DNA of 64,000 nt from the NCBI RefSeq assembly GCF_030908215.1, contig NZ_JAVFJK010000001.1:310001-374000 (forward strand), written 5' to 3'. The translations under genes were made by a program, and so were the position numbers. Shown piece after piece: positions 1 to 64,000 of the stretch (within the stretch, counting starts at the first letter, position 1; each line of letters begins with the position of its first letter). The DNA comes from Sinomonas sp. ASV486. GTDB taxonomy: Bacteria > Actinomycetota > Actinomycetes > Actinomycetales > Micrococcaceae. The notes beneath the pieces were generated by a model that was given only the letters and a program-made list of their open reading frames with translations, was not told where the DNA came from and ran no database searches.

Positions 1-142
1 TCGCAGTCCAGTTCCGCCACCCCAACTCGCTTTCAGTCCACAGACGGACAGCGGAAGGAAGCCTGGGTTGGCAGCCAAACGGCCCGGTTGCCGCGGGATT
101 ACCCCGCCCGCGCGCGTGCCAAACCGCCGTGCAGCGCCCTAG

Positions 143-334
143 TGGACGCTCGCGGGCTCGATCTGGAGCACCCGGACGGCGCGTGCCTTCTCGGAGGGCG
201 AGGAGATGAGCCAGATCGAGATCGCCGCGGTGCTCGGCGTGAGCCAGATGCAGGTCTCCCGGCTCCTGCGCCGGGTCCTGGCCCGCGTGCGGCGCCGGGC
301 GGCCGAGGCCGCGGCCTGCGAGTCCGCCGCCTGA
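143..334 (+). pseudogene. Remnant of an alternative sigma factor (region 4 tail)
   Basis: The frame ending at the TGA at 332-334 reads SEGEEMSQIEIAAVLGVSQMQVSRLL followed by an arginine-rich tail. This resembles the region 4.2 helix-turn-helix of SigB/SigF-type stress sigma factors, which recognises the -35 element. The frame is closed by a TAG at 140-142, and the residues before SEGEE do not resemble a sigma factor, so only the last 50-60 residues are recognisable. I see no start codon or ribosome site for a small free-standing protein. A decayed gene is the simplest reading; a sequencing frameshift near the window edge is the alternative. Confidence 0.4.
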
Positions 335-459
335 GGTCCGCGACCGAGGCCCCTGATCGCGGCGGGTCACACGGCAGCCGCGCGCAGAACCGTCACCTAC
401 ACTCGCTAGGATGCCCACACATGGCTTCATCGCAGGCCGCACAGCAAGGAGCTGACGCA

Positions 460-2670
460 TTGGAGAAGGACATTTGGCCGGGAACGGCCTACCCGCTCGG
501 CGCCACGTTTGACGGCAAGGGCACCAACTTCGCGATCTTCAGCGAGGCCGCCGAGTCTGTCGAGCTGTGCCTCTTCGACGCGGAGCGGACCGAGCAGCGC
601 TTCGAGCTGACCGAGGTGGACGGGTTCGTGTGGCACTGCTACCTGCCCAACGTCCAGCCCGGCCAGCTCTACGGCTACCGCATCCACGGCACCTATGACC
701 CGGCCACGGGCCAGCGGTGCAACCCGAACAAGCTGCTCCTGGACCCGTACGCCAAGGCCGTCATGGGCCAGCCGGACTGGGACCAGTCGCTGTTCTCCTA
801 CACGTTCGGGGACCCCGACAGCCGCAACGACGAGGACTCCGCGCCGCACATGATGCTCGGCGTGGTCACCAGCCCGTTCTTCGACTGGCAGAACGACTCC
901 CTGCTGCGCGTCCCGTACCACCGCACGGTGGTCTACGAGGCCCATGTGCGGGGCCTCACCGAGCTCCACCCCGAGGTTCCCGAGGAACTGCGGGGAACGT
1001 ACGCGGGCGTGGCGCACCCCGCCGTCGTCAATCACCTCACCAAGCTCGGCGCGACGGCGATCGAGCTCATGCCCGTCCACCAGTTCGTGGACGATTCCAC
1101 GCTCCAGGACAAGGGCCTGCACAACTACTGGGGCTACAACACCATCGGCTTCTTCGCCCCACACGCCGGCTACTCCTCGAGCGGGAACACCGGCCAGCAG
1201 GTCCAGGAGTTCAAGGCCATGGTCCGCACGCTCCATCGCGCGGGCATCGAGGTGATCCTGGACGTGGTCTACAACCACACCGCGGAGGGCAACCACCTGG
1301 GCCCCACCCTGTCGATGAAGGGCATCGACAACGGCGCGTACTACCGGCTCGTCGAGGACGACCCGCAGTACTACATGGACTACACGGGCACCGGGAACTC
1401 CCTCAACGTCCGGCACCCGCACGCGCTGCAGCTGCTCATGGACTCGCTGCGCTACTGGGTCACCGAGATGCACGTGGACGGCTTCCGGTTCGACCTCGCG
1501 GCGACCCTGGCCCGCGAATTCTACGACGTGGACAAGCTCTCGAGCTTCTTCGAACTCATCCAGCAGGACCCGGTGGTCTCCCAGGTCAAGCTCATCGCCG
1601 AGCCGTGGGACGTGGGCCCGGGCGGGTACCAGGTGGGCAACTTCCCCCCGCAGTGGACCGAGTGGAACGGCAAGTACCGTGACACCGTGCGGGACTTCTG
1701 GCGCGGCGAGCCCTCCACGCTGGGGGAGTTCGCCTCCCGCCTGACCGGGTCCGCGGACCTGTACCAGCACAACGGCCGCCGCCCAGTCGCTTCCATCAAC
1801 TTCGTCACCGCGCACGACGGGTTCACGCTGCGGGACCTCGTCTCCTACAACGAGAAGCACAACGAGGCCAACGGCGAGGACAACAACGACGGCGAGAGCC
1901 ACAACCGGTCCTGGAACTGCGGCGCCGAGGGCCCCACGGATGATCCCGCGGTGCTCGAGCTGCGCGCCCGGCAGCAGCGCAACTTCATCGCCACGCTGCT
2001 GCTCTCCCAGGGCGTGCCGATGATCGCCCACGGCGACGAGCTGGGCCGCACCCAGCAGGGCAACAACAACGTCTACTGCCAGGACAACGAGCTCTCCTGG
2101 CTGGACTGGGAGAGCGCAGACAAGCCGCTCATCGAGTTCACCTCGGCCGTCATGCGGCTGCGCGCCGAGCACCCCACGTTCCGGCGCAGCCGCTTCTTCG
2201 ACGGCCGCCCCGCGCGCCGCGGCGAGGGCCAGCCGCTGCCGGACATCGAGTGGCTCGGGGTGGACGGCGAGCCGATGGTCCCCGAGGACTGGGACGTGCC
2301 GCTGGGCCGCAGCGTCGGCGTGTTCTTCAACGGCCACGGCATCCGCAATGTGGACTTCTACGGCCGAGCGATCACGGACGCGCACTTCCTCCTGTACTTC
2401 AACGCGGACGAGTCCGACGTGGACTTCCGCCTGCCGGGCGGGGAGTACGCGCCCGGCTGGGACGTGCTGCTGGACACCTCCGGGCAGACCGCGGGGGATA
2501 TCGAGATCCGGGCCGAGGCCGTATTGACCGTGCCCGGCAAGAGCATGGCCGTGCTGCGCGCCCACGAGCCCGAGCCGGAGGAGGTGGACCACTCCGTGGC
2601 CGCGTCCCTGGCCGCCCAGGCCGGCTCCAGCTCCCCCAACCAGCCCTCGTCCAGCGCCGCCGGGGTCTAG
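460..2670 (+). CDS. glgX: Glycogen debranching enzyme GlgX (TreX)
   Basis: A GH13 isoamylase-type enzyme that hydrolyses alpha-1,6 branches of glycogen and so frees linear maltodextrins for TreY/TreZ next door. It has an N-terminal CBM48-like domain (about residues 5-110), then the TIM barrel with the catalytic triad visible: nucleophile Asp345 in VDGFRFDLA, acid Glu381 in IAEPWDVG, and Asp453 in TAHDGFT. I chose the TTG at 460 because AAGGAG sits 8 nt upstream and the protein then begins directly with the family's usual [11 protein letters not shown]. An in-frame ATG at 421 lacks a good ribosome site. The resulting 736 residues are normal for GlgX. It is followed after 21 nt by treY. Confidence 0.95.
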
Positions 2671-2691
2671 CCCCGGCCCGTAAGGAGCCCC

Positions 2692-5139
2692 GTGAAGACC
2701 CCCGCCTCCACCTACCGACTCCAGATCCGCCCCGAGTTCACGCTGGACGACGCCGCGGCGCTCGTGCCGTACCTGTCCTCCCTCGGCGTGGACTGGCTCT
2801 ACCTCTCGCCCCTGCTCGAATCGGTGGGCGCCTCCGAGCATGGGTACGACGTCTCGGGCCCCTCCCGCGTGGACCGGGAGCGCGGCGGGCGCGAGGGCCT
2901 CGCGGCCCTGGCCGCCGCCGCTCACGGGGCCGGGATGGGCGTGCTCGTGGACATTGTGCCGAATCACCTCGGCGTGGCTGTGCCCGAGGAGAACCCGTGG
3001 TGGTGGTCTCTCCTGCGCGAGGGCCGCGGCTCGAGGTACGCGGAGGCGTTCGACGTTGACTGGGACGCGGGGGGCGGGAAGGTGCTCATCCCGGTGCTGG
3101 GCTCGGAAGAGGACCTCGGCCTGCTCCGTGTCGAAGGAACACGCCTGCGCTACTACGAGCACTCGTTCCCCCTTGCCGCCGGATCCTGGAGCGTGGGCGA
3201 CTCGGCGCAGGAGGTCCACGACCGCCAGCACTACCAGCTCATCCCGTGGCGCGAGGCGGACACACGGCTCAACTACCGGCGCTTCTTCGCCGTCAACACG
3301 CTCGCCGGTGTGCGCGTCGAGGTCCCGTGGGTCTTCGCCCAGAGCCACGCAGAGGTGCACCGATGGATTGAGGACGGGCTGGTGGACGGCCTCCGCATCG
3401 ACCACCCGGACGGGCTCATGGACCCCGCCGAGTACCTCGAGCGGCTCCGGGAGCTCTCGGGCGGCGCCTACACCTTGGTGGAGAAGATCCTCGAACCGGG
3501 GGAGGTCCTGCCGGACGACTTCGAGTGCGAGGGCACCACAGGCTATGACGCGCTGGGGCTCGTGGACCGCGTTCTCGTGGACCCCGCGGGGGAGGAGCCG
3601 CTCACGGCCCTCGACACGCGCCTGCGTGGAGGGCCCGCCGACTACGCCGCCATGATCCATGAGACCAAGCGCTGGATGGCGGACGGGCTGCTCCGCGCCG
3701 AGGTCCTGCGCCTCGCCCGGCTCGCGGCCGCCCAGGTCGCCGAGGGGGCGGCGGCTGAGCCGAGCGAAGAGGAGCCGGAACCCCCGTCCCTCGAGGCCCT
3801 CGCCGAGGCCATCGCCGAGATCGCCGCGCACTTCCCGGTGTACCGGACGTACCTGACCCCGCAACCCAGGGAGGTGACCCCGGATCGCAGGGAGGTGACC
3901 CCCGATCGCAGGGATGTGACCCCGGATTCTGGGGGAGGCGGGCACGACGCCGCGATCCTGGCCCGCGCGTGTCGGGACGCCGCCGTCGTGCGTCCCGACC
4001 TGATGACGACGATCGAAGCCCTCGCGCCGCGGCTCGCCGACCCCGACGAGGAACTCTGCCGGCGCTTCCAGCAGACCACCGGCATGATCATGGCCAAGGC
4101 GGTCGAGGACACTGCCTTTTACCGGTACACGCGGCTGGGGACGCTGACGGAGGTCGGGGGAGACCCGACCGTCTTCGCCACGGCCCCCGGCGAGTTCCAC
4201 GGGGCGCTCGCGGAGCGCGAGCGCAGGCTGCCGCACTCGATGACGACTCTCACGACCCATGACACCAAGCGCAGCGAGGACGCCCGGGCCCGCATCACGG
4301 TCCTGTCCGAGCTCGCCGACGAGTGGGCCAGCACCCTCCCGCGGCTGCTCGAGGCAGCGCCGCTCGCTGACGGGCCCCTCGCGAACCTCCTGTGGCAGGC
4401 GATCCTCGGGGCATGGCCGGCGGACCGCGCACGGCTCGCCCAATACGCCGAGAAGGCCGCACGCGAGGCCGGGGTCCACACGCTCTGGACGGCTCCAGAC
4501 GAGGAATTCGAGGCCGCCCTGCACCGGCTCGTCGACGCGGCCGTCGATGAGGGCAGCGAGGCCCACGCGCTCATCTCGGGCTTCGCGGACCGGATCGCGC
4601 CGTTCGGTGCCTCCAACGGGCTCTCCGCCAAGCTGCTCCAGCTGGCCATGCCGGGCGTTCCGGACGTCTACCAGGGCACTGAGTTCTGGGACCGGTCGCT
4701 GTGCGATCCGGACAATCGCCGGGACGTTGACTTCGGGGCCCGGTCCGAGGCGCTCGCGGCCCTGGATGCGGGTGCCCCTGTAGTCGGGCCGCTCGCGGAG
4801 GATGCCAAGCTGCTCGTCGTGTCCCGCACGCTGCGGCTGCGCCGGGACCGGCCCGAGCTGTTCGCCGGGTACGCGCCCATCGAGGCGTCCGGGGACGGCG
4901 CTGACCACCTCATCGGCTTCCGGCGCGGCGAACGCGGCGTCGCCGTGCTCGCGACCCGGCTCCCGGCGCGCCTCGAGCAGTCGGGAGGCTGGGGCACGAC
5001 GACAGTCCGGCTCGCACGGCCCGCCCGCGACGCCTTCACCGGCCGTTCCTTCGAGGCCGGCGAGGTCGCCGTGGGCGCGGTGCTGGCCGCCCTGCCTGTC
5101 GCGCTTCTCGTTCCGGAGGAGGCGAACGGCAATGGGTGA
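2692..5139 (+). CDS. treY: Malto-oligosyltrehalose synthase TreY
   Basis: A GH13 intramolecular transglucosylase that converts the reducing end of maltodextrins to a trehalose unit, the first step of the TreY/TreZ pathway. It starts at GTG with AAGGAG just upstream. The N-terminal STYRLQ, the DIVPNHLG motif, nucleophile Asp237 in [10 protein letters not shown] and Glu268 in EKILEPGE are all present. The 815 residues are slightly long for the family. Part of the excess is a heptad insertion at about residues 388-412 ([28 protein letters not shown]) encoded by a 21-bp DNA repeat that also occurs outside genes. The stop overlaps the treZ start by 8 nt. Confidence 0.95.
3853..3936 (+). repeat. 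21-bp GTGAC iterons inside treY (4 units)
   Basis: Units with core TGACCCC start at 3854, 3875, 3896 and 3917, spaced exactly 21 nt. The consensus begins GTGACCCCGGATCG. The period is seven codons, so the array stays in frame and encodes VTPDRRE-type heptads. The same unit occurs as a non-coding array at 34368-34459. Confidence 0.85.
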
Positions 5140-6967
5140 CGAGGTCGCGCCGGTCGGGCGGAGACAAGCGGAGTCGAAACCCCTCGGTGCCGTCTGGGCA
5201 CCGATCCCGTCCCGCGTCGATCTCGTCCTCGGCGCGGGCCCCGGTGCCGAGCACCTCCGGCTCGAGGAGGCCGACGGCGGGTGGTGGTCGCCGCCGTCGT
5301 CCGAGGCCGGGCGGGTGGCCGCCGCGCTGGCCGACGGCGCGCGGTACGGCTTCGTCCTCGACGCCGAGGGCCCGTTCCCGGACCCACGCTCCCGCCGCCA
5401 GCCCGAGGGCGTCCATGCCCTCTCCGCCGGCTTCGACGCGGGCCGGCACGCGTGGGCGGACGAGGGCTGGACCGGCCGGGACCTGGCCGGCGCCGTGGTC
5501 TACGAGCTGCACGTGGGCACGTTCACTCAGGCCGGGACGCTCGACGCCGCGGCGGAGCGCCTGGCGTATCTCGCTGACCTCGGCGTGGGCTTCGTCGAGC
5601 TCATGCCCGTCAACGCGTTCAACGGTCCCCGCAACTGGGGCTACGACGGCGTGCTCTGGTACGCGGTCCACGAGGGCTACAGCGGCCCCGCGGCGTACGA
5701 GCGCTTCGTCGACGCGGCGCACGCGGCGGGAATCGCCGTGATACAGGACGTCGTGTACAACCACTTCGGGCCGAGCGGGAACTACCAGCCGAAGTTCGGC
5801 CCCTACCTGCTCGCCGGCGCATCGACCGGGTGGGGCGACGCCGTCAACCTCGACGGCGCGGACTCCGATGAGGTGCGCTCGTTCATCCTCGACAACGCGC
5901 GCATGTGGCTCGACGACTACCGGGTCGACGGGCTCAGGCTCGACGCTGTCCACGCCTTCCTGGACCGCCGCGCCCTGACGCTGCTCGAGGAGCTCCAGCT
6001 CGTCGCCGAGGACGTGGAGCGCACTACAGGGCGCCGCAAGGTGCTCATCGCCGAATCGGACCTCAATGATCCGCGCATCGTCTCCGCGCGGGCCGTGGGC
6101 GGCTACGGGCTCGCGGGCCAGTGGACAGACGACGTGCACCATGCGGTCCACGTGGCGCTCACCGGCGAGACGGGCGGCTACTACGCCGACTTCGCGGCCC
6201 CCGGTGCTCTCGCGAAGGTGATCCGCGGCGGGTACTTCCACGACGGCACGCTCTCGAGCTTCCGCGGCCGCTGCCACGGGCGGCCCCTCGACCCTGCCCG
6301 GGTGCGGCCCTCGCAGCTCGTGGTTTCGTGCCAGAACCATGATCAGGTGGGCAACCGTGCCGCTGGGGACCGGCCCAGCGCCGTTCTGGACTGGGACGGC
6401 CTCGCGGTCGCCGCCGTCCTCATCCTCGCGTCGCCCTTCACGCCCATGCTGTTCATGGGGGAGGAGTACGGGGCGACGACCCCTTGGCAGTTCTTCACCT
6501 CGCACCCCGAGCCCGAACTCGCGGCCGCCACCGCCGAGGGCCGCCTCGCCGAGTTCGAGGAGATGGGGTGGGACCCGTTCGACGTGCCCGACCCGCAGGA
6601 CCCCGCGACGTTCGAGCGGTCCGTCCTGGACTGGACCCAGGCTAGGACGCACGACGGCGCCCGTCTCCTGGCGCTGTACCGTCGCCTGATCGAGGTGCGC
6701 GCCGAGCTGCCGGGCCTGTGGTCGGGCCGTCTGGACGAGACGGACGTGATCGAGGGCGAAGCCGCAGGAGCCCGCTGGATCTCGTGGCGGCGACCTGGGG
6801 CGATCGTGTGCGTCGGTTTCGGGCCGGGGCCGGTGGATGTCCCCCTGCCGCCGGGGTTCGCCGGACGTGCCGTGGCGGCCACCGACCCGGCGTGCGCCGT
6901 CGTTACCGGCGCGTCCGGCGAGGCTGTCCGCCTGCCCGGCCTGGCCGCCGTCGTGCTGTCCGCCTAG
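5132..6967 (+). CDS. treZ: Malto-oligosyltrehalose trehalohydrolase TreZ
   Basis: A GH13 enzyme that cleaves the terminal alpha-1,4 bond next to the trehalose unit made by TreY, releasing trehalose. The ATG at 5132 overlaps the treY stop, with GGAGG about 10 nt upstream, so the two genes are translationally coupled. Nucleophile Asp271 ([10 protein letters not shown]) and Glu308 (LIAESDLND) are visible, as are the QNHDQVGNR and FMGEEYG motifs. The protein has 611 residues. The first ~15 residues (including RRQAESKP) precede the usual start of the domain and are encoded by a dispersed repeat (AAGCGGAGTCGAAACCC), so this N-terminal extension is probably repeat-derived. Confidence 0.95.
5166..5182 (-). 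repeat. Dispersed TTCGACTC element (copy in treZ)
   Basis: The minus strand reads GGGTTTCGACTCCGCTT. The identical 17 bases occur on the plus strand at 26671-26687 in the 3' part of tsaE, and a degenerate copy follows 36124. It is reminiscent of the abundant GGTTTCGAC...CTCAACC repeats of other Micrococcales genomes (from general knowledge, not checked). Confidence 0.6.
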
Positions 6968-7188
6968 CGTCACGACGCCCGATTTCCAGGCAGTCCACCG
7001 CGTGTTCACTGCCGGCCCCTCGTCAACAGTCATTGCGCTGAGACGATCTCCATGGACGCGGTGTTGTTTGGCCGAAGAGCGGAGTGGTTATTGATCGGGG
7101 TATCGCGGCCGCACACGGTGGCCGTGTGTCCCTCAAGAAATGGGGGCGCTCGAGAAGGCATCCATCGACTGGCCAAGGAGTTACCACC

Positions 7189-8043
7189 ATGGTTACACGC
7201 GAAGATATGGACGTGCTCGGCCGCGGAAGCGGGGACGTCCTGGGACAGGACGGCGAGAAGATCGGCGCGATCGGCGAGCTCTACATCGACGATCAGACGG
7301 ACCAGCCCAGTTGGGTCACGGTCAAGACGGGACTGTTCGGGATGAAGGAATCGTTCGTCCCTCTCGACGGGGCGATGGTCCGCGGCGAGGACCTCACCGT
7401 TCCGTACACCAAGGACCAGGTGAAGGACGCCCCCCGGGTCGATCCCGACGGGCACCTCGAGCCCGGCGAGGAGGACCGCCTCTATGACCACTACGGGCGG
7501 AACGGGGGGCCAGCCCAGGGCATCGTGGAGACCTCGGCTCCCACCAAGGGCGACACCGGCGAGGTCTTCGACGAGGGCGGCTCGGCCTATGGCGGGACCG
7601 AGAGGACCGTCGGGGAGACGGGGCGGACGGGCCCTGTGGGTGGTGACACCTCAGGACCGACCACCGACGATGCGATGACCCGTTCGGAGGAGCGCCTGCA
7701 CGTAGGGACCGAGCAGCGGGAGACCGGGCGCGCGCGGCTGCGCAAGTACGTCACGACCGAGAACGTGACCAAGACGGTCCCCGTTCAGCGGGAGGAGGTC
7801 CGGCTGGAGCGCGAGCCGATCACGGACGAGAACCGCGACGCCGCGATGGACGGCCCCGACCTCTCCGAGGAGGAGCATGAGGTGACGCTCCACGAGGAGC
7901 GTCCGGTGGTGGACACGGAGACCGTCCCCGTGGAGCGGGTCCGCCTTGGCACCGAGACGCAGACGGACGAGCGGACCGTAAGCCGGGACACGGCCAAGGA
8001 GCACATTGAGGCTGACGGGGTGGACGAGGGCCGGAGGGACTAG
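7189..8043 (+). CDS. PRC-barrel and DUF2382 (YsnF/AvaK) stress protein
   Basis: A 284-residue acidic protein. Residues 1-90 resemble a PRC-barrel (GQDGEKIGAIGELYIDD, WVTVKTGLFG, VPYTKDQVKDAP). Residues 165-270 resemble the DUF2382 domain of YsnF-type general stress proteins (RLRKYVTTENVTKTVPVQREEVRLERE, followed by ETVPVERVRLG). The two are joined by a Gly/Thr-rich linker. The molecular role of this family is not established. The ATG at 7189 has AAGGAG 8 nt upstream; the upstream in-frame ATG lacks one. The 220 nt before it hold no other gene. A GGGTAT at 7098-7103 resembles a SigB/F -10 box, but I find no matching -35, so regulation is open. Confidence 0.85.
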   Translation: MVTREDMDVLGRGSGDVLGQDGEKIGAIGELYIDDQTDQPSWVTVKTGLFGMKESFVPLDGAMVRGEDLTVPYTKDQVKDAPRVDPDGHLEPGEEDRLYDHYGRNGGPAQGIVETSAPTKGDTGEVFDEGGSAYGGTERTVGETGRTGPVGGDTSGPTTDDAMTRSEERLHVGTEQRETGRARLRKYVTTENVTKTVPVQREEVRLEREPITDENRDAAMDGPDLSEEEHEVTLHEERPVVDTETVPVERVRLGTETQTDERTVSRDTAKEHIEADGVDEGRRD

Positions 8044-8090
8044 GTCCGGGCCTGCGGGGATCGGGCTCATGCTCGACCTTGATGCACGAA

Positions 8091-8122
8091 GGGGCGGTGC
8101 CGGATCGCTCCGGCACCGCCCC
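8091..8122. terminator. Bidirectional hairpin terminator
   Basis: GGGGCGGTGCCGGA pairs perfectly with TCCGGCACCGCCCC: a 14-bp stem with a 4-nt TCGC loop, between the convergent genes ending at 8043 and 8136. No strong T tract follows on either side. Confidence 0.8.
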
Positions 8123-8135
8123 TACGCAGCGTGCG

Positions 8136-8399
8136 TCAGGCGCGCCGCCTCGTCACGAGTCCCCAGATGAGCAGGACGATGAGGGATCCGACGATGGCCG
8201 TGATCCAGGTGCGGATCTCGAAGAAGCTGCCGAGAGTGTTGCCGCCGAAGATCAGGCCGCCGAGCCAGCCGCCGAGGAGAGCACCGATGACCCCGAGAAT
8301 GAGGGTCATGATCCAGCCGCCGCCCTGCCTTCCCGGAAGGATCAGCTTTGCGATGGCCCCCGCGATGAGTCCGAGGACGAGGAATGCGAAAAAGCCCAT
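8136..8399 (-). CDS. GlsB/YeaQ/YmgE-family small membrane protein
   Basis: An 87-residue protein with three hydrophobic segments and glycine-rich turns (LGLIAGAIAKLILPGRQGGG, ILGVIGALLGGWLGGLIFGG, then a C-terminal helix), the pattern of the transglycosylase-associated/GlsB stress-response family. Its biochemical role is unknown. I start at the ATG at 8399, which has AAGGAG 5 nt upstream. The longer reading adds 11 non-hydrophobic residues without a ribosome site. It is convergent with the YsnF-like stress gene. Confidence 0.9.
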   Translation of the reverse strand: MGFFAFLVLGLIAGAIAKLILPGRQGGGWIMTLILGVIGALLGGWLGGLIFGGNTLGSFFEIRTWITAIVGSLIVLLIWGLVTRRRA

Positions 8400-8598
8400 G
8401 TCAACTCCTTGATGTGGTGCGATCATGTTCATCCCGTTGCCTGCCGTGATGGCCAGGCTGATCCCTTCCTAGCATGGGGCCGTGCGGGGGAGACACACGG
8501 GGGGCCGGATGTCACCACATCTTTACCTGGCCGCCATTGGGTAACGTTGCGGCCAAGAGCTTTCCGATGCCAAGAGCCTTGGCACTGCGGGGGAAACC

Positions 8599-9495
8599 GT
8601 GGACACCTGTGCACTCGTCGTCAATCCGAGCAAGGACGGCGCCGAGGCGCTCGCCAAGGCCTTCCGCGCCCGATGCGCCGACGCCGGCGTGGAGCCCCTC
8701 ATCCTGGAGACGAGCGCCGAGGACCCCGGCGGGGGGATGGCCCGTGAGGCCCTCGCTCGGCGCGCGGAACTCGTCGTCGTTGGGGGCGGCGACGGCACGG
8801 TGCGCGCCGCGGCCGGCGAGCTCGCCGGTACGGGCACACCGCTCGGCATTGTGCCTCTGGGCACTGGGAACCTCCTGTGCCGCAACCTCGGGATCGGCCT
8901 CGACGATCCGGACACTGCGCTCGAAACGGCCTTCGCTGGCAGGGGACGGTGCATCGACGTCGTCTGGGCGCGGGTGGATGACGGCGACGAGCTGGCTTTT
9001 GTGGTCATGGCCGGCATGGGCCTCGACGCCGCGATCATGGCCAACACGGACGAGGGCCTCAAGGCCAAGGTCGGCTGGCTCGCGTACGTCGTGTCCGCGG
9101 CTCGGACGATCGTCGGCGACTCCTCTCGGATGAGAGTCGACGTCGAGGGGCGGCGCGTGCTCGAGCGACGCCAGCGCGGGGTCATGGTGGGCAACTGCGG
9201 GCAGATCCAGGGCGACGTCGAGGTGTTCCCAGGGGCCGTCCCGGACGACGGCATCCTCGACGTGCTTGCGGTGGCCCCGCGTGGCCTCCTGGGCTGGCTT
9301 CGCGTGGCTGGTTCTCTCCTGGGCCGCGTACGCCGCCGGTCGACCGATCTTGGGCACTTCACCGGCACGGCCCTACGCATCAGCGCTGAGCAGCCGCTCG
9401 ACGTGCAGTTCGACGGCGACCACTTCGGAACCGGGCGCACCCTTTCCGCGCGTGTGGACCCCGGGGCACTCACGGTGCGGGTGCCTCGCCAGTAG
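8599..9495 (+). CDS. Diacylglycerol/sphingosine kinase-type lipid kinase
   Basis: A 298-residue cytosolic kinase of the DAGK catalytic family (DgkB/YegS type), which phosphorylates lipid hydroxyls using ATP. The nucleotide-binding motif VVVGGGDGTVRAAAGEL followed by GIVPLGTGNLLCRNLG is clear at about residues 50-100, and the C-terminal beta domain (VMVGNCGQIQG, LDVQFDGDHFGTGRTL) is complete. It starts at GTG. The real lipid substrate cannot be read from the sequence. The gene stands alone and converges on the PLDc_N gene, with a hairpin between them. Confidence 0.9.
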   Translation: MDTCALVVNPSKDGAEALAKAFRARCADAGVEPLILETSAEDPGGGMAREALARRAELVVVGGGDGTVRAAAGELAGTGTPLGIVPLGTGNLLCRNLGIGLDDPDTALETAFAGRGRCIDVVWARVDDGDELAFVVMAGMGLDAAIMANTDEGLKAKVGWLAYVVSAARTIVGDSSRMRVDVEGRRVLERRQRGVMVGNCGQIQGDVEVFPGAVPDDGILDVLAVAPRGLLGWLRVAGSLLGRVRRRSTDLGHFTGTALRISAEQPLDVQFDGDHFGTGRTLSARVDPGALTVRVPRQ

Positions 9496-9530
9496 CGTCG
9501 GGTGGTACGCAGAGCGCGAGGTGGGCGGAT

Positions 9531-9557
9531 GCACGACGGCGAGCGGCGCCGTCGTGC
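9531..9557. terminator. ACGACGGC hairpin between convergent genes
   Basis: GCACGACGGC pairs with GCCGTCGTGC (10-bp perfect stem, 7-nt loop). It lies between genes ending at 9495 and 9571, and no T tract follows. The stem belongs to a dispersed ACGACGGCGG family also found at 11102, 11745, 13584, 41151 and inside the ABC gene near 53789. Confidence 0.65.
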
Positions 9558-9570
9558 GTCCGGCCGACCC

Positions 9571-9885
9571 CTAGCCGAGCTTCTTGCCGATCGAGACGCC
9601 CATGGCCGTGCGGAGCCCCGCCGAGGAGGCGTCCGACCCGGTTCCCTGCTCGACCCTTGAGGGCGAATGCCTGCGTCCCAGGAGGAAGTAGGCGATGGGG
9701 CCGATGGTGTTGATGAACGTGGCCGCGACCCATGCGGCCTTTGGCCCATTGACCTGTTCGGGAGGCCGCTTCGCGATGTCCCGCAGCGCGGCCCCCTGAA
9801 GCGCGATCTGGATGACGGCGCCCACGACGACGCCGAAGCGCTGGCCGCCGCTGAGCTCGGACCATTTCTTCTTATTCCGTGCCAT
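9571..9885 (-). CDS. PLDc_N-domain small membrane protein
   Basis: A 104-residue protein with two hydrophobic helices. It begins MARNKKKWSELS and continues into VVVGAVIQIALQGAALRDIAKRP and a second helix, FINTIGPIAYFLLGRR. This matches the PLDc_N (phospholipase D nuclease N-terminal) family of two-helix membrane proteins, which lack the catalytic phospholipase domain. The last ~30 residues are polar and unremarkable. Function unknown. It is divergent from ino1. Confidence 0.75.
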   Translation of the reverse strand: MARNKKKWSELSGGQRFGVVVGAVIQIALQGAALRDIAKRPPEQVNGPKAAWVAATFINTIGPIAYFLLGRRHSPSRVEQGTGSDASSAGLRTAMGVSIGKKLG

Positions 9886-9995
9886 TCCGACAGTCTACGA
9901 AGCCTGCCTCGGGCGAGGGAGTCCCGCGCCGGTAGGATGTCTGTGCTGCGCCGCACGTCATTCGGCGCCGTGGCCAGAACGTGACGAGGAGAACC

Positions 9996-11081
9996 GTGTC
10001 AGAGAAGAAGATCCGTGTTGCCATCGTGGGCGTGGGCAACTGCGCCGCCTCCCTCGTGCAGGGCGTGCACTACTACCGGGATGCCGACCCGCAGGGCACC
10101 GTCCCGGGGCTTATGCACGTCGAGTTCGGCGACTACCACGTGGGCTCCCTTGAGTTCGTCGCGGCGTTCGATGTGGACGGCAAGAAGGTCGGAATGGACC
10201 TCGCCGACGCGATCGGCGCGAGCGAGAACAACACGATCAAGATCGCGGAGGTCCCGCCCACCGGTGTGACGGTCCAGCGGGGCCACACACTCGACGGCCT
10301 CGGCAAGTACTACCGGGAGACCATCGAGGAGTCCGACGCGGAGCCCGTCGACGTGGTCGGCGCCCTCCGCGAGGCCCAGGTGGATGTCCTCGTCTGCTAC
10401 CTGCCGGTCGGCTCCGAGAAGGCCGCCAAGTTCTACGCTCAGTGCGCGATCGACGCGCGCGTGGCCTTCGTCAACGCCCTCCCTGTCTTCATCGCGGGAA
10501 CCCCGGAGTGGGCGGCCAAGTTCACCGAGGCTGGCATCCCGATCGTGGGCGACGACATCAAGAGCCAGATCGGCGCAACCATCACCCACCGCGTCCTCGC
10601 GAAGCTGTTCGAGGACCGCGGCGTGACCGTTGACCGCACGTACCAGCTCAACGTGGGCGGCAACATGGACTTCAAGAACATGCTCGAGCGCGAGCGGCTC
10701 CTGTCCAAGAAGATCTCCAAGACGCAGGCTGTGACCTCCAACGTCGAGGCCGAGCTCGCCGAACGGGACGTTCACATCGGCCCGTCCGACTACGTGGCCT
10801 GGCTCGATGACCGCAAGTGGGCGTTCGTGCGCCTCGAGGGCCGCAACTTCGGCGACGCTCCCGTCTCCCTCGAGTACAAGCTCGAGGTCTGGGACTCGCC
10901 CAACTCCGCTGGCGTGATCATCGACGCCGTCCGCGCCGCCAAGATCGCCCTCGACCGGGGGATCGGCGGTCCGCTCACCTCCCCGAGCGCGTACTTCATG
11001 AAGTCCCCGCCCGTGCAGAAGGCCGACGACCTCGCGCGTGCCGATGTCGAGGCGTTCATCCGGGGCGAGCTCGAGCGGTAG
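9996..11081 (+). CDS. ino1: Inositol-3-phosphate synthase
   Basis: An NAD-dependent synthase that converts glucose 6-phosphate to 1L-myo-inositol 1-phosphate, the precursor of mycothiol and inositol lipids. The Rossmann motif [16 protein letters not shown] is at the N terminus, and the conserved blocks [39 protein letters not shown] and [15 protein letters not shown] are present. The 361 residues fit the actinobacterial class. I chose the GTG at 9996 (GAGGAG 5 nt upstream) over the GTG at 9981, which has no ribosome site. mshA, which uses the product, is 13 kb away. Confidence 0.97.
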
Positions 11082-11101
11082 GCCCCCGGAGACGCGGCGG
11101 A

Positions 11102-11143
11102 GGCGGGCGACGGCGGGTGCGCACCCGACGTCGTCCGCCCGCC
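11102..11143. repeat. Imperfect GC-rich hairpin (ACGACGGC family)
   Basis: GGCGGGCGACGGCGGGTGC is followed directly by GCACCCGACGTCGTCC and GCCCGCC, giving a long imperfect stem just after the ino1 stop. It may end ino1 transcription, though no T tract follows. Confidence 0.5.
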
Positions 11144-11257
11144 ATGCGGTCTTGACCTGCCCCTGCTGGCGGCGTACACCGTAGGTAATCGCGCGTGACG
11201 GCTGGGACCCAAGACCCGCGCGCGGAGGCGGTCTCACTGAGCCCCTGAGGAGGGGCC

Positions 11258-11671
11258 ATGGCTGACACGCGGTTCGACGCGCTCCGCGAGCAGGTGCGCG
11301 GGCAGATCATCGAGGCGGGGGACCCCGAGTACGACGCCGCACGCGCGGTGTTCAACGGCATGGTGGACCGCAGACCCGCGGCGGTCCTCCGTGTCTCGCA
11401 GACAGCGGACGTCATGGCGGCGGTGCGCTTCGCGCGCGAGGCGGGGCTAGACGTCGCGCTTCGTGGTGGCGGCCACAGCGCCCCGGGATTCGGGACGGTA
11501 GACGGCGGGCTCGTCCTGGACTTCGCGGCTCGCCGCGGCGTTCGGGTGGACCCCGCGGCCCGGCGCGCGTACGCCGAGGCCGGGGCGACGTGGGCAGACT
11601 ACAACCACGCAACCCATGCGTTTGGGCTCGCGAGCACGGGCGGGATCATTGGCTCCAGGCCGGCGGCGTAG
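11258..11671 (+). pseudogene. Truncated FAD-linked (BBE/PCMH-type) oxidoreductase
   Basis: A 137-residue reading frame matching only the N-terminal FAD-binding half of berberine-bridge-type oxidases. It has RPAAVLRVSQTADVMAAVRFARE and the FAD-contact motif RGGGHSAPGFGTVDGGLVLD, then ATWADYNHATHAFGLASTGGIIGS. Full-length relatives have about 460 residues. Here the frame leaves the family right after GGIIGS (RPAA, stop), where a conserved glycine-rich TLGGG motif is expected. The following 150 nt contain ACGACGGCGG repeat hairpins rather than the missing domain. A start with GAGG upstream is intact, so a short product may be made, but it could not be a working oxidase. Confidence 0.7.
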
Positions 11672-11744
11672 GGCCTCAGCGCGCCGCCGGAGGTGGCCCC
11701 GGCCTGACTGCCTTGACGGTGCGCGGACGACGACGGCGAGCGGG

Positions 11745-11770
11745 CGACGGCGGACGCGCACCCGCCGTCG
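11745..11770. repeat. ACGACGGCGG-family hairpin
   Basis: CGACGGCGG pairs with CCGCCGTCG (9 bp, 8-nt loop) in the 158-nt gap between the truncated oxidase and the next gene. A second GACGACGGCGAGCG stretch precedes it. Confidence 0.55.
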
Positions 11771-11829
11771 TACGTCCTGGCGGATCGTGATCCCTCCTTG
11801 GGGCTTCTCCTTTCTCGCCTCCTTTCTCG

Positions 11830-12231
11830 CTAGGTGCCGTAGATGAACGCCTCGGCGTGCTCCACGGCCTTGCGGAACGAGTCGTTGCGGAGGGTTGCTG
11901 CGGGGGCGCTCGTGGCAGGCCCATTCGACACGGCCTCGACGTAGGGCGAAATTCCGGGCGGCCGCAGGACCCAGATCCCGCCGGCGGGCGGGAGGTAGAA
12001 CACCGCAAACGAGCGGGCCGCCGGATCGTCCTCCCAGACCGGTACGACGGCGACAGCCGCGCCGGTGTCAACGTTGATCCATTGCGCCCTCGGCCGTGGC
12101 TGGTCACTCTCGAACACGCTGGGATCGAGGAATGGCGCCGTGCCCTCGCCCCACTTCTCCTCGAACCTCTCGTGGAACACGGGAAACAGGGTGGTGTCGT
12201 AGCGGCGCCAGCCGCCTGATTCTGGGCTCAT
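11830..12231 (-). CDS. Hypothetical protein
   Basis: 133 residues, soluble, with no signal peptide or membrane segment. It begins MSPESGGWRRYDTTLFPVFHERFEEKWG and contains aromatic-rich blocks (AQWINVDTG, AVFYLPPAGGIWVLRPPG). GGAGG sits 6 nt before the ATG, so it is very likely translated. I do not recognise the family. It precedes the dnaJ-hsp20 gene pair on the same strand, but a 51-nt gap and its position downstream of them make co-function only a guess. Confidence 0.65.
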   Translation of the reverse strand: MSPESGGWRRYDTTLFPVFHERFEEKWGEGTAPFLDPSVFESDQPRPRAQWINVDTGAAVAVVPVWEDDPAARSFAVFYLPPAGGIWVLRPPGISPYVEAVSNGPATSAPAATLRNDSFRKAVEHAEAFIYGT

Positions 12232-12282
12232 AGCCCCTCCTTCACCTCTATGGGCACCTGCTGTCGGCCTGGCGGCGTCGGG

Positions 12283-12630
12283 TCAGCGGAGCCAGCGGGA
12301 GAGCAGCCGTAGGAGGTCGGCCGCGTCCCCGGCCGGCTCGCCGATCGGCATCCGTGGCCCGAGCCAGACGTTGCGGCGTGGGAACGGCCGCGCCCAAAGG
12401 GCGGACTCGGCCCGCTCGAGCGCCGAGTCGTAGGCGGCCCTGCGATCCTCACGCCCGAGGACGGCATAGGCCTCCATCACCTCACCGAGCCGTTCGCGAT
12501 CCTGCTCCGAGCCCGACCGGCCACCATCCGGGTGGAGTTGGCGCACGAGCCGCCGGTACGCCGCTCGGATCTCCAGCGGGCCTGCGGTCCGGCTTACCCC
12601 CAGTACTTCGTAGAAATCCCTCGCGCGCAT
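12283..12630 (-). CDS. Short J-domain co-chaperone
   Basis: 115 residues. The J domain fills residues 1-70: DFYEVLGVSRTAGPLEIRAAYRRLVRQLHPDGG, with the HPD tripeptide that stimulates the DnaK ATPase. The remaining C-terminal tail is short and lacks the glycine-rich, zinc-finger and substrate-binding parts of true DnaJ, so this is a type III J protein. I start at the ATG at 12630, directly before the J domain; the longer frame is the overlap region behind hsp20. It lies 73 nt downstream of hsp20 and is probably cotranscribed. Confidence 0.8.
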   Translation of the reverse strand: MRARDFYEVLGVSRTAGPLEIRAAYRRLVRQLHPDGGRSGSEQDRERLGEVMEAYAVLGREDRRAAYDSALERAESALWARPFPRRNVWLGPRMPIGEPAGDAADLLRLLSRWLR

Positions 12631-12703
12631 GACGGCCTCCGCGTGGTGGAGGCCGTGGCCCCCGGCGGTGCCCAAGCGCAGTCCCGCCGGAGGCCAGGGC
12701 CCC

Positions 12704-13126
12704 TCAGGCTGCAATCTCCTTGTTCGAGCGGGTCATGGAGACCGCGACTTTGCGCGGCTTCGCCTCCTCGGCAACCGGAATCCGCAGCGTGAGGACGCCG
12801 TCGGCGTACTGCGCCGTGACCTTTCCGGTGTCCAGCGCGTCGCCGAGGATCAACTCACGGCCGAACGTGCCGGATGGGCGCTCCGCTGCAATCACCTCGG
12901 CACCGTCCGGGCGGTGGGTCTGCCTGTCCGCCCTGACCGTGAGGACATTGCGCTCGACGTCTACGTCGATGGTCCCGGGGTCCACTCCCGGCAGGTCGAA
13001 TTCGACGACGAACTCGCCGTCCTCGCGCCAAGCCTCCATCGGCATGGTCGTGGGCCTCGACGCGGTACCGAAGACCTGCTCCGTCAGCCGGTCGAGCTCA
13101 CGGAAGGGGTCGGTTCGCATGAGCAT
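12704..13126 (-). CDS. Hsp20/alpha-crystallin small heat-shock protein
   Basis: 140 residues with a complete alpha-crystallin domain (about 35-130): [31 protein letters not shown] through [45 protein letters not shown]. The GVLTLRIPV block is the beta-9 signature. These proteins hold unfolded clients without ATP. GGAGG lies 9 nt upstream of the ATG. It is divergent from an hspR-like regulator across 138 bp and followed by the J-domain gene, so the three probably form one stress module. Confidence 0.92.
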
Positions 13127-13264
13127 CTCTTGCCACCTCCAGATGATCGATATCGGATTGTCAGGAACTTTCTCGGTAGGACGATCCGCGGTGGATCTGT
13201 CTCTACGGACATAGATATAGTGAATTCGACGGAGAAGATCAAGACCCTTTTGGAAGGAGATCCA

Positions 13265-13567
13265 ATGGGCCGTGCACGGCGCTCCTCCGAGGGTGTCTAT
13301 GCGATCTCGGTGGCCGCGGAGCTCTCCGGGATGGCTCTCTCGAGCCTTCGGCTCTATGAACGCAGGGGACTCCTGACGCCGTCCCGGACCGACCGCGGCA
13401 CCCGGCGCTACAGCGAGGACGACGTCGAGCGGCTCGAGCGCATCGCCGGGCTCGTCGGGGCGGGACTCACCATCGAAGGCATCCGGATCATCCTGGAGCT
13501 AGAGGACGAGAACGCGCGCCTGCGGCGGGAACTTGCCCGCCTGCGCTCAGGCACGGGGCAGGGCTGA
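13265..13567 (+). CDS. MerR-family HspR-like repressor
   Basis: 100 residues: a MerR winged helix (residues 10-75, [49 protein letters not shown]) and a short coiled coil ([14 protein letters not shown]). Size and sequence match HspR, the heat-shock repressor of actinobacteria. It starts at ATG with AAGGAGA upstream. HspR normally binds CTTGAG-N7-CTCAAG (HAIR). I see no clear HAIR in the 138-bp divergent region, only an AT-rich stretch near 13205-13222, so the operator may differ. The likely target is the divergent hsp20 gene. Confidence 0.8.
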
Positions 13568-13583
13568 GTAGGAAAGCAAGGGC

Positions 13584-13610
13584 ACGACGGCGGGTGGGTG
13601 CCGCCGTCGT
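13584..13610. terminator. Perfect ACGACGGCGG hairpin between convergent genes
   Basis: ACGACGGCGG and CCGCCGTCGT form a 10-bp perfect stem with a 7-nt loop, between the hspR-like gene (ends 13567) and merR (ends 13629). It is probably a two-way terminator although no T run follows. Confidence 0.65.
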
Positions 13611-13628
13611 CCGCTCGCGTAGCGGCGG

Positions 13629-14300
13629 CTACTCGCCCGGCGCGGGGCGTCGTGGCCGGTCCCCGGACCTTGAGAGCAACCCGGGCCCTTGCGCTGCCTG
13701 GCCGTACTGCATGATCGACCGGCTCGCCTGCGCGAGGGCGAGGAGGCGCTGCACGAGCTGTGCGTTCATGTGCATGCCCACCGCCGTGCGCACCACCAGG
13801 TCCTCGAGGTCCGTGGCCTCGACGGCGTCGGCGATATCCACGATCGCGATCTCATCGGCCGCCCGGGCGTAGGCCTCGAGGCGGGCCGCGGAGGGGGCAA
13901 CGCCGAGTTCCGTCATGGCCTCGAGGTGGGCGTCGAGCGCTCCGCGCGCACCTGTCGGGACGTCCGGCCAGCCGAGGGCGGCGACCACGCGGTTTCCCGC
14001 GGCCGTGCGTCCCGGTTGCGGCGGATCGAGCCTCTGGACGGCTGCTTGGAGGGCTTTGAGGACCTCGATCCGATCCACTCCCGCGTCGATCAGGCGGACG
14101 ACGTCGCGGACCTGCGCGACGCTGAGCCCCACGGCGTGGCGGAGCGTCCGGATCGTCCGCAGACGGGTGACATGCGCGTCGTCGTACGAGGAGCGCGTCG
14201 CTGTGACGGGGTGGCCTGGTGCCAGGAGCCCCTCGCGCAGGTAGTACTTGATCGTGGCGGCCGGCGTCCCCGCCCGGTCGCTGAGTTCGCTCAGCTTCAC
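13629..14300 (-). CDS. MerR-family transcriptional regulator
   Basis: 223 residues. The N-terminal MerR DNA-binding domain is clear (VKLSELSDRAGTPAATIKYYLREGLLAP, then SYDDAHVTRLRTIRTLRHAVGLSVAQVRDVVRLID). The C-terminal ~130 residues are an all-helical, alanine-rich region of unknown ligand specificity, with no cysteine metal-binding motif. I use the GTG at 14300, with GGGAGG 3-4 nt upstream, because it starts exactly at the domain; the longer frame adds 18 unrelated residues. Four CTATCC/GGATAG half-sites lie 24-84 nt upstream, suggesting autoregulation. Confidence 0.85.
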   Translation of the reverse strand: MKLSELSDRAGTPAATIKYYLREGLLAPGHPVTATRSSYDDAHVTRLRTIRTLRHAVGLSVAQVRDVVRLIDAGVDRIEVLKALQAAVQRLDPPQPGRTAAGNRVVAALGWPDVPTGARGALDAHLEAMTELGVAPSAARLEAYARAADEIAIVDIADAVEATDLEDLVVRTAVGMHMNAQLVQRLLALAQASRSIMQYGQAAQGPGLLSRSGDRPRRPAPGE

Positions 14301-14323
14301 GGTCCCTCCCCGTCGGGCTGGCC

Positions 14324-14384
14324 GTGGATAGTGACAGGGCCTTCTGCTATCCACGTGGCGCGCCTGTGGATAGCAACACTATCC
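14324..14384. promoter_or_regulatory. Palindromic GTGGATAG operators upstream of merR
   Basis: Half-sites lie at 14324-14331 (GTGGATAG), 14347-14354 (CTATCCAC), 14366-14373 (GTGGATAG) and 14379-14384 (CTATCC). They combine as CTATCCAC-N11-GTGGATAG and GGATAG-CAACA-CTATCC. MerR proteins bind such dyads inside the promoter, and the merR start is at 14300. Confidence 0.55.
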
Positions 14385-14487
14385 TTGGAAACGCACAGGC
14401 GCGAGGGAGCGTTGCATGGGGGGACCATGTGGGGGGGCGCTCCCTCGGCCCGTCGCATTCTCCCGCCGATGCTGAGGTCCCGGCGGG

Positions 14488-16203
14488 TCAGAAGAGGCCC
14501 GTGATCTGGCCGTCCTCGTCGAGGTCCATGCGCATCGCCGCTGGAACTTTGGGGAGCCCGGGCATCGTCATGATCGAACCCGTGACTGCCACGATGAATC
14601 CTGCCCCCGTGCGCGGCCACAGCTCGCGCACGTGCACGGTGAAGCCCTCGGGCGCGCCGAGCAGGGTCGGGTCGTCGGAGAACGAGTACTGCGTCTTGGC
14701 CATGCAGACGGGCAGGCCGTCCCACCCGTTCTCGCGGATCTGCCTCAGCATCCGCCGGGCCTGGTCGGAGAACTCGACGCCAGCCCCCCGGTAGACCTCG
14801 CGGACCACGGTGCCGATCTTCTCCTCGATGCCCATCTCGAGCGGGTACAGCTGGCGGGCCTGCCCGGGCGACTCGAGCGCGGCGAGGACCTCGCGCGCAA
14901 GGCCGTCGCCGCCGCCGCCACCGCCGCCGCGGCCCCACACGTCCGCGATGGCGACCCGCACGCCTGCCTCACGGCACAGGCGCACGACGGTGTCGAGCTC
15001 CTCCTGTGTGTCCGTCGCGAACTCGTTGACCGCCACGACGGGCTCGAGTCCGAACTTCCGCACGTTCTCGACGTGCCGCGCGAGGTTCGCGAACCCGCGC
15101 ACGACGGCGCCCTCGTCCGGCGTCTTGAGCGCGTCCTTCGCGACGCCGCCATGCATCTTGAGGGCCCGCACCGTAGCCACGATCACGACGGCAGACGGAG
15201 CCACGTCCGCGGCCCGCGACTTGATATCGATGAACTTCTCGGCGCCCAGGTCTGCGCCGAAGCCGGCCTCCGTAACCACGACGTCCGCGAGGCGACGCGC
15301 CGTCGTCGTCGCGAGGGCCGAGTTGCACCCGTGCGCAATGTTCGCGAAGGGGCCGCCATGTACCAGAGCCGGCGTTCCGGCGATCGTCTGGACGAGGTTG
15401 GGCTTGATGGCGTCCTTGAGGAGCATCGCCATGACGCCAGCCGCACCGAGGTCTGCGACCGTGAGGGGCGCGCGTTCGTAGGTGTAGCCGAACGTGATGC
15501 GCGCGAGCCTGTCCTTGAGGTCCGCGACGGAGGAGGCGAGGCAGAACACGGCCATGACCTCGGAGGCGACCGTGATGTCGAAGCCCGCCTCGCGGGGGAC
15601 ACCCTGCCCGGGACCGCCGAGGCCGATCACCATGTCGCGCAGCGAGCGGTCGTTCATGTCCATGACCCGCCGGAACGCCACGCGGCGAGGGTCGATGCCG
15701 AGCTCATTGCCCTGGAAGATGTGGTTGTCGATGAGGGCGCACAGCGCGTTGTTCGCCGACGTGATGGCGTGGAAATCGCCCGTGAAGTGGAGGTTGATGT
15801 CTTCCATCGGGAGGACCTGGGACCGTCCGCCGCCGGTCGCGCCGCCCTTCATCCCGAGGATCGGGCCGATGCTCGGCTCGCGGATGGCGATCATGGTCTT
15901 CTTCCCTGCTCGCGTCAGGGAGTCGGCGAGGCCCACGGTCAGTGTGGACTTGCCCTCCCCGGCAGGAGTCGGCGAGATCGCCGTGACGAGGACTACCTGA
16001 CCGTGGCGGTTCTCCGCCGGCAGCCGCGCGAGGTCAATCTTCGCCTTGTGGCGCCCGTACAGCTCGAGCGCCTCTGCGGGGATGCCGGCCGCCGCAGCGA
16101 TCTCCTCGATGGGGCGGAGGGTTGCGGCCCGCGCGATCTCGAGGTCATTCGGCAGGGGAGAGCCGGAACCTGCAGCGCTGGGCGTCTGTGCCGTGGCGGT
16201 CAT
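14488..16203 (-). CDS. fhs: Formate-tetrahydrofolate ligase
   Basis: ATP-dependent 10-formyl-THF synthetase, feeding one-carbon units to purine synthesis and other pathways. 571 residues, full length. The P-loop-like [18 protein letters not shown] (about 80-100), [30 protein letters not shown] and [13 protein letters not shown] blocks are all there. A run of seven glycines at about 424-432 sits in a loop. The ATG is at 16203. The promoter must lie in or near the repeat-filled 414-bp gap that separates it from gudD. Confidence 0.97.
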
Positions 16204-16238
16204 GGCGTCACCCTATCGCGCAGTCCGCGAACTTCGCC

Positions 16239-16406
16239 GAGGTCACCCCGTGTGGTGCTGAGGTCACCCCGTGTGGTGCCGAGGTCACTGCCTGGTGCGC
16301 CGAGGTCACTGGGTGTGGTGCCGAGGTCACCCTGCGTGAGCCCGAAGTCACCCCGTGTGGTGCTGAGATCACTGGGTGTGGTGTTGAGGTCACCTGGCGC
16401 CGCCGG
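16239..16406 (-). repeat. 21-bp GTGAC iteron array, minus orientation (8 units)
   Basis: Eight head-to-tail units begin at 16239, 16260, 16281, 16302, 16323, 16344, 16365 and 16386. On the plus strand each starts GAGGTCAC or a close variant, typically GAGGTCACCCCGTGTGGTG. Read on the minus strand the unit is GGGGTGACCTC followed by AGCACCACAC. Confidence 0.9.
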
Positions 16407-16531
16407 CGAGGGTGACGCGGGAGACGGCCAGCCGCCGTCGTGCGCGGGAGCCGCCGCAGTGCCGCGAACTTGCTCAACGCGCTCGTACTCCGGGCACGTC
16501 CTGGGCCTGACTTCGCTGGGTACATGCGCGC

Positions 16532-16615
16532 GGGGTGACTTCGGCGCCACACGGGGTGATCTCGGGCTCACGCGGGGTGACTTCGCGCTCACACGGGGTG
16601 ACTTCGGCGGAGCGG
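16532..16615 (+). repeat. 21-bp GTGAC iteron array, plus orientation (4 units)
   Basis: Units at 16532, 16553, 16574 and 16595 have the consensus GGGGTGACTTCGGCGCCACA, the reverse complement of the array at 16239-16406. The two arrays face each other across 125 bp and could form a very large hairpin. The array ends 2 nt before the gudD stop codon, so it also lies in the 3' end of the gud transcript. Confidence 0.9.
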
Positions 16616-16617
16616 GG

Positions 16618-18027
16618 TCAGCGGACGAGACAAGGGCGCTTGGCGTCGAACTGCCACCCGGGCACCAGGTACTGCATCGCGATCGAGTCGTCCCGCGCGC
16701 CGAGCCCGTGCTCGAGATAGAGCGCGTGGGCGGCGCCGAGGGCGTCCCGGTCCAGCTCGACTCCGAGACCGGCGCGCTCGGGCACGGCGATCGCGCCGCC
16801 CTCGATCCGCAGCGGCTCGCGCGTGAGGTGCTGGCCGTCCTGCCAGATCCAGTGCGTGTCGAGGGCCGTGATCTCCCCGGGTGCGGCGGCGCCGACCTGG
16901 GTAAACATCGCGAGGGAGATGTCGAAGTGGTTGTTCGAGTGCGAACCCCAGGTGAGCCCCCAGTCGTGGCACATCTGTGCCACACGCGTGGATCCCTGCA
17001 TGGTCCAGAAATGAGGGTCGGCGAGCGGGATGTCCACTGACTGGCTGCGGATCGCATGCCCCATCTCGCGCCAGTCGGTGGCGATCATGTTCGTCGCCGT
17101 CCTCAGGCCCGTGGCCCGGCGGAACTCGGACATCACCTCGCGGCCGCTGAACCCTCCCTCCTGGCCCACCGGGTCCTCGGCGTACGCAAGCGTGCCCGGC
17201 GGCAGCGAGCCGAGGAGGCGCACGGCGTCGGCGAGGAGCCAGCCGCCGTTGGGGTCGAGCGTGATCCGCGCGTCTGGGAAGCGCTCGTGAAGCGCGACGA
17301 CGGCGGCCACCTCCTCCTCGCCCGGCAGCACACCGCCCTTGAGCTTGAAGTCGCTGAACCCGTAGTGGGCCTGGGCTGCCTCGGCGAGGCGCACGACGGC
17401 GCTGGGCGTCAGGGCGGGCTCGCGGCGGATCCGGGACCACTCGCCGTCGTCCGTGTCTGCGTTCGAGCCGCCCGTCCGGTCCGCGGTGGCGTAGGGGAGG
17501 TCGGTCGCAGACGTGTCGCCGACGTAGAAGAGGTATCCGAGCATGGGCACGCTGTCACGCTGCTGCCCCTCGCCGAGGAGCTCCGCGATGGGCACGCCGA
17601 GGAACTGGCCGAACAGGTCCAGCAGGGCGGACTCGACGGCAGTGACGGCATGGATGGTGGTGCGCAGGTCGAAGGTCTGGCGTCCGCGCCCGCCCGCGTC
17701 CCGGTCCGCGAAGGAGGTGCCGATACGGCGCAGGAGTCGGCGGTAGTGCGCCACCGGCTCGCCGACGAGGAGCGCTCCGGCGTCCTCGATGGTCCGGCGG
17801 ATCGCCTCGCCGCCCGGCACCTCGCCGAGCCCGCTGCGGCCGTCGCTGTCCGTGACGATGCAGATGTTCCGGGTGAAGAAGGGCCCGTGCGCGCCGCTCA
17901 GGTTCAGCAGCATGCTGTCTCTTCCGGCGACGGGCACGACCTCGACGCGCGCGATCGTCGGCGTGCGGGCACCTGCGGCTGCTCGGGCGGACGCGGTGGC
18001 CGCGGATGGTTCGGTCGTGGTGCTCAT
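16618..18027 (-). CDS. gudD: Glucarate dehydratase
   Basis: A Mg2+-dependent enolase-superfamily enzyme converting D-glucarate to 5-dehydro-4-deoxy-D-glucarate. 469 residues. An N-terminal capping domain ([30 protein letters not shown]) precedes the barrel with [13 protein letters not shown], the metal-site motif [27 protein letters not shown] and the catalytic-His block [12 protein letters not shown]. The ATG at 18027 overlaps the aldehyde dehydrogenase stop (ATGA), so it is the third gene of kdgD-aldH-gudD. A long frame upstream of this ATG is out of context and was not used. Confidence 0.95.
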
Positions 18028-19688
18028 GCTGCGGGGTCCTCGGGAGTGATCTCGGCGTGGGGAGGGGTGACTTCGGCGGGGGCCGGGAGTTGTAGCTCCC
18101 CGTCGATGCGGCGTGGGATCCCCAGCGGATTGGCGTCCCGGAGGGCCTCGGGCAGGAGAGCCTCCGGGACGTTCTGGTACGCCACGGGACGGAGGAAGCG
18201 CTCGATCGCGAGGCTGCCGACCGACGTCGTGCGTGAATCCGAGGTTGCCGGGAACGGCCCTCCGTGCACCATCGCGTGGCCCACCTCGACCCCGGTGGGC
18301 CACCCGTTGAACAGGATCCGGCCCACCTTCCGTTCGAGGACGGGCAGGAGACCGCGCGCGGCGGCGAGGTCGGCGGCGTCGGACGCGTCGAGCTGCACGG
18401 TCGCGGTGAGCTGCCCCTCGAGCCCTTCGAGGAGACGCGTGAGCTGCTCAGTGTCGGCGTAGCGCACCAGCAGCCCGGTCGAGCCGAAGACCTCTTCCGC
18501 GAGGCGCGGGTTGGCGTCGAAGGCCTCGGGGCTCGTCGCGGCCAGGAGCGGGGCTGGCGCGTTGGGGCCGTCGCCGCCCGTCCCGCGGGCGACGACGTCG
18601 ACCCCCGCCTCGCCCTCGAGCCGCTCCGAGCCGGCGGTGTAGGCGGCGCTGATCCCGGCGGTGAGCATCGTCTGGCCGCGCTGGGCGGCGAGTTCGGCGG
18701 CGGCCGCGGTGACGAACGCGTCGCCCGCCGCACCCTCCGGGACGAACGTGAGGCCCGGATTGGTGCAGTACTGGCCCGCGTGCTGGGTGAGTGAACCGAC
18801 GAAGCCCGCGGCGACGTCATGCGCGCCCGCGGCGAGCGCCCCGGGAAGGAGGACCACCGGGTTCGTGCTGGACATCTCTGCGTACACGGGGATCGGCTCT
18901 CGTCGTGCGGCCGCGGTCGCGGCCAGGGCGAGGCCGCCGGCGCGGGAGCCCGTGAACGCGACCGCCTTGATGGCGGGGTGGGCGGCGAGCGTCTGGCCCA
19001 CGGAGTTGCCGCGTCCCAGGATCACGGAGAACGTGCCGCGGGGGAGGCCGGACTCCTCGGCCGCCTGCGCCACGGCGCGGCCCACGAGGATCGAGGTGCC
19101 CGGGTGGGCGTTGTGGGCCTTGACGATCACGGGACAGCCTGCGGCGAGGGCCGACGCCGTGTCCCCGCCAGCCGTCGAGAAGGCCAGGGGGAAGTTGCTC
19201 GCTCCGAAGACGAGGACGGGGCCGAGGGGCACCTTCCGCTGGCGGATGTCGGCGCGCGGGGTGGGCTGCCGGTCAGGGAGCGCCGGGTCGATCCGGGCGC
19301 CCTGCCACGAGCCCTCCCGGAGTACGGCGGCGAAGAGGCGCAGCTGGCCGGTGGTGCGGGCGCGTTCGCCGCGGATGCGGGCCTCGGGCAGGCCGGTCTC
19401 GGCCACGGCGCGCTCCACGAGCTCGTCGCCGAGGGCCTCGATGTTGTCCGCGGCGCGCTCGAGGAACCGGGCGCGGTCCTCAGGCGCAGTGGCCCGGTAG
19501 GCGTCGAAGGCCGCGGAGGCGAGGGTCGCGGCGAGTTCTGTCTGCGCCTCGTCGGCGAGGCCGAAGGCGGGCTCGAGCGCGGCGCCGGTGGCAGGGTCGA
19601 CGGCGCGGACGTCGCCTGCGGTGCCGAGGACGGCCTCGCCGCCAATGATCATCTCGCCGGTGAGCTGGAGGGTGCTCGCGGTGGTCAT
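18024..19688 (-). CDS. 2,5-dioxovalerate (alpha-ketoglutaric semialdehyde) dehydrogenase
   Basis: A 554-residue NAD(P)+-dependent aldehyde dehydrogenase. In this cluster it should oxidise 2,5-dioxopentanoate from KdgD to 2-oxoglutarate. The cofactor-binding [36 protein letters not shown], the [10 protein letters not shown] loop and the catalytic-Cys block [10 protein letters not shown] are present. The C terminus carries an extra [17 protein letters not shown] tail encoded by two 21-bp iterons, not expected in the family. The ATG at 19688 has GAGGAG upstream and lies 8 nt from the kdgD stop. Confidence 0.92.
18046..18087 (+). repeat. 21-bp iterons in the 3' end of the aldehyde dehydrogenase gene (2 units)
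   Basis: GTGATCTCGGCGTGGGG at 18046 and GTGACTTCGGCGGGGG at 18067, spaced exactly 21 nt. On the minus coding strand they encode AEVTPPH and AEITPED. A degenerate third unit may precede them. Confidence 0.75.
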
Positions 19689-19696
19689 GGTGCTCC

Positions 19697-20623
19697 TCAC
19701 TTGACGCGGTCGGCGTTGATGCGCTCTACGAGCGCGGTCAGCTCGGAAAGCTCGGTGTCGGTGAGGTCCTGCAGCGGCGGGCGCACGGGGCCGGCAGGGC
19801 GGCCGATGGCGCGCAGGCCCGCCTTGATGATGGACACGCCGTAGCCATTGCGGCGGTCGCGGATGTCGAGGTACGGCAGGAAGAAGTCGTTGATCTTCCG
19901 GTAGACGCTCGCAGCGTCCTTGGCCCGCACGTCCTGGTAGAACCCGACGGCGAACTCCGGGATGAAGTTGAAGATGGCCGAGGAGTAGGTCGTGAAGCCG
20001 AGCTCGAGGTACGGCAGGGCCACGGTCTCCGCCGTCGGGAGGCCGCCGATGTACGTGAGCCGGTCGCCGAGGGTCGCGTAGATCTTCACCATCGCATTGA
20101 GGTCCCCGACGCCGTCTTTGAAGGCCACAAGGGTGGGCAACTCGGCGGCGAGCTTGTCCAGAGTCGTGGCGTCGAGGCGCGCGTTGGCGCGGTTGTAGAA
20201 GACGACGCCGAGGTCGGTCGCCTCCGCGACGGCGCGCACATGGGCCGCGAGGCCCTCCTGGTCCGACTCCGTCAGGTACGGCGGCATGAGGAAGATCCCA
20301 TCGGCCCCCGCGGCAGCGGCGGCCTTGGCCTGGGCGACGGCGTTGACGGTCGCCCCGGTGGCCGGTGCCAGCACGGGGACCCTGCCCCCGACCTCGGCGA
20401 CGGCCGCGCGGACGAGGGTGTCCGTCTCGGAGTCGGTCAGGGAGAAGCCTTCGCCGGTGCCACCGCCGGCGAACAGGCCCGCCACGGGCCACTCGGCCAG
20501 CCACGCCATGTGCTCGCGGAACCGGCCCTCGTCGAGGGCGAGGTCAGCGGTGAACGGGGTGACGGGGAATGAGAGCAGCCCGCTGCCGATTGCTGCGGCG
20601 AGCTCTGCGGGTTCGGTGGCCAT
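19697..20623 (-). CDS. kdgD: 5-dehydro-4-deoxyglucarate dehydratase
   Basis: A class I aldolase-family (DapA-like) enzyme that dehydrates and decarboxylates 5-dehydro-4-deoxy-D-glucarate to 2,5-dioxopentanoate. 308 residues: [31 protein letters not shown], the tyrosine block [12 protein letters not shown], and the Schiff-base lysine in [18 protein letters not shown]. The ATG at 20623 is the first gene of the catabolic operon. The region upstream carries a palindrome also seen before the lysR-MFS genes. Confidence 0.95.
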
Positions 20624-20664
20624 GGGTCTCCTTCGATCGGGCGTCCCACTCAGACTAGGAGCCG

Positions 20665-20706
20665 CGAATCATGCAAGTCCAAGACTCTCTTTGCATCGAG
20701 TGATTC
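20665..20706. promoter_or_regulatory. Candidate LysR site upstream of kdgD
   Basis: CGAATCATGCA at 20665-20675 recurs exactly at 21666-21676 in the lysR/MFS divergent region. Within the site, ATGCAA (20671-20676) and TTGCAT (20691-20696) form a dyad, as do the outer GAATCA and TGATTC. It lies 42-84 nt upstream of the kdgD start. Confidence 0.55.
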
Positions 20707-20716
20707 CCGAATGGCA

Positions 20717-21631
20717 TCAGCTGAAGGCGCTCTCCCGGAGCACTCGGACCACCCGTCGGAGGGCAGGCGTCTCGGCGATGGTGCGCCAGCATGCGTGGAG
20801 CTCGACGACGTCCGGTGCCACCCCCTCGAGCGGCCGGAACACGACGTTGCGGAAGTGCAGCGACGAGGCCGAGGCCGGCACAAGCGCGACTCCGCGGCCG
20901 GCGTCGACCAGCGCGACCATGCTCGGAATCTGGGTGATGTACTGCACCGAGTCCAGCGCGAGGTTCCCCACGAGTCCGGAGGCCAGGTTGTGGAAGTACG
21001 CCGCCGACGTCGGCGAGTACATGAGCAGGTGGGCGTTCGCGAGGGCACTCAGGGCGACCGGCGCGCCGTCGTGCGCCGAGCCCCCCACGGTGCCGGCTGC
21101 GCCGAACGGCCCGTCCGCGGGCGCGGCGAGGACGAGCGCCTCGCGGTGCACAGCGAACGATTCGTAGCCGGGCAGGTCCACGGGCGGGCGCAGGAGGGCG
21201 AGGTCCAGCTCGCCGTGCTCGAGCGCCTCGATCTGCTCACTGCTGACCATCTCGCGCAGGCTCAGGTGCACGCCGGGGACCTCGCGCTCGACGGTGGCGA
21301 GCGCGACGTCGACGACGTTGAGCGCCGCCGTGGCCGTGAACCCCAGCCGGACGGTTCCCGTGAGGCCGGCGGCCGCGCGGCGGGCCGCCGTCGGGAGGGC
21401 CTCCGCGTGGGCGAGCAGTGCCCGCGCCTGGACGAGCGTCGTCTCCCCGGCGGGCGTCAGCCTGACCGAGCGGTTGTTGCGCTCGAGCAGTTCCGCGCCG
21501 ATCGCGGCCTCGAGCCGCTGGATCTGGCGACTCAGCGGGGGCTGGGTCATGTGGAGCCGCTCGGCGGCGCGGCCGAAGTGGAGCTCTTCGGCGACGGCGA
21601 CGAAGCAGCGCAGCTGGTCGAGGGAGAACAT
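20717..21631 (-). CDS. LysR-family regulator of the glucarate cluster
   Basis: 304 residues. The N-terminal HTH is typical (MFSLDQLRCFVAVAEELHFGRAAERLHMTQPPLSRQIQRLEAAIGAELLERNNR). The C-terminal effector domain follows from about residue 90 (GTVRLGFTATAALNVVDVAL). LysR proteins bind T-N11-A-type dyads and respond to a pathway metabolite, here plausibly glucarate or a derivative. The gene sits between kdgD (same strand) and a divergent MFS gene, and a shared motif occurs in both control regions. Effector identity is inference from context. Confidence 0.9.
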   Translation of the reverse strand: MFSLDQLRCFVAVAEELHFGRAAERLHMTQPPLSRQIQRLEAAIGAELLERNNRSVRLTPAGETTLVQARALLAHAEALPTAARRAAAGLTGTVRLGFTATAALNVVDVALATVEREVPGVHLSLREMVSSEQIEALEHGELDLALLRPPVDLPGYESFAVHREALVLAAPADGPFGAAGTVGGSAHDGAPVALSALANAHLLMYSPTSAAYFHNLASGLVGNLALDSVQYITQIPSMVALVDAGRGVALVPASASSLHFRNVVFRPLEGVAPDVVELHACWRTIAETPALRRVVRVLRESAFS

Positions 21632-21664
21632 TGCGCCATCCTAGCCAGTGATGCCGTGACGGTA

Positions 21665-21690
21665 TCGAATCATGCAGAAATAGTGTTCGA
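21665..21690. promoter_or_regulatory. Candidate LysR site in the lysR-MFS divergent region
   Basis: TCGAATCATGCA at the left and TTCGA at the right form TCGAA-N16-TTCGA. The left half repeats the kdgD-upstream motif exactly. It lies 34 nt upstream of lysR and about 90 nt upstream of the transporter start. Confidence 0.5.
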
Positions 21691-21781
21691 CTCAGCGTGA
21701 TGCGGGCCATACCTTCAAGGGGTACCCATCACTTCATCCGCGAGGCGGTCGCCGCTGACCGTCGTCAGGAGAACACCCATC

Positions 21782-23125
21782 ATGGCAAGCACCCCCCTCG
21801 CCGAAGCACCCTCACCAGTGCTCGCGTCTGCCGCCCGCAAGGTCATGGCCCGGCTGCTGCCGGTGCTCGTGATCGCCTTCATCATCAACTACATCGACCG
21901 GGTCAACGTGGGCTTCGTCGCCTCGCACCTCAAGACCGACCTCGGCATCGGCGCCGCCGCCTACGGTCTCGGGGCGGGGCTGTTCTTCGTCGGGTACGCG
22001 GTGTTCGAGGTGCCCTCGAACATGCTCCTGCACAAGTTCGGCGCGAAGGTCTGGATCACCCGCATCATGATCACGTGGGGCATCGTTGCTGCCGCGATGG
22101 CCCTCACGACCAACGAGGCCGTCTTCTACATCCTGCGCTTCCTCCTGGGCGTGGCCGAGGCTGGGTTCTTCCCGGGCTGCGTCCTCTACATCGCCACGTG
22201 GCTTCCTGCCGCCTACCGCGGCAAGGCCATGGCCATCCTGCTCACGGGCTCCGCCGTCGCGTCGATCATCGCTGGGCCGATCACGGGCGGCCTGCTCATG
22301 ATCTCCGGCGGCGGCCTCCACGGCTGGCAGTGGATGTTCATCATCGAGGGCCTCGCCGCCGTGGTCCTCTCCGCTGTGACCTGGTTCGCGCTCGTCAACT
22401 CGCCCGAGAAGGCCAAGTGGCTCAGCGACCCAGAGCGCGCTGCCCTGCGCACCGAGCTCGACGCCGAGCAGACCGACCGCGAGGATGCTCAGGGCGGCAA
22501 GGTCTCCGTGTGGAAGCTCCTCGCCGACACCCAGATCCTGCTCTTCTGCTTCATCTACTTCGCGATCCAGCTCGTGATCTACGCCGCGACATTCTGGCTG
22601 CCCACGATCATCAAGCAGATGGGCAAGATGGACGACTTCCAGGTTGGCCTCTGGAACACCATCCCGTGGGTCATCGCGATCATCGCCATGTACGTCTTCG
22701 CTGGTCTCGCCTCGAAGCGCCCCGTCTACCAGCGCTGGGTCGCGTTCGCCCTTGTCCTCGCGTCGATCGGCATGTTCGTCTCGACGATCGGCGGCCCCGT
22801 GATCATGTACATCGGCATCTGCATCGCCGCGCTCGGGTTCAAGTCCGCGTCCTCGCTGTTCTGGCCCATCCCGCAGTCCTACTTCGACGTCCGCATCGCG
22901 GCGGCCGGCATCGCGCTCATCAACTCGATCGGCAATCTGGGCGGCTTCGTGGCCCCGAGCGTCTTCGGGTACCTTCAGCAGACCACCGGCTCGGTGGTCG
23001 GGGGTCTGTACGGGCTTGCGGTCTCCTCGATCGTGGCCGCCGGGGTGGTGCTCGCGTTGCGGATGAAGACGCGCAAGGCACCGGTCGGCGCCCCCGTGGC
23101 GATTGACCCGGTTTCCTCGCGTTAG
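21782..23125 (+). CDS. MFS transporter, probable glucarate/galactarate symporter
   Basis: 447 residues and about 12 hydrophobic helices. It resembles the anion:cation symporter family (GudP/phthalate type): VIAFIINYIDRVNVGFVASHLKTDLGIGAAAYGLGAGLFFVGYAVFEVPSNMLLHKFGAKVWITRIMITWGI carries the family's N-terminal signature with helix 1 acidic and basic residues. CAGGAG precedes the ATG. Position opposite lysR and next to the glucarate genes supports aldarate uptake; the exact substrate is inferred. Confidence 0.88.
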   Translation: MASTPLAEAPSPVLASAARKVMARLLPVLVIAFIINYIDRVNVGFVASHLKTDLGIGAAAYGLGAGLFFVGYAVFEVPSNMLLHKFGAKVWITRIMITWGIVAAAMALTTNEAVFYILRFLLGVAEAGFFPGCVLYIATWLPAAYRGKAMAILLTGSAVASIIAGPITGGLLMISGGGLHGWQWMFIIEGLAAVVLSAVTWFALVNSPEKAKWLSDPERAALRTELDAEQTDREDAQGGKVSVWKLLADTQILLFCFIYFAIQLVIYAATFWLPTIIKQMGKMDDFQVGLWNTIPWVIAIIAMYVFAGLASKRPVYQRWVAFALVLASIGMFVSTIGGPVIMYIGICIAALGFKSASSLFWPIPQSYFDVRIAAAGIALINSIGNLGGFVAPSVFGYLQQTTGSVVGGLYGLAVSSIVAAGVVLALRMKTRKAPVGAPVAIDPVSSR

Positions 23126-23212
23126 CCCGGGTTCCGCGGCGGGCCTCCCGTCCGGGGGCGTCCGTGCGTTCCTCCCCAGACTTTGGACCGTCGGTCCCCT
23201 TCACGGTGGGCT

Positions 23213-23236
23213 CGAGGCCCGAGATTCCGGGCCTCG
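23213..23236. terminator. Hairpin downstream of the MFS gene
   Basis: CGAGGCCCG pairs with CGGGCCTCG (9 bp, 6-nt loop) 88 nt after the transporter stop. No T tract follows. The 23126-23450 gap contains no convincing gene; it holds this hairpin, an inverted repeat and two iterons. Confidence 0.5.
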
Positions 23237-23328
23237 GTGACGACGTGGGGTGATCGTTGAAGACTGAAGCTGGGGAGTTCGGTACGCGTGAGGCCCCGTG
23301 TGCCGCCGGGTGTGCGACCACTACCCAT

Positions 23329-23402
23329 CTGGAGGTCATGTCCTGATGGTCTTTGCCAGGACATTAGCCAACCGGATGTGACTCCCAGGACGTGACCTCC
23401 AG
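23329..23402. repeat. 17-bp inverted repeat with GGTCAYGTCC core
   Basis: CTGGAGGTCATGTCCTG (23329-23345) and CAGGACGTGACCTCCAG (23386-23402) are inverted copies matching at 16 of 17 positions, 40 nt apart. A second CAGGACAT inside the loop (from 23357) can pair with the left arm instead, so two hairpins compete. Confidence 0.75.
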
Positions 23403-23417
23403 ACTTGCGGCGCAGGG

Positions 23418-23459
23418 GTGATTTCGGCGTCAGGGGAGGTGATCTCGGCGTCAGGGGAG
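23418..23459 (+). repeat. 21-bp GTGAC iterons 3' of mshA (2 units)
   Basis: GTGATTTCGGCGTCAGGGG at 23418 and GTGATCTCGGCGTCAGGGG at 23439, spaced 21 nt. They run into the mshA stop at 23451. Together with the inverted repeat before them they occupy the MFS-mshA convergent gap. Confidence 0.8.
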
Positions 23460-24737
23460 GCGGACGGCCGCCTCGTCGTGCTCCCTGGCGCTCGGCCCTG
23501 CGTTCGTCCCGGCGAACTCGTGGAGCGCCGTGCGGTAGGCGGCGCGCGTTCCTTCGGCGGTCTGCTCCCAGCCGAACCGCTCGGCATAGATCGAGGCGGC
23601 GCGGCCGAGGTCCCAGCGGGTCTGGGGGTCGTCGTGCAGCTGTTCGAGCACGGCCGCCCAGGTCGAGGGCTCGTGCCCGTCGACGAGGAACCCCGTGCGC
23701 CCGTCGCACACGGCCTGGGTGAGCCCACCGACCCGTGCCGCCACGACGGGCGTCCCGCAGGCCTGGGCCTCAAGGGCAACGAGCCCGAATGACTCCGAGA
23801 AGCTGGGCATCGCCACGACGTCGGCCGCGCGGAACCAGTCCGCGAGATCCTCGGCGGGCACGGGCGGCAGCCGGCGTACCACTCCGCCGAGCCCCTCACC
23901 GAGCGCGAGCACGTCGAGGTCGAGGCCCGCCGATCCGCTCGTCGCCCCGACGATCGTGACGCGCAGCGGGATGTCGGGCCGACGCCGCCGCAGCTCGCCA
24001 GCGGCCTCGACAAGGATCTGGGGCCCCTTGAGCCGCTGGATCCTGCCCGCGAAGAGGACATGGAATTCGCTGGTCCCCACGCCTGCGCCGAGCCGCGAAC
24101 GGGTCCTGAACGCGGGCCGGAACACGGACAGGTCCACGCCGGGGGAGACCACGTCGATCCGGTCGTCGTCGACGCCGTAGTGCCGCAGGAGCTCGTCCCG
24201 CTCGGCGGAGGTGTTGGCCGTGAACCGGGTGGCCTCGTCCGCCAGCCGCTGCTCGCCGCGCTCGCGGTTGCTGGGCTCCGGCACGTCGCCGGCGGCGAGA
24301 TGGAGGTTCTTGACCCGGGCCATCGTGTGCATCGTGTGGACGAGCGGCACACCCAGATCGCGGGCGGCCTCAAGGCCCGCAAGCCCCGAGACCCAGTAGT
24401 GGCTGTGGACGACGCGCGGCACAGCTCCAGCGCCCTGCATCCGGGTGAGCATCGCGGCCGCGAACTCGTCGACGAGCGGAGGCATCTGCTCCTTGGCGAG
24501 CCGCCGGCGGGGCCCGGCCTGGAGGTGGTGCACGACGACGCCCTCGGCGAGCCTCACTGCGTCCGGCTGGTCCGGCGCTGTGGCACGCGTGTAGATGTCC
24601 ACGCCGACGCCTCCGGCCGCAAGCGCCCTTGCGAGCTGCGAGACGTACACGTTCATCCCGCCCGCGTCCCCGGCTCCCGGCTGCTCGAGGGGGGACGTGT
24701 GGAGGGAGATCATCGCCACGCGGTCATGGTGCTGCAC
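23451..24737 (-). CDS. mshA: D-inositol-3-phosphate glycosyltransferase MshA
   Basis: A GT4 retaining glycosyltransferase that joins UDP-GlcNAc to 1L-inositol 3-phosphate, the first committed step of mycothiol synthesis. 428 residues: MISLHTSPLEQPGAGDAGGMNVYVSQLARAL at the N terminus, HSHYWVSGLAGLEAARDL, HTMHTMARVKN, and the C-terminal nucleotide-sugar motif PSFSESFGLVALEAQACGTPVVA. The listed start is a GTG whose ribosome site (GGGAAG) is very close. The ATG eight codons on (MISLHTS) is possible, but relatives have a few residues before it. It depends on the ino1 product. Confidence 0.93.
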   Translation of the reverse strand: MQHHDRVAMISLHTSPLEQPGAGDAGGMNVYVSQLARALAAGGVGVDIYTRATAPDQPDAVRLAEGVVVHHLQAGPRRRLAKEQMPPLVDEFAAAMLTRMQGAGAVPRVVHSHYWVSGLAGLEAARDLGVPLVHTMHTMARVKNLHLAAGDVPEPSNRERGEQRLADEATRFTANTSAERDELLRHYGVDDDRIDVVSPGVDLSVFRPAFRTRSRLGAGVGTSEFHVLFAGRIQRLKGPQILVEAAGELRRRRPDIPLRVTIVGATSGSAGLDLDVLALGEGLGGVVRRLPPVPAEDLADWFRAADVVAMPSFSESFGLVALEAQACGTPVVAARVGGLTQAVCDGRTGFLVDGHEPSTWAAVLEQLHDDPQTRWDLGRAASIYAERFGWEQTAEGTRAAYRTALHEFAGTNAGPSAREHDEAAVRLP

Positions 24738-24873
24738 CTTCCCTAGGCTACGTGTCCGCGGCGGGGCGGGTCCTCACGGGCGCCACCGCAGGCGTCCCAC
24801 CGGCGCCTCGACAGGCGCGGTCCCCGCGGGCGGCGACCGGGCGGCGTCGTGCGCCGCGAGTAGACTCGGGGGC

Positions 24874-26061
24874 GTGACTTTCGAGCCCGCCCCCCTCTCC
24901 TCCAGTGTGCCCACCACCCGTCTGTCGCGTCTGCCGGAACGCGCCGCCGTCGTGGACCTCGACGCGATCCGGCACAACGTCCGCGTGATCCGCAAGGTCG
25001 CGGAGCCCGCCAGGCTCATGGCCGTGGTGAAGGCGGACGGCTACGGCCACGGTTCCGTGGAGGTGGCGCGGGCCGCGCTGGCGGCAGGTGCCTCGTGGCT
25101 CGGCGTGGCGCATATCAGTGAGGCGCTCACGCTGCGCGCTGCTGGCATCGATGCACCGATTCTCGCGTGGCTCCACACGCCCGACTCGAACTTTTCAGCG
25201 GCGGTCGCCGCCGGGATCGACCTGGGCTGCTCGGGCTGGGAGCTCGAGGCGATCGTCGCGGCAGCTCGCGAGCAGGAGCGGCCGGCGCGGGTGCACCTCA
25301 AGATCGACACCGGGCTCGGGCGCAACGGCGCGCCTGCGGACCGGTGGGAGGCGGTGGTCGGCGAGGCCGTCCAGTACCAGGACGAGGGGCTCCTCCGCGT
25401 CGCCGGCGTGTTCAGCCACTTCGCCGTCGCGGACGAGCCCGAGCGCCCGGAGACCGATCTCCAGCTCGATGCTTTCCGTGAGGCCATCGCGCTCGCCGAG
25501 GACGCTGGCTGCGACCTCGAGGTACGGCACATCGCCAACTCGCCGGCGGTCTTCTCGCGCCCGGACAGCCACTTCGACCTCGTACGCGCCGGGATCTCGG
25601 TCTACGGGCTCTCACCGTTCGCGGACCAGACATCCGCGGACCTCGGGCTGCGCCCTGCCATGACCCTGCGCGCCACGCTCTCGCAGGCAAAGCGCGTCCC
25701 GGCGGAACAGGGCGTGAGCTACGGACTCTCGTACCGCACGTCATCCCCGAGCGCACTCGGACTCGTGCCGCTCGGCTACGCCGACGGCGTGCCGCGCACC
25801 TCCGAGGGCGGCCCGGTCCGGATCGCCGGTCGGACCTACCCGGTGGTGGGGCGAGTGGCGATGGACCAGATCGTGGTGGACCTCGGACCCGACGCCGACC
25901 CCGAGGCGTTCCGCGGTGCCGAAGCGGTCCTCTTCGGCACCGGCGATGACGGCGGGCCCACCGCCGACGACTGGGCCCGCGCCACCGGAACCATCAACTA
26001 CGAGATCGTCACGCGCATCAGCCCGCGCGTGCCCCGGGTCTACGAGGGCGAGGACGCATGA
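24874..26061 (+). CDS. alr: Alanine racemase
   Basis: A PLP-dependent enzyme making D-alanine for peptidoglycan. 395 residues. The PLP lysine is in AVVKADGYGHGS near the N terminus, the second catalytic base tyrosine in GVSYGLSYRT, and the C-terminal beta domain (GYADGVPR, GRVAMDQIVVDLG) is intact. I used the GTG at 24874, which puts ~20 residues before RAAVVDLDAIRHN. No strong ribosome site is visible there, so the exact start is uncertain. It begins a run of five genes (alr, tsaE, tsaB, rimI, tsaD) that all overlap by 4 nt. Confidence 0.95.
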   Translation: MTFEPAPLSSSVPTTRLSRLPERAAVVDLDAIRHNVRVIRKVAEPARLMAVVKADGYGHGSVEVARAALAAGASWLGVAHISEALTLRAAGIDAPILAWLHTPDSNFSAAVAAGIDLGCSGWELEAIVAAAREQERPARVHLKIDTGLGRNGAPADRWEAVVGEAVQYQDEGLLRVAGVFSHFAVADEPERPETDLQLDAFREAIALAEDAGCDLEVRHIANSPAVFSRPDSHFDLVRAGISVYGLSPFADQTSADLGLRPAMTLRATLSQAKRVPAEQGVSYGLSYRTSSPSALGLVPLGYADGVPRTSEGGPVRIAGRTYPVVGRVAMDQIVVDLGPDADPEAFRGAEAVLFGTGDDGGPTADDWARATGTINYEIVTRISPRVPRVYEGEDA

Positions 26062-26774
26062 GCGGGCCGTCGTCCACGAGCCTGCCCGAGTGGGAGATCG
26101 CGTTCGCGCCCACGACTGCGGAGCAGACCCAGGCGCTCGGCGCAGCCCTCGGAGCCGTGCTGTCCGCGGGGGACCTCGTGGTGCTCTCCGGCGAACTCGG
26201 CGCCGGCAAGACGACGTTCACCCAGGGCCTCGGCCAGGGGCTCGGCGTCCGCCCCGGGATTATCTCGCCCACCTTCGTGCTCGTGCGCATCCACCCCAAC
26301 CTCGTCCACGGGCCGCGGCCCGGCGGCCCCGATCTGGTCCATGTCGACGCGTACCGGCTCAGCGGCCCCGGCGAGGTCGCGGACCTGGACCTCGAGAACT
26401 GGGCGGACACTGCCGTCACGGTCGTCGAGTGGGGCCGCGGGCTCGTCGACGACCTCTCCGACAGCCGCCTCGACATCGAGATGCGGCGCCCCAGCGCCCC
26501 TCCCGCCGCTGCCGGGCCCACCCTGGACTTCGACACCGAGGACGACGACGAGCCGCGCCTGGTGCTGATCCGCGCCTTCGGTCCTCGGTGGGCCGGGCGG
26601 CCCGCGGTCCACTGGCCGGCCGTCGAACGGGTCGAGACCGGTGAGATCGGGCCCGGCGGCGCTGGGGTCGGGGTTTCGACTCCGCTTCGCCCCGCGCAGC
26701 CACCGGGGGACTCGGCTCGCACCCAGGGGGTTTCGCCTCAACCGCCAGCCGATGCCGCGGGAGACGCCCGGTGA
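26058..26774 (+). CDS. tsaE: tRNA t6A biosynthesis ATPase TsaE
   Basis: The ATPase subunit of the t6A37 machinery (with TsaB and TsaD). Walker A is at GELGAGKTTFTQGLGQGLG, switch-like SPTFVLVRIH and HVDAYRLSG follow, then VVEWGRGL. At 238 residues it is far longer than typical TsaE (~150-160). The last ~60 residues are low-complexity (GEIGPGGAGVGVSTPLRPAQPPGDSART...), and part of this is encoded by the dispersed element at 26671-26687. The ATG overlaps the alr stop. Confidence 0.92.
   Translation: MSGPSSTSLPEWEIAFAPTTAEQTQALGAALGAVLSAGDLVVLSGELGAGKTTFTQGLGQGLGVRPGIISPTFVLVRIHPNLVHGPRPGGPDLVHVDAYRLSGPGEVADLDLENWADTAVTVVEWGRGLVDDLSDSRLDIEMRRPSAPPAAAGPTLDFDTEDDDEPRLVLIRAFGPRWAGRPAVHWPAVERVETGEIGPGGAGVGVSTPLRPAQPPGDSARTQGVSPQPPADAAGDAR
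26671..26687 (+). repeat. Dispersed TTCGACTC element (copy in tsaE)
   Basis: GGGTTTCGACTCCGCTT, identical to the minus strand of 5166-5182 in treZ. It encodes the GVSTPL part of the TsaE tail. Confidence 0.65.
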
Positions 26775-27454
26775 TCGTCCTCGCCATCGACACCTCCGCG
26801 ATCGCCTCCGCGGCGCTCATCCGGTGCCACGAGTCATACAGCGACGCCGCGGTCCTCGCCTCGTTCGCGACCGAGGACACGAAGTCCCACGCCGAAGTGC
26901 TTGCGCCGGGGATTCGGGCGCTGGTGGCCGAGCAGGAGCTTACAGGGCCGGACATCGCCCGGATCGTGGTGGGAGTGGGACCCGGCCCGTTCACCGGTCT
27001 GCGCTCGGGAATCGCGACCGCGCGAGCGCTGGCCTTCGCGTGGTCCGTGCCGCTCGACGGCCTCATGAGCCTCGCGGCGCTCGCGTGGGACGTCGTCGAG
27101 GCCGGCGGCCCGGACTCTGAATTCGTCGTCGCGACGGACGCCCGGCGGAAGGAGCTCTACTGGGCTCGGTACGCCGCGGGCGGTGCGCTCCTCGACGGGC
27201 CGCACGTGAGTGCGCCCGGCGAGCTGCCGAGCCTGCCCGTCTACGGGGCGGGAGCGGGCCTCTACCCGGAGCAGCTCGCGGGGGCCGGCGCGCGCGCCGC
27301 GCCGGGGTTCGACTCGGCCCAGCCGACCGCGGCCTCCCTCGGCCTGGCCGCCGTGGCCCTCCTCGCCGCCGGCGTGGCCCTGCCCGACACGACGCCCCTG
27401 TATCTCCGGGAGTCCGACGCCCAGGTCCCGGGCCCGCGGAAGCGGGCGCTGTGA
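26771..27454 (+). CDS. tsaB: t6A complex dimerisation protein TsaB
   Basis: 227 residues of the ASKHA fold. It begins VIVLAIDTSAIASAALI and carries THE block KSHAEVLAPGIRAL plus the GVGPGPFTGLRSGIATARALAFAW motif typical of TsaB. TsaB lacks catalysis itself and scaffolds TsaD. The GTG start overlaps the TsaE stop (GTGA). The segment APGFDSAQPTAAS (about 177-189) is encoded by a copy of the dispersed TTCGACTC element. Confidence 0.93.
   Translation: MIVLAIDTSAIASAALIRCHESYSDAAVLASFATEDTKSHAEVLAPGIRALVAEQELTGPDIARIVVGVGPGPFTGLRSGIATARALAFAWSVPLDGLMSLAALAWDVVEAGGPDSEFVVATDARRKELYWARYAAGGALLDGPHVSAPGELPSLPVYGAGAGLYPEQLAGAGARAAPGFDSAQPTAASLGLAAVALLAAGVALPDTTPLYLRESDAQVPGPRKRAL
27305..27324 (+). 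repeat. Dispersed TTCGACTC element (copy in tsaB)
   Basis: GGGTTCGACTCGGCCCAGCC. It matches 61348-61367 at 19 of 20 bases; that copy lies between the TPR regulator and purC. In this frame it encodes GFDSAQP. Confidence 0.6.
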
Positions 27455-27969
27455 ACGTGAAGCTGCCCGCCGGCGTCGTTCTCCGCGACATGACCGAGGC
27501 CGACGTGCCCGCCGTGCACGCGCTTGAGCGCATCCTCTTCCCGGTCGACGCGTGGCCCGAGCAGATGTTCCGCGACGAGATCGCGCAGTCCGCGACGCGC
27601 CGGTACTACGTCGCCGAGGAGCCGGGGCCGGACGGACCCCGCATCGTGGCGTATGCCGGGCTCATGAGCCTTGAGCCGATAGCGGATGTCCAGACGATCG
27701 CCGTCGTGCCCGAGCGCGAAGGCCGGGGGATCGGCTCGGCGCTCCTGACCGAGCTCATCGACGAGGCCCGGCGTCGCGGCGCGGACGACGTGCTGCTCGA
27801 GGTCCGCGCCGACAACCCGCGGGCGCAGGGCCTCTATCGGCGTTTCGGCTTCAGCCACATCCACACCCGTCGGCGCTACTACCGCGACGGCGTCGACGCG
27901 CTCATCATGCAGCTGCCGCTCGCGGCGCCGGCGGGGGAGAGCCCTGCCGGGGAAGGGGAGAAGGAATGA
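27451..27969 (+). CDS. rimI: Ribosomal-protein-alanine N-acetyltransferase RimI
   Basis: A 172-residue GNAT acetyltransferase. The acetyl-CoA loop is visible as [53 protein letters not shown], with the last part being the usual motif B (NxxAxxLYxxxGF). RimI acetylates the N terminus of ribosomal protein S18. It is coupled by GTGA to tsaB and by ATGA to tsaD, an arrangement common in actinobacteria. Confidence 0.92.
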
Positions 27970-29045
27970 GCAGCCGGGAGCCGCTGGTCCTAGGCATCGA
28001 GTCCTCGTGCGATGAGACGGGCGTGGGGATCGTCCGTGGAACCACGCTGCTTGCCAACACAGTCTCCTCCTCGATGGATGAGCACGTCCGCTTCGGGGGA
28101 GTCATCCCCGAGATCGCCTCTCGCGCCCACCTCGACGCGCTCATTCCCACGCTTCGGGAGGCCCTCGACACCGCGGGCGTGACCCTGGACGAGGTCGATG
28201 CCCTCGCCGTCACCTCCGGCCCAGGGCTCGCCGGGGCGCTCATGGTGGGCGTGTGCGGGGCCAAGGCTCTCGCCGTGGCAACAGGCAAGCCGCTCTACGC
28301 CGTCAACCACCTCGTGGCCCACGTGGGGGTAGGCCTTCTCGACGGCAGCGTCTACGGAGGCGAGCTGCCGCCGGACCTCGGCGCGCTCCTCGTCTCGGGC
28401 GGCCACACCGAGGTCCTGCGCGTGCGGAACATCGCGGGGGACGTCGAGCTGCTCGGCTCCACGATCGACGACGCCGCGGGCGAGGCCTATGACAAGGTGG
28501 CCCGGCTGCTCGGGCTCGGGTACCCCGGCGGCCCGGCCATCGACCGGCTCGCGCGCGAAGGCAACCCGAAGGCCATCCGCTTCCCGCGCGGGCTCACCCA
28601 GCCCAAGTACATGGGCAGCGCCGAAGAGCCGGGGCCGCACCGCTACGACTGGTCCTTCTCCGGTCTCAAGACCGCCGTGGCACGGTGCGTCGAGCAGTTC
28701 GAGGCTGCTGGGGAGCCGGTCCCTGTCGCCGACATCGCGGCGTCCTTTCAGGAAGCCGTCGTCGATGTGATCACGTCCAAGGCGATCCTCGCGTGCCGGG
28801 AGCACGGGATCAGCAGCCTGCTTCTGGGCGGAGGCGTCGCTGCCAATTCCCGGCTGCGCGAGCTCACGGCCCAGCGGTGCCGCGAGGCAGGCATCTCGCT
28901 CGCCGTGCCGTCGTTCTCGCTGTGCACGGACAACGGCGCGATGGTTGCCGCCCTCGCTGCACGGATCATCATGGACGGCCGGGAGCCCAGCGGCCTCGAG
29001 TTCGCGCCGGAGTCCTCCCTGCCCGTCACCACCGTGAGCGCGTAG
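27966..29045 (+). CDS. tsaD: tRNA N6-threonylcarbamoyltransferase TsaD
   Basis: The catalytic subunit that transfers threonylcarbamoyl to A37 of ANN-decoding tRNAs. 359 residues of the Kae1/ASKHA fold: [16 protein letters not shown], the metal ligands in NHLVAH (HxxxH), GGHTEVLRV, the glycine-rich [26 protein letters not shown], and [15 protein letters not shown]. The ATG overlaps rimI. It is the last gene of the run; the next gene is 175 nt away across an inverted repeat. Confidence 0.96.
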
Positions 29046-29050
29046 CGGTC

Positions 29051-29120
29051 CCGCCAGGCACAATTCGCAGCGTCCAAGGCCCGCTGGTGGGGAGATCCGC
29101 GCCCGAATTGTGCCTGACGG
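29051..29120. repeat. Inverted repeat CCGYCAGGCACAATTCG, first pair
   Basis: CCGCCAGGCACAATTCG (29051-29067) and CGAATTGTGCCTGACGG (29104-29120) are inverted copies, 16 of 17 bases, 36 nt apart, right after tsaD. It may act as a terminator. The same element recurs at 30092-30167. Confidence 0.8.
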
Positions 29121-29220
29121 GACCGGGTCGGGAACCAATCGGGCCTCGGGTCGGGACCGGGTTATCCACAGGGACACCGAAACGGCTCCGTGAGGCATTC
29201 AACCACGGCACGATAGCCCC

Positions 29221-30150
29221 ATGGAGAGCGTTGCGGATGTGCTGGCGGCCATGGGCGGAAGTGCACGCACGCACGAGCTGAACCTCCACTTCACCAAGCG
29301 CCAGCTGGCGCTCGCGGTGGCCTCCGGCGAGGTCGCGCGGTCGGTGCGGGGCGTGTACGCACTGGCGAGGCTCAACGGGGCCGAGCACGCTGCCCTTGAG
29401 CTCAGCGCCGCGCTCTACCTGAGGTCTGCGGCACTCGCCCATGGCCTCGGGGTGCTCCATCGGCCCCGCACGATCGCTCTCGCGGTCCCGCGGGGTCGGC
29501 GTTCCAGACGACTCGCGGGAACGACCACCTATCGACGGCTCCTTCCCGCGGAGGACCTGGTGGGTCGAGGGCAGGTTCGGGCGACCTCGCCCGTGCGCAC
29601 CGTGCTCGACTGCGCGGCGATGCTCCCGTTCGCGGAGGGTCTGGCCGTGGCCGATTCCGCCCTGCGGATGCAGGCGGCCTCGCGCGCCGAGCTCGAGGCG
29701 GCCGCGGTGACCTGGGTAGGGAGGAACAAGGCTGCGCAGCGCAGGGTGCTCAAGTACATGGACGGCCGTGCGGCAAATGCCTTCGAGTCAGGGCTCCGAG
29801 CGGCGTGTCTCGAGGCCGGGGTCGAGATGGAGCCGCAGGCGGTGATCCACACGGCCGGCGGCGACTACCGGGTCGATCTGGCCCATCAGGTGGAGGTGGA
29901 GGCTGTCCAAGTGGAAGTCGTTGCCGAGGCTGACAGCTACGAATGGCACGGCGGACGCGAGGATCTCCACCGCGACTGCACCCGGTACAACGAGCTGGTC
30001 AGGGCAGGGAGGGTGGTCCTGCGTTTCAGCTGGGAGCACGTGATGCATGAGCGCGAGTGGATCGGCGAGGTGGTGTCCGACGTGGTCAGGCGTGCCGTCA
30101 GGCACAATTCGGGCTGGAATGAGCGCCGGATGCTCAGATTGACCGCGTGA
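29221..30150 (+). CDS. AbiEi-like winged-helix plus DUF559/Vsr-like nuclease-fold protein
   Basis: 309 residues. The first ~90 resemble the AbiEi/type IV antitoxin N-terminal winged helix (GGSARTHELNLHFTKRQLALAVASGEVARSVRGVYAL). The C-terminal ~100 resemble DUF559, a PD-(D/E)XK relative: YRVDLAHQVEVEAVQVEVVAEADSYEWHGGREDLHRDCTRYNELVRAGRVVLRFSWEHVM. Such proteins are common solitary genes in actinobacteria and function is not established. The 3' end runs through a copy of the flanking repeat (encoding AVRHNSGW). No cognate toxin (AbiEii-type) gene is next to it. The ATG at 29221 has no good ribosome site; leaderless expression is possible. Confidence 0.7.
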   Translation: MESVADVLAAMGGSARTHELNLHFTKRQLALAVASGEVARSVRGVYALARLNGAEHAALELSAALYLRSAALAHGLGVLHRPRTIALAVPRGRRSRRLAGTTTYRRLLPAEDLVGRGQVRATSPVRTVLDCAAMLPFAEGLAVADSALRMQAASRAELEAAAVTWVGRNKAAQRRVLKYMDGRAANAFESGLRAACLEAGVEMEPQAVIHTAGGDYRVDLAHQVEVEAVQVEVVAEADSYEWHGGREDLHRDCTRYNELVRAGRVVLRFSWEHVMHEREWIGEVVSDVVRRAVRHNSGWNERRMLRLTA

Positions 30151-30167
30151 ATGGTGCCTGGCGGCAC
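30092..30167. repeat. Inverted repeat CCGYCAGGCAC, second pair
   Basis: GTGCCGTCAGGCAC (30092-30105, continuing AATTCGGGC) and GTGCCTGGCGGCAC (30154-30167) are inverted copies, 13 of 14 bases, straddling the 3' end of the preceding gene. The left arm matches the element at 29051. Confidence 0.75.
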
Positions 30168-30186
30168 GACAATAGCGCCCGGCGGT

Positions 30187-30348
30187 TCAGCGCCGCGAGC
30201 GCCACGCGATGATGCCCTCAACCCCTGCGTACACGGCCCCGGCTGCAGCGACCCACAGGGCGACCTGCGCGTGGGATGTCGCGACCAGCACCACCGCGAC
30301 GACGGCCACCACGAGGACGATGCGAGTAGGGGACCGGCGCTGGCTCAC
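30187..30348 (-). CDS. Small two-helix membrane protein, coupled to the carboxylate-amine ligase
   Basis: A 53-residue frame starting at the GTG at 30348, whose GTGA overlaps the stop of the gene before it. It begins VSQRRSPTRI and then has two hydrophobic stretches (VLVVAVVAVVLVATSHAQVALWVAAAGAVYAGVEGII) and a basic end (AWRSRR). The tight overlap and clear membrane character argue for a real gene. I do not recognise the family and can suggest no function. Confidence 0.6.
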   Translation of the reverse strand: MSQRRSPTRIVLVVAVVAVVLVATSHAQVALWVAAAGAVYAGVEGIIAWRSRR

Positions 30349-31499
30349 GCGCTGGCCGGCGCGTAGCCCTCGCGCATGAGGCGGGCCTCCTCCAGGACGA
30401 CGGCGCGCAGCTCGCCGCCGTGGGCCTCTGCGACCCTGCGCTGGCGCTGGTACCCGGCGCCGCGCCGGATGATCCCCTCGACCGCCCGCAGCTCTGCGGC
30501 GCATCCGAGCTCGTCGGCGATTGGGGACAGCCGGTCCATCGTCTCCGCAAGGTGCTCGGTGACGAGCCTCTCGTTGCCGTCGGCGTCGAGGATGATGATC
30601 GCGTCGAGGCCGTAGCGGGCGGCGCGCCACTTGTTCTCCTGGACGTGCCAAGGGGGCATGGTCGGGATGGGGTAACCGGCGTCGAGCATGCGGGATGCCT
30701 CTTCGACAAGGCATTGGGTCAGCGCGCCGATGGCGCCGATCTCCTCGAGGGTCGAGAGGCCGTCGCATACGCGCATCTCCACGGTGCCGAGCCTCGGCAC
30801 GGGCCGGATGTCCCAGCGGATCTCGCTGATCGTGTCGATCACCCCGGTCTTGAGCATGTCATCGACGTAGTGCTCGAATCCGGCCCAGTCGGGGAACTGG
30901 AACGGCAGGCCGGCCGTGGGCAGCTGCTGGAACATGAGGGCGCGCTGGGAGGCGTAGCCCGTGTCCTCGCCGCTCCAGAAAGGGCTCGATGCCGAGAGTG
31001 CCTGGAAGTGCGGGAAGTAGTTGACGAGCGCGTCGAGGACAGGCATGGCCTTGTCCTGGCGGTCGAGGCCCACATGCACGTGCACTCCGTAGATCACCAT
31101 CTGCCGCCCCCACCACTGGGTGCGGTCGATGAGCTTCGCGTACCGTTCCTTGTCGGTCACGGGCTGCAGGCGGGGCTGGCTGAAGGGGTGGCTGCCCGCG
31201 GAGAAGAGCTCGACTCCCATCCGGTCCGTAATGCTCCGCACCGCCCCGAGCGACTCGGCGAGATCGGCCACGGCATCGGAAATGGTGTGGTGCACACCGG
31301 TCACGAGCTCGACCGTGTTGAGGAGTAACTCCTGATGGATGCGGGGCACGTTGCCGAACAGTTCGGGGCGCTCGCTGGCGAGCCGGTCGAGCACCTCCGG
31401 GGCGAGGGGAACGAGCTCGCCACCGTGCTTGTCCACGAGGGCCATCTCCCATTCGAGGCCTACCGTGGACTGCTCGGAGTGCGCAAAGTCGATCTTCAG
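30345..31499 (-). CDS. Carboxylate-amine ligase, YbdK/GCS2 family (glutamate-cysteine ligase-like)
   Basis: An ATP-grasp-like enzyme of the GCS2 family, which couples glutamate to an amine; the biological product in actinobacteria is unclear because they use mycothiol, not glutathione. Motifs: LLLNTVELVTGVHH, SAGSHPFSQP, YGVHVHVGLDRQD, WDIRPVPRLGTVEMRVCDG. The first ATG (31445) would remove the conserved STVGLEWE segment that holds an active-site glutamate. In frame upstream lies KIDFAHSEQSTVGLEWE preceded by CTG at 31499, with GGGGG about 7 nt before it and a TAG two codons further up. I therefore annotate a CTG start (384 residues). Confidence 0.85.
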   Translation of the reverse strand: MKIDFAHSEQSTVGLEWEMALVDKHGGELVPLAPEVLDRLASERPELFGNVPRIHQELLLNTVELVTGVHHTISDAVADLAESLGAVRSITDRMGVELFSAGSHPFSQPRLQPVTDKERYAKLIDRTQWWGRQMVIYGVHVHVGLDRQDKAMPVLDALVNYFPHFQALSASSPFWSGEDTGYASQRALMFQQLPTAGLPFQFPDWAGFEHYVDDMLKTGVIDTISEIRWDIRPVPRLGTVEMRVCDGLSTLEEIGAIGALTQCLVEEASRMLDAGYPIPTMPPWHVQENKWRAARYGLDAIIILDADGNERLVTEHLAETMDRLSPIADELGCAAELRAVEGIIRRGAGYQRQRRVAEAHGGELRAVVLEEARLMREGYAPASA

Positions 31500-31591
31500 T
31501 GTCTACCCCCGGATGAGGCCGGCGGACCGGCTGCGTGCACAAGTGGTCCCAGTTTACGGCTCGGCCGCTGGCGCACGACCGGGCCGCGAGG

Positions 31592-33235
31592 TTATGCCCT
31601 CTCCAGGATCGCGCCCACACGGACCGAATCCGGGAGACACCCGTAGCCCAGGCCGCGACCGGCGCTGAGTCTGGACGCGATGAACGCCTCCGCGACGGAC
31701 GGTTCTCCGTCGAGCAGGAGCGTCGCCTGCAGGGCGAGCGCGAGGGTCTCTGCGAGCCGCCGCGCCCAGGCCTGGGCCTCCTCTGGCTCGCGCGCGGCGT
31801 CGGCCATGAGCGCGAGGGCCCGCTCGAGGTGGGCGTCGAGGGCGGGGTCGGCGCCGCGGTGGCGCTCAAGCTCCTCGCCGAGAGCCTCGGCGGACTCCGG
31901 CTCGCGGGCGAGGGCGCGCAGCACGTCCAGCGCCACGACATTCCCGGACCCCTCCCAGATCGCCATGACCGGCTGCTCGCGGTAGCGCATCGCGAGCGGG
32001 AAATCCTCGGTGTAGCCGTTGCCGCCGAGGCACTCGAGCGCCTCGGCGGCGTGCGCCGGTCCTCGTTTGCACACCCAGTACTTGCCGATCGCCGTCGCGA
32101 TCCGGGCGAACGCACCCTCCCGCGATGCCCCCGGCGCGCGCTGCACACCGTCCGCCCCGGGCGACCACACGGCGTCGTCCGCTGCGGCGAGCCGCAGGCC
32201 GAGCGCCACCGCCGCCTCGTACTCGAGCGCGAGGTCGGCGAGGACGGTGGCCATCGCAGGCTGGTCCACGAGGAGCCGCCCGAAGGCCTTCCGGTGCCGC
32301 GCGTGCCACACGGCCTCAGCCACGCCCTGGCGCATCCCTGCAGCCGTGCCGAGGATGCAGTCGAGGCGGGTCTCATGGACCATCTCGATGATGGCGCGGA
32401 CTCCTCGGCCCGGCTCGCCGATGCGCCATCCGAGAGTGTCCTCGAACTCGACCTCTGCGGAGGCATTGGCCCGGTTTCCGAGCTTCGACTTCAGGCGCAC
32501 GAGCCGGAACGGGTTCCGCACGCCGTCGTCCGTCACGCGTGGCACGAGGAAGCACGAGAGGCCGTCGGCCTCCTGTGCGAGCACGAGGAAGGCGTCGCTC
32601 ATCGGCGCCGAGCAGAACCACTTCGCCCCGGTGATGAGGGCCGTTCCGTCGCCGAGGTCCCGCGCCGAGGTGGTGTTGGCCCGGACGTCGGAGCCGCCCT
32701 GGCGTTCTGTCATGGCCATCCCCACGAGCGCGCCCGGCTTCTGCGACGGCCGGACCAGGCGGGGCTCGTAGCCGTCGCCGTAGAGGCGGGGGAGCCAGAC
32801 GCGTGCGACGTCGGGCTGCCGCGACAGCGCGGGCACGGCGGCGTGGGTCATCGAGACCGGGCACGCGTGGCCGGGCTCGACCTGCGCGAACAGCATGAAC
32901 GCGGCCGCCCTGGCCACGTGCGCACCGGGACGCGGATCAGCCCAGGCGGACGTGTGGGCGCCGTAGGCGACGGCGTCGGAGATGACGTGGTGGTAGGCGG
33001 GGTGGTACTCGACCTCGTCCAGACGCTCGCCGTAGCGGTCGAGTGCGTGGAGCACAGGGGGGTGTTCGTTGGCGAGCCGCGCGTTCTGAGCGAAACGGCC
33101 CGAGCCGACGATCCGGCCGATCGCGGCCAGCTCGCCCGCCGACCAGCTCGCTCCGAAGCGCCGGATCCCGTCGACGAGGGCCGTGTTCGTGGAGAACTCG
33201 TCGATGTCCACCCGGGGCGGAGGCTGATTGTGCAT
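31592..33235 (-). CDS. aidB: AidB-type acyl-CoA dehydrogenase
   Basis: 547 residues, the size of AidB (541), well above ordinary acyl-CoA dehydrogenases (~380). The FAD-binding blocks are present: AMTERQGGSDVRANTT, WFCSAPMSDAFLVLAQ, MVHETRLDCILGTAAGMRQGV, ECLGGNGYTEDFPLAMRYREQPVMAIWEGSGNVVALDVLRA. In E. coli AidB is part of the adaptive response to alkylation; here that role is by homology. The ATG at 33235 is chosen because MHNQPPP matches the usual start. It is divergent from rpmJ. Confidence 0.88.
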   Translation of the reverse strand: MHNQPPPRVDIDEFSTNTALVDGIRRFGASWSAGELAAIGRIVGSGRFAQNARLANEHPPVLHALDRYGERLDEVEYHPAYHHVISDAVAYGAHTSAWADPRPGAHVARAAAFMLFAQVEPGHACPVSMTHAAVPALSRQPDVARVWLPRLYGDGYEPRLVRPSQKPGALVGMAMTERQGGSDVRANTTSARDLGDGTALITGAKWFCSAPMSDAFLVLAQEADGLSCFLVPRVTDDGVRNPFRLVRLKSKLGNRANASAEVEFEDTLGWRIGEPGRGVRAIIEMVHETRLDCILGTAAGMRQGVAEAVWHARHRKAFGRLLVDQPAMATVLADLALEYEAAVALGLRLAAADDAVWSPGADGVQRAPGASREGAFARIATAIGKYWVCKRGPAHAAEALECLGGNGYTEDFPLAMRYREQPVMAIWEGSGNVVALDVLRALAREPESAEALGEELERHRGADPALDAHLERALALMADAAREPEEAQAWARRLAETLALALQATLLLDGEPSVAEAFIASRLSAGRGLGYGCLPDSVRVGAILERA

Positions 33236-33278
33236 GGTCCCATTGGACACCTTGGGAATGAGACCGGGCGAGGTCCTG

Positions 33279-33300
33279 TTGTTAGGAATGGTTCTCATAA
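33279..33300. promoter_or_regulatory. Possible Zur box upstream of rpmJ
   Basis: The minus strand reads ATGAGAACCATTCCTAA, which partly matches the actinobacterial Zur consensus ATGAAAATCATTTTCAT. It ends 20 nt upstream of the rpmJ ATG and adjoins a TAAATA -10-like stretch. Zinc repression of C-minus ribosomal proteins by Zur is well known; this site is a moderate match only. Confidence 0.4.
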
Positions 33301-33319
33301 ATAGACTGGAAGGAGCACC

Positions 33320-33442
33320 ATGAAGGTCCGCAATTCCCTGCGCGCTCTCAAGAAGGTCCCCGGGGCGCAGGTTGTGCGCCGCCGCGGCCGGACATTCGTC
33401 ATCAACAAGAAGAGCCCGCGCATGAAGGCCCGCCAGGGCTGA
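33320..33442 (+). CDS. rpmJ: 50S ribosomal protein L36, zinc-independent (C-minus) form
   Basis: A 40-residue protein beginning [15 protein letters not shown] and ending [12 protein letters not shown]. It has the L36 fold signature but none of the three Cys and one His that bind zinc in the standard C-plus L36, so it is the alternative paralogue made under zinc limitation in many actinobacteria. AGGAG lies 5 nt upstream of the ATG. The primary L36 is expected in the main ribosomal operon, outside this window. Confidence 0.92.
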
Positions 33443-33482
33443 CCAGCTGGGCGAGGGGGCGGCGCGGCACTAGCCTTGTGCC

Positions 33483-34301
33483 GTGCCGATCCTCAACAAA
33501 GACATGACGCTGTGCATCTCGCTCTCGGCCCGGCCGAGCAACAACGGGACGCGCTTCCACAACTACCTCTACGAGGCCCTCGGCCTGAATTGGATCTACA
33601 AGGCCTTCGCGCCGACGGACCTCGCCCAGGCGATCGCCGGCGTGCGCGGGCTCGGCATCCGCGGCTGCGCTGTGTCGATGCCGTACAAGGAAGACGTCAT
33701 CGCCCTGGTGGACCGGATGGATCCCTCCGCGTCTGCGATCGACTCGGTCAACACGATCGTCAATGACAACGGCGTTCTCACCGCCTACAACACCGACTAC
33801 ACCGCGATCGCCCAGCTCATTGCCCGCAACTCACTCGACCCGCAGTGGTCCGTCCTGCTGCGCGGCTCGGGCGGCATGGCCAAGGCCACCGCGGCGGCGT
33901 TCCGGGACGCCGGGTTCCGGGCGGTGACGGTCGTGGCCCGCAATGAGGAGGCCGGCCGGGCGCTCGCCAGCCTGTACGGGTTCAAGTGGCAGGCCGAGCT
34001 GGGGGATTCGACGGCGGACGTCCTCGTCAATGTCACCCCCGTGGGCATGGCGGGCGGCCCGGAGGCCGAGTCCCTCGCCTTCCCGCAGGCCGCGGTCGAC
34101 GCCGCGCGGCTGGTCTTCGACGTCGTCGCACTCCCCGCCGAAACCCCGCTCATCAAGGCCGGCCGCGCCGCGGGGAAGGCCGTCATCACCGGCGCGGAGG
34201 TCATGACGATCCAGGCGCTCGAGCAGTTCATCCTCTACACCGGCATGCGCCCGAGCGACGAGCAGGTGCGCGCCGCCGAGGAGTTCATGCGCGCTCAGTG
34301 A
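33483..34301 (+). CDS. Shikimate 5-dehydrogenase family protein
   Basis: 272 residues with the AroE two-domain layout: the substrate-domain GCAVSMPYKEDVIALVD with the catalytic-type Lys, NTDYTAIAQL, and an NADP-type LRGSGGMAKATAAAFRDAG. The N terminus (MTLCISLSARPSNNGTRFHNYLYEALGLNWIYKAF) departs from the classic SxS substrate site of AroE, so it may act on a different substrate or be a YdiB/AroE-like paralogue. It starts at GTG. aroQ, another shikimate gene, is 8 kb downstream, not linked. Confidence 0.82.
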   Translation: MPILNKDMTLCISLSARPSNNGTRFHNYLYEALGLNWIYKAFAPTDLAQAIAGVRGLGIRGCAVSMPYKEDVIALVDRMDPSASAIDSVNTIVNDNGVLTAYNTDYTAIAQLIARNSLDPQWSVLLRGSGGMAKATAAAFRDAGFRAVTVVARNEEAGRALASLYGFKWQAELGDSTADVLVNVTPVGMAGGPEAESLAFPQAAVDAARLVFDVVALPAETPLIKAGRAAGKAVITGAEVMTIQALEQFILYTGMRPSDEQVRAAEEFMRAQ

Positions 34302-34367
34302 GAAGCGGGGTCACCTCTCGGCGATGCGGGTCACCTTCCTCTTGGCGTGGATGCCGCTGCCAGATAC

Positions 34368-34459
34368 GTGACCCCGCACCGCGGGGACGTGACCCCGGAT
34401 CGTGGGGACGTGACCCCGGATCGTGGGGACGTGACCCCGGATCGTGGGGACGTGACCCC
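34368..34459 (+). repeat. 21-bp GTGAC iteron array (5 units)
   Basis: GTGACCCC starts at 34368, 34389, 34410, 34431 and 34452, all exactly 21 nt apart. The inner units read GTGACCCCGGATCGTGGGGA. The array fills the gap between two convergent genes (ends 34301 and 34466) and is nearly the same unit as in treY. Two diverged GGTCACC copies precede it at 34309-34335. Confidence 0.92.
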
Positions 34460-34465
34460 TGTCTG

Positions 34466-35689
34466 TCAGACGGGTTCGACGACGGCGGCGACCCTCTCGT
34501 CCCCGATGCGGGTGAGCACGAGGGTCGCGCGCTTCGAGGCGCCCTTGCGCTGTCCGGACAGCAGGAGCCTCCGCAGTTCCTCGGGGGTGACCGACGCGCC
34601 CCGCTTCTTGATGTCGAGCACGCCGATTGCTTCCTCGCGGACCCAGGCGCGTAGGGCCTTGACGTTGTACGGCCGGACCTCGAGCACGCGGTAGGCCTTG
34701 GCGAACGGTGTGGAGAGCAGCTCCGGGGAGCAGATGTAGGCGATGTGCGGATCGACGAGGTGGCCGCCGAGGCGCTCCGCGAGCTCGGCGACGAGCTCTG
34801 CCCGGATCACCGCGCCGTCAGGCTCATAGAGGAACCCGCCGAGGGCGCCGATGCGAGGCTCGGTACCGCCGCCGAAGTCGGTCTCGGCGACCAGCTCTGC
34901 CGCGCCGTCGGGTGTGAGGACGAGCGCCGCCCGCCGCACGCTCGGACGGCGCAGCGCGTTGAAATACAGTGCAACCTCGGCGACGTCGCCATTCACCGAG
35001 ACCCATTGCGCCTCGCAGCCGGCGGGGATGGATTCGTGGGGAGTTCCCGGACCGAGTTTGACGCCCACGGGCAGGCCGTGCCGGGCAAGACCCTCGACGA
35101 AGCTCAGCGGCGGCGAGAACGCCTCCGGATCCCACAGCCGCGTGGTTCCCGAGGTGGACGTCTCGCGGCGTGCAGGGTCGAGCCAGACGCCGTCGACGCC
35201 GTCGAGCGGCACGGACTGCGCATCCGCGTGCACCACACGTGCGTGCGGGAACGGCATGAGGTTCATGGTCGCGCAGGCGGCAGTGGTCTCGTCCAGCTCG
35301 ACGGCGGTGACCTCGAGGTCCAGGGAGGCCATGGCCATCGCGTCTGCGCCCAGACCGCAGCCGAGATCCGCGACGTGCCGCACGCCGGCATCGACGAAGC
35401 GGCGGGCGTGGCGCGCTGCGACGGAGAGCCGCGTCGCCTGCTCGAGGCCAGCCCGGGTGAACAGCATGCTGCCGGCGAACTCTCCGAACTTGGCCTCGGC
35501 GCGGACGCGGAGGCGGGCCTGGGAGAGGACAGCGGCAACGAGCTCGGGGGAGTGGCCGGCCTTGCGCATCCGCGTGGTCAGGGCGAGGGCATCCTCCTCG
35601 CGGTACGGGCCGAGCGAATTCAGGAGCGCCCAGCCCTCGGGAGTCAGCAGTGGGGCCAGCTGTTCCGGGGCGGTGTTGTCTTGGGCCAT
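34466..35689 (-). CDS. SAM-dependent methyltransferase with THUMP-like domain
   Basis: 407 residues. Motif I of a class I methyltransferase is at about residue 108 (VADLGCGLGADAMAMA), with the acidic loop VTAVELDETTAACATMN and the DGVWLDPARR motif IV-like block. The C-terminal part (IAYICSPELLSTPFAKAYRVLEVRPYNVKALRAWVREEAIGVLDIKKRG) is the THUMP-like domain found with this family. The target is probably RNA but is unknown. The 3' end abuts the iteron array. Confidence 0.85.
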   Translation of the reverse strand: MAQDNTAPEQLAPLLTPEGWALLNSLGPYREEDALALTTRMRKAGHSPELVAAVLSQARLRVRAEAKFGEFAGSMLFTRAGLEQATRLSVAARHARRFVDAGVRHVADLGCGLGADAMAMASLDLEVTAVELDETTAACATMNLMPFPHARVVHADAQSVPLDGVDGVWLDPARRETSTSGTTRLWDPEAFSPPLSFVEGLARHGLPVGVKLGPGTPHESIPAGCEAQWVSVNGDVAEVALYFNALRRPSVRRAALVLTPDGAAELVAETDFGGGTEPRIGALGGFLYEPDGAVIRAELVAELAERLGGHLVDPHIAYICSPELLSTPFAKAYRVLEVRPYNVKALRAWVREEAIGVLDIKKRGASVTPEELRRLLLSGQRKGASKRATLVLTRIGDERVAAVVEPV

Positions 35690-35743
35690 GCCATCCAGCG
35701 TAGTGTGCCGCGCCGGTCACGCTCATTGGATAGGCTGGAGCTC

Positions 35744-36130
35744 ATGGAGACCAGCCCCAGCGTCGACCCTGTCCCCGCACGTCCGGAGCAGGCTGGCCTG
35801 GCGGCCCGTCTCCGCCCCTACGCCCGTTCCGTGCTCGTCGGCGGCATCGTGGTCACAGTCGTCGGCGGTGTGCTGCTGCTCGTTGTGATGGGCCTCGACG
35901 CCTTCAATGCCACCGTGTACTCGGTGGGCGGCAAGAGCATCGACGACGCCACCCCCGAAGCGCAGAATCTGCGGGACCAGTTCGTCGGCGCCAAGGTCTC
36001 CGCGATCGTCGGCCTCATCGTGGGCGGTGTTGCGCTCGTGTCATCGATCGCGATCATGTACATCACGCGCGGTGTCTCGTCCGACGACGACGGCGAAGAC
36101 CTCGGGTACGACGAGCTTGCGGGCGAATAG
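35744..36130 (+). CDS. Hypothetical two-TM membrane protein
   Basis: 128 residues. A hydrophobic helix at about 30-50 (SVLVGGIVVTVVGGVLLLVVMGL) and a second at about 85-107 (VSAIVGLIVGGVALVSSIAIMYI) flank a ~30-residue polar loop (NATVYSVGGKSIDDATPEAQNL). The C terminus is acidic (DDDGEDLGYDELAGE). No family recognised. It is divergent from the methyltransferase gene (54 nt) and precedes the groES control region. Confidence 0.7.
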   Translation: METSPSVDPVPARPEQAGLAARLRPYARSVLVGGIVVTVVGGVLLLVVMGLDAFNATVYSVGGKSIDDATPEAQNLRDQFVGAKVSAIVGLIVGGVALVSSIAIMYITRGVSSDDDGEDLGYDELAGE

Positions 36131-36213
36131 GGGCTTCGGCTCCGCTCAACCTTGTGGATCGTCCCGCCGGCCCGGATCGTCCCACCCGCTTGGAACGTCC
36201 GACCCGCGCTGAT

Positions 36214-36239
36214 TGGCACTCGCCTTGACCGAGTGCCAG
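36214..36239. promoter_or_regulatory. CIRCE element 1 (HrcA operator)
   Basis: GGCACTC-N9-GAGTGCC with a 9-nt spacer at 36216-36238, close to the CIRCE consensus TTAGCACTC-N9-GAGTGCTAA. It lies 141 nt upstream of the groES start. Confidence 0.9.
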
Positions 36240-36261
36240 CCGCCTTACTAGAGTCGCAGGT

Positions 36262-36287
36262 AGCACTCGGCATCATCGAGTGCTAAC
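36262..36287. promoter_or_regulatory. CIRCE element 2 (HrcA operator)
   Basis: TAGCACTC-N9-GAGTGCTAA (36262-36287), an almost perfect CIRCE. Two CIRCE copies before groES imply HrcA repression of the chaperonin operon. hrcA itself is not in the window. Confidence 0.95.
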
Positions 36288-36379
36288 CCGAATACCTGTC
36301 AGGCACGCTCCCGGCACCCGCGACGACGGTGGCTTGCCCGGCTCCCAGCCCGTGATTCGTTCATGTAAAGGAGAGATCC

Positions 36380-36676
36380 GTGTCGGTCTCCATCAAGCCC
36401 CTCGAGGATCGCATTGTCGTCAAGCCGCTCGAGGCCGAGCAGACCACCGCGTCTGGCCTCGTGATCCCGGACACCGCGAAGGAGAAGCCCCAGGAGGGCG
36501 AGGTCGTCGCTGTCGGTCCCGGCCGCGTCGATGACAACGGCAACCGCGTCCCCATCGACGTCACCGTCGGCGACGTCGTCCTCTACTCCAAGTACGGCGG
36601 CACCGAGGTCAAGACGGGCGGCACCGAGTACCTCGTGCTCTCGGCCCGCGACGTCCTCGCCATCGTCGTCAAGTAA
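36380..36676 (+). CDS. groS: Co-chaperonin GroES
   Basis: 98 residues, full length. [45 protein letters not shown] is the canonical N-terminal half, including the mobile loop that docks on Gro[26 protein letters not shown] ends it. GTG start with GGAGAG upstream. It is followed by groEL after 73 nt containing a hairpin. Confidence 0.98.
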
Positions 36677-36692
36677 CGCCCCCTGCGCTGCG

Positions 36693-36717
36693 CCCCGGCC
36701 GCCCTCTGCGGTCGGGG
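36693..36717 (+). terminator. Attenuator-like hairpin between groES and groEL
   Basis: CCCCGGCCGC pairs with GCGGTCGGGG around a 5-nt loop (one G-T pair). A weakly T-rich stretch (TGTTGTGCTT) follows. It could reduce read-through or process the transcript between the two genes. Confidence 0.5.
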
Positions 36718-36746
36718 TGTTGTGCTTGATACACCCTTAGGAGTAG

Positions 36747-38363
<1,617 letters not shown>

Positions 38364-38402
38364 CCACGGCCAGACATCGCCTTTCTTCCCAAGGCGACCA
38401 CA

Positions 38403-38535
38403 GCGGCGGGGGGGGCGCCCCCCACCCCAGGGGCGCGGCCGGCCCGGGGGCCCCCCCGCCCCCCCCACCCGCCGCGCCCCTGTCGCCCCCCCCCCGGGGG
38501 GGGGGGGGGGGGGCCCCCCCCCCCCCCCGCCCACG
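38403..38535. other. Abnormal poly-G/poly-C tract (probable assembly artefact)
   Basis: About 130 bases almost entirely of G and C homopolymer runs, including a G run of about 20 and C runs of up to about 16. It has no codon structure and differs from everything else in the window. It sits directly between groEL and the first ABC permease, 25 nt before that gene's ATG. A mis-assembled or base-called gap is more likely than a natural sequence. Confidence 0.7.
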
Positions 38536-38559
38536 GTCCTCCCACCGCAGGAATCCGCC

Positions 38560-39468
38560 ATGCCCCGTACCCGCAAAGTCCGCCGGCTCTCGACCAGGGA
38601 CAAGGTCATCCTTGCCATCATGGTCGCGGTCCCCACGCTCATCGAGCTGGCCTTCGTCTGGCTCCCCACGCTCTTCTCGATCGGCCTCAGCTTCACCCGC
38701 TGGAGCGGCCTCGACCTCACCGACATCCGGGCCGCGGGCACCGACAACTACAAGTTCGTGTCCCAGGACTACCCGCCCTTCTGGCCGGCCGTGCAGCACA
38801 ACGTCCTGTGGCTCGTCTTCCTCGCCCTGATCGCCACACCGCTGGGCCTCCTGCTCGCCGTGCTTCTCGACCAGAAGATCCGCGGGAGCCGGATCTACCA
38901 GAGCATCTTCTTCGTCCCGGTCATGCTCTCCCTCGCGCTCGTCGGCGTGATCTGGCAGCTCTTCTACCAGCGCGACAACGGCCTCCTCAACTTCCTCCTC
39001 GGCACCGCGGGGACCCCCGCGGCCGTCGACTGGTTCGGAGACAGCAACGTCAACATCTGGGCCGCGCTCATCGCCGCGACGTGGCGCCACGCGGGCTACG
39101 TCATGCTCCTCTACCTCGCGGGGCTCAAGGGCGTCGACCCGGCGTTGAAGGAAGCCGCCGCACTCGACGGCGCCAACGCCGCGCAGACGTTCTTCCGCGT
39201 CGTGTTCCCGGCGATGCGGCCGATCAACATCGTCATCGTGGTCATCACGATCATCGAGTCCCTACGCGCGTTCGACATCGTCTACGTCATCAACCGCGGT
39301 ACGAATGGGCTCGAGCTCATCTCCGCCCTCGTGATCCAGAACCTGGTCGGCGAGGGGCAGGTCATCGGTGTCGGCTCCGCGCTCGCGACCATCCTGCTCG
39401 TCATCTCCCTCGTGCCGATCACGTTCTACCTCTCGCGGACCTTCGGCAAGGAGGCCAAGGAATCATGA
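38560..39468 (+). CDS. Sugar ABC transporter permease, MalF/UgpA-type
   Basis: 302 residues and six hydrophobic helices, with the binding-protein-dependent permease signature EAAALDGANAAQTFFRVVFPAMRP (EAA loop, contact to the ATPase). It belongs to the carbohydrate uptake CUT1 group. The expected solute-binding-protein gene is missing upstream; instead there is a poly-G/C tract. No ATPase gene follows either, as in many CUT1 systems sharing MsmK-type ATPases. The ATG overlaps nothing; the ribosome site (CAGGAA) is weak. Confidence 0.9.
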   Translation: MPRTRKVRRLSTRDKVILAIMVAVPTLIELAFVWLPTLFSIGLSFTRWSGLDLTDIRAAGTDNYKFVSQDYPPFWPAVQHNVLWLVFLALIATPLGLLLAVLLDQKIRGSRIYQSIFFVPVMLSLALVGVIWQLFYQRDNGLLNFLLGTAGTPAAVDWFGDSNVNIWAALIAATWRHAGYVMLLYLAGLKGVDPALKEAAALDGANAAQTFFRVVFPAMRPINIVIVVITIIESLRAFDIVYVINRGTNGLELISALVIQNLVGEGQVIGVGSALATILLVISLVPITFYLSRTFGKEAKES

Positions 39469-40373
39469 CCACAGTCACCACACGGGTCCCCGTGGCGGGC
39501 CCGTCCGCGCGGCCCGGCTCGAAGGCCAAGCGGCATTACGCGACCCACCTCGTTCTGCTCGTCCTCGCCGTCATGTGGCTCCTGCCTCTGGGCTGGTCGC
39601 TCTACACGGCTCTGCGGCCCATCGAGTCGACCAATGAGCATGGCTATTTCAGCTTCGCCGGGCCCTACAACTTCGACAACTTTGTCACGGCCTGGAATCA
39701 GGGCGGCTTCTCGAAGTACTTCTGGAACTCGGTGATCATCACCGCCCCGACCGTGCTGCTCACACTGTTCTTCGCCTCGCTCATGGCGTTCGCGGTGAGC
39801 CGCGTGAGCTGGAAGTTCAACGTGACCCTGCTCATCCTGTTCACGGCCGGCAATCTCCTGCCCCCGCAAGTGCTCGCGGCGCCGCTGTTCCAGATGTTCA
39901 AGCATCTGGATCTTCCCTACTGGTTCAGTGACTCGGGCTCCCTGCTGAACACGTACATCTCGGTCATCGTGGTGGACACGGCGTTCCAGATCGGCTTCTG
40001 CACCTTCGTGCTGTCCAACTACATGAAGGCGCTGTCCCAGGACCTCACCGAGGCCGCCCTCGTGGACGGCGCGGGCATCTGGACGCAGTACTGGTCCATC
40101 ATCATGCCCTTGTGCCGGCCGGCCTTCGCCGCGCTCGGGACGCTCGAGGTCATCTTCGTCTACAACGACTTCTTCTGGCCTCTGCTGTTCATCCAGAGCG
40201 GCGACCGTCTGCCGGTGACCACGGCGATCAACAATCTCCAGGGTGTGTTCCTGAGCAACTACAACCTCCTCGCGGCGGGAGCCACGATCACTGTGATCCC
40301 GACCCTCATCATCTACCTCCTGCTCCAGCGCCAGTTCGTGGCAGGACTGACGCTCGGCTCGAGCAAGGGCTGA
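39465..40373 (+). CDS. Sugar ABC transporter permease, MalG/UgpE-type
   Basis: 302 residues, six helices, with EAALVDGAGIWTQYWSIIMPLCRP as the EAA motif. Start ATG at 39465 overlaps the stop of the first permease (ATGA), so the two form one heteromeric channel. The substrate is unknown: the partner binding protein is not in the window. The downstream DeoR gene suggests a sugar or sugar-phosphate substrate. Confidence 0.92.
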   Translation: MTTVTTRVPVAGPSARPGSKAKRHYATHLVLLVLAVMWLLPLGWSLYTALRPIESTNEHGYFSFAGPYNFDNFVTAWNQGGFSKYFWNSVIITAPTVLLTLFFASLMAFAVSRVSWKFNVTLLILFTAGNLLPPQVLAAPLFQMFKHLDLPYWFSDSGSLLNTYISVIVVDTAFQIGFCTFVLSNYMKALSQDLTEAALVDGAGIWTQYWSIIMPLCRPAFAALGTLEVIFVYNDFFWPLLFIQSGDRLPVTTAINNLQGVFLSNYNLLAAGATITVIPTLIIYLLLQRQFVAGLTLGSSKG

Positions 40374-40375
40374 CG

Positions 40376-41143
40376 ATGCTCGCGGCGGCGCGTCAGTCGG
40401 CCATCCTCGGCGCGGTCCAGCGGGAAGGGGTGGTCAAGGTCGCCGATCTCGCGCATCGGCTCGGGGTCTCGGCGGTCACGATCCGGCGGGACATCGAATC
40501 CCTGAGCGACGCGGGCCAGCTGACCCGCGTCCACGGCGGCGTCATGGTCCCCAGCGAGGGTGGCACGCACGAGCCCGGGTTCGCGCTCAAGTCGACCCAG
40601 AATCTTGAGGCGAAGGAGGCGATAGCCCGCGAGGCCGCCTCGCTCGTCACCGAGGACATGGCCGTGGGCATCACGGCCGGGTCCACCACATGGGTCCTCG
40701 CGAAGGCCCTCGCGGCGGGACCACGGATCACGGTCCTGACCAACTCCGTGCGCGTCATGGAGGCCTTCAGCACGTCGTCCTCGGGGTCCACGGTCCTCCT
40801 CACGGGGGGCCAGCGCACACCGTCGGACGCCCTCGTCGGGCCCCTCGCCACCGCGTCGGTCCGCCGGCTCCACCTCGACATCCTCTTCCTCGGCGTCCAT
40901 GGCATCGACGAGCGCGCGGGGTTCACCACTCCCAACCTGCTCGAGGCCGAGACCAACGAGGCGTTCGCGTCCGCAGCGCGCCGCGTCGTCGTCGTGGCCG
41001 ACCACAGCAAGTGGGGCGTCCAGGGGATCGGCAGCATCTGTGCCCTCGACGAGGTCGACTGTCTCGTCACGGACCGCGAGATGCCCGCGACTGCGGTCGG
41101 CATCCTCAACGAGAGGATCCCCTCGGTCCGGCTCGCGCAGTGA
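40376..41143 (+). CDS. DeoR-family transcriptional regulator
   Basis: 255 residues. The N-terminal HTH (REGVVKVADLAHRLGVSAVTIRRDIESLSDAGQLTRVHGGVM) and the DeoR sensor domain (AGSTTWVLAKAL, TNSVRVMEAF, LLTGGQRTPSDALVGPLA, FLGVHGIDERAGFTTPNLLEAETNEAF, VVVADHSKWG) are both complete. DeoR regulators bind phosphorylated sugars. The ATG follows the second permease stop by 2 nt, so it probably controls that transport operon. Confidence 0.92.
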   Translation: MLAAARQSAILGAVQREGVVKVADLAHRLGVSAVTIRRDIESLSDAGQLTRVHGGVMVPSEGGTHEPGFALKSTQNLEAKEAIAREAASLVTEDMAVGITAGSTTWVLAKALAAGPRITVLTNSVRVMEAFSTSSSGSTVLLTGGQRTPSDALVGPLATASVRRLHLDILFLGVHGIDERAGFTTPNLLEAETNEAFASAARRVVVVADHSKWGVQGIGSICALDEVDCLVTDREMPATAVGILNERIPSVRLAQ

Positions 41144-41156
41144 GTCTCGCACGACG

Positions 41157-41189
41157 GCGGCGCCTCACCCTCGCCGGGTGAGGCGCCGC
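41157..41189. terminator. Strong hairpin terminator (deoR / cupredoxin convergent)
   Basis: GCGGCGCCTCACCC pairs perfectly with GGGTGAGGCGCCGC (14 bp, 5-nt loop). The left flank carries the ACGACGGCGG repeat core. It lies between convergent genes ending at 41143 and 41226. Confidence 0.85.
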
Positions 41190-41225
41190 AGTCCTTCGGT
41201 CCGGTCGTGTGTGACCGCGTATGCC

Positions 41226-42161
41226 CTAGGGCGTCACGATCACCTGGCCGACCATGCCCATGTCGTCATGGAACTCGCAGAGGTAGTGGAATATGCCGGT
41301 CTGGTTGAAGGTCACGTTGAAGGTCGACGGGCCGCCGACAAAGGCGGGCAGCAGCGTCCCCGAGTCGACCAGCTTGCCTCCCTGCTTGAGGTCCGTGAAC
41401 GTCACCGTGTGCGGGACGACCCCTTGGTTGGCGCTCATGTCGAAGGTGACCGTTGTTCCGGCGCGCACAACGTCGGGCGACGGCATGAACCGCATCACCA
41501 TCGCCTGGTCGTCCATCGCCCCAACAAATACGTGCGTCGGGCTCGACTTGGCCAGCGTCCTTGCCTCGAGAGCCAGGCCATCGGCGAGGACCTTGGCGCC
41601 CTCGACCGCGCCCACGGCGTCGTAGTAGGCCTGATCATGCAGCAGTGCGACGTTCTTGTGGAGCACGTGCACCACGATGTTCATCATTCGGCCGTGGATA
41701 AGGCAATAGAACGTGAAGTCACCGGGCGCGGCAAACTTGAGCTGGTACGACTGAATGAAAGGCGCATGAGGCACCGGCGGCGCGAGAATGCCCGAATTCG
41801 TCCACGGCGCCGTCGGGTCGAAAACTGGCCCGCCGACGGGCGTGAAGGCGTCTGCCTCCAGATTCGCGATCGATGTCGGGGGCAGCGGCGGCGTGCCATA
41901 GCTAACAGTGTGGATCTCGGCACTGTTGGACACGAAGTTGATGGAGTCCGTTTGATGAATCCAGATCTCGCCTGGCAGGAATCGCATGCCCTGGATGGCC
42001 ATGTCCGAGGTCTGATTGCCGACGAGGACCTTCCAGGTCTGGGCATTCGGGTTGGTGTCGACGGCAGCCTGCGCGGGCGCAATGCCGAGGACGCCGATGA
42101 TCAGGGTCACGAGCGCCGTGAGAACCACGGCAGGGGTACGGAATGGTGTGCGGGATGACAA
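41226..42161 (-). CDS. Secreted two-domain cupredoxin
   Basis: 311 residues with an N-terminal signal peptide (TPAVVLTALVTLIIGVLGIAPAQA, predicted cleavage near 32). It then has two cupredoxin-like domains, each with a full type 1 copper set: domain 1 His in AEIHTVSYG and Cys-His-Met in FYCLIHGRMM; domain 2 His in VVPHTVTF and Cys-His-Met in YLCEFHDDMGM. A short helical segment joins them. No type 2/3 copper ligands of multicopper oxidases are seen, so an electron-transfer or copper-binding role is likelier than oxidase activity. Nothing nearby tells the partner. The ATG at 42161 precedes the signal peptide directly. Confidence 0.85.
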   Translation of the reverse strand: MSSRTPFRTPAVVLTALVTLIIGVLGIAPAQAAVDTNPNAQTWKVLVGNQTSDMAIQGMRFLPGEIWIHQTDSINFVSNSAEIHTVSYGTPPLPPTSIANLEADAFTPVGGPVFDPTAPWTNSGILAPPVPHAPFIQSYQLKFAAPGDFTFYCLIHGRMMNIVVHVLHKNVALLHDQAYYDAVGAVEGAKVLADGLALEARTLAKSSPTHVFVGAMDDQAMVMRFMPSPDVVRAGTTVTFDMSANQGVVPHTVTFTDLKQGGKLVDSGTLLPAFVGGPSTFNVTFNQTGIFHYLCEFHDDMGMVGQVIVTP

Positions 42162-42413
42162 GGGAAACGCTCCTCACGAGAGGCAGCGGGGCCAGATTCC
42201 TCCAGCAGGAACTACCGGCTCAGACACGCCAGCCCACGCAACGGCGCAAGCCAGCCATGCGGCGTCGTACGCTCCCAGCAGACGCTCAACCGCTTCGACG
42301 CCGAGACCGCGCCGAACCAAGGTGCATGTTCCCCATTCCCCAGGAACACGGAAAGAATAGCTCCGTCTCGACACACAGGGAAGCACCCCACGCAGGCCGC
42401 CTAGAGTAAATCC

Positions 42414-42887
42414 ATGACTGCTCAGACGCCCCGAGGCACGGTCCTCGTCATCAACGGCCCCAACCTGAACCTCCTCGGCACGCGCGAACCGGAGAAGTAC
42501 GGCACGCACACGCTGGCCGACATCGAGCGTCTCTGCGCCGAAGCGGCCGCCGGGCAGGGGCTCGCCGCCGAGTGCTTCCAGTCGAACCATGAGGGCGCGA
42601 TCATCGACGCGATCCATGCGGCGCGGGGAAAGGTGCTCGGGCTTGTCCTCAACGCGGGCGCGTATACCCACACATCTGTGGCGATCCGCGACGCGATCGC
42701 GGCAGCCGAGCTGCCGCTCGTGGAGGTGCACATCACGAACGTCCACGCGCGCGAGCCGTTCCGGCACCACTCGTACTTGAGCGACATCGCGAAGGCCGTC
42801 ATCGCGGGCGCTGGCGTGCTCGGCTACCGCTTCGCCATCGAATACCTCGCGGACCTCACGGAGACCCGGAAGCCCGTCGCACTGTAA
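42414..42887 (+). CDS. aroQ: Type II 3-dehydroquinate dehydratase
   Basis: 157 residues. Third enzyme of the shikimate pathway, acting through a dodecamer. Motifs [17 protein letters not shown] (catalytic Tyr), [51 protein letters not shown] (catalytic His) are all intact. Start ATG at 42414; there is no close partner gene of the pathway. Confidence 0.97.
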
Positions 42888-42941
42888 GGGCAGGGCAGCG
42901 CGCCGCCCTGCAGCGCCCGGGCCGCACCGCCTGTGCCGCCG

Positions 42942-44114
42942 CTACTTTCTGGTGCACACGCCCGGCTGGACCGGCTGCGTGAGGCCGCTTGCCTGGGCTG
43001 CGACGGGCGTGAGCTCCTCCATGGTGATGGCGTAGCCGACGTCCGCCGTCGAGTCGCTCTTGGCGAACACCACTCCGGTCACCTGCCCGTCGAGGGTCAG
43101 GAGCGGTCCGCCCGAGTTGCCCTGCTGGACGTTGCCCGAGATCTGGTACACCTGCTTGGGCACCTCGTTGGCGCCGTAGATGTCCGGGGCAAGGACCGTC
43201 GTCGTGCCCTGGATGACTGCGGGCCGCAACTGGTACGGCCCCCCGAGCGGGTACCCGCCGAACGCCGCGGGCGTCCCCGAGGAGCTCGTCCCGGTGAGCG
43301 GGAGCGGGGCGACGTGCAGTCCATCGACGGCGATGACGGCGAGGTCGCGGACGGCGTCGAAATACACGACGCGTCCGCTCCTCGCGCCACCACCCGGAAG
43401 TTCGACGACGGGCTCGCTCACCCCCGCGACCACGTGGGCGTTCGTGATGATGCGGTCCGGCGCCACGGCGAAGCCGGATCCCGTCTGATTCTGGCCGCAT
43501 TGGTAGGCCGTGCCGGTGATCCTCAGGATGGACGGCGCAGCAGCGCGAAGCTCGTTCGTATCGACCGATTCGGGCACCGGCACGGGCTTCGTGGGCGCGA
43601 TGCTCTCGATGAGCTTCGGCAGGCCGTCACCGATCACGAAAGCGCGCAGCGCCGCGGCCTGCTCCTTCACCGGGGCCGGCGTTGCGGCGTCGAGCGCGCG
43701 CACCACCGCCGAGCCGGCGATCTGCTGCGTGAGGACTGGGACGCCGATGGTTGAGACCGTGAAGGCCGTCATCGAGATGACGAGCGAGGCGACCACCACG
43801 CTGACCAGGCCGCCGAGTCCGCGGTCGATGGCGGTGGCTCCCCTCCAGCGAATCCCCCGCCGGATCCGGTGTCCCAGTGCCGAGCCAACGGCATTGCCGC
43901 CCGCCATGAGGACGACGGCCGCGATGATGATGCCTGCGGCGCGCCAGGCGCCCGCGCCGAGCCAACCGCTGACGAGGGGCACGGCGAAGAACGCGGCGAT
44001 GCCGCCCGCGACGAATCCGAGGATGCCTGCCAGGCTCACCACGAATCCCGCCCGGATCCCGTTGGCGAGGTAGCCCACGAGAACGAGCACGAGCAGGACG
44101 TCCAGGAGATTCAC
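42942..44114 (-). CDS. MarP-like membrane serine protease (CvpA + trypsin-like)
   Basis: 390 residues. The N-terminal CvpA-like region (about 1-130) has four hydrophobic helices; residues 190-385 are a trypsin-fold protease with catalytic His227 (NAHVV), Asp257 (VRDLAVI) and Ser334 (GNSGGPL). The order and size match MarP of mycobacteria, a periplasmic protease for acid and oxidative stress that cleaves the cell-wall hydrolase RipA; the substrate here is unknown. It is followed 3' by a short gap to convergent aroQ and is divergent from the CRP gene. Confidence 0.88.
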   Translation of the reverse strand: MNLLDVLLVLVLVGYLANGIRAGFVVSLAGILGFVAGGIAAFFAVPLVSGWLGAGAWRAAGIIIAAVVLMAGGNAVGSALGHRIRRGIRWRGATAIDRGLGGLVSVVVASLVISMTAFTVSTIGVPVLTQQIAGSAVVRALDAATPAPVKEQAAALRAFVIGDGLPKLIESIAPTKPVPVPESVDTNELRAAAPSILRITGTAYQCGQNQTGSGFAVAPDRIITNAHVVAGVSEPVVELPGGGARSGRVVYFDAVRDLAVIAVDGLHVAPLPLTGTSSSGTPAAFGGYPLGGPYQLRPAVIQGTTTVLAPDIYGANEVPKQVYQISGNVQQGNSGGPLLTLDGQVTGVVFAKSDSTADVGYAITMEELTPVAAQASGLTQPVQPGVCTRK

Positions 44115-44270
44115 CCTCGGATTCTATCGGCGCCGCCTGACGTCCAACTGAAGGCCAGAGGCGTCCCAGACCCCGTCAGGGGCCGGATTCCGGGCCTCCT
44201 TGGCTGTGTCGCATGCCAAGTTCGTCACAAAACGCCTTGAGCATCTGAAAGAATGAGTCAAGCGCAAGCA

Positions 44271-44286
44271 TGTGAACGCACTGACA
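44271..44286. promoter_or_regulatory. Possible CRP/GlxR operator in its own leader
   Basis: TGTGAACGCACTGACA matches the CRP/GlxR consensus TGTGA-N6-TCACA except at one position. It lies 13 nt upstream of the TTG start, next to the AGGAG ribosome site, so binding would block expression. Confidence 0.5.
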
Positions 44287-44299
44287 TTAGGAGATTGCC

Positions 44300-44977
44300 T
44301 TGGACCTCGAAGTACTGCGCCGCGCCCCCCTCTTCACCACGCTCGACGACGAGGCCTTCCGCCTGCTGATGGACGAGCTGACCGAAGTCGACCTCTCGCG
44401 AGGCGCCTCGGTGTTCCGTGAAGGCGACCAGGGCGACCAGATGTACTTCATCGTCTCCGGCAAGATCAAGCTCGGCCGCACGTCCCCGGACGGGCGCGAA
44501 TCACTCCTGGCCATCCTCGGCCCGGGCGAGCTCTTCGGCGAGATGGCCCTCTTCGATCCGGCCCCCCGCACTGCGACAGCAACGGCCGTCTCCGAGACTC
44601 GTCTGGCCGGCCTCAAGAACGAGGCCCTCGTGGCGCTGCTGCGCTCACGGCCCGAGGTTTCCGCACAGCTCCTCCAGGCTCTGGCGCGCCGCCTCCGCCG
44701 CACCAACGACTCGCTCTCCGACCTCGTCTTCTCGGATGTCCCCGGCCGCGTCGCAAAGGCGCTCCTGGACCTCGCCGACCGCTTCGGACGCCCCGCGACC
44801 GACGGCGTGCTCGTGGCCCACGAGCTCACCCAGGAGGAGCTCGCCCAGCTGGTCGGCGCCTCGCGCGAGACGGTCAACAAGGCGCTCGCCGAGTTCGTCC
44901 AGCGCGGCTGGATCCGGCTCGAGGCGCGCGCCGTCGTGATCCTGGACATGCAGCGCCTCCGCCAGCGCTCCCGCTGA
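44300..44977 (+). CDS. CRP/FNR-family regulator (GlxR-like)
   Basis: 225 residues. The cyclic-nucleotide domain is clear (REGDQGDQMYFIVSGKIKLGR and the cAMP phosphate loop GELFGEMALFDPAPRTATATAV). The C-terminal winged helix (ELTQEELAQLVGASRETVNKALAEFVQRGWI) has the Arg-Glu recognition pair of CRP-type proteins. It is close to GlxR/Cmr of actinobacteria, a global carbon regulator responding to cAMP. The start is TTG with AGGAG 6 nt upstream; the next ATG is inside the domain. Confidence 0.93.
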   Translation: MDLEVLRRAPLFTTLDDEAFRLLMDELTEVDLSRGASVFREGDQGDQMYFIVSGKIKLGRTSPDGRESLLAILGPGELFGEMALFDPAPRTATATAVSETRLAGLKNEALVALLRSRPEVSAQLLQALARRLRRTNDSLSDLVFSDVPGRVAKALLDLADRFGRPATDGVLVAHELTQEELAQLVGASRETVNKALAEFVQRGWIRLEARAVVILDMQRLRQRSR

Positions 44978-45044
44978 CGATCAAAGCCAGCTCGCGCGCC
45001 AAAGCCGGTTGAGCGCAGCTGAAACCGGCAGCCACGCAAACGTA

Positions 45045-45074
45045 AGGAGCCGGGCCCTTCGGGGTCCGGCTCCT
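45045..45074. terminator. Terminator between crp and the NUDIX gene
   Basis: AGGAGCCGG and CCGGCTCCT form the stem, extended by GCCC/GGGT around a TTCG loop, followed by CATGTTTGTGTG on the plus strand. It serves the convergent genes ending at 44977 and 45110. Confidence 0.85.
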
Positions 45075-45109
45075 CATGTTTGTGTGCGGGTGTTTGTGGT
45101 GCCTGCGGG

Positions 45110-46033
45110 CTAAGGCCCGACGACGCGCAGTGCCTCGGTCGGTGGCGCGACGGCCCCGGGTGCCTCGACCTCGAGGTAGAGCTGCCCGTCCTCTTCGATG
45201 AGGTGTGCCTGGTACAGGTGGTTGCTCCGCTTGACGCTCAGATAGGCGATGCAGCCCTTGGCCTTGCCCATCTTGGCGAGGATGATCTCCGTCGCCGGGA
45301 CCAGCAGCTCCGGCAGGGCGAGTCCGCGCGTGTCGGCCTCGCCGATCACGTCACCGAGGGCGCTCGTGTCGCGTTCGGCCATGACTTCACGGGCGCTGAC
45401 CCACTGGCCCCACACGCCCTTGCTCGGCAGGAGGGTGGGCGTCTGGCCCACGGGAAGGGTCGCGGCAAAGTAGCGGGTATCGAATCGGCGGTGTGCGAAG
45501 TCGGGCGTCACCCAGTGCACGAGGGAGCGCAGCAGGTCGGTCCTCAGCCCGAGCCCACGCTTCGCGAGCAGGTCCGCAAAGCTGATGTCCTGCCGGGCGA
45601 GCGCCTCGCGGGCACGCACCCACTCAGCGCTCGTGGTGCCCTCAACCACCACGGACTCGTCCGAGCCGGCGAGCAGGACGCCCGTCTCCTCGAAGAGCTC
45701 CCGGATGGCGGCGACGACGTGCAGGCGCGCGAGTGCATAGTCCTCGGTCCCGAGGATTTCGGCCCACTGGCCCACGGAGGGGCCGAACCAGTCGAAGGTG
45801 TCCTGATCGGCGTTCTCTGCCGACCCGCCGGGGAACCCGACGACGCCGAGCGGCGACTCGCCGCCGCGGTAGGAGAGCCACGTCTCGGTCCCGTCGGGTG
45901 CATCCCGGACGAGAGCCACGGACGAGGCGAGTCGCGGTTTGCGCGGAACGCGGTCGGCTTCCTCGAGCCAGCTGCGGGCCGCGCCCTGCATGCGCTTGGG
46001 CAGGGTGAAGCGGCGCTTAAGCGAAGTCGGCAA
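45110..46033 (-). CDS. NUDIX hydrolase with a split Nudix box
   Basis: 307 residues. The N-terminal block PRLASSVALVRDAPDGTETWLSYRG begins the fold and GFPGGSAEN holds the glycine of the Nudix box, but a ~45-residue insertion separates it from REL and EETGVLL, the rest of the box (GX5EX7REUXEEXGU). The C-terminal half (RTDLLRSLVHWVTPDFAHRRFDTRYFAATLPVG) resembles long NUDIX proteins related to eukaryotic NUDT19. The annotated start is a TTG at 46033 that overlaps ridA by 17 nt; an ATG 14 codons later is possible. Substrate unknown, possibly a CoA derivative. Confidence 0.8.
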   Translation of the reverse strand: MPTSLKRRFTLPKRMQGAARSWLEEADRVPRKPRLASSVALVRDAPDGTETWLSYRGGESPLGVVGFPGGSAENADQDTFDWFGPSVGQWAEILGTEDYALARLHVVAAIRELFEETGVLLAGSDESVVVEGTTSAEWVRAREALARQDISFADLLAKRGLGLRTDLLRSLVHWVTPDFAHRRFDTRYFAATLPVGQTPTLLPSKGVWGQWVSAREVMAERDTSALGDVIGEADTRGLALPELLVPATEIILAKMGKAKGCIAYLSVKRSNHLYQAHLIEEDGQLYLEVEAPGAVAPPTEALRVVGP

Positions 46034-46526
46034 TCAACTCAACCTCCACTGGCGCGTCGAGCGGCAGGACCGCGACGCCGACGGCGGAGCGGGCGTGGGT
46101 GCCCGCCTCGCCGAAGATCTTGCCGAGCAACTCGGAGGCGCCGTTGATGACGCCGGGCTGGCCCGTGAACTGCGGATCGGAGGCCACGAACCCCACGACT
46201 TTCACGATCTGCGTGACGCGGTCGAGGTCGCCAATCTGTGCTTTGACGGCCGCAAGCGCGTTGACGATGCACACCTCGGCGTACTTCTTCGCAGCCTCGG
46301 CGCTCACCTCCGCACCGACCTTGCCGGTAGCGGGCAGCTGCCCGGAGACGAACGGCAGCTGGCCGGAGGTGTACACGGTCGAGCCGGTGACGACTGCGGG
46401 AACGTAGGCGGCGACAGGCGCTGCGACCTCGGGGAGCGTCAGGCCGAGATCGGCCAGGCGACGCTCGACGGCGCTGCTCACCTCCGCGGCCGTGTCTGCC
46501 GCGCTCGCGAACTGCTCCTGGCTCAT
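46017..46526 (-). CDS. RidA/YjgF-family protein
   Basis: 169 residues, on the long side for a RidA-family deaminase (~130), with a leading ~40 residues. The typical core is PAVVTGSTVYTSGQLPF...ATGKVG and NALAAVKAQIGDLDRVTQIVKVVGFVASDPQFTGQPGVINGASELLGKIFGEAGTHARSAVGVAVLPLDAPVEVELIADFA. RidA hydrolyses reactive enamines and imines; the Arg of the active site (HARSAVG) is present. The ATG overlaps the stop of the DUF4177 gene (ATGA) and the 3' end overlaps the NUDIX gene, so the three are an operon. Confidence 0.88.
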   Translation of the reverse strand: MSQEQFASAADTAAEVSSAVERRLADLGLTLPEVAAPVAAYVPAVVTGSTVYTSGQLPFVSGQLPATGKVGAEVSAEAAKKYAEVCIVNALAAVKAQIGDLDRVTQIVKVVGFVASDPQFTGQPGVINGASELLGKIFGEAGTHARSAVGVAVLPLDAPVEVELIADFA

Positions 46527-46681
46527 GCCTGCTTCTCCCTCTTCAAGTACGCGACAAGTCCGTTGCCGCCGGGTCCGGAGACGACCTGGACAAGCTCCCA
46601 GCCGTCCTCGCCCCACTGGTCGAGGATCTGCTTCGTGGCATGCACGATGAGGGGCACGGTCGCGTATTCCCAGGCGGTCAT
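46523..46681 (-). CDS. Small DUF4177-type protein
   Basis: A 52-residue protein: MTAWEYATVPLIVHATKQ, then LDQWGEDGWELVQVV and LVAYLKREKQA. The W-E-Y start and the GWELVxV motif are the pattern of DUF4177, a small conserved family of unknown function. The stop overlaps the ridA ATG (ATGA), and the ATG lies 36 nt from the divergent penicillin-binding protein gene. The frame is open, the overlap exact and the family pattern clear, so I regard it as real. Confidence 0.8.
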   Translation of the reverse strand: MTAWEYATVPLIVHATKQILDQWGEDGWELVQVVSGPGGNGLVAYLKREKQA

Positions 46682-46717
46682 GAGGCCAGATTAGCCCCTC
46701 CCGTTAGACTGGCACAC

Positions 46718-49012
46718 ATGGCGTCTGGCAAGAACCCTCTCTTTGACACTGCCACCACCTTGGGCAAGATCCTTGCCTTCCTTGGGGTGAGTGCGATCTG
46801 TGGCGTGCTTGTCGCAGGCCTGATGGTGCCCGCAGCTGCTGTGACAGGCAGCGCGGCGAGCGGCTCGGTGCAGTTCTTCGAGGGGCTGCCCAGTGAGCTC
46901 ACCGTCGAACCTCCTGGGCAGGTGACCAAGATCCTCGCCTCCGACGGGTCGCAGATCGCCACGCTGTTCTCGGAGAACCGGACCAAGGTCACGCTCGACC
47001 AGATGTCGCCGTACATCAAGGACGGCATCGTGGCCATCGAGGACTACCGGTTCTATGAGCACGGCGGCGTCGACACGACCGGCATCCTGCGCGCGCTCGC
47101 CGCGAACCTCAAGGGCAGCAAGCAGGGCGCCTCGACGCTCACGCAGCAGTACGTCAACAACGTCATCAACGAGAACCTCATCGCACAGGGCAAGGACGAT
47201 CAGGTCCTCCTCAACGGCCTCAACAAGGGCGTGGGAGACAAGCTGCGCGAGATGAAGCTTTCCATCGCGCTCGAGAAGAAGTTCACGAAGGACCAGATCC
47301 TCGAGGGCTACCTCAACATCGTCTTCTTCAATGCCAATGCCTATGGCATCCAGGCAGCGAGCCAGTACTTCTTCTCGACGAACGCGAAGGACCTCACCCT
47401 CCCTCAGGCCGCGCTCCTGGCAGGCCTCGTCAACAGCCCGTCGCTCTACGATCCGATCGCCCATCCGGACAACGCGAAGCAGCGCCGGAACCTCGTGCTC
47501 GACGCGATGCTCCAGCACGGCAAGATCGACCAGAAGGCCCACGACGCCGCCGTCGCGGCACCGGTCGAAACTAAGGTCACCCCGCCGAAGCAGGGCTGCC
47601 AATACGCCGCAACGGCCCAGTACTTCTGCGACTACGTGCTGCACCAGATCCTCAACGACCCCGCCTATGGCGCGGACGAGAAGGAGCGCACCGCCAAGAT
47701 CATGCGCGGCGGCCTGACCATCAAGACCACGCTCGACCCGAGGCTCCAAGGCCCCGCTCAGCAGCAGGTCGACGCGACCGCCGGAGACAACCCGCTCAAG
47801 TGGGCGGCTTCCCTCGTGACCGTCCAGCCCGGAACGGGCAAGATTGTCTCGATGGCGCAGAACTCGCGCATGCTCGACGGCCAAGGCTCGAACTTCGTGA
47901 CCTCCTACAACGTCAACGTCGACCGGGCCGATGCCTCCGGCAACCCCCTCGGCGGCGCGGGAGGCATGCAGCCCGGTTCGACAATGAAGCCCGTGACGCT
48001 CACGGCGTGGCTCAACGAGGGCAAGTCGAGCAACGCAATCGTGAACGCCGCCCAGCGCCGCTACCCCAAGAGCTATCCATGGAAGACCACGTGTGATCCG
48101 GTCGTCGGCTGGTATGACGACACGGTCTCGGGCTCGACGGACCTCCAGAACGACGAGCCGAACTGGTACCGGCCGATGTCGGTGCGTGAGGGCATCTACC
48201 AGTCCATCAACACCGCGACCTTCGCCTCGGCTGCTGCCCTCAACGACTTCTGCGACATCCAGCGCGCGGCGGACGCGCTGGGAATGCACGACGGCGAGGG
48301 CAACGGCAAGAAGCTCGACCTCCATATCCTCGGCAATCTGCTCGGCGGTATGAACGTGGCCCCCCTGACCATGGCCAGTGCCTTCGCCACGTTTGCGGCC
48401 AACGGCACGTACTGCACCCCGATCTCCATCACCGAGGTCACTGACCTCCAGGGCAAGAAGATCGGCGGGCAGGCTCAGACCTGCCAGCAGAACGCCATCA
48501 AGCCCGAGGTGGCGAAGGCGGCGACGAACGTGCTGCAGGACGTCCTGACGAAGGGCTCCGGCTACAACATCAAGGATGCTGCGGGCAACACCATCAAGCT
48601 CCCGTACGCGGATGCCGCGAAGACGGGTACGAACAACTTCAACAACCAGACCTGGGTGGTCGGCTACACGAAGGGCCTCGCCACCGCCTCCTTCTTCGGA
48701 GAGGCACTCAAGGACCCGTTCTCGTCCACCTACGGTCAGAACCTCACGATTAACGGCAGGTTCTACAAGTCGGTCGACGGTGCCTTCATCGCGGGTCCGC
48801 AGTGGGCGTACTTCATGCAGAAGGCAGCCCCGCTGTACGACAACGGCGGCTTCGACGCCCCGCCGCAGAACCTCATCGGCGGCCAGCCGACGCCCGCGCC
48901 GACGGCCTCCCAGACGGGACAGACGGACCAAGGAGCGTCGAACCAGGGCAACTCGCAGCCAGCGCCCGCTCCACAGCCCACGGCCACCAAGCCGGGCAAG
49001 GGCAACGGCTGA
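46718..49012 (+). CDS. Class A penicillin-binding protein (transglycosylase/transpeptidase)
   Basis: 764 residues. An N-terminal transmembrane helix (ILAFLGVSAICGVLVAGLMVPAAAV) anchors it. The GT51 glycosyltransferase has EDYRFYEHGGVDTTGILRA and QGASTLTQQYVNN. The transpeptidase has the SxxK motif in GSTMKPV (Ser421), the second motif SINT, and KTG at 635. The tail is Pro/Gln/Thr-rich and flexible. I start at the ATG at 46718 because the longer frame has no ribosome site. Together with the metallophosphoesterase 3 nt downstream it forms a pair typical of actinobacterial ponA loci. Confidence 0.95.
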   Translation: MASGKNPLFDTATTLGKILAFLGVSAICGVLVAGLMVPAAAVTGSAASGSVQFFEGLPSELTVEPPGQVTKILASDGSQIATLFSENRTKVTLDQMSPYIKDGIVAIEDYRFYEHGGVDTTGILRALAANLKGSKQGASTLTQQYVNNVINENLIAQGKDDQVLLNGLNKGVGDKLREMKLSIALEKKFTKDQILEGYLNIVFFNANAYGIQAASQYFFSTNAKDLTLPQAALLAGLVNSPSLYDPIAHPDNAKQRRNLVLDAMLQHGKIDQKAHDAAVAAPVETKVTPPKQGCQYAATAQYFCDYVLHQILNDPAYGADEKERTAKIMRGGLTIKTTLDPRLQGPAQQQVDATAGDNPLKWAASLVTVQPGTGKIVSMAQNSRMLDGQGSNFVTSYNVNVDRADASGNPLGGAGGMQPGSTMKPVTLTAWLNEGKSSNAIVNAAQRRYPKSYPWKTTCDPVVGWYDDTVSGSTDLQNDEPNWYRPMSVREGIYQSINTATFASAAALNDFCDIQRAADALGMHDGEGNGKKLDLHILGNLLGGMNVAPLTMASAFATFAANGTYCTPISITEVTDLQGKKIGGQAQTCQQNAIKPEVAKAATNVLQDVLTKGSGYNIKDAAGNTIKLPYADAAKTGTNNFNNQTWVVGYTKGLATASFFGEALKDPFSSTYGQNLTINGRFYKSVDGAFIAGPQWAYFMQKAAPLYDNGGFDAPPQNLIGGQPTPAPTASQTGQTDQGASNQGNSQPAPAPQPTATKPGKGNG

Positions 49013-49015
49013 CGC

Positions 49016-49987
49016 GTGACCGAGTCGATGCAGCGCTCGACGACGGCGCGGCTCGCCGCCTCGATGGGCGCCGGGGCGAGGCGCGCCGCACTCGTCGCAG
49101 GCCTCGGGCTGAGCGCCGGTGCGGCGGCTGCAGCCTACGGGTGGTGGGAGAAGGACCAGTTCACGCTCCGTGAAGAGTCGGTCCCCATCCTTCCCCGCGG
49201 CGCCCGGCCGCTGCGGGTCCTTCACCTGAGCGACATCCACTTCGTGCCGGGCCAGACCGCCAAGGTCCGCTGGCTGGCCAGCCTCGCGGATCTGGCGCCG
49301 GACCTCGTGGTGAACACGGGCGACAACCTGAGCCACCCGGACGCCGTGGTGCCCCTTCTCGAGGCACTGACCCCTCTCCTGCAGTTCCCGGGCGTCTTCG
49401 TTCCCGGCTCGAACGACTACTACGCGCCGGTCGCGAAGAACCCCGCTGCGTACCTGCTGGGACCTTCCAACCGGAAGCCCCTCCCCGACCGAGTGGACCT
49501 CGACTGGCGGCGCCTCTTCACGGGCTTCGGGTCCGCTGGCTGGATCGACCTGACCAACCGGTCCCAGTCGGTGAATCTGGGCGGGGTGCGCTTCGACTTC
49601 TCGGGCGTCGACGATCCGCACCTCAAGCGTGAGCGCTACGCCGACTGGCCCCGCGGGGCGTCGGGCCACGAGGAGAGGCCCCACGTCAAGGTCGCCGTCA
49701 TCCATGCCCCCTACCAGCGAGTCCTGGACCACTTCACGGATGCCGGCGCAGATCTGATCCTCGCGGGCCACACGCACGGCGGCCAGATCTGCCTCCCGGG
49801 CTACGGCGCCCTCGTGTCCAACTGCGACCTGCCGACGTGGCGGGCCAAAGGCCTCACGCAGTGGGAGAACGCGGGCCGCTCGGTCCAGCTCAATGTCTCA
49901 GGCGGCATCGGCACGTCCCGCTTCGCACCCATCCGCATCGCGTGCCGGCCCGAGGCCGTCCTGCTCACGCTCACGCCGAGGGTGTGA
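49016..49987 (+). CDS. Membrane-anchored metallophosphoesterase
   Basis: 323 residues, calcineurin-like. The metal ligands are in LSDIHF, NTGDNL, GSND and AGHTHGGQ, the full five-motif order. A hydrophobic stretch near residues 20-45 (AALVAGLGLSAGAAAAAYG) suggests a membrane anchor. Relatives downstream of ponA are presumed cell-envelope phosphoesterases; the substrate is not known. The GTG start is 3 nt behind the PBP stop. Confidence 0.92.
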   Translation: MTESMQRSTTARLAASMGAGARRAALVAGLGLSAGAAAAAYGWWEKDQFTLREESVPILPRGARPLRVLHLSDIHFVPGQTAKVRWLASLADLAPDLVVNTGDNLSHPDAVVPLLEALTPLLQFPGVFVPGSNDYYAPVAKNPAAYLLGPSNRKPLPDRVDLDWRRLFTGFGSAGWIDLTNRSQSVNLGGVRFDFSGVDDPHLKRERYADWPRGASGHEERPHVKVAVIHAPYQRVLDHFTDAGADLILAGHTHGGQICLPGYGALVSNCDLPTWRAKGLTQWENAGRSVQLNVSGGIGTSRFAPIRIACRPEAVLLTLTPRV

Positions 49988-50051
49988 TCCACAGCCCGGC
50001 ACGCAGGCGTAGGGTAGTTGCCACCGCTAACTACTTCCTACCCCGAGGTGT

Positions 50052-52007
50052 GTGAGCCCCGGCATGCCACAGCACGCCCCCGTCGACCCCAAGCCTGCTT
50101 CCTCCCACAGATCAGGCCCCCAGCAGACCCCGTACTGGGCCTCGATCGCGCGCCTCGGCCCGATCGTGCGGCCCATCGTGCCGCGCCTCCTCGTAGGCCT
50201 CGTTGTCGCCCTTGCGGCGTCCGCCCTTGCCCTTGCGGTGCCGCAGGTGCTGCGCCTTGTCATCGACGAACTCGTGCACAGCGGAACCCAGCCGTCGGCC
50301 GTGTGGGGAGCGGCCGGCGTCGTACTTCTCCTCGGCGTGCTCGAGGCGACCATGATCTACCTGCGGCGCGTGCTCGTGATCGAGCCGAGCATCGGACTCG
50401 AGCGGCAGATGCGCGTTACCATGTACGACCACCTGCAGGACCTCCCCGTCTCATTCCACGACCGCTGGGGCTCAGGCCAGCTGCTCTCGCGCTCGATCGC
50501 GGACCTCGCGTTCCTGCGGCGCTGGCTCGCGTTCGGCGCGATCTTCCTCGTGGTCTCGCTCAGCACCGTGACGCTCGGCGTGGTCCTGCTGTTCACTCTC
50601 TCGTGGCAGCTCGCACTCATCTTCCTCGCGGCGGCCGTGCCGATCATGGTGTACGGCGCGATCTTCCGGCGCCGCTTCTCCCTTGCCACGCGGCGCAGCC
50701 AGGACCAGGCCGGCGACCTCGCCACCACGGTCGAGGAGTCCGTCCACGGCATCCGCGTCCTCAAGGCCTTCGGCCGCGCGCGCGAGGCCCTCGAGGGCTT
50801 CACCGAGCAGGCCCAGCAGCTGCGCGAGACCGAAGTGGCAAAGGCGAGGCACCAGGCCCTGTTCAGCCTCGTCGTGACCCTGCTGCCGGAACTCGCCCTC
50901 GGCACGGGACTCGTGACCGGGATATGGCTTGCCGCGTCGGGGCAGCTGAGCCTCGGATCCCTCGCGGCCTTCTTCGCGACCTCGGCCGCCGTGGCGCAGT
51001 TCGTCGAGGCGAGCGGCATGCTCGTGGGCATGGCCCTGACGGCGAAGACGGCGGTCGACCGCCACTTCGAGGTCATGGACGCCCGCAACACCATCACCGA
51101 TCCTGAGTCGCCGCGGCACGTCACCGCCCCGCGCGGTGCGCTGGCCTTCCGCGACGTCCGGTTCGCGTTCAACGCAGCCGCGCACGACGCCGCGAGCTCG
51201 GCTCGCGCTGCAGCCCCGTCCACCGCGTCGCGACCAGCAGACCCGCCGCGCGACGTCCTGCGCGGCGTGACGCTGGACATCCGACCCGGCGAGACCATGG
51301 CGCTCGTCGGCGCGACGGGCTCGGGAAAGACGACGCTCCTGCAGCTCGTCTCACGCCTCTATGACGTCTCGGGCGGGGCGGTCGAGATCGACGGGATCGA
51401 TGTCCGCGATCTACCCCTCGCTGAGCTGCGCCGGCTCGTCGCGGTCGCGTTCGAAGACACGACGCTGTTCTCGTCCTCGGTGCGCGAGAACGTCCTGCTC
51501 GGCGCGCCCGTGCAGGAGGGCGCGGAGGCCGATCGCCTGCTCGAAGAAGCGCTCGACGTTGCACAGGCCCACTTCGCGCGCTCTCTGCCCGACGGCCTCG
51601 ACACGACGATCGGTGAGGAGGGCCTGAGCCTCTCCGGCGGGCAGCGGCAGCGCATCGCGCTCGCACGCGCCATCGCGGCGCGGCCCTCCGTGCTGATCCT
51701 CGACGATCCCCTCTCCGCGCTCGACATCGCGACGGAGGAGCGCGTGTCCGAGCGGCTCGGCGACGCGCTCGCGCACACCACGACGCTCATCGTGGCGCAC
51801 CGCCCCTCGACCGTGGCTCTCGCGGACCGGGTCGCGCTCCTGCGGGACGGCGTCGTGGAGGACGTCGGAACGCACGCCGAGCTGCTCGCGCGCAGCGAGC
51901 ACTATCGCTGGGTCATCGCGAGCCTCCCCGAGGAGCCGAGCGACCTCGACAGGGAGCACGAACCCGATCTGGACGATTTCCTGCCCGAGGAGGCCGAGTC
52001 CCGGTGA
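50052..52007 (+). CDS. ABC exporter half-transporter 1 (TMD-NBD)
   Basis: 651 residues: six transmembrane helices (about 35-320), then a nucleotide-binding domain with Walker [11 protein letters not shown] loop, signature LSGGQ, Walker [13 protein letters not shown] and H loop IVAHRPST. The linker between VRFAFN and DVLRGV holds ~30 Ala/Ser-rich residues. A typical type IV exporter of the MsbA/Sav1866 class. The GTG at 50052 overlaps its GAGG; the ATG four codons on is an alternative. It is coupled to the second half by ATGA-like overlap (GTGA at 52004), so a heterodimer is likely. Confidence 0.93.
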
Positions 52008-54151
52008 GCCAGCGTCCCACCCGGCCCGGCGGCGTCGTGCGTCGCAACGGCGACCGCAAGAATTCCGGCAGCAGCCCCCAGCCAACCCGCCCCCAGGGCG
52101 AACGTGGCACGCGCGGCGAGGACGCCGTCGACCTCACGCGGGAGGCGAGCCGCACCGTGCGGCGTCGCTCGCTCACACTCCTCGGCAACCTCCTGCGGCC
52201 GGTGCGCGCAAGGCTGTGGGCCACGCTCGCGATGGTGGTCGTCTCGCAGGCCACCCGCGCCGCCGGCCCGGCGATCATCGCGTTCGGGATCGACCGGGCG
52301 CTGCCCGCGTTCGCGTCCGGCGATCCGGCGCTCACGTGGCTCGCCGGCGGCGGGTACCTGGCTGCGGCTCTCATCACGGCCCTGCTGACGGCCGGGTATG
52401 TGACCTCCACGGCGAAGCTGAGCCAGGCGATGCTCCTTGACCTGCGGGTCTGGGTCTTCCGGCACACGCAGAGGCTCAGCCTCGACTTCCATGAGACGTA
52501 CACATCGGGGCGCATCATCTCGCGGCAGACCTCGGACCTCGAGGCGCTGCGCGAACTGCTGGACTCGGGCGTGAGCTCACTCGCGTCCGGCCTGCTGTTC
52601 ATGGCGTTCACGGCGATCACGGTGTTCGCGCTCGACTGGCCGTCGGGGCTCATCATGCTCGCCGCGGCCGTGCCGATGACGCTGATCGCGCGCTGGTACC
52701 AGATACGGTCGCAGCGGGCCTTCAGGGCCTCACGCGTGGTGTCAGCCCGGCTCATCGTGCACTTCGTCGAGACGATGACAGGCATCCGCGCGGTCAAGGC
52801 GTTCCGCAAGGAACGCGCCAACAGCGCCGCTTACGGCAAGCTCGCCGACGACTACGCCGTGGCGACCTATCGGTCCGTCATGCTCAACGGCGTGTTCCAG
52901 CCGGGACTCGTGCTCACGGGAAACGTGACCGTGGCCGTGATCCTGCTCGTCGCCTCGTTCCGCGTCCTTGAGGGGAATCTGGCAGTCGGCGTCCTGCTCG
53001 CCGTCGTGCTCTCCACCAAACGGTTCTTCAGTCCGCTCGAGACGATCGCCATGTTCTACAACTCGTTCCAGAGCGCCCAGGCGGCGCTCGAGAAGGTCTC
53101 CGGCCTGCTCGAGGAGGTTCCCACCGTCCAGCCGCCGCGCAACCCGGTGCCGCTCCCGGCGGCACGGGGCGAGGTGACGTTCGAGTCAGTGGCCTTCTCG
53201 TATGGATCCGGGCCAGAGGTGCTGCCCGAGTTCACGCTCCGGATTCCGGCAGGTCAGACGGTTGCGCTCGTCGGGGCGACCGGTGCCGGGAAGTCGACGC
53301 TCGCGAAGCTCGTGGCGCGGTTCTACGACCCCTCAGCGGGCGCAGTGAGGCTCGACGGCGTCGACCTCCGCGAGCTCTCGACCGCGGACCTGCGGCGCGC
53401 CATCGTGATGGTCACGCAGGAGGCGTTCCTGTTCTCCGGGTCCGTGGCGGACAACATTGCCCTCGGGCGGCCGGACGCCTCCCGCGCTGAGATCCAGGCC
53501 GCGGCGCGGTCTGTCGGCGCGCACGAGTTCATCTCAGCGCTGCCGGACGGCTACGACACCGATGTGACAAAACGCGGCGGCCGCGTCTCGGCGGGCCAGC
53601 GTCAGCTCATCTCCTTTGCGCGGGCGGTGCTGGCGGCCCCGGCGGTGCTCATCCTCGACGAGGCCACGAGCTCACTGGACATCCCCTCGGAGCGGCTCGT
53701 CCAGACGGGCCTCGCGCGACTCCTGGGCGGGACTGCCGTCGGCTCTGCCCGAGACACTGCGGGCGACACTCACGCACGCGGGCGTGCGGACGACGGCGGC
53801 GGGGCGCCTCAGGGTGGACCGCCGCCACGGGTGGCTGGTCGGGACGAGCAGGACAGCCGTCCCAGCGCACCTGCGGATCACCGTGGCGTGGCCGCTTCCG
53901 CACCTCGCCCGACTGACGGACAGGAGGCTCGACCCGGCGTTCAGGGTGGTCGCCCTGGCGCCCAGTCAACTAGCTCCGACGCGCGGACGGCGATCATCAT
54001 CGCCCACCGGCTGTCAACGGTCGAGATCGCTGACCGTGTGCTCGTCGTGGACGGCGGGCGCATCGTCGAGGACGGGACACCTGCGGAACTCTTGGCCGGC
54101 GGAGGACGCTTCGCTGCCCTGCATGGAGCGTGGCGCGACTCGCTCGTCTAG
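52004..54151 (+). CDS. ABC exporter half-transporter 2, with an insertion in the NBD
   Basis: 715 residues: six helices (about 55-330), then the NBD with Walker [10 protein letters not shown], signature VSAGQRQ (degenerate LSGGQ), Walker [13 protein letters not shown] and H loop IIIAHRLST. An ~84-residue insertion (577-660, Gly/Arg/Asp-rich, 53732-53984) lies between the D loop and the beta strand leading to the H loop, where related exporters have only a few residues. The insertion DNA contains the ACGACGGCGG hairpin core. Transport is predicted outward, substrate unknown. The GTG overlaps the stop of half 1. Confidence 0.9.
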
Positions 54152-54239
54152 CCTACGTGCACCTGGCGTGCAGCCGTGTCGTTTCGGTCTGGTCTCTTCC
54201 GTCACTCCTCTTCCCTATGAGCGCCTGCCAACCTATGAT

Positions 54240-54255
54240 GGGAACATATATTCGA
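54240..54255. promoter_or_regulatory. Possible LexA/SOS box
   Basis: GGGAACATATATTCGA differs from the actinobacterial SOS consensus TCGAAC-N4-GTTCGA by few bases, keeping GAAC and TTCGA in correct spacing. It lies 58 nt upstream of the annotated start of the HNH gene. DUF222/13E12 genes are known LexA targets in mycobacteria. Confidence 0.5.
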
Positions 54256-54312
54256 AGATTTTCGGATCGTCTCATTGATATCTTCGATGAAGTGGAAGGG
54301 GATGAAACGATC

Positions 54313-56055
54313 GTGACAGCAGTGCCCACCCCCGCAGATGTGCACGATCGGGCCTCGGACTTCATGGCGTTTGCCCCACGCAGTTCCTCTGGGATCCGCG
54401 GGCGCCTCTGGACCGTTGACCCGTCCCTGATGGACCACCGCATCGCTGCTGAGATCCTCGCAGAGGTCCCCCGGCTCATCGCCTACGCAACGGCATTGCA
54501 GGCCACGGCCGTCGAACGCGTCCGGGAGGGCATCGCGAACGAGCCGCTCCCGGTGCGCGACGGCCAGCCCACCCGGCTCGACGGGAATTTGGCGCATGGG
54601 CTCGCCGTAACCGAGATTGCGACCATTCAGGAGACGAGCGAGTCGGCAGCCGCCAGGCTCCTCAACGTCTCTGAGGCCCTGTGCGCCACCCACCTCGGCG
54701 TTCTCGAAGCGCTCGAGTCGGGCGACATCCATGAGCACCATGCCCGGACCATCGTGGATCAGGCTGGGACGCTTCCCGAGATCGTCGCCGAGCCCTTCGG
54801 CCTTCAGGCTCTCGGGAAGGCCCGCACTGCATCCGGTCGCCTGCGGACACCTGCGGAGTTCCGCAGAGCGGTCCGGGACCTTCGCGAGAAGCTGCACCCA
54901 GAGAGCATCGCCGTCCGGAAACGCGCTGCGGCCTCGGAGCGAGGTGTGTGGTGTGCGCCCGAGCAGGACGGCATGATGTCGCTCACGGCCCTCATGCCTG
55001 CTGAGACTGGCCTCTCGATGTACAAGCGGATCGACTCCATCGCGCGGGCGGCCCACCGCGCACCCGCCGAGCATCGCACACTCCCCCAGCTTCGGCACGA
55101 TGTCCTCGCCTACCTTGGCCTCACCGGGACGATCAGCACCTCTCGGGCAGACACCGGCAGCCAGTCCGACGAGCCCGACCAGTCCGACCACACCAGCCGG
55201 CACGACAACGCCGCCCAGCCCGAGGCCGAGCACACCGGCCAGCGCGACAATATCGACCAGTTCCGATACGCCGACCAGACCCGAGCCGACAGCGTCACAG
55301 GCATCGAGGCCGCCGACGTTCTCGGGCTTCCGGACCCGATCGATGTTCCAGAGGATCTCATCTCGTCGATCAAGGCCGAGATTGTGGTGCACTTGGCCTC
55401 GTCGAGCCTCCCTGCCGCTCATGCATCCAGTGACGAGGCATGCACATCAGGCACTGGGGGCGTCACCGATCCGGACACCGCCTACCTCGAGGGATTTGGG
55501 GTGATCGACGCAGCCACCGCGCGTTCCCTGGCTGCCTCTGCGCCAGCGTGGCGCAGGCTGTGGACAGACAGCGAGGGAACGCCGCTCCGGCTCGGGCGCA
55601 CCACGTACCGACCGCCCGAAGCACTGCGTCTCTTCCTCAAGTATCGCGATGGAACCTGCACCTTCCCGGGCTGCACGCGCCCCGCTGAAAGTGCTGAGCT
55701 CGATCACACGCATGAATGGCAGGACGGGGGCGCAACGGACGCCGACAACTTGGCACACCTGTGCCGCAAACACCATGCCCTGAAGTCGGTGGCACTGGTC
55801 CAGGCGCGCCAGCAGGCCGCGCAGGCCGCATTCGGTACCGATTCCCAGTATGCGGAGCCCACAGGGACAATGATCTTCACGACCATGCTCGGATATGAGC
55901 GGACAACCACCCCGAGCGATCGCGATCGGCTCCTCGGCATCGTCGACGACCCTCTGGCCCCTCAAACGATGACGGTGCCCCATGCGCAGGTCCCGATATC
56001 GTCGGGGGCCGTCAAGCCACCTGCCGGGCGCGAGGAAGAACCCCCGCCATTCTGA
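54313..56055 (+). CDS. DUF222 / HNH endonuclease domain protein (13E12 type)
   Basis: 580 residues. DUF222 occupies about 40-300 (ALQATAVERVREGIANEPLP, ALESGDIHEHHARTIVDQAG, LRTPAEFRRAVRDLREKLHPESIAVRKRAA). A hydrophilic spacer rich in Ser, Asp and Gln follows, and the HNH nuclease domain ends the protein (CTFPGCTRPAESAELDHTHEWQDGGATDADNLAHLCRKHHALKS) with two zinc-type Cys and the HNH His/Asn residues. I start at the GTG at 54313 with GGAAGGGG upstream; an ATG at 54217 is possible, but the AT-rich SOS-like box at 54240 would then be inside the gene. Function of the family is unknown; several copies per genome are usual. Confidence 0.85.
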   Translation: MTAVPTPADVHDRASDFMAFAPRSSSGIRGRLWTVDPSLMDHRIAAEILAEVPRLIAYATALQATAVERVREGIANEPLPVRDGQPTRLDGNLAHGLAVTEIATIQETSESAAARLLNVSEALCATHLGVLEALESGDIHEHHARTIVDQAGTLPEIVAEPFGLQALGKARTASGRLRTPAEFRRAVRDLREKLHPESIAVRKRAAASERGVWCAPEQDGMMSLTALMPAETGLSMYKRIDSIARAAHRAPAEHRTLPQLRHDVLAYLGLTGTISTSRADTGSQSDEPDQSDHTSRHDNAAQPEAEHTGQRDNIDQFRYADQTRADSVTGIEAADVLGLPDPIDVPEDLISSIKAEIVVHLASSSLPAAHASSDEACTSGTGGVTDPDTAYLEGFGVIDAATARSLAASAPAWRRLWTDSEGTPLRLGRTTYRPPEALRLFLKYRDGTCTFPGCTRPAESAELDHTHEWQDGGATDADNLAHLCRKHHALKSVALVQARQQAAQAAFGTDSQYAEPTGTMIFTTMLGYERTTTPSDRDRLLGIVDDPLAPQTMTVPHAQVPISSGAVKPPAGREEEPPPF

Positions 56056-56284
56056 CCATCTGGGCGCTCCTGCTACCGTGCCCGCCGCGATCGCCATCAT
56101 TCAGCGTCACCGCGGTCTGGGTGCGGGGGTTCGGATGCGGTGGTCCGGGTGCCATGGATCGGGGGCGTTGCGCAGTGGTTCGAGGCCGCTGCTCGGCCCG
56201 AAGCGGGCCGCTTTCCGATTTCACGATCACGGAGCGAATCGGGTACTCTAGATGAGTTGCTCCGGGGAGACCCAAGCGACGGAT

Positions 56285-56361
<77 letters not shown>

Positions 56362-56368
56362 GACAAGA

Positions 56369-56398
56369 GCCCCGCGGCCGTAGCCGCGGGGCTTTCTT
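56369..56398 (+). terminator. Rho-independent terminator of tRNA-Pro
   Basis: GCCCCGCGGC and GCCGCGGGGC pair perfectly (10 bp, CGTA loop), followed directly by TTTCTT. Confidence 0.95.
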
Positions 56399-56459
56399 CA
56401 TTGTCGGAGATGCTCATTCGACACTGCCCGGACGCCAGCGTCGTGGCGACGGGTCAGCC

Positions 56460-56527
56460 GTACAGAAAGCTCAGCGGCGCAGAAAGCCAATGGTGCAGAA
56501 GGCCCAGTTGCACAGAATGCTCAGTGA
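56460..56527. repeat. Degenerate ~17-bp tandem repeat (4 units)
   Basis: Units have the form GYRCAGAAAGCYCAGYG, e.g. GTACAGAAAGCTCAGCG, GCGCAGAAAGCCAATG, GTGCAGAAGGCCCAGTT. It fills the gap between the tRNA terminator and the 3' end of the P-type ATPase gene and slightly overlaps that stop. Confidence 0.55.
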
Positions 56528-59388
56528 TGCGGAAGCACGGGGTGCGTGCGACCCCGCCCGAGTCGGTGCCGGAGCGCCTTGTGCAGCGCGTCCCCGATCA
56601 CGACGCCTGGGATTGCCAGCGCGGCAAGGACAAAACCCTCGAGTGGCGGCGGCCCCTGGCCGAGAAGTCTGGCCACCGGTCCGACGAACAGGAACAGGGC
56701 AAGCAGGCCAAGCTCGACGACGATGGCCCACAGGAGCATCCGATTGCTCCCCCAGGACAGCCTCCAAGCGGGCCAGCTCGCGCTGCGGCATGCATAGGCG
56801 TTGGCAAGCTGCCCCAGGACGACCGCGGTGAAGGCTGCGCCCGACGCCGCGGCGACAACACCGGCCGAGGGCAGGTCCCCGCCCGGCCGCCATCCTCCGA
56901 GCCAGAGGACCACGGCGAAGGCGGTCATCTCGAACACCACCTCGACGGGCCCGAGAACCGCGAAGACCCGGAACATCAGGCTCCCGTCCATGAGGTGCCG
57001 ACGCTCGGGTGGCCGCTTGAGAACGCCCAAGCTGGGCCTCTCACCGCCGAGTGCGAGCGCGGGCAGGAGGTCCGTCCCGATGTCGAGGAACAGGATCTGA
57101 AGCACTCCAAGCGCGAGGGGGAAGTGCCCCGCAGAGAGGGCCCACACGACGAAAGGCGTCAGCTCGGCCACGTTGTCGGTGAGGTGGTACGTGAGGAACC
57201 GCCGGATGTTCGCGTAGGTCGCGCGCCCCTGCTCCACCGCGACGATGATCGTCGCGAAGTCGTCATCGAGCAAGACGAGGTCCGCAGCGTTCCGCGCCAC
57301 GTCTGTCCCGCTGCGGCCCATCGCCACACCAATGTCCGCAGCCTCGAGCGCGGGACCGTCGTTGACGCCATCGCCCGTCATCGCCACGCAGTGGCCGCGG
57401 CCCTGCAACGCATGCGCTACCCGCAGCTTCTGCTCCGGGGTGACGCGCGAGATGACGACACCGTCGCGGTCCAGGAGCGCGCCGAGCACCTGGAGGTCCT
57501 CGGGAAGGCTCGTACCCTCAAGCACAGCCCCCGAGCCGCTTTTGTGGTCTCCACTGTTGTGGTCAATCAGTCCGATCTCCCGGGCGATGGCGGCCGCGGT
57601 CGCCGGGTGGTCGCCCGTCACCATCGCGATCCGGATGCCTGCCTCGCGCGCCTGCCGGATCGCGCCCGCGACGGCAGGCCGAGGGGGATCATGCAGCCCG
57701 ATAAGACCCCGCAGCACCAGTCCCTGTTCGAGCACGACGGCGCTGGCCTCGCCGCGCGCCGCTGCCTCGGCCTCCGCCGGGGCAAGGCTGCGCGACGCCA
57801 CGGCGAGGACTCTCAGGCCCCGCGCAGCGAGTTCCTCAAGCGCAGCACCCGCTCTCGTGCGCCATGCGTCGTCTTCCCTGCGGTCCCCGGCCGAACCGCC
57901 ACCGTCCTCGAACACGCCAGCGCGGTGCCCGGCCGAACGCGCGCTGGCCTGAGTGCCGCCCGGCGTGGTGCGGGCCCCATCTCCGAGGCATAAGTCGAAC
58001 AGCACCTCCGGCGCTCCCTTGACCCACAGCTCCGGGGGTGTCGCCGGCAAGGTTCCCGGCACCTGCTGGGCCTCCGCCCCGGGCCCGGAGGAGTCGCCAT
58101 CGAGCACAACGCTCTGTCGCTTGCGTTCGCCGTCGAACGCAAAGCTCGCCAGCGGAATAGGCCCCTCGGCTGCACCGCCAAGTCTGCGGTCGAGGGCCGC
58201 GAGCGCGGCTTCCATGGGATCGCCCACAGCGCGCCACTCGCCGTCATGCTCCTCGATGTCGCCCTGCGACGCCGCGTGTGCCCCGGTCGCCAGCTGCGCG
58301 GCCGCGACAAGGGCCTCGGGCGGGCCGTCGAGCGCGGCCTCGGGCGCGTACCCGCGTCCCTCGATGGTCACGGATCCGGCGGGAGTCCAGACCTCCACGG
58401 CGCTCATGCGGTTCTGCGTGAGCGTGCCCGTCTTGTCAGTGCAGATGAAGGTGGTCGAGCCGAGCGTCTCAACGGCCTCGAGGTTGCGCACGAGCGCGTG
58501 GCGACGGCTCATCCGCTGGGCCCCCATGGCGAGGGAGAGCGTGACGGTGGGCAGCAGGCCCTCGGGTACTAGCGCCACGGTGACCCCGATGGCAAAGAGG
58601 AACGCACCGGTCAGCGGGTTGCCGATGAGCAGGGAGACCAGGAAGAACACGGCCCCGACCGTCACCGCGACGATCGCGATGATCTTCACGATCCGCTTGA
58701 GCTCAAGGTCCAGCGGACTCGGCGGCGGGACCGCCCGCGTGGTGAGGCGGGCGATCTCGGCGAGGCGGGTCGCCGACCCAGTCGCCGTGACGCGGCCGAC
58801 GGCGTCCCCCACCGCGACGAACGTCCCCCCGGATGCGGCGTCGCCCGCCCCGCGCGGCACCGGAAGACTCTCTCCGGTCAGCATCGACTCATCGATCGAC
58901 ACTCCCGATGCCTGCAGGAAGTCGAGGTCGGCGGGCACGCGATCGCCTGCCGTGAGCAATACGACGTCGCCAGGGACGAGGTCCACGGCACCGACGACGG
59001 TCGTCCGCCCGTCCCGGCGGACCTGGACGTTGCTGGGCAGTAGCTCCCGCAGCTTCGCCGAGGCACGTTCGGCGCGCGCTTCCTGGAAGAACGCGAAGAG
59101 TCCGTTGACCACCACCACAGCGGCGATCGCCCAGCCGAGCTCGGGCATGCCGGCAATGAACGCCAGAGCCGACGCTGCCCAGAGCATGAGTGCGAAGAAG
59201 TGCCCGAGTTCGGCGGCAAGGCGGAGCCACCACGGACGTGGTCTCTCGCGGGGAAGGCTGTTGGGACCGAAACGCTCGCTGAGCTCTTCGACCTGACCGC
59301 TGTCAAGGCCCTCCGGCAGGGTCATACCGGGCGCATGCGGTCTCGACGGTCCGATCGGAACTCGCGAGGAGACGCTCACGGACGCCAT
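56521..59388 (-). CDS. P-type cation ATPase (calcium/cation, type II-like)
   Basis: 955 residues. The A domain has the LTGES motif and the P domain Asp318 in [13 protein letters not shown]. The ATP-binding N domain lies between, with two low-complexity inserts (about residues 475-500 and 530-560). Further motifs are [19 protein letters not shown] and [22 protein letters not shown]. About ten transmembrane helices. N-terminal [14 protein letters not shown] marks a cation-ATPase N domain. It belongs to the type II Ca2+/Na+/K+-ATPase group; the ion cannot be decided here. The start ATG at 59388 is the best one of a long frame; no ribosome site is strong. Confidence 0.9.
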
Positions 59389-59500
59389 TCTTGCCGCCCG
59401 CGCGCCCGCCCGGAAGGGACCAACGGACCTGCTTGGAAGGGATGCCCGGGGGCACCGGGCACCGGGCACCGGGGCCATGCACCGTACGACAGCACAGAGA

Positions 59501-59526
59501 TGCCCCGGACCATCAGGTCCGGGGCA
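59501..59526. terminator. Perfect hairpin terminator, TGCCCCGGACC stem
   Basis: TGCCCCGGACC and GGTCCGGGGCA (11 bp, ATCA loop). It lies 105 nt beyond the peptide gene stop and 112 nt before the ATPase start, and probably insulates the two. Confidence 0.8.
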
Positions 59527-59538
59527 CACACCCAGCCT

Positions 59539-59579
59539 GTGTCAGCGCTCCCCCACAGCTAGCGTTCTCGCGCTGACAC
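59539..59579. terminator. Hairpin GTGTCAGCGC downstream of the peptide gene
   Basis: GTGTCAGCGC and GCGCTGACAC (10 bp, 21-nt loop) with GGTTTTTG to its right on the plus strand. It could end transcription of the peptide gene from the left-reading promoter or of something reading right. Confidence 0.55.
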
Positions 59580-59631
59580 GGTTTTTGAGTTTGTCGTTCA
59601 GACTGGACGTGCAGACTGCGACGGGCTCCCC

Positions 59632-59832
59632 TCAGAAGCCAGCGGCGTTGACCTTCATGGGATCAGGCCAGTTGCCGATGGCGACGGGAGCCTGCATCGG
59701 ATCGGGCCAGTTGCCGATCGCGCTCACCTTCATGGGGTCGGGCCAGTTGCCGATCGCCGTCGGTGTGCCGGCAATGCCGCTGATGGCAAGGGCTCCTCCG
59801 AGCGCGACGGTGGCAATCAGTTTCTTCAGCAT
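59632..59832 (-). CDS. Secreted repeat-peptide precursor (three IGNWPDPM units)
   Basis: A 66-residue precursor. It starts MLKKLIATVALGGALAISGIAG, a Sec-type signal peptide with two Lys and a hydrophobic core, with processing expected around TPTA. The rest is three near-identical units IGNWPDPMKV, IGNWPDPMQA, IGNWPDPMKV with short AS/APV spacers, ending NAAGF. I start at the ATG at 59832, 7 nt after AAAGGA; an ATG two codons upstream sits almost on the ribosome site. No Cys, no lipobox. I know no family with this repeat. It is divergent from the HTH-TPR regulator, with a -35/-10 pair (59953-59925) and shared operator motifs between them. Best reading: a propeptide released outside the cell. 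Confidence 0.7.
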   Translation of the reverse strand: MLKKLIATVALGGALAISGIAGTPTAIGNWPDPMKVSAIGNWPDPMQAPVAIGNWPDPMKVNAAGF

Positions 59833-59908
59833 CTTCATGTCCTTTGAGAGTCGGTCCCGATGTCTTGCACGGGACGGGGTGCGTCCGCTGGGGCAGAGCG
59901 TGCTTTGT

Positions 59909-59921
59909 CATGATTGACATG
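59909..59921. promoter_or_regulatory. Operator candidate CATGATTGACATG, near the peptide start
   Basis: Part of the palindrome TGTCA-TGAT-TGACA (59906-59919). It overlaps the predicted start point of the peptide promoter. An almost identical copy is exactly 70 bp away at 59979. Confidence 0.55.
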
Positions 59922-59924
59922 CCC

Positions 59925-59953
59925 AGTAAAATGGGTTCCACATGGCCTGTCAA
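59925..59953 (-). promoter_or_regulatory. Sigma-70-type promoter of the peptide gene
   Basis: On the minus strand TTGACA (59953-59948), a 17-nt spacer, then TTTACT (59930-59925). The predicted start is about 85 nt before the peptide ATG. The -10 end is next to operator copy 1. Confidence 0.6.
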
Positions 59954-59978
59954 GGAAGACCGTCGACCACAGACGCTC

Positions 59979-59991
59979 CATGATGGACATG
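59979..59991. promoter_or_regulatory. Operator candidate CATGATGGACATG, near the regulator
   Basis: Matches copy 1 at 12 of 13 bases and overlaps a TCCAT-G-ATGGA palindrome (59978-59988). It lies 57-69 nt before the regulator start, so the regulator probably controls both genes, including its own. Confidence 0.55.
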
Positions 59992-60047
59992 ACGCATGCG
60001 TAAAAGCCCGGGTTCACGATGTCCCGGGCGGGGGCCAGGAGGTCAGA

Positions 60048-61331
60048 GTGGGCAGTGGATTCGGCGAAAAGCTGCGGGCCGAGAGGCTGGATCGCGGGCT
60101 GACACAGGCGGAGCTGGGCAAGGACCTGTACTCACCCAGCTACATCTCCCTGCTCGAGACCGGACGCCGCGAACCGACCGCCGAGGTCATCCAAGAACTC
60201 GCCCGTCGCCTCCAGCTGGCGCCCAAGGCCCTCGAGGCCTGGAGCCAGCCGGTGAGCGCCAATGATGCCGAGTACGTGCTCGCAGGGCTCTACGCCCGCC
60301 AGGCGTGGGACCTGCGTGACTACGCCCAGGCGGCCAGCCACGCCGCGACCGCAGCACAGTTCGCGCTCGAGGGCAAGAACAACAGCGCGTGGTGGAACAT
60401 GACGTACATGCAGGCCGAGTGCCTCATGAAGCAGGGCGAGCTCGCCGAATGCCAGCGGATCGTCCAGCATCTGCTCGAGCATCCCATCGTGGCGGAATCA
60501 GCCGGGCTTGCCGTGCGTGCGCGGCAGATGCTCGCTGCGGTGTGCCACGGTCTCGGCCAACTCGGAGCGGCGGTCGAGCATGCACGTGAGGCCGTGCGCC
60601 TCGGTGCCCAGCTTCCCGCGGGATCCACCATCTACATCGGCGCCCTCCGCGCCCTCATTGCAGCCCTCGCAGAAAGCGGCCGCCTCGAGGAGGCCTGGGA
60701 CCAATGCCGCATCCTCGCGACGCTCATCGACGAGGACTCGATGGGACAGCTCGCGGGCGAGGTCGAATGGGTGATCGGCAACGTCGCATTCATGCGCGCC
60801 GACTACGAGGAGGGTGTCAAGCACCACGAACGGGCCGCCAAGCTCCTCTCCCCAGCCAACGACATCGAGCTGTGGGCACGTTTCAACAAGGCCTCCGCGG
60901 CAGTGAGGCTCTCAGGCGGGATCGTGGAGCCCGAGACGCTCGCCGCGATCGAACGCGCCGAGCTCGCCCTGAGCATTGTGGGCGGATCCCGTTCCGAGCA
61001 GCTCGAGGTGCAATTCATCCGCGCACGGTGGCTCTATCTCAACGGCCAGATCCCCGAAGCCATTGAGCTGCTTCGCACGATCCACGCCGAGAAGGGCGCG
61101 CTGGGACGCCACACCGCAGGCGAGGTCGCGCTGCTCTACGGTCGCGCACTCAAGGCACTCGGCGAGGACGAGCAAGCCCTCGAACTCCTCAAGGACGCGC
61201 GCGAGCAGTTCAGCTACGCGGGCGCTGCCGACAAGGTCCAGCAGACCATGGACGCGATCCTCGAGATCCGTCTGGCCGCCCAGCGCGCCGAAAGGACGGC
61301 GGAGCAGGGCACCGCGACCCACAGAAGCTGA
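60048..61331 (+). CDS. XRE-HTH/TPR transcriptional regulator (RRNPP-like architecture)
   Basis: 427 residues. An N-terminal XRE-type HTH spans about 5-60 (GEKLRAERLDRGLTQAELGKDLYSPSYISLLETGRREPTAEVIQELARRL). The remaining ~350 residues form tetratricopeptide-like helical repeats (LYARQAWDLRDYAQAASHAATAA, AECLMKQGELAECQRIV, GLGQLGAAVEHAREAV, EWVIGNVAFMRADYEEGVKHHERAAKLL, WLYLNGQIPEAIELLRTIHAE, YGRALKALGEDEQALELLKDA). HTH plus TPR is the layout of peptide-sensing Rgg, PlcR and NprR regulators. GTG start with AGGAGG 5 nt upstream. It is divergent from the secreted repeat-peptide gene, its likely ligand source. Confidence 0.8.
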   Translation: MGSGFGEKLRAERLDRGLTQAELGKDLYSPSYISLLETGRREPTAEVIQELARRLQLAPKALEAWSQPVSANDAEYVLAGLYARQAWDLRDYAQAASHAATAAQFALEGKNNSAWWNMTYMQAECLMKQGELAECQRIVQHLLEHPIVAESAGLAVRARQMLAAVCHGLGQLGAAVEHAREAVRLGAQLPAGSTIYIGALRALIAALAESGRLEEAWDQCRILATLIDEDSMGQLAGEVEWVIGNVAFMRADYEEGVKHHERAAKLLSPANDIELWARFNKASAAVRLSGGIVEPETLAAIERAELALSIVGGSRSEQLEVQFIRARWLYLNGQIPEAIELLRTIHAEKGALGRHTAGEVALLYGRALKALGEDEQALELLKDAREQFSYAGAADKVQQTMDAILEIRLAAQRAERTAEQGTATHRS

Positions 61332-61347
61332 GCTGGGCGGAGTCGAT

Positions 61348-61367
61348 GGGTTCGACTCGGCCCAACC
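61348..61367 (+). repeat. Dispersed TTCGACTC element (intergenic copy)
   Basis: GGGTTCGACTCGGCCCAACC, matching 27305-27324 in tsaB at 19 of 20 bases. It lies between convergent genes ending at 61331 and 61370. Confidence 0.6.
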
Positions 61368-61369
61368 AG

Positions 61370-62362
61370 TCAGGCGAACGTTCGGCCGGTGAGCCGCTCG
61401 TAGGCCTCGACGTAGCGGGCGCGGGTGCGCTCAACGACGTCGGTGGGCAGTGCGGGCGGCTCCCCGCCCGCGGCGCGGTCCCAGCCGGACTCGGCCGAGG
61501 TCAGCCAGTCACGGACAAACTGCTTGTCGAACGAGGGCTGGGCGTGCCCGGGCTCCCACGTCTCAACGTCCCAGAAGCGCGACGAGTCGGGCGTGAGCAC
61601 CTCGTCGCCCAGGGTGATGTAGCCGGTGGTCGAATCGACGCCGAACTCGACCTTCGTGTCCGCGAGGATGATACCGCGCGCTCGCGCGATCCCCTCGGCC
61701 TCGCGGTACAGCTCGAGCGTCAGGTCCCGCAGCTGGGCGGCGGCGTCGTCCCCCACCATACCGGTGACGTCCTCGTAGGTGATGTTCTCGTCGTGCTCGC
61801 CGTACTCCGCCTTGGCGGAGGGCGTGAAGATCGCCTCGGGCAGACGCGAGCCGTCCACGAGCCCCTCTGGCAGTGGGATCTCGCACACGGTACCCGACTC
61901 CCGGTACTCGGCGAGTCCGGAGCCCGTGAGGTAGCCGCGGGCGATGCACTCGACGGGGTACATCTCGAGGCGGCGGCAGATCATGGCGCGGCCCGCCACC
62001 TCGGCGGGGACACCGTCGTCGACCGTCGAACCGAGCACGTGGTTCGGCACGTTGAGCTGCTCGAACCACCACAGGCTCAGCTGGGTGAGGATGCGGCCCT
62101 TGTCCGGGATGGTGCTGGAGAGGACGTAGTCGTAGGCGGAGATGCGGTCGCTCGCGACGACGAGCACTTCACTGGACTCGCCGGGCTCGGCCTCCGCGGG
62201 CTCGTAGAGGTCACGGACCTTGCCTGAGTAGATGTGCCGCCACCCCGGCAGCTCGACGGCCTCAGCCTGGTACCCCTTGCTGCCGACGTTCTCGAGGTTA
62301 CTGACGTTCTCGAGGTTACTGACGTTCTCGAGGTTGCCGACGTTCTCGACGCTGTCCATCAT
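61370..62362 (-). CDS. purC: Phosphoribosylaminoimidazole-succinocarboxamide synthase PurC
   Basis: 330 residues. SAICAR synthetase of the purine pathway, condensing CAIR with aspartate. Motifs: GWRHIYSGKVRDLYE, VASDRISAYDYVL, PVECIARGYLTGSGL, ILADTKVEFG and DEVLTPDSSRFW. The N-terminal ~28 residues (ENVGNLENVSNLENVS...) come from an 18-bp tandem repeat and lie before the normal start of the fold. The ATG at 62362 overlaps the purD stop, with GGGAGC upstream. Confidence 0.95.
   Translation of the reverse strand: MMDSVENVGNLENVSNLENVSNLENVGSKGYQAEAVELPGWRHIYSGKVRDLYEPAEAEPGESSEVLVVASDRISAYDYVLSSTIPDKGRILTQLSLWWFEQLNVPNHVLGSTVDDGVPAEVAGRAMICRRLEMYPVECIARGYLTGSGLAEYRESGTVCEIPLPEGLVDGSRLPEAIFTPSAKAEYGEHDENITYEDVTGMVGDDAAAQLRDLTLELYREAEGIARARGIILADTKVEFGVDSTTGYITLGDEVLTPDSSRFWDVETWEPGHAQPSFDKQFVRDWLTSAESGWDRAAGGEPPALPTDVVERTRARYVEAYERLTGRTFA
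62285..62350 (-). repeat. 18-bp tandem repeat in the 5' end of purC (3.7 units)
   Basis: Units at 62285, 62303, 62321 and a partial one at 62339, each GACGTTCTCGAGGTTACT or a one- to two-base variant on the plus strand. In purC they encode ENVSNL hexapeptides. The 18-bp period keeps the frame, so copy number could vary freely. Confidence 0.9.
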
Positions 62363-63678
62363 TCTGCTCCCGTTCCGGCGCTGTTCCTGATTCCCGGCAG
62401 AATGCCCGGCAGACTGATCTCGCCGCGCGCGGCCTTGGCGGCGATGTCCCGCCTGTACTGCCCGCCGTCGAGCTCAATGAGTCCGATGCCCGCGTAGGCC
62501 CGCTCGCGCGCCTGGGTCAGGTCATCTCCGAGGCCCACGACGGCGAGGACCCGCCCACCCGCGGAGAGCACCTTCCCGTCGTCGGACAGCGCGGTGCCCG
62601 CGTGCAGGACGTGGACGCCGTCGAGGGCGTTGGCCTTCTTGAGCCCCCGGATGCGGTCCCCGGTGCGCGGGGCGTCGGGGTAGTTGTGGGACGCGAGCAC
62701 GACGGCGACGGCGGTCTCCGGCGCCCACCGCAGGTCCTCGGCGTGGTCGAGACGGCCGGTCGCAGCGGCGAGGAGGAGCCCCCCGAGGGGCGTCCTGAGC
62801 CGGGCCAGGACGGCCTGGGTCTCGGGATCGCCGAAGCGCGCGTTGAACTCGATCACGCGCGTGCCGCGGGAGGTCAGCGCGAGCCCGCAGTACAGCACAC
62901 CGACAAACGGCGTGCCGCGCTGCGCCATCGCGTCGATGGTTGGCTTGGCGACCCGCTCGATCACCTCGTCGACGAGGCCCGCAGGCGCCCACTCGAGCGG
63001 GCTGTAGGCGCCCATGCCGCCGGTGTTGGGGCCCTCGTCATTGTCGAAGATGCGCTTGAAGTCCTGCGCGGGCGCAAGCGGCACCACGGTGCGGCCGTCC
63101 GAGAGGACGAAGAGGGAGACTTCCGGGCCGTCGAGGAATTCCTCGATCACCACCGTCCCGCCCGCGCCGAAGCAGGCCTGGGCGTGCGCGAGGGCCGCGT
63201 CGCGGTCCGAGGTCACGACGACGCCCTTGCCGGCCGCGAGCCCGTCATCCTTGACCACGTAAGGGGCACCGAAGGCATCGAGGGCATCCGCGGCCTCCTC
63301 TGCGTTCTCGGCGACACGGGCCATCGCGGTGGGCACGCCGGCCTCGGCCATGACCTGCTTCGCGAACGCCTTCGACGCCTCGAGCTGTGCCGCCGCCCTG
63401 CTCGGGCCGAACACGGGAATCCCGGCCGCGCGGACGGCGTCGGACACTCCAGCCGCAAGCGGCGCCTCCGGACCGACCACCACGAGGTCCACCCCCAGCG
63501 CCGTGGCGAGCGCGGTGACCGCCTCCGGATCGCTCGCGTTGACTGCATGGGTGGGAACCAGCTGGGCGATGCCGGCGTTGCCCGGGGCCGCATGCACCTC
63601 GGTGACGCCCGGATCGGCGAGGAGGGAGCGGACGAGAGCGTGTTCGCGGCCGCCGGGGCCGATCACGAGAACCTTCAC
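62359..63678 (-). CDS. purD: Phosphoribosylamine-glycine ligase PurD
   Basis: 439 residues. GARS, the second step of purine synthesis; ATP-grasp. VKVLVIGPGGREHALVRSL begins it, then FGPSRAAAQLEASKAFAKQVM, VVKDDGLAAGKGVVV, the metal-binding FNARFGDPETQAVLARL and GLKKANALDGVHVLHAGT. GTG at 63678 begins directly at the fold. Coupled to purC by an ATGA overlap. Confidence 0.96.
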   Translation of the reverse strand: MKVLVIGPGGREHALVRSLLADPGVTEVHAAPGNAGIAQLVPTHAVNASDPEAVTALATALGVDLVVVGPEAPLAAGVSDAVRAAGIPVFGPSRAAAQLEASKAFAKQVMAEAGVPTAMARVAENAEEAADALDAFGAPYVVKDDGLAAGKGVVVTSDRDAALAHAQACFGAGGTVVIEEFLDGPEVSLFVLSDGRTVVPLAPAQDFKRIFDNDEGPNTGGMGAYSPLEWAPAGLVDEVIERVAKPTIDAMAQRGTPFVGVLYCGLALTSRGTRVIEFNARFGDPETQAVLARLRTPLGGLLLAAATGRLDHAEDLRWAPETAVAVVLASHNYPDAPRTGDRIRGLKKANALDGVHVLHAGTALSDDGKVLSAGGRVLAVVGLGDDLTQARERAYAGIGLIELDGGQYRRDIAAKAARGEISLPGILPGIRNSAGTGAE

Positions 63679-63761
63679 GCCCCCAAGGGTATCGGGATGG
63701 CCCCGCGCGGCACACCGCCCGCTGAACCGTTCGTGCGCGTGTGCCCCCATAAACTAGCGTC

Positions 63762-64000
63762 ATGGCCCACGCAACCTTCACGGCAGACGACGCCGTCGAG
63801 CTCGCCGTGATCGAGCGCAGCGGCTTCATCGAGTCCCGTCATCTGGGCTCCGCCGTCGTCCTGGCCGGGGACGGTTCCGTGGTGACCGAGCTCGGCGACA
63901 TCCACACGCCGGTCTTCGCGCGGTCAACGCTCAAGCCGTTCCAGGCGCTCGCCTCCATGCAGGCGGGCGTGCCGCTGAGGGGAACCCAGGTCGCACTCGC
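63762..64000 (+). CDS. Asparaginase II-family protein (5' part, cut by window end)
   Basis: The first ~79 residues: AVIERSGFIESRHLGSAVVLAGDGSVVTELGDIHTPVFARSTLKPFQALASMQAG. The ERSGFxESxHxG and FxRSxxKPxQA blocks match the actinobacterial/thermophilic asparaginase II (PF06089) family. ATG at 63762. The gene continues beyond base 64000. It is divergent from purD across 83 nt. Confidence 0.85.
   Translation, partial: MAHATFTADDAVELAVIERSGFIESRHLGSAVVLAGDGSVVTELGDIHTPVFARSTLKPFQALASMQAGVPLRGTQVAL

Follow-up and report, generated by a model that had tools for sequence, protein, structure and literature searches.

The precursor gene, its regulator and the region between them

Two divergently transcribed genes of Sinomonas sp. 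ASV486 (Micrococcaceae, Actinomycetota) form the locus considered here; positions refer to the window, i.e., the whole stretch of 64,000 nucleotides that was analysed. The smaller gene, on the minus strand (59632–59832), encodes a peptide precursor of 66 residues (MLKKLIATVALGGALAISGIAGTPTAIGNWPDPMKVSAIGNWPDPMQAPVAIGNWPDPMKVNAAGF) in which a Sec-like signal is followed by three copies of the core IGNWPDPM. Its start was assigned to the second ATG, which has AAAGGA upstream; with the ATG at 59838 as start the product would have 68 residues, and most orthologous precursors begin at the equivalent MLKK or MFKK. The signal sequence and a short pro-region span residues 1–26 (MLKK...SGIAGTPTA; 59755–59832, minus strand), and the N-terminus (MLKKLIATVALGGALAISGIAG), with its positive n-region and hydrophobic core, is predicted to be Sec-like by a scripted measure of hydrophobicity and charge. 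The core copies, all exact, occupy 59731–59754, 59695–59718 and 59656–59679 on the minus strand and are followed by K, Q and K, respectively. Both the frame with its Sec-type signal and the three IGNWPDPM(K/Q) copies had been pointed out in the initial annotation and were recovered here. Words of 7 residues repeated three times are also found in further long GC-rich frames within the window, so the IGNWPDPM repeat by itself is not decisive.

The second gene (60048–61331, plus strand) starts with GTG, preceded by AGGAGG, and encodes a receptor/regulator of 427 residues with a helix-turn-helix (HTH) and eight TPR-like helix pairs. The XRE-type HTH lies at residues 5–64 (60060–60239, plus strand; Pfam HTH_3, E = 5.5e-11, and HTH_31, E = 8.5e-11), and the TPR superhelix, whose groove is presumed to bind the peptide, at residues 71–391 (60258–61220, plus strand). 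Matches to TPR_12, TPR_14 and TPR_19 were also obtained, all of them, like those of the HTH, above the Pfam cut-offs, in line with the divergent HTH-TPR regulator that had been claimed. The protein is 90–95% identical to its counterparts in 13 other genomes of the genus and 99.8% identical to the one in a further genome of this species; its named relatives at 90–93% identity are all Sinomonas.

The AlphaFold2 model of the regulator is a TPR superhelix (mean pLDDT 80.6), with block values of 72–96 over residues 71–410 and only 38–51 in the HTH part. Its best structural matches are LGN-type TPR proteins, and among the 50 matches listed nine are natural bacterial proteins, eight of them NprR or Rap. 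Since the eukaryotic LGN-type TPRs rank above the RRNPP receptors (Foldseek, VIA-align), the fold by itself assigns no family. Three tryptophans, W116, W241 and W276, are conserved to at least 90% in both the family set and the class set and may form a pocket for the WP core.

A sigma-70-like promoter, TTGACA-N17-TTTACT, was found on the peptide strand as previously noted, with the −35 element TTGACA at 59948–59953 and, after a 17-bp spacer, the −10 element TTTACT at 59925–59930 (both minus strand); the Arthrobacter counterpart of the latter is TTTACAAT. Over the −10/start region lies a conserved inverted repeat, TTGACA-N5-AGTAAA (59914–59930; TTGACATGCCCAGTAAA), which is probably the operator. 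A matching −35 box occurs in 70 of the 80 orthologue loci described below, always 16 nt from this site. The consensus TTRACA-N5-WGTAAA is present upstream in 79/80, 14/15 and 18/26 loci of three syntenic sets and absent from all ten Sinomonas paralogue loci and from all eight other loci. The exact form of the site has a single occurrence in 21 of 25 genomes, always at the peptide-receptor locus, and is absent from the other four. A relaxed search allowing three mismatches found it at the locus in all 15 genomes of genus g9 with one further match overall; the reversed control pattern gave four matches in the same search, so the off-locus match is at chance level. As the full site was seen at the peptide-receptor locus only in the genomes searched, the regulon that can be recognised is the locus itself, without downstream members.

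The initial annotation had drawn attention to a different element, two copies of CATGATNGACATG placed one at each gene. Both copies exist (CATGATTGACATG at 59909–59921 and CATGATGGACATG at 59979–59991), the left one overlapping the conserved site, and they are 70 bp apart; with up to one mismatch allowed, two copies in the window compare with 0.08 expected, and one of 100 shuffles also contained two. The pair is intact in just two of the 15 Sinomonas genomes, both of this species, and in none of the 80 orthologue loci. Because it is kept only within the species, it is probably not an operator and was rejected as a conserved one.

Conservation of the pair and divergence of its peptides

Searches of genome contigs found 126 relatives of the regulator, of which 80 orthologue loci were kept. 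A divergent small frame with an IGNWPDP or VGNWPDP core lies just upstream in all 80, and the peptide-receptor pair is likewise present in 15 of 15 Sinomonas genomes (15 orthologue loci); the co-occurrence in relatives that the initial annotation had proposed to look for is therefore complete in these sets. An open reading frame combining a Sec-like signal with a WP peptide (Sec+WP) was detected upstream of the receptor in 79/80 orthologue loci, downstream in 0/80, and in 9/400 shuffled upstream regions. The corresponding figures were 24/52, 2/52 and 0/255 in a second set of loci.

Across 95 loci (some genomes seen twice), 85 distinct precursors hold 237 cores, from one to six each. Position 1 is I in 209, V in 27 and T in one, position 3 is N in 234 and I in three, and position 8 is M in 221, A in 12 and V in four; near-fixed residues are here only a partial test of conservation, because the core pattern preset most positions (G2, W4, P5, D6 and P7 fixed, position 1 limited to I/V/T/M and position 3 to N/I). 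Copies that depart from this pattern, for instance IGNLPDPM in L090 and IGNSPDS in L008, are not counted. The codons at the preset positions vary freely (GGC/GGT/GGA/GGG, CCC/CCG/CCT/CCA, GAC/GAT), a pattern that fits conservation of the peptide rather than of the DNA. The suggestion that each molecule yields several peptide copies describes the rule at the Micrococcaceae purC locus and fails for many other relatives, in which a single C-terminal copy is found.

In 78/80 and 15/15 orthologue loci the sequence fetched around the regulator includes purC, as it does at 25 of the 39 more divergent loci L128–L166. At this same locus, other genera carry other cores: VGNWPDPS, VGNWPDAV (four and five copies), VGNWPDAS (six), AVGIWPNS, PGIWPDS, ATGNWPNV, VWIWPDSV, VGEWPHS, VGDWPH (six and eight copies) and the leaderless GIGDWPHA; eight copies (L142) is the maximum per precursor among HTH-TPR relatives. 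For 21 hand-chosen loci, compared by single cores, the peptide difference correlates with the receptor difference (r = 0.81), and the partial correlation after correction for purC is 0.65, a value reached in 0 of 2000 permutations. Peptide and receptor thus change together at an unchanged locus. Partial r is 0.58 for the HTH and 0.64 for the TPR part; with co-divergence nearly as clear in the HTH part, the result indicates that the pair evolves together and does not locate the binding site. No recognised peptide was seen at seven syntenic homologues (L139, L140, L144, L145, L147, L163, L165), and none was found beside the ten Sinomonas paralogue loci (L103–L112). A divergent AWPSLA frame at L144, L163 and L165 was considered as a further peptide and rejected, being by eye the antisense of a conserved upstream frame.

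Orphan precursors, HTH-less receptors and more distant homologues

Peptide-only genes occur elsewhere in the genomes, with no family receptor within the fetched ~2 kb on either side. Examples are a four-copy precursor (L167), L168–L170, and the tiny frames MSSIGNWPDPV, MYSIGNWPDPM and MNRIGNWPDPM. When the I and V forms were sought in 23 genomes of genus g9, orphans were found in six (G022, G132, G191, G218, G227, G243), and in all six position 1 of the orphan core is that of the main locus; G191 and G218, for instance, have VGNWPDP both at the main locus and in their orphans. We regard this adherence of orphan cores to the resident variant as the strongest indication that function resides in the cores themselves. 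The search for Sinomonas orphans used an I-only pattern, so these provide no test of position-1 matching. Most orphans, as well as the precursors L146, L152, L166 and L183, have no Sec-like signal, which is hard to reconcile with a single export route; leaderless precursors are also present at g10 and g32 loci.

A second group of homologues, of about 340–370 residues, starts after the HTH. These HTH-less receptors form one clade (SH-aLRT 97 in a quick tree) from which L103 stands apart; the latter is 'TPR-only' in the tree, yet an HTH-coding stretch upstream of it ends at a stop, so it is probably a broken HTH gene. Of 30 HTH-less receptors, 26 have a divergent Sec+WP precursor of their own beside them (27 of 31 rows when a place fetched twice is counted both times), and L161 supplies a 27th pair. 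These precursors mostly end in one core, among them IGWWPN, IGWWPD, VGWWPH, IGNWPL, GIWPY, VGSWPY, NNWPY and MGNWPH. Two of the orphans combine the cores of both receptor types: in G243, where the HTH-less receptor has IGWWPD, the orphan holds IGNWPDPM, IGWWPD and IGNWPDPM, and in G132, where it has IGWWPN, the orphan holds IGWWPN and IGNWPDPM.

The HTH-less receptors are also distinguished by their neighbours. A GGDEF-EAL (c-di-GMP) gene is present in 22 of 28 fetched HTH-less loci (21 of 27 when L164 and L253, the same place, are counted once) and in 0 of 187 HTH-TPR loci, a number that includes some places more than once; the flanks covered 1.5–3 kb, and their limited length accounts for part of the absences. 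Of nine neighbours tested with Pfam, seven were confirmed to have GGDEF and EAL, as was L182, and at L240 the neighbouring frame overlaps the end of the receptor gene. HTH-less receptors with their own WP peptides may therefore act on c-di-GMP turnover.

Homologues extend beyond the Micrococcaceae. A class-level profile search matched 13 of 345 genomes at E 1e-30, and a profile search of family f25, probably the Streptomycetaceae, matched 22 of 121 at E 1e-25. In the class-level set, Sec+WP frames were detected upstream in 14/32 loci, downstream in 1/32 and in 3/160 shuffled upstream regions; the 14/32 include three Micrococcaceae loci (L188, L198, L199; two positive), which leaves 12/29 outside the family, or 11/29 without L211, which on inspection is probably a false hit; L195 (ALNWPKCC) is uncertain. 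For many class-level homologues the Sec+WP test upstream of the receptor found no peptide, and at three further loci (L194, L196, L209) there are WP-peptide ends with no recognised Sec signal. Small Sec-type frames near the f25 and class-level receptors end in ...MLGSIDWP, ...QQASIEWP, ...GSMIDWP, ...DAEIGWP, ...SDLEWP and ...GGDIDWP; precursors of the probable Streptomycetaceae homologues have the ending I(D/E/G)WP. The L219 precursor contains five IEWP copies, and that of L189, from another family of the same order, three VGGSWPT copies. At L208, L212, L214, L215 and L217 the peptide and receptor genes run in one direction instead of diverging.

The f25 receptor L194 shares 84% identity with a protein encoded by a Streptomyces plasmid, which is one reason for placing f25 in the Streptomycetaceae. 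This plasmid was the one match among plasmid records; positions 1700–2600 of the stretch fetched from it contain one WP frame and no Sec-type WP precursor. Phage carriage was not indicated, as 50,697 phage records gave no match and viral contigs only three short matches in the HTH region.

A candidate peptide-signalling circuit

The pair probably consists of a peptide pheromone and its receptor-regulator and works like the RRNPP systems of Bacillota. In the circuit that we infer, the precursor would be exported by Sec and cut by extracellular proteases into several peptides of about eight residues (IGNWPDPM with or without flanking residues). An oligopeptide ABC importer would return the peptide to the cytoplasm; the genome encodes eight SBP_bac_5 importer proteins, a count that does not show import of the IGNWPDPM peptide. 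There, the peptide may bind the TPR groove of the HTH-TPR protein, its invariant WP core lying in the presumed pocket of conserved tryptophans, and the regulator would bind the inverted repeat TTRACA-N5-WGTAAA over the −10/start region of the divergent peptide promoter. We chose the sign in which the free regulator represses this promoter and peptide binding lifts the repression, which makes a positive feedback loop. The reverse, in which the peptide-bound regulator is the repressor (a homeostatic, negative feedback) or the regulator is an activator, is nearly as likely and has to be treated as a real possibility; it concerns this one step only. Repression by the regulator with or without ligand would agree with a site that covers the −10 and start, and one site per genome fits a homeostatic loop.

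The peptide could also be a true ligand that acts inside its producer, the signal sequence serving for clearance or membrane delivery, so that the cell would gauge its own synthesis or export capacity. The many precursors devoid of a Sec-like signal, i.e., the tiny orphan frames, the four-copy L167 and the leaderless forms at g10 and g32 loci, speak for such a role. We regard it as unlikely, given the Sec-like precursor at the main locus in 79/80 orthologue loci and the Sec+WP precursors beside most HTH-less receptors. Less probable still is an effector role, with the repeat protein secreted to act as, for example, an antimicrobial or a multivalent ligand for cell wall or sugars, and with the HTH-TPR gene serving only to regulate it. 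A dedicated regulator beside a secreted repeat protein would fit this explanation too, but four observations speak against it: while the locus stays the same, the peptide diverges along with its receptor; many relatives make do with one C-terminal copy; HTH-less TPR proteins are accompanied by a partner of this kind as well; and purC and an ABC exporter, with no evident immunity gene, were the conserved neighbours seen at the locus. Chance or a sequence artefact, which the triple 7-mers of other GC-rich frames might have suggested, is refuted by the presence of the pair in all 80 kept loci and all 15 Sinomonas genomes and by the downstream and shuffled controls.

The pheromone and receptor reading, in its RRNPP-like form, was already that of the initial annotation and has been strengthened by the co-occurrence of the two genes, by their joint change at one locus, and by the extension to TPR-only receptors and other families. 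RRNPP(A) receptors have a TPR superhelix and, in all but Rap, an N-terminal HTH. The Sinomonas regulator has both by Pfam and the AlphaFold2 model, and the adjacent gene for a small propeptide, the other hallmark, is found in 80/80 kept loci and 15/15 Sinomonas genomes. Judged by sequence, the anatomy thus appears to be of RRNPP type; we call the pair RRNPP-like rather than a proven member, with descent from the RRNPPA clade and groove binding as putative features.

PlcR-PapR of the Bacillus cereus group is a close parallel, with an HTH and TPR receptor and a small exported precursor (PapR) beside it. The family profile aligns with PlcR from the HTH into the TPRs (E = 7e-11, profile 3–204 on chain 4–203), and designed repeat proteins score at least as high as PlcR against it. 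In contrast to PlcR-PapR, the Sinomonas receptor has 427 residues versus 293 for the PlcR chain, and the actinobacterial pair has a WP core, mostly in tandem copies at the Sinomonas locus and its orthologues, a divergent gene order and one visible site per genome. NprR of the Bacillus NprR-NprX system is just 10% identical to the Sinomonas regulator and its NprX peptide differs from the WP cores; as LGN and similar eukaryotic TPRs outscore NprR, its match reflects the common superhelix. The streptococcal Rgg-SHP and ComR-ComS systems also pair an HTH-TPR receptor with a short precursor that may have no Sec signal, like the leaderless forms described above, but their peptides and phylum are different and the ComR match of the family profile is confined to the ComR HTH. 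AimR-AimP (arbitrium) of Bacillus phages has an HTH-TPR receptor and an adjacent exported propeptide, as here, whereas no phage carrier was found for the actinobacterial system in the records searched. Cytoplasmic TPR-type peptide quorum sensing has been described for Bacillota. Unlike the Rap-Phr systems, including those of phages Phi3T and Phi105 (PMC11343458), the actinobacterial HTH-less branch lies near GGDEF-EAL genes and has W-P peptides, and the HTH-TPR relatives hold up to eight copies per precursor.

Passages of a survey (PMC10075063) describe the signals of Actinomycetota as typically small molecules, and words beginning with actinobacteri or actinomycet are absent from the main text of a study of RRNPP-family evolution (PMC9765709). 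By title and abstract, searches of the open literature yielded no description of the peptide or of an actinobacterial system of such type, as had been supposed for the IGNWPDPM motif. The WP peptide-receptor pair is apparently part of a large, undescribed family of actinobacterial peptide communication. Its chief novelty is breadth, as WP peptides reach beyond the Micrococcaceae and there is a transcriptional branch as well as a branch tied to c-di-GMP genes.

On balance, the evidence leans towards class-wide actinomycete WP pheromones whose receptors fall into two branches, one of HTH-TPR autoregulators and one of HTH-less proteins encoded beside GGDEF-EAL genes, through which secreted peptides would set c-di-GMP. 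Peptide-only genes, some with the cores of both branches, would feed both from other promoters, and diversification in place would lead to lineage-private channels. With members in Arthrobacter, Sinomonas and the probable Streptomycetaceae, such a family would extend peptide communication to a phylum that comprises soil bacteria and producers of antibiotics, and the link of the HTH-less branch to GGDEF-EAL genes would connect peptide signalling with c-di-GMP. Since genome sequence alone reveals these short cores, synthetic versions can be made and tested immediately.

Conserved neighbours and extra regulator copies

The fetched flanks of 75 of the 80 orthologue loci (L008-L087) hold a relative of the ABC exporter gene at window positions 52004-54151, and a relative of the window's P-type ATPase is present in the flanks of 3 of the 80. 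Additional regulator copies, ten in total with identities of 39-69%, are spread over 6 of the 15 Sinomonas genomes (L103-L112). A peptide gene was sought beside these ten copies and none was found; it is possible that their products are listeners without a signal of their own.

Variant precursors and receptors

Peptide genes standing alone (L167-L180, L281 and L282) often lack a Sec-like signal, and in many of them the resident core, i.e., the variant used by the receptor-linked precursor of the same genome, forms the exact C-terminal end. Several are only 11 codons long, while the 394-codon frame at L172 likewise ends in ANIGNWPDPM. At L155, the receptor is 38% identical and its precursor carries five copies of PAVGNWPDR; in a neighbouring genome (L154), most precursor copies have NWPAT.

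HTH-less TPR receptors have WP (Trp-Pro core) peptides of their own, and a GGDEF-EAL (c-di-GMP) gene lies nearby in 22 of 28 fetched loci (L161, L162, L164, L182, L198, L199, L236-L240, L242, L245-L247 and L249-L255; L164 and L253 are the same place). The GGDEF-EAL and receptor frames overlap at L240.

Repeats around the peptide and purC genes

Two inverted repeats, read by eye, lie in the stretch separating the peptide gene from that for the P-type ATPase (window 59501-59526 and 59539-59579), and a T run, also seen by eye, follows the second on the plus strand. The short tandem repeat ENVGNLENVSNLENVSNLENVG is located at the N-terminus of the purC frame (window 62282-62362).
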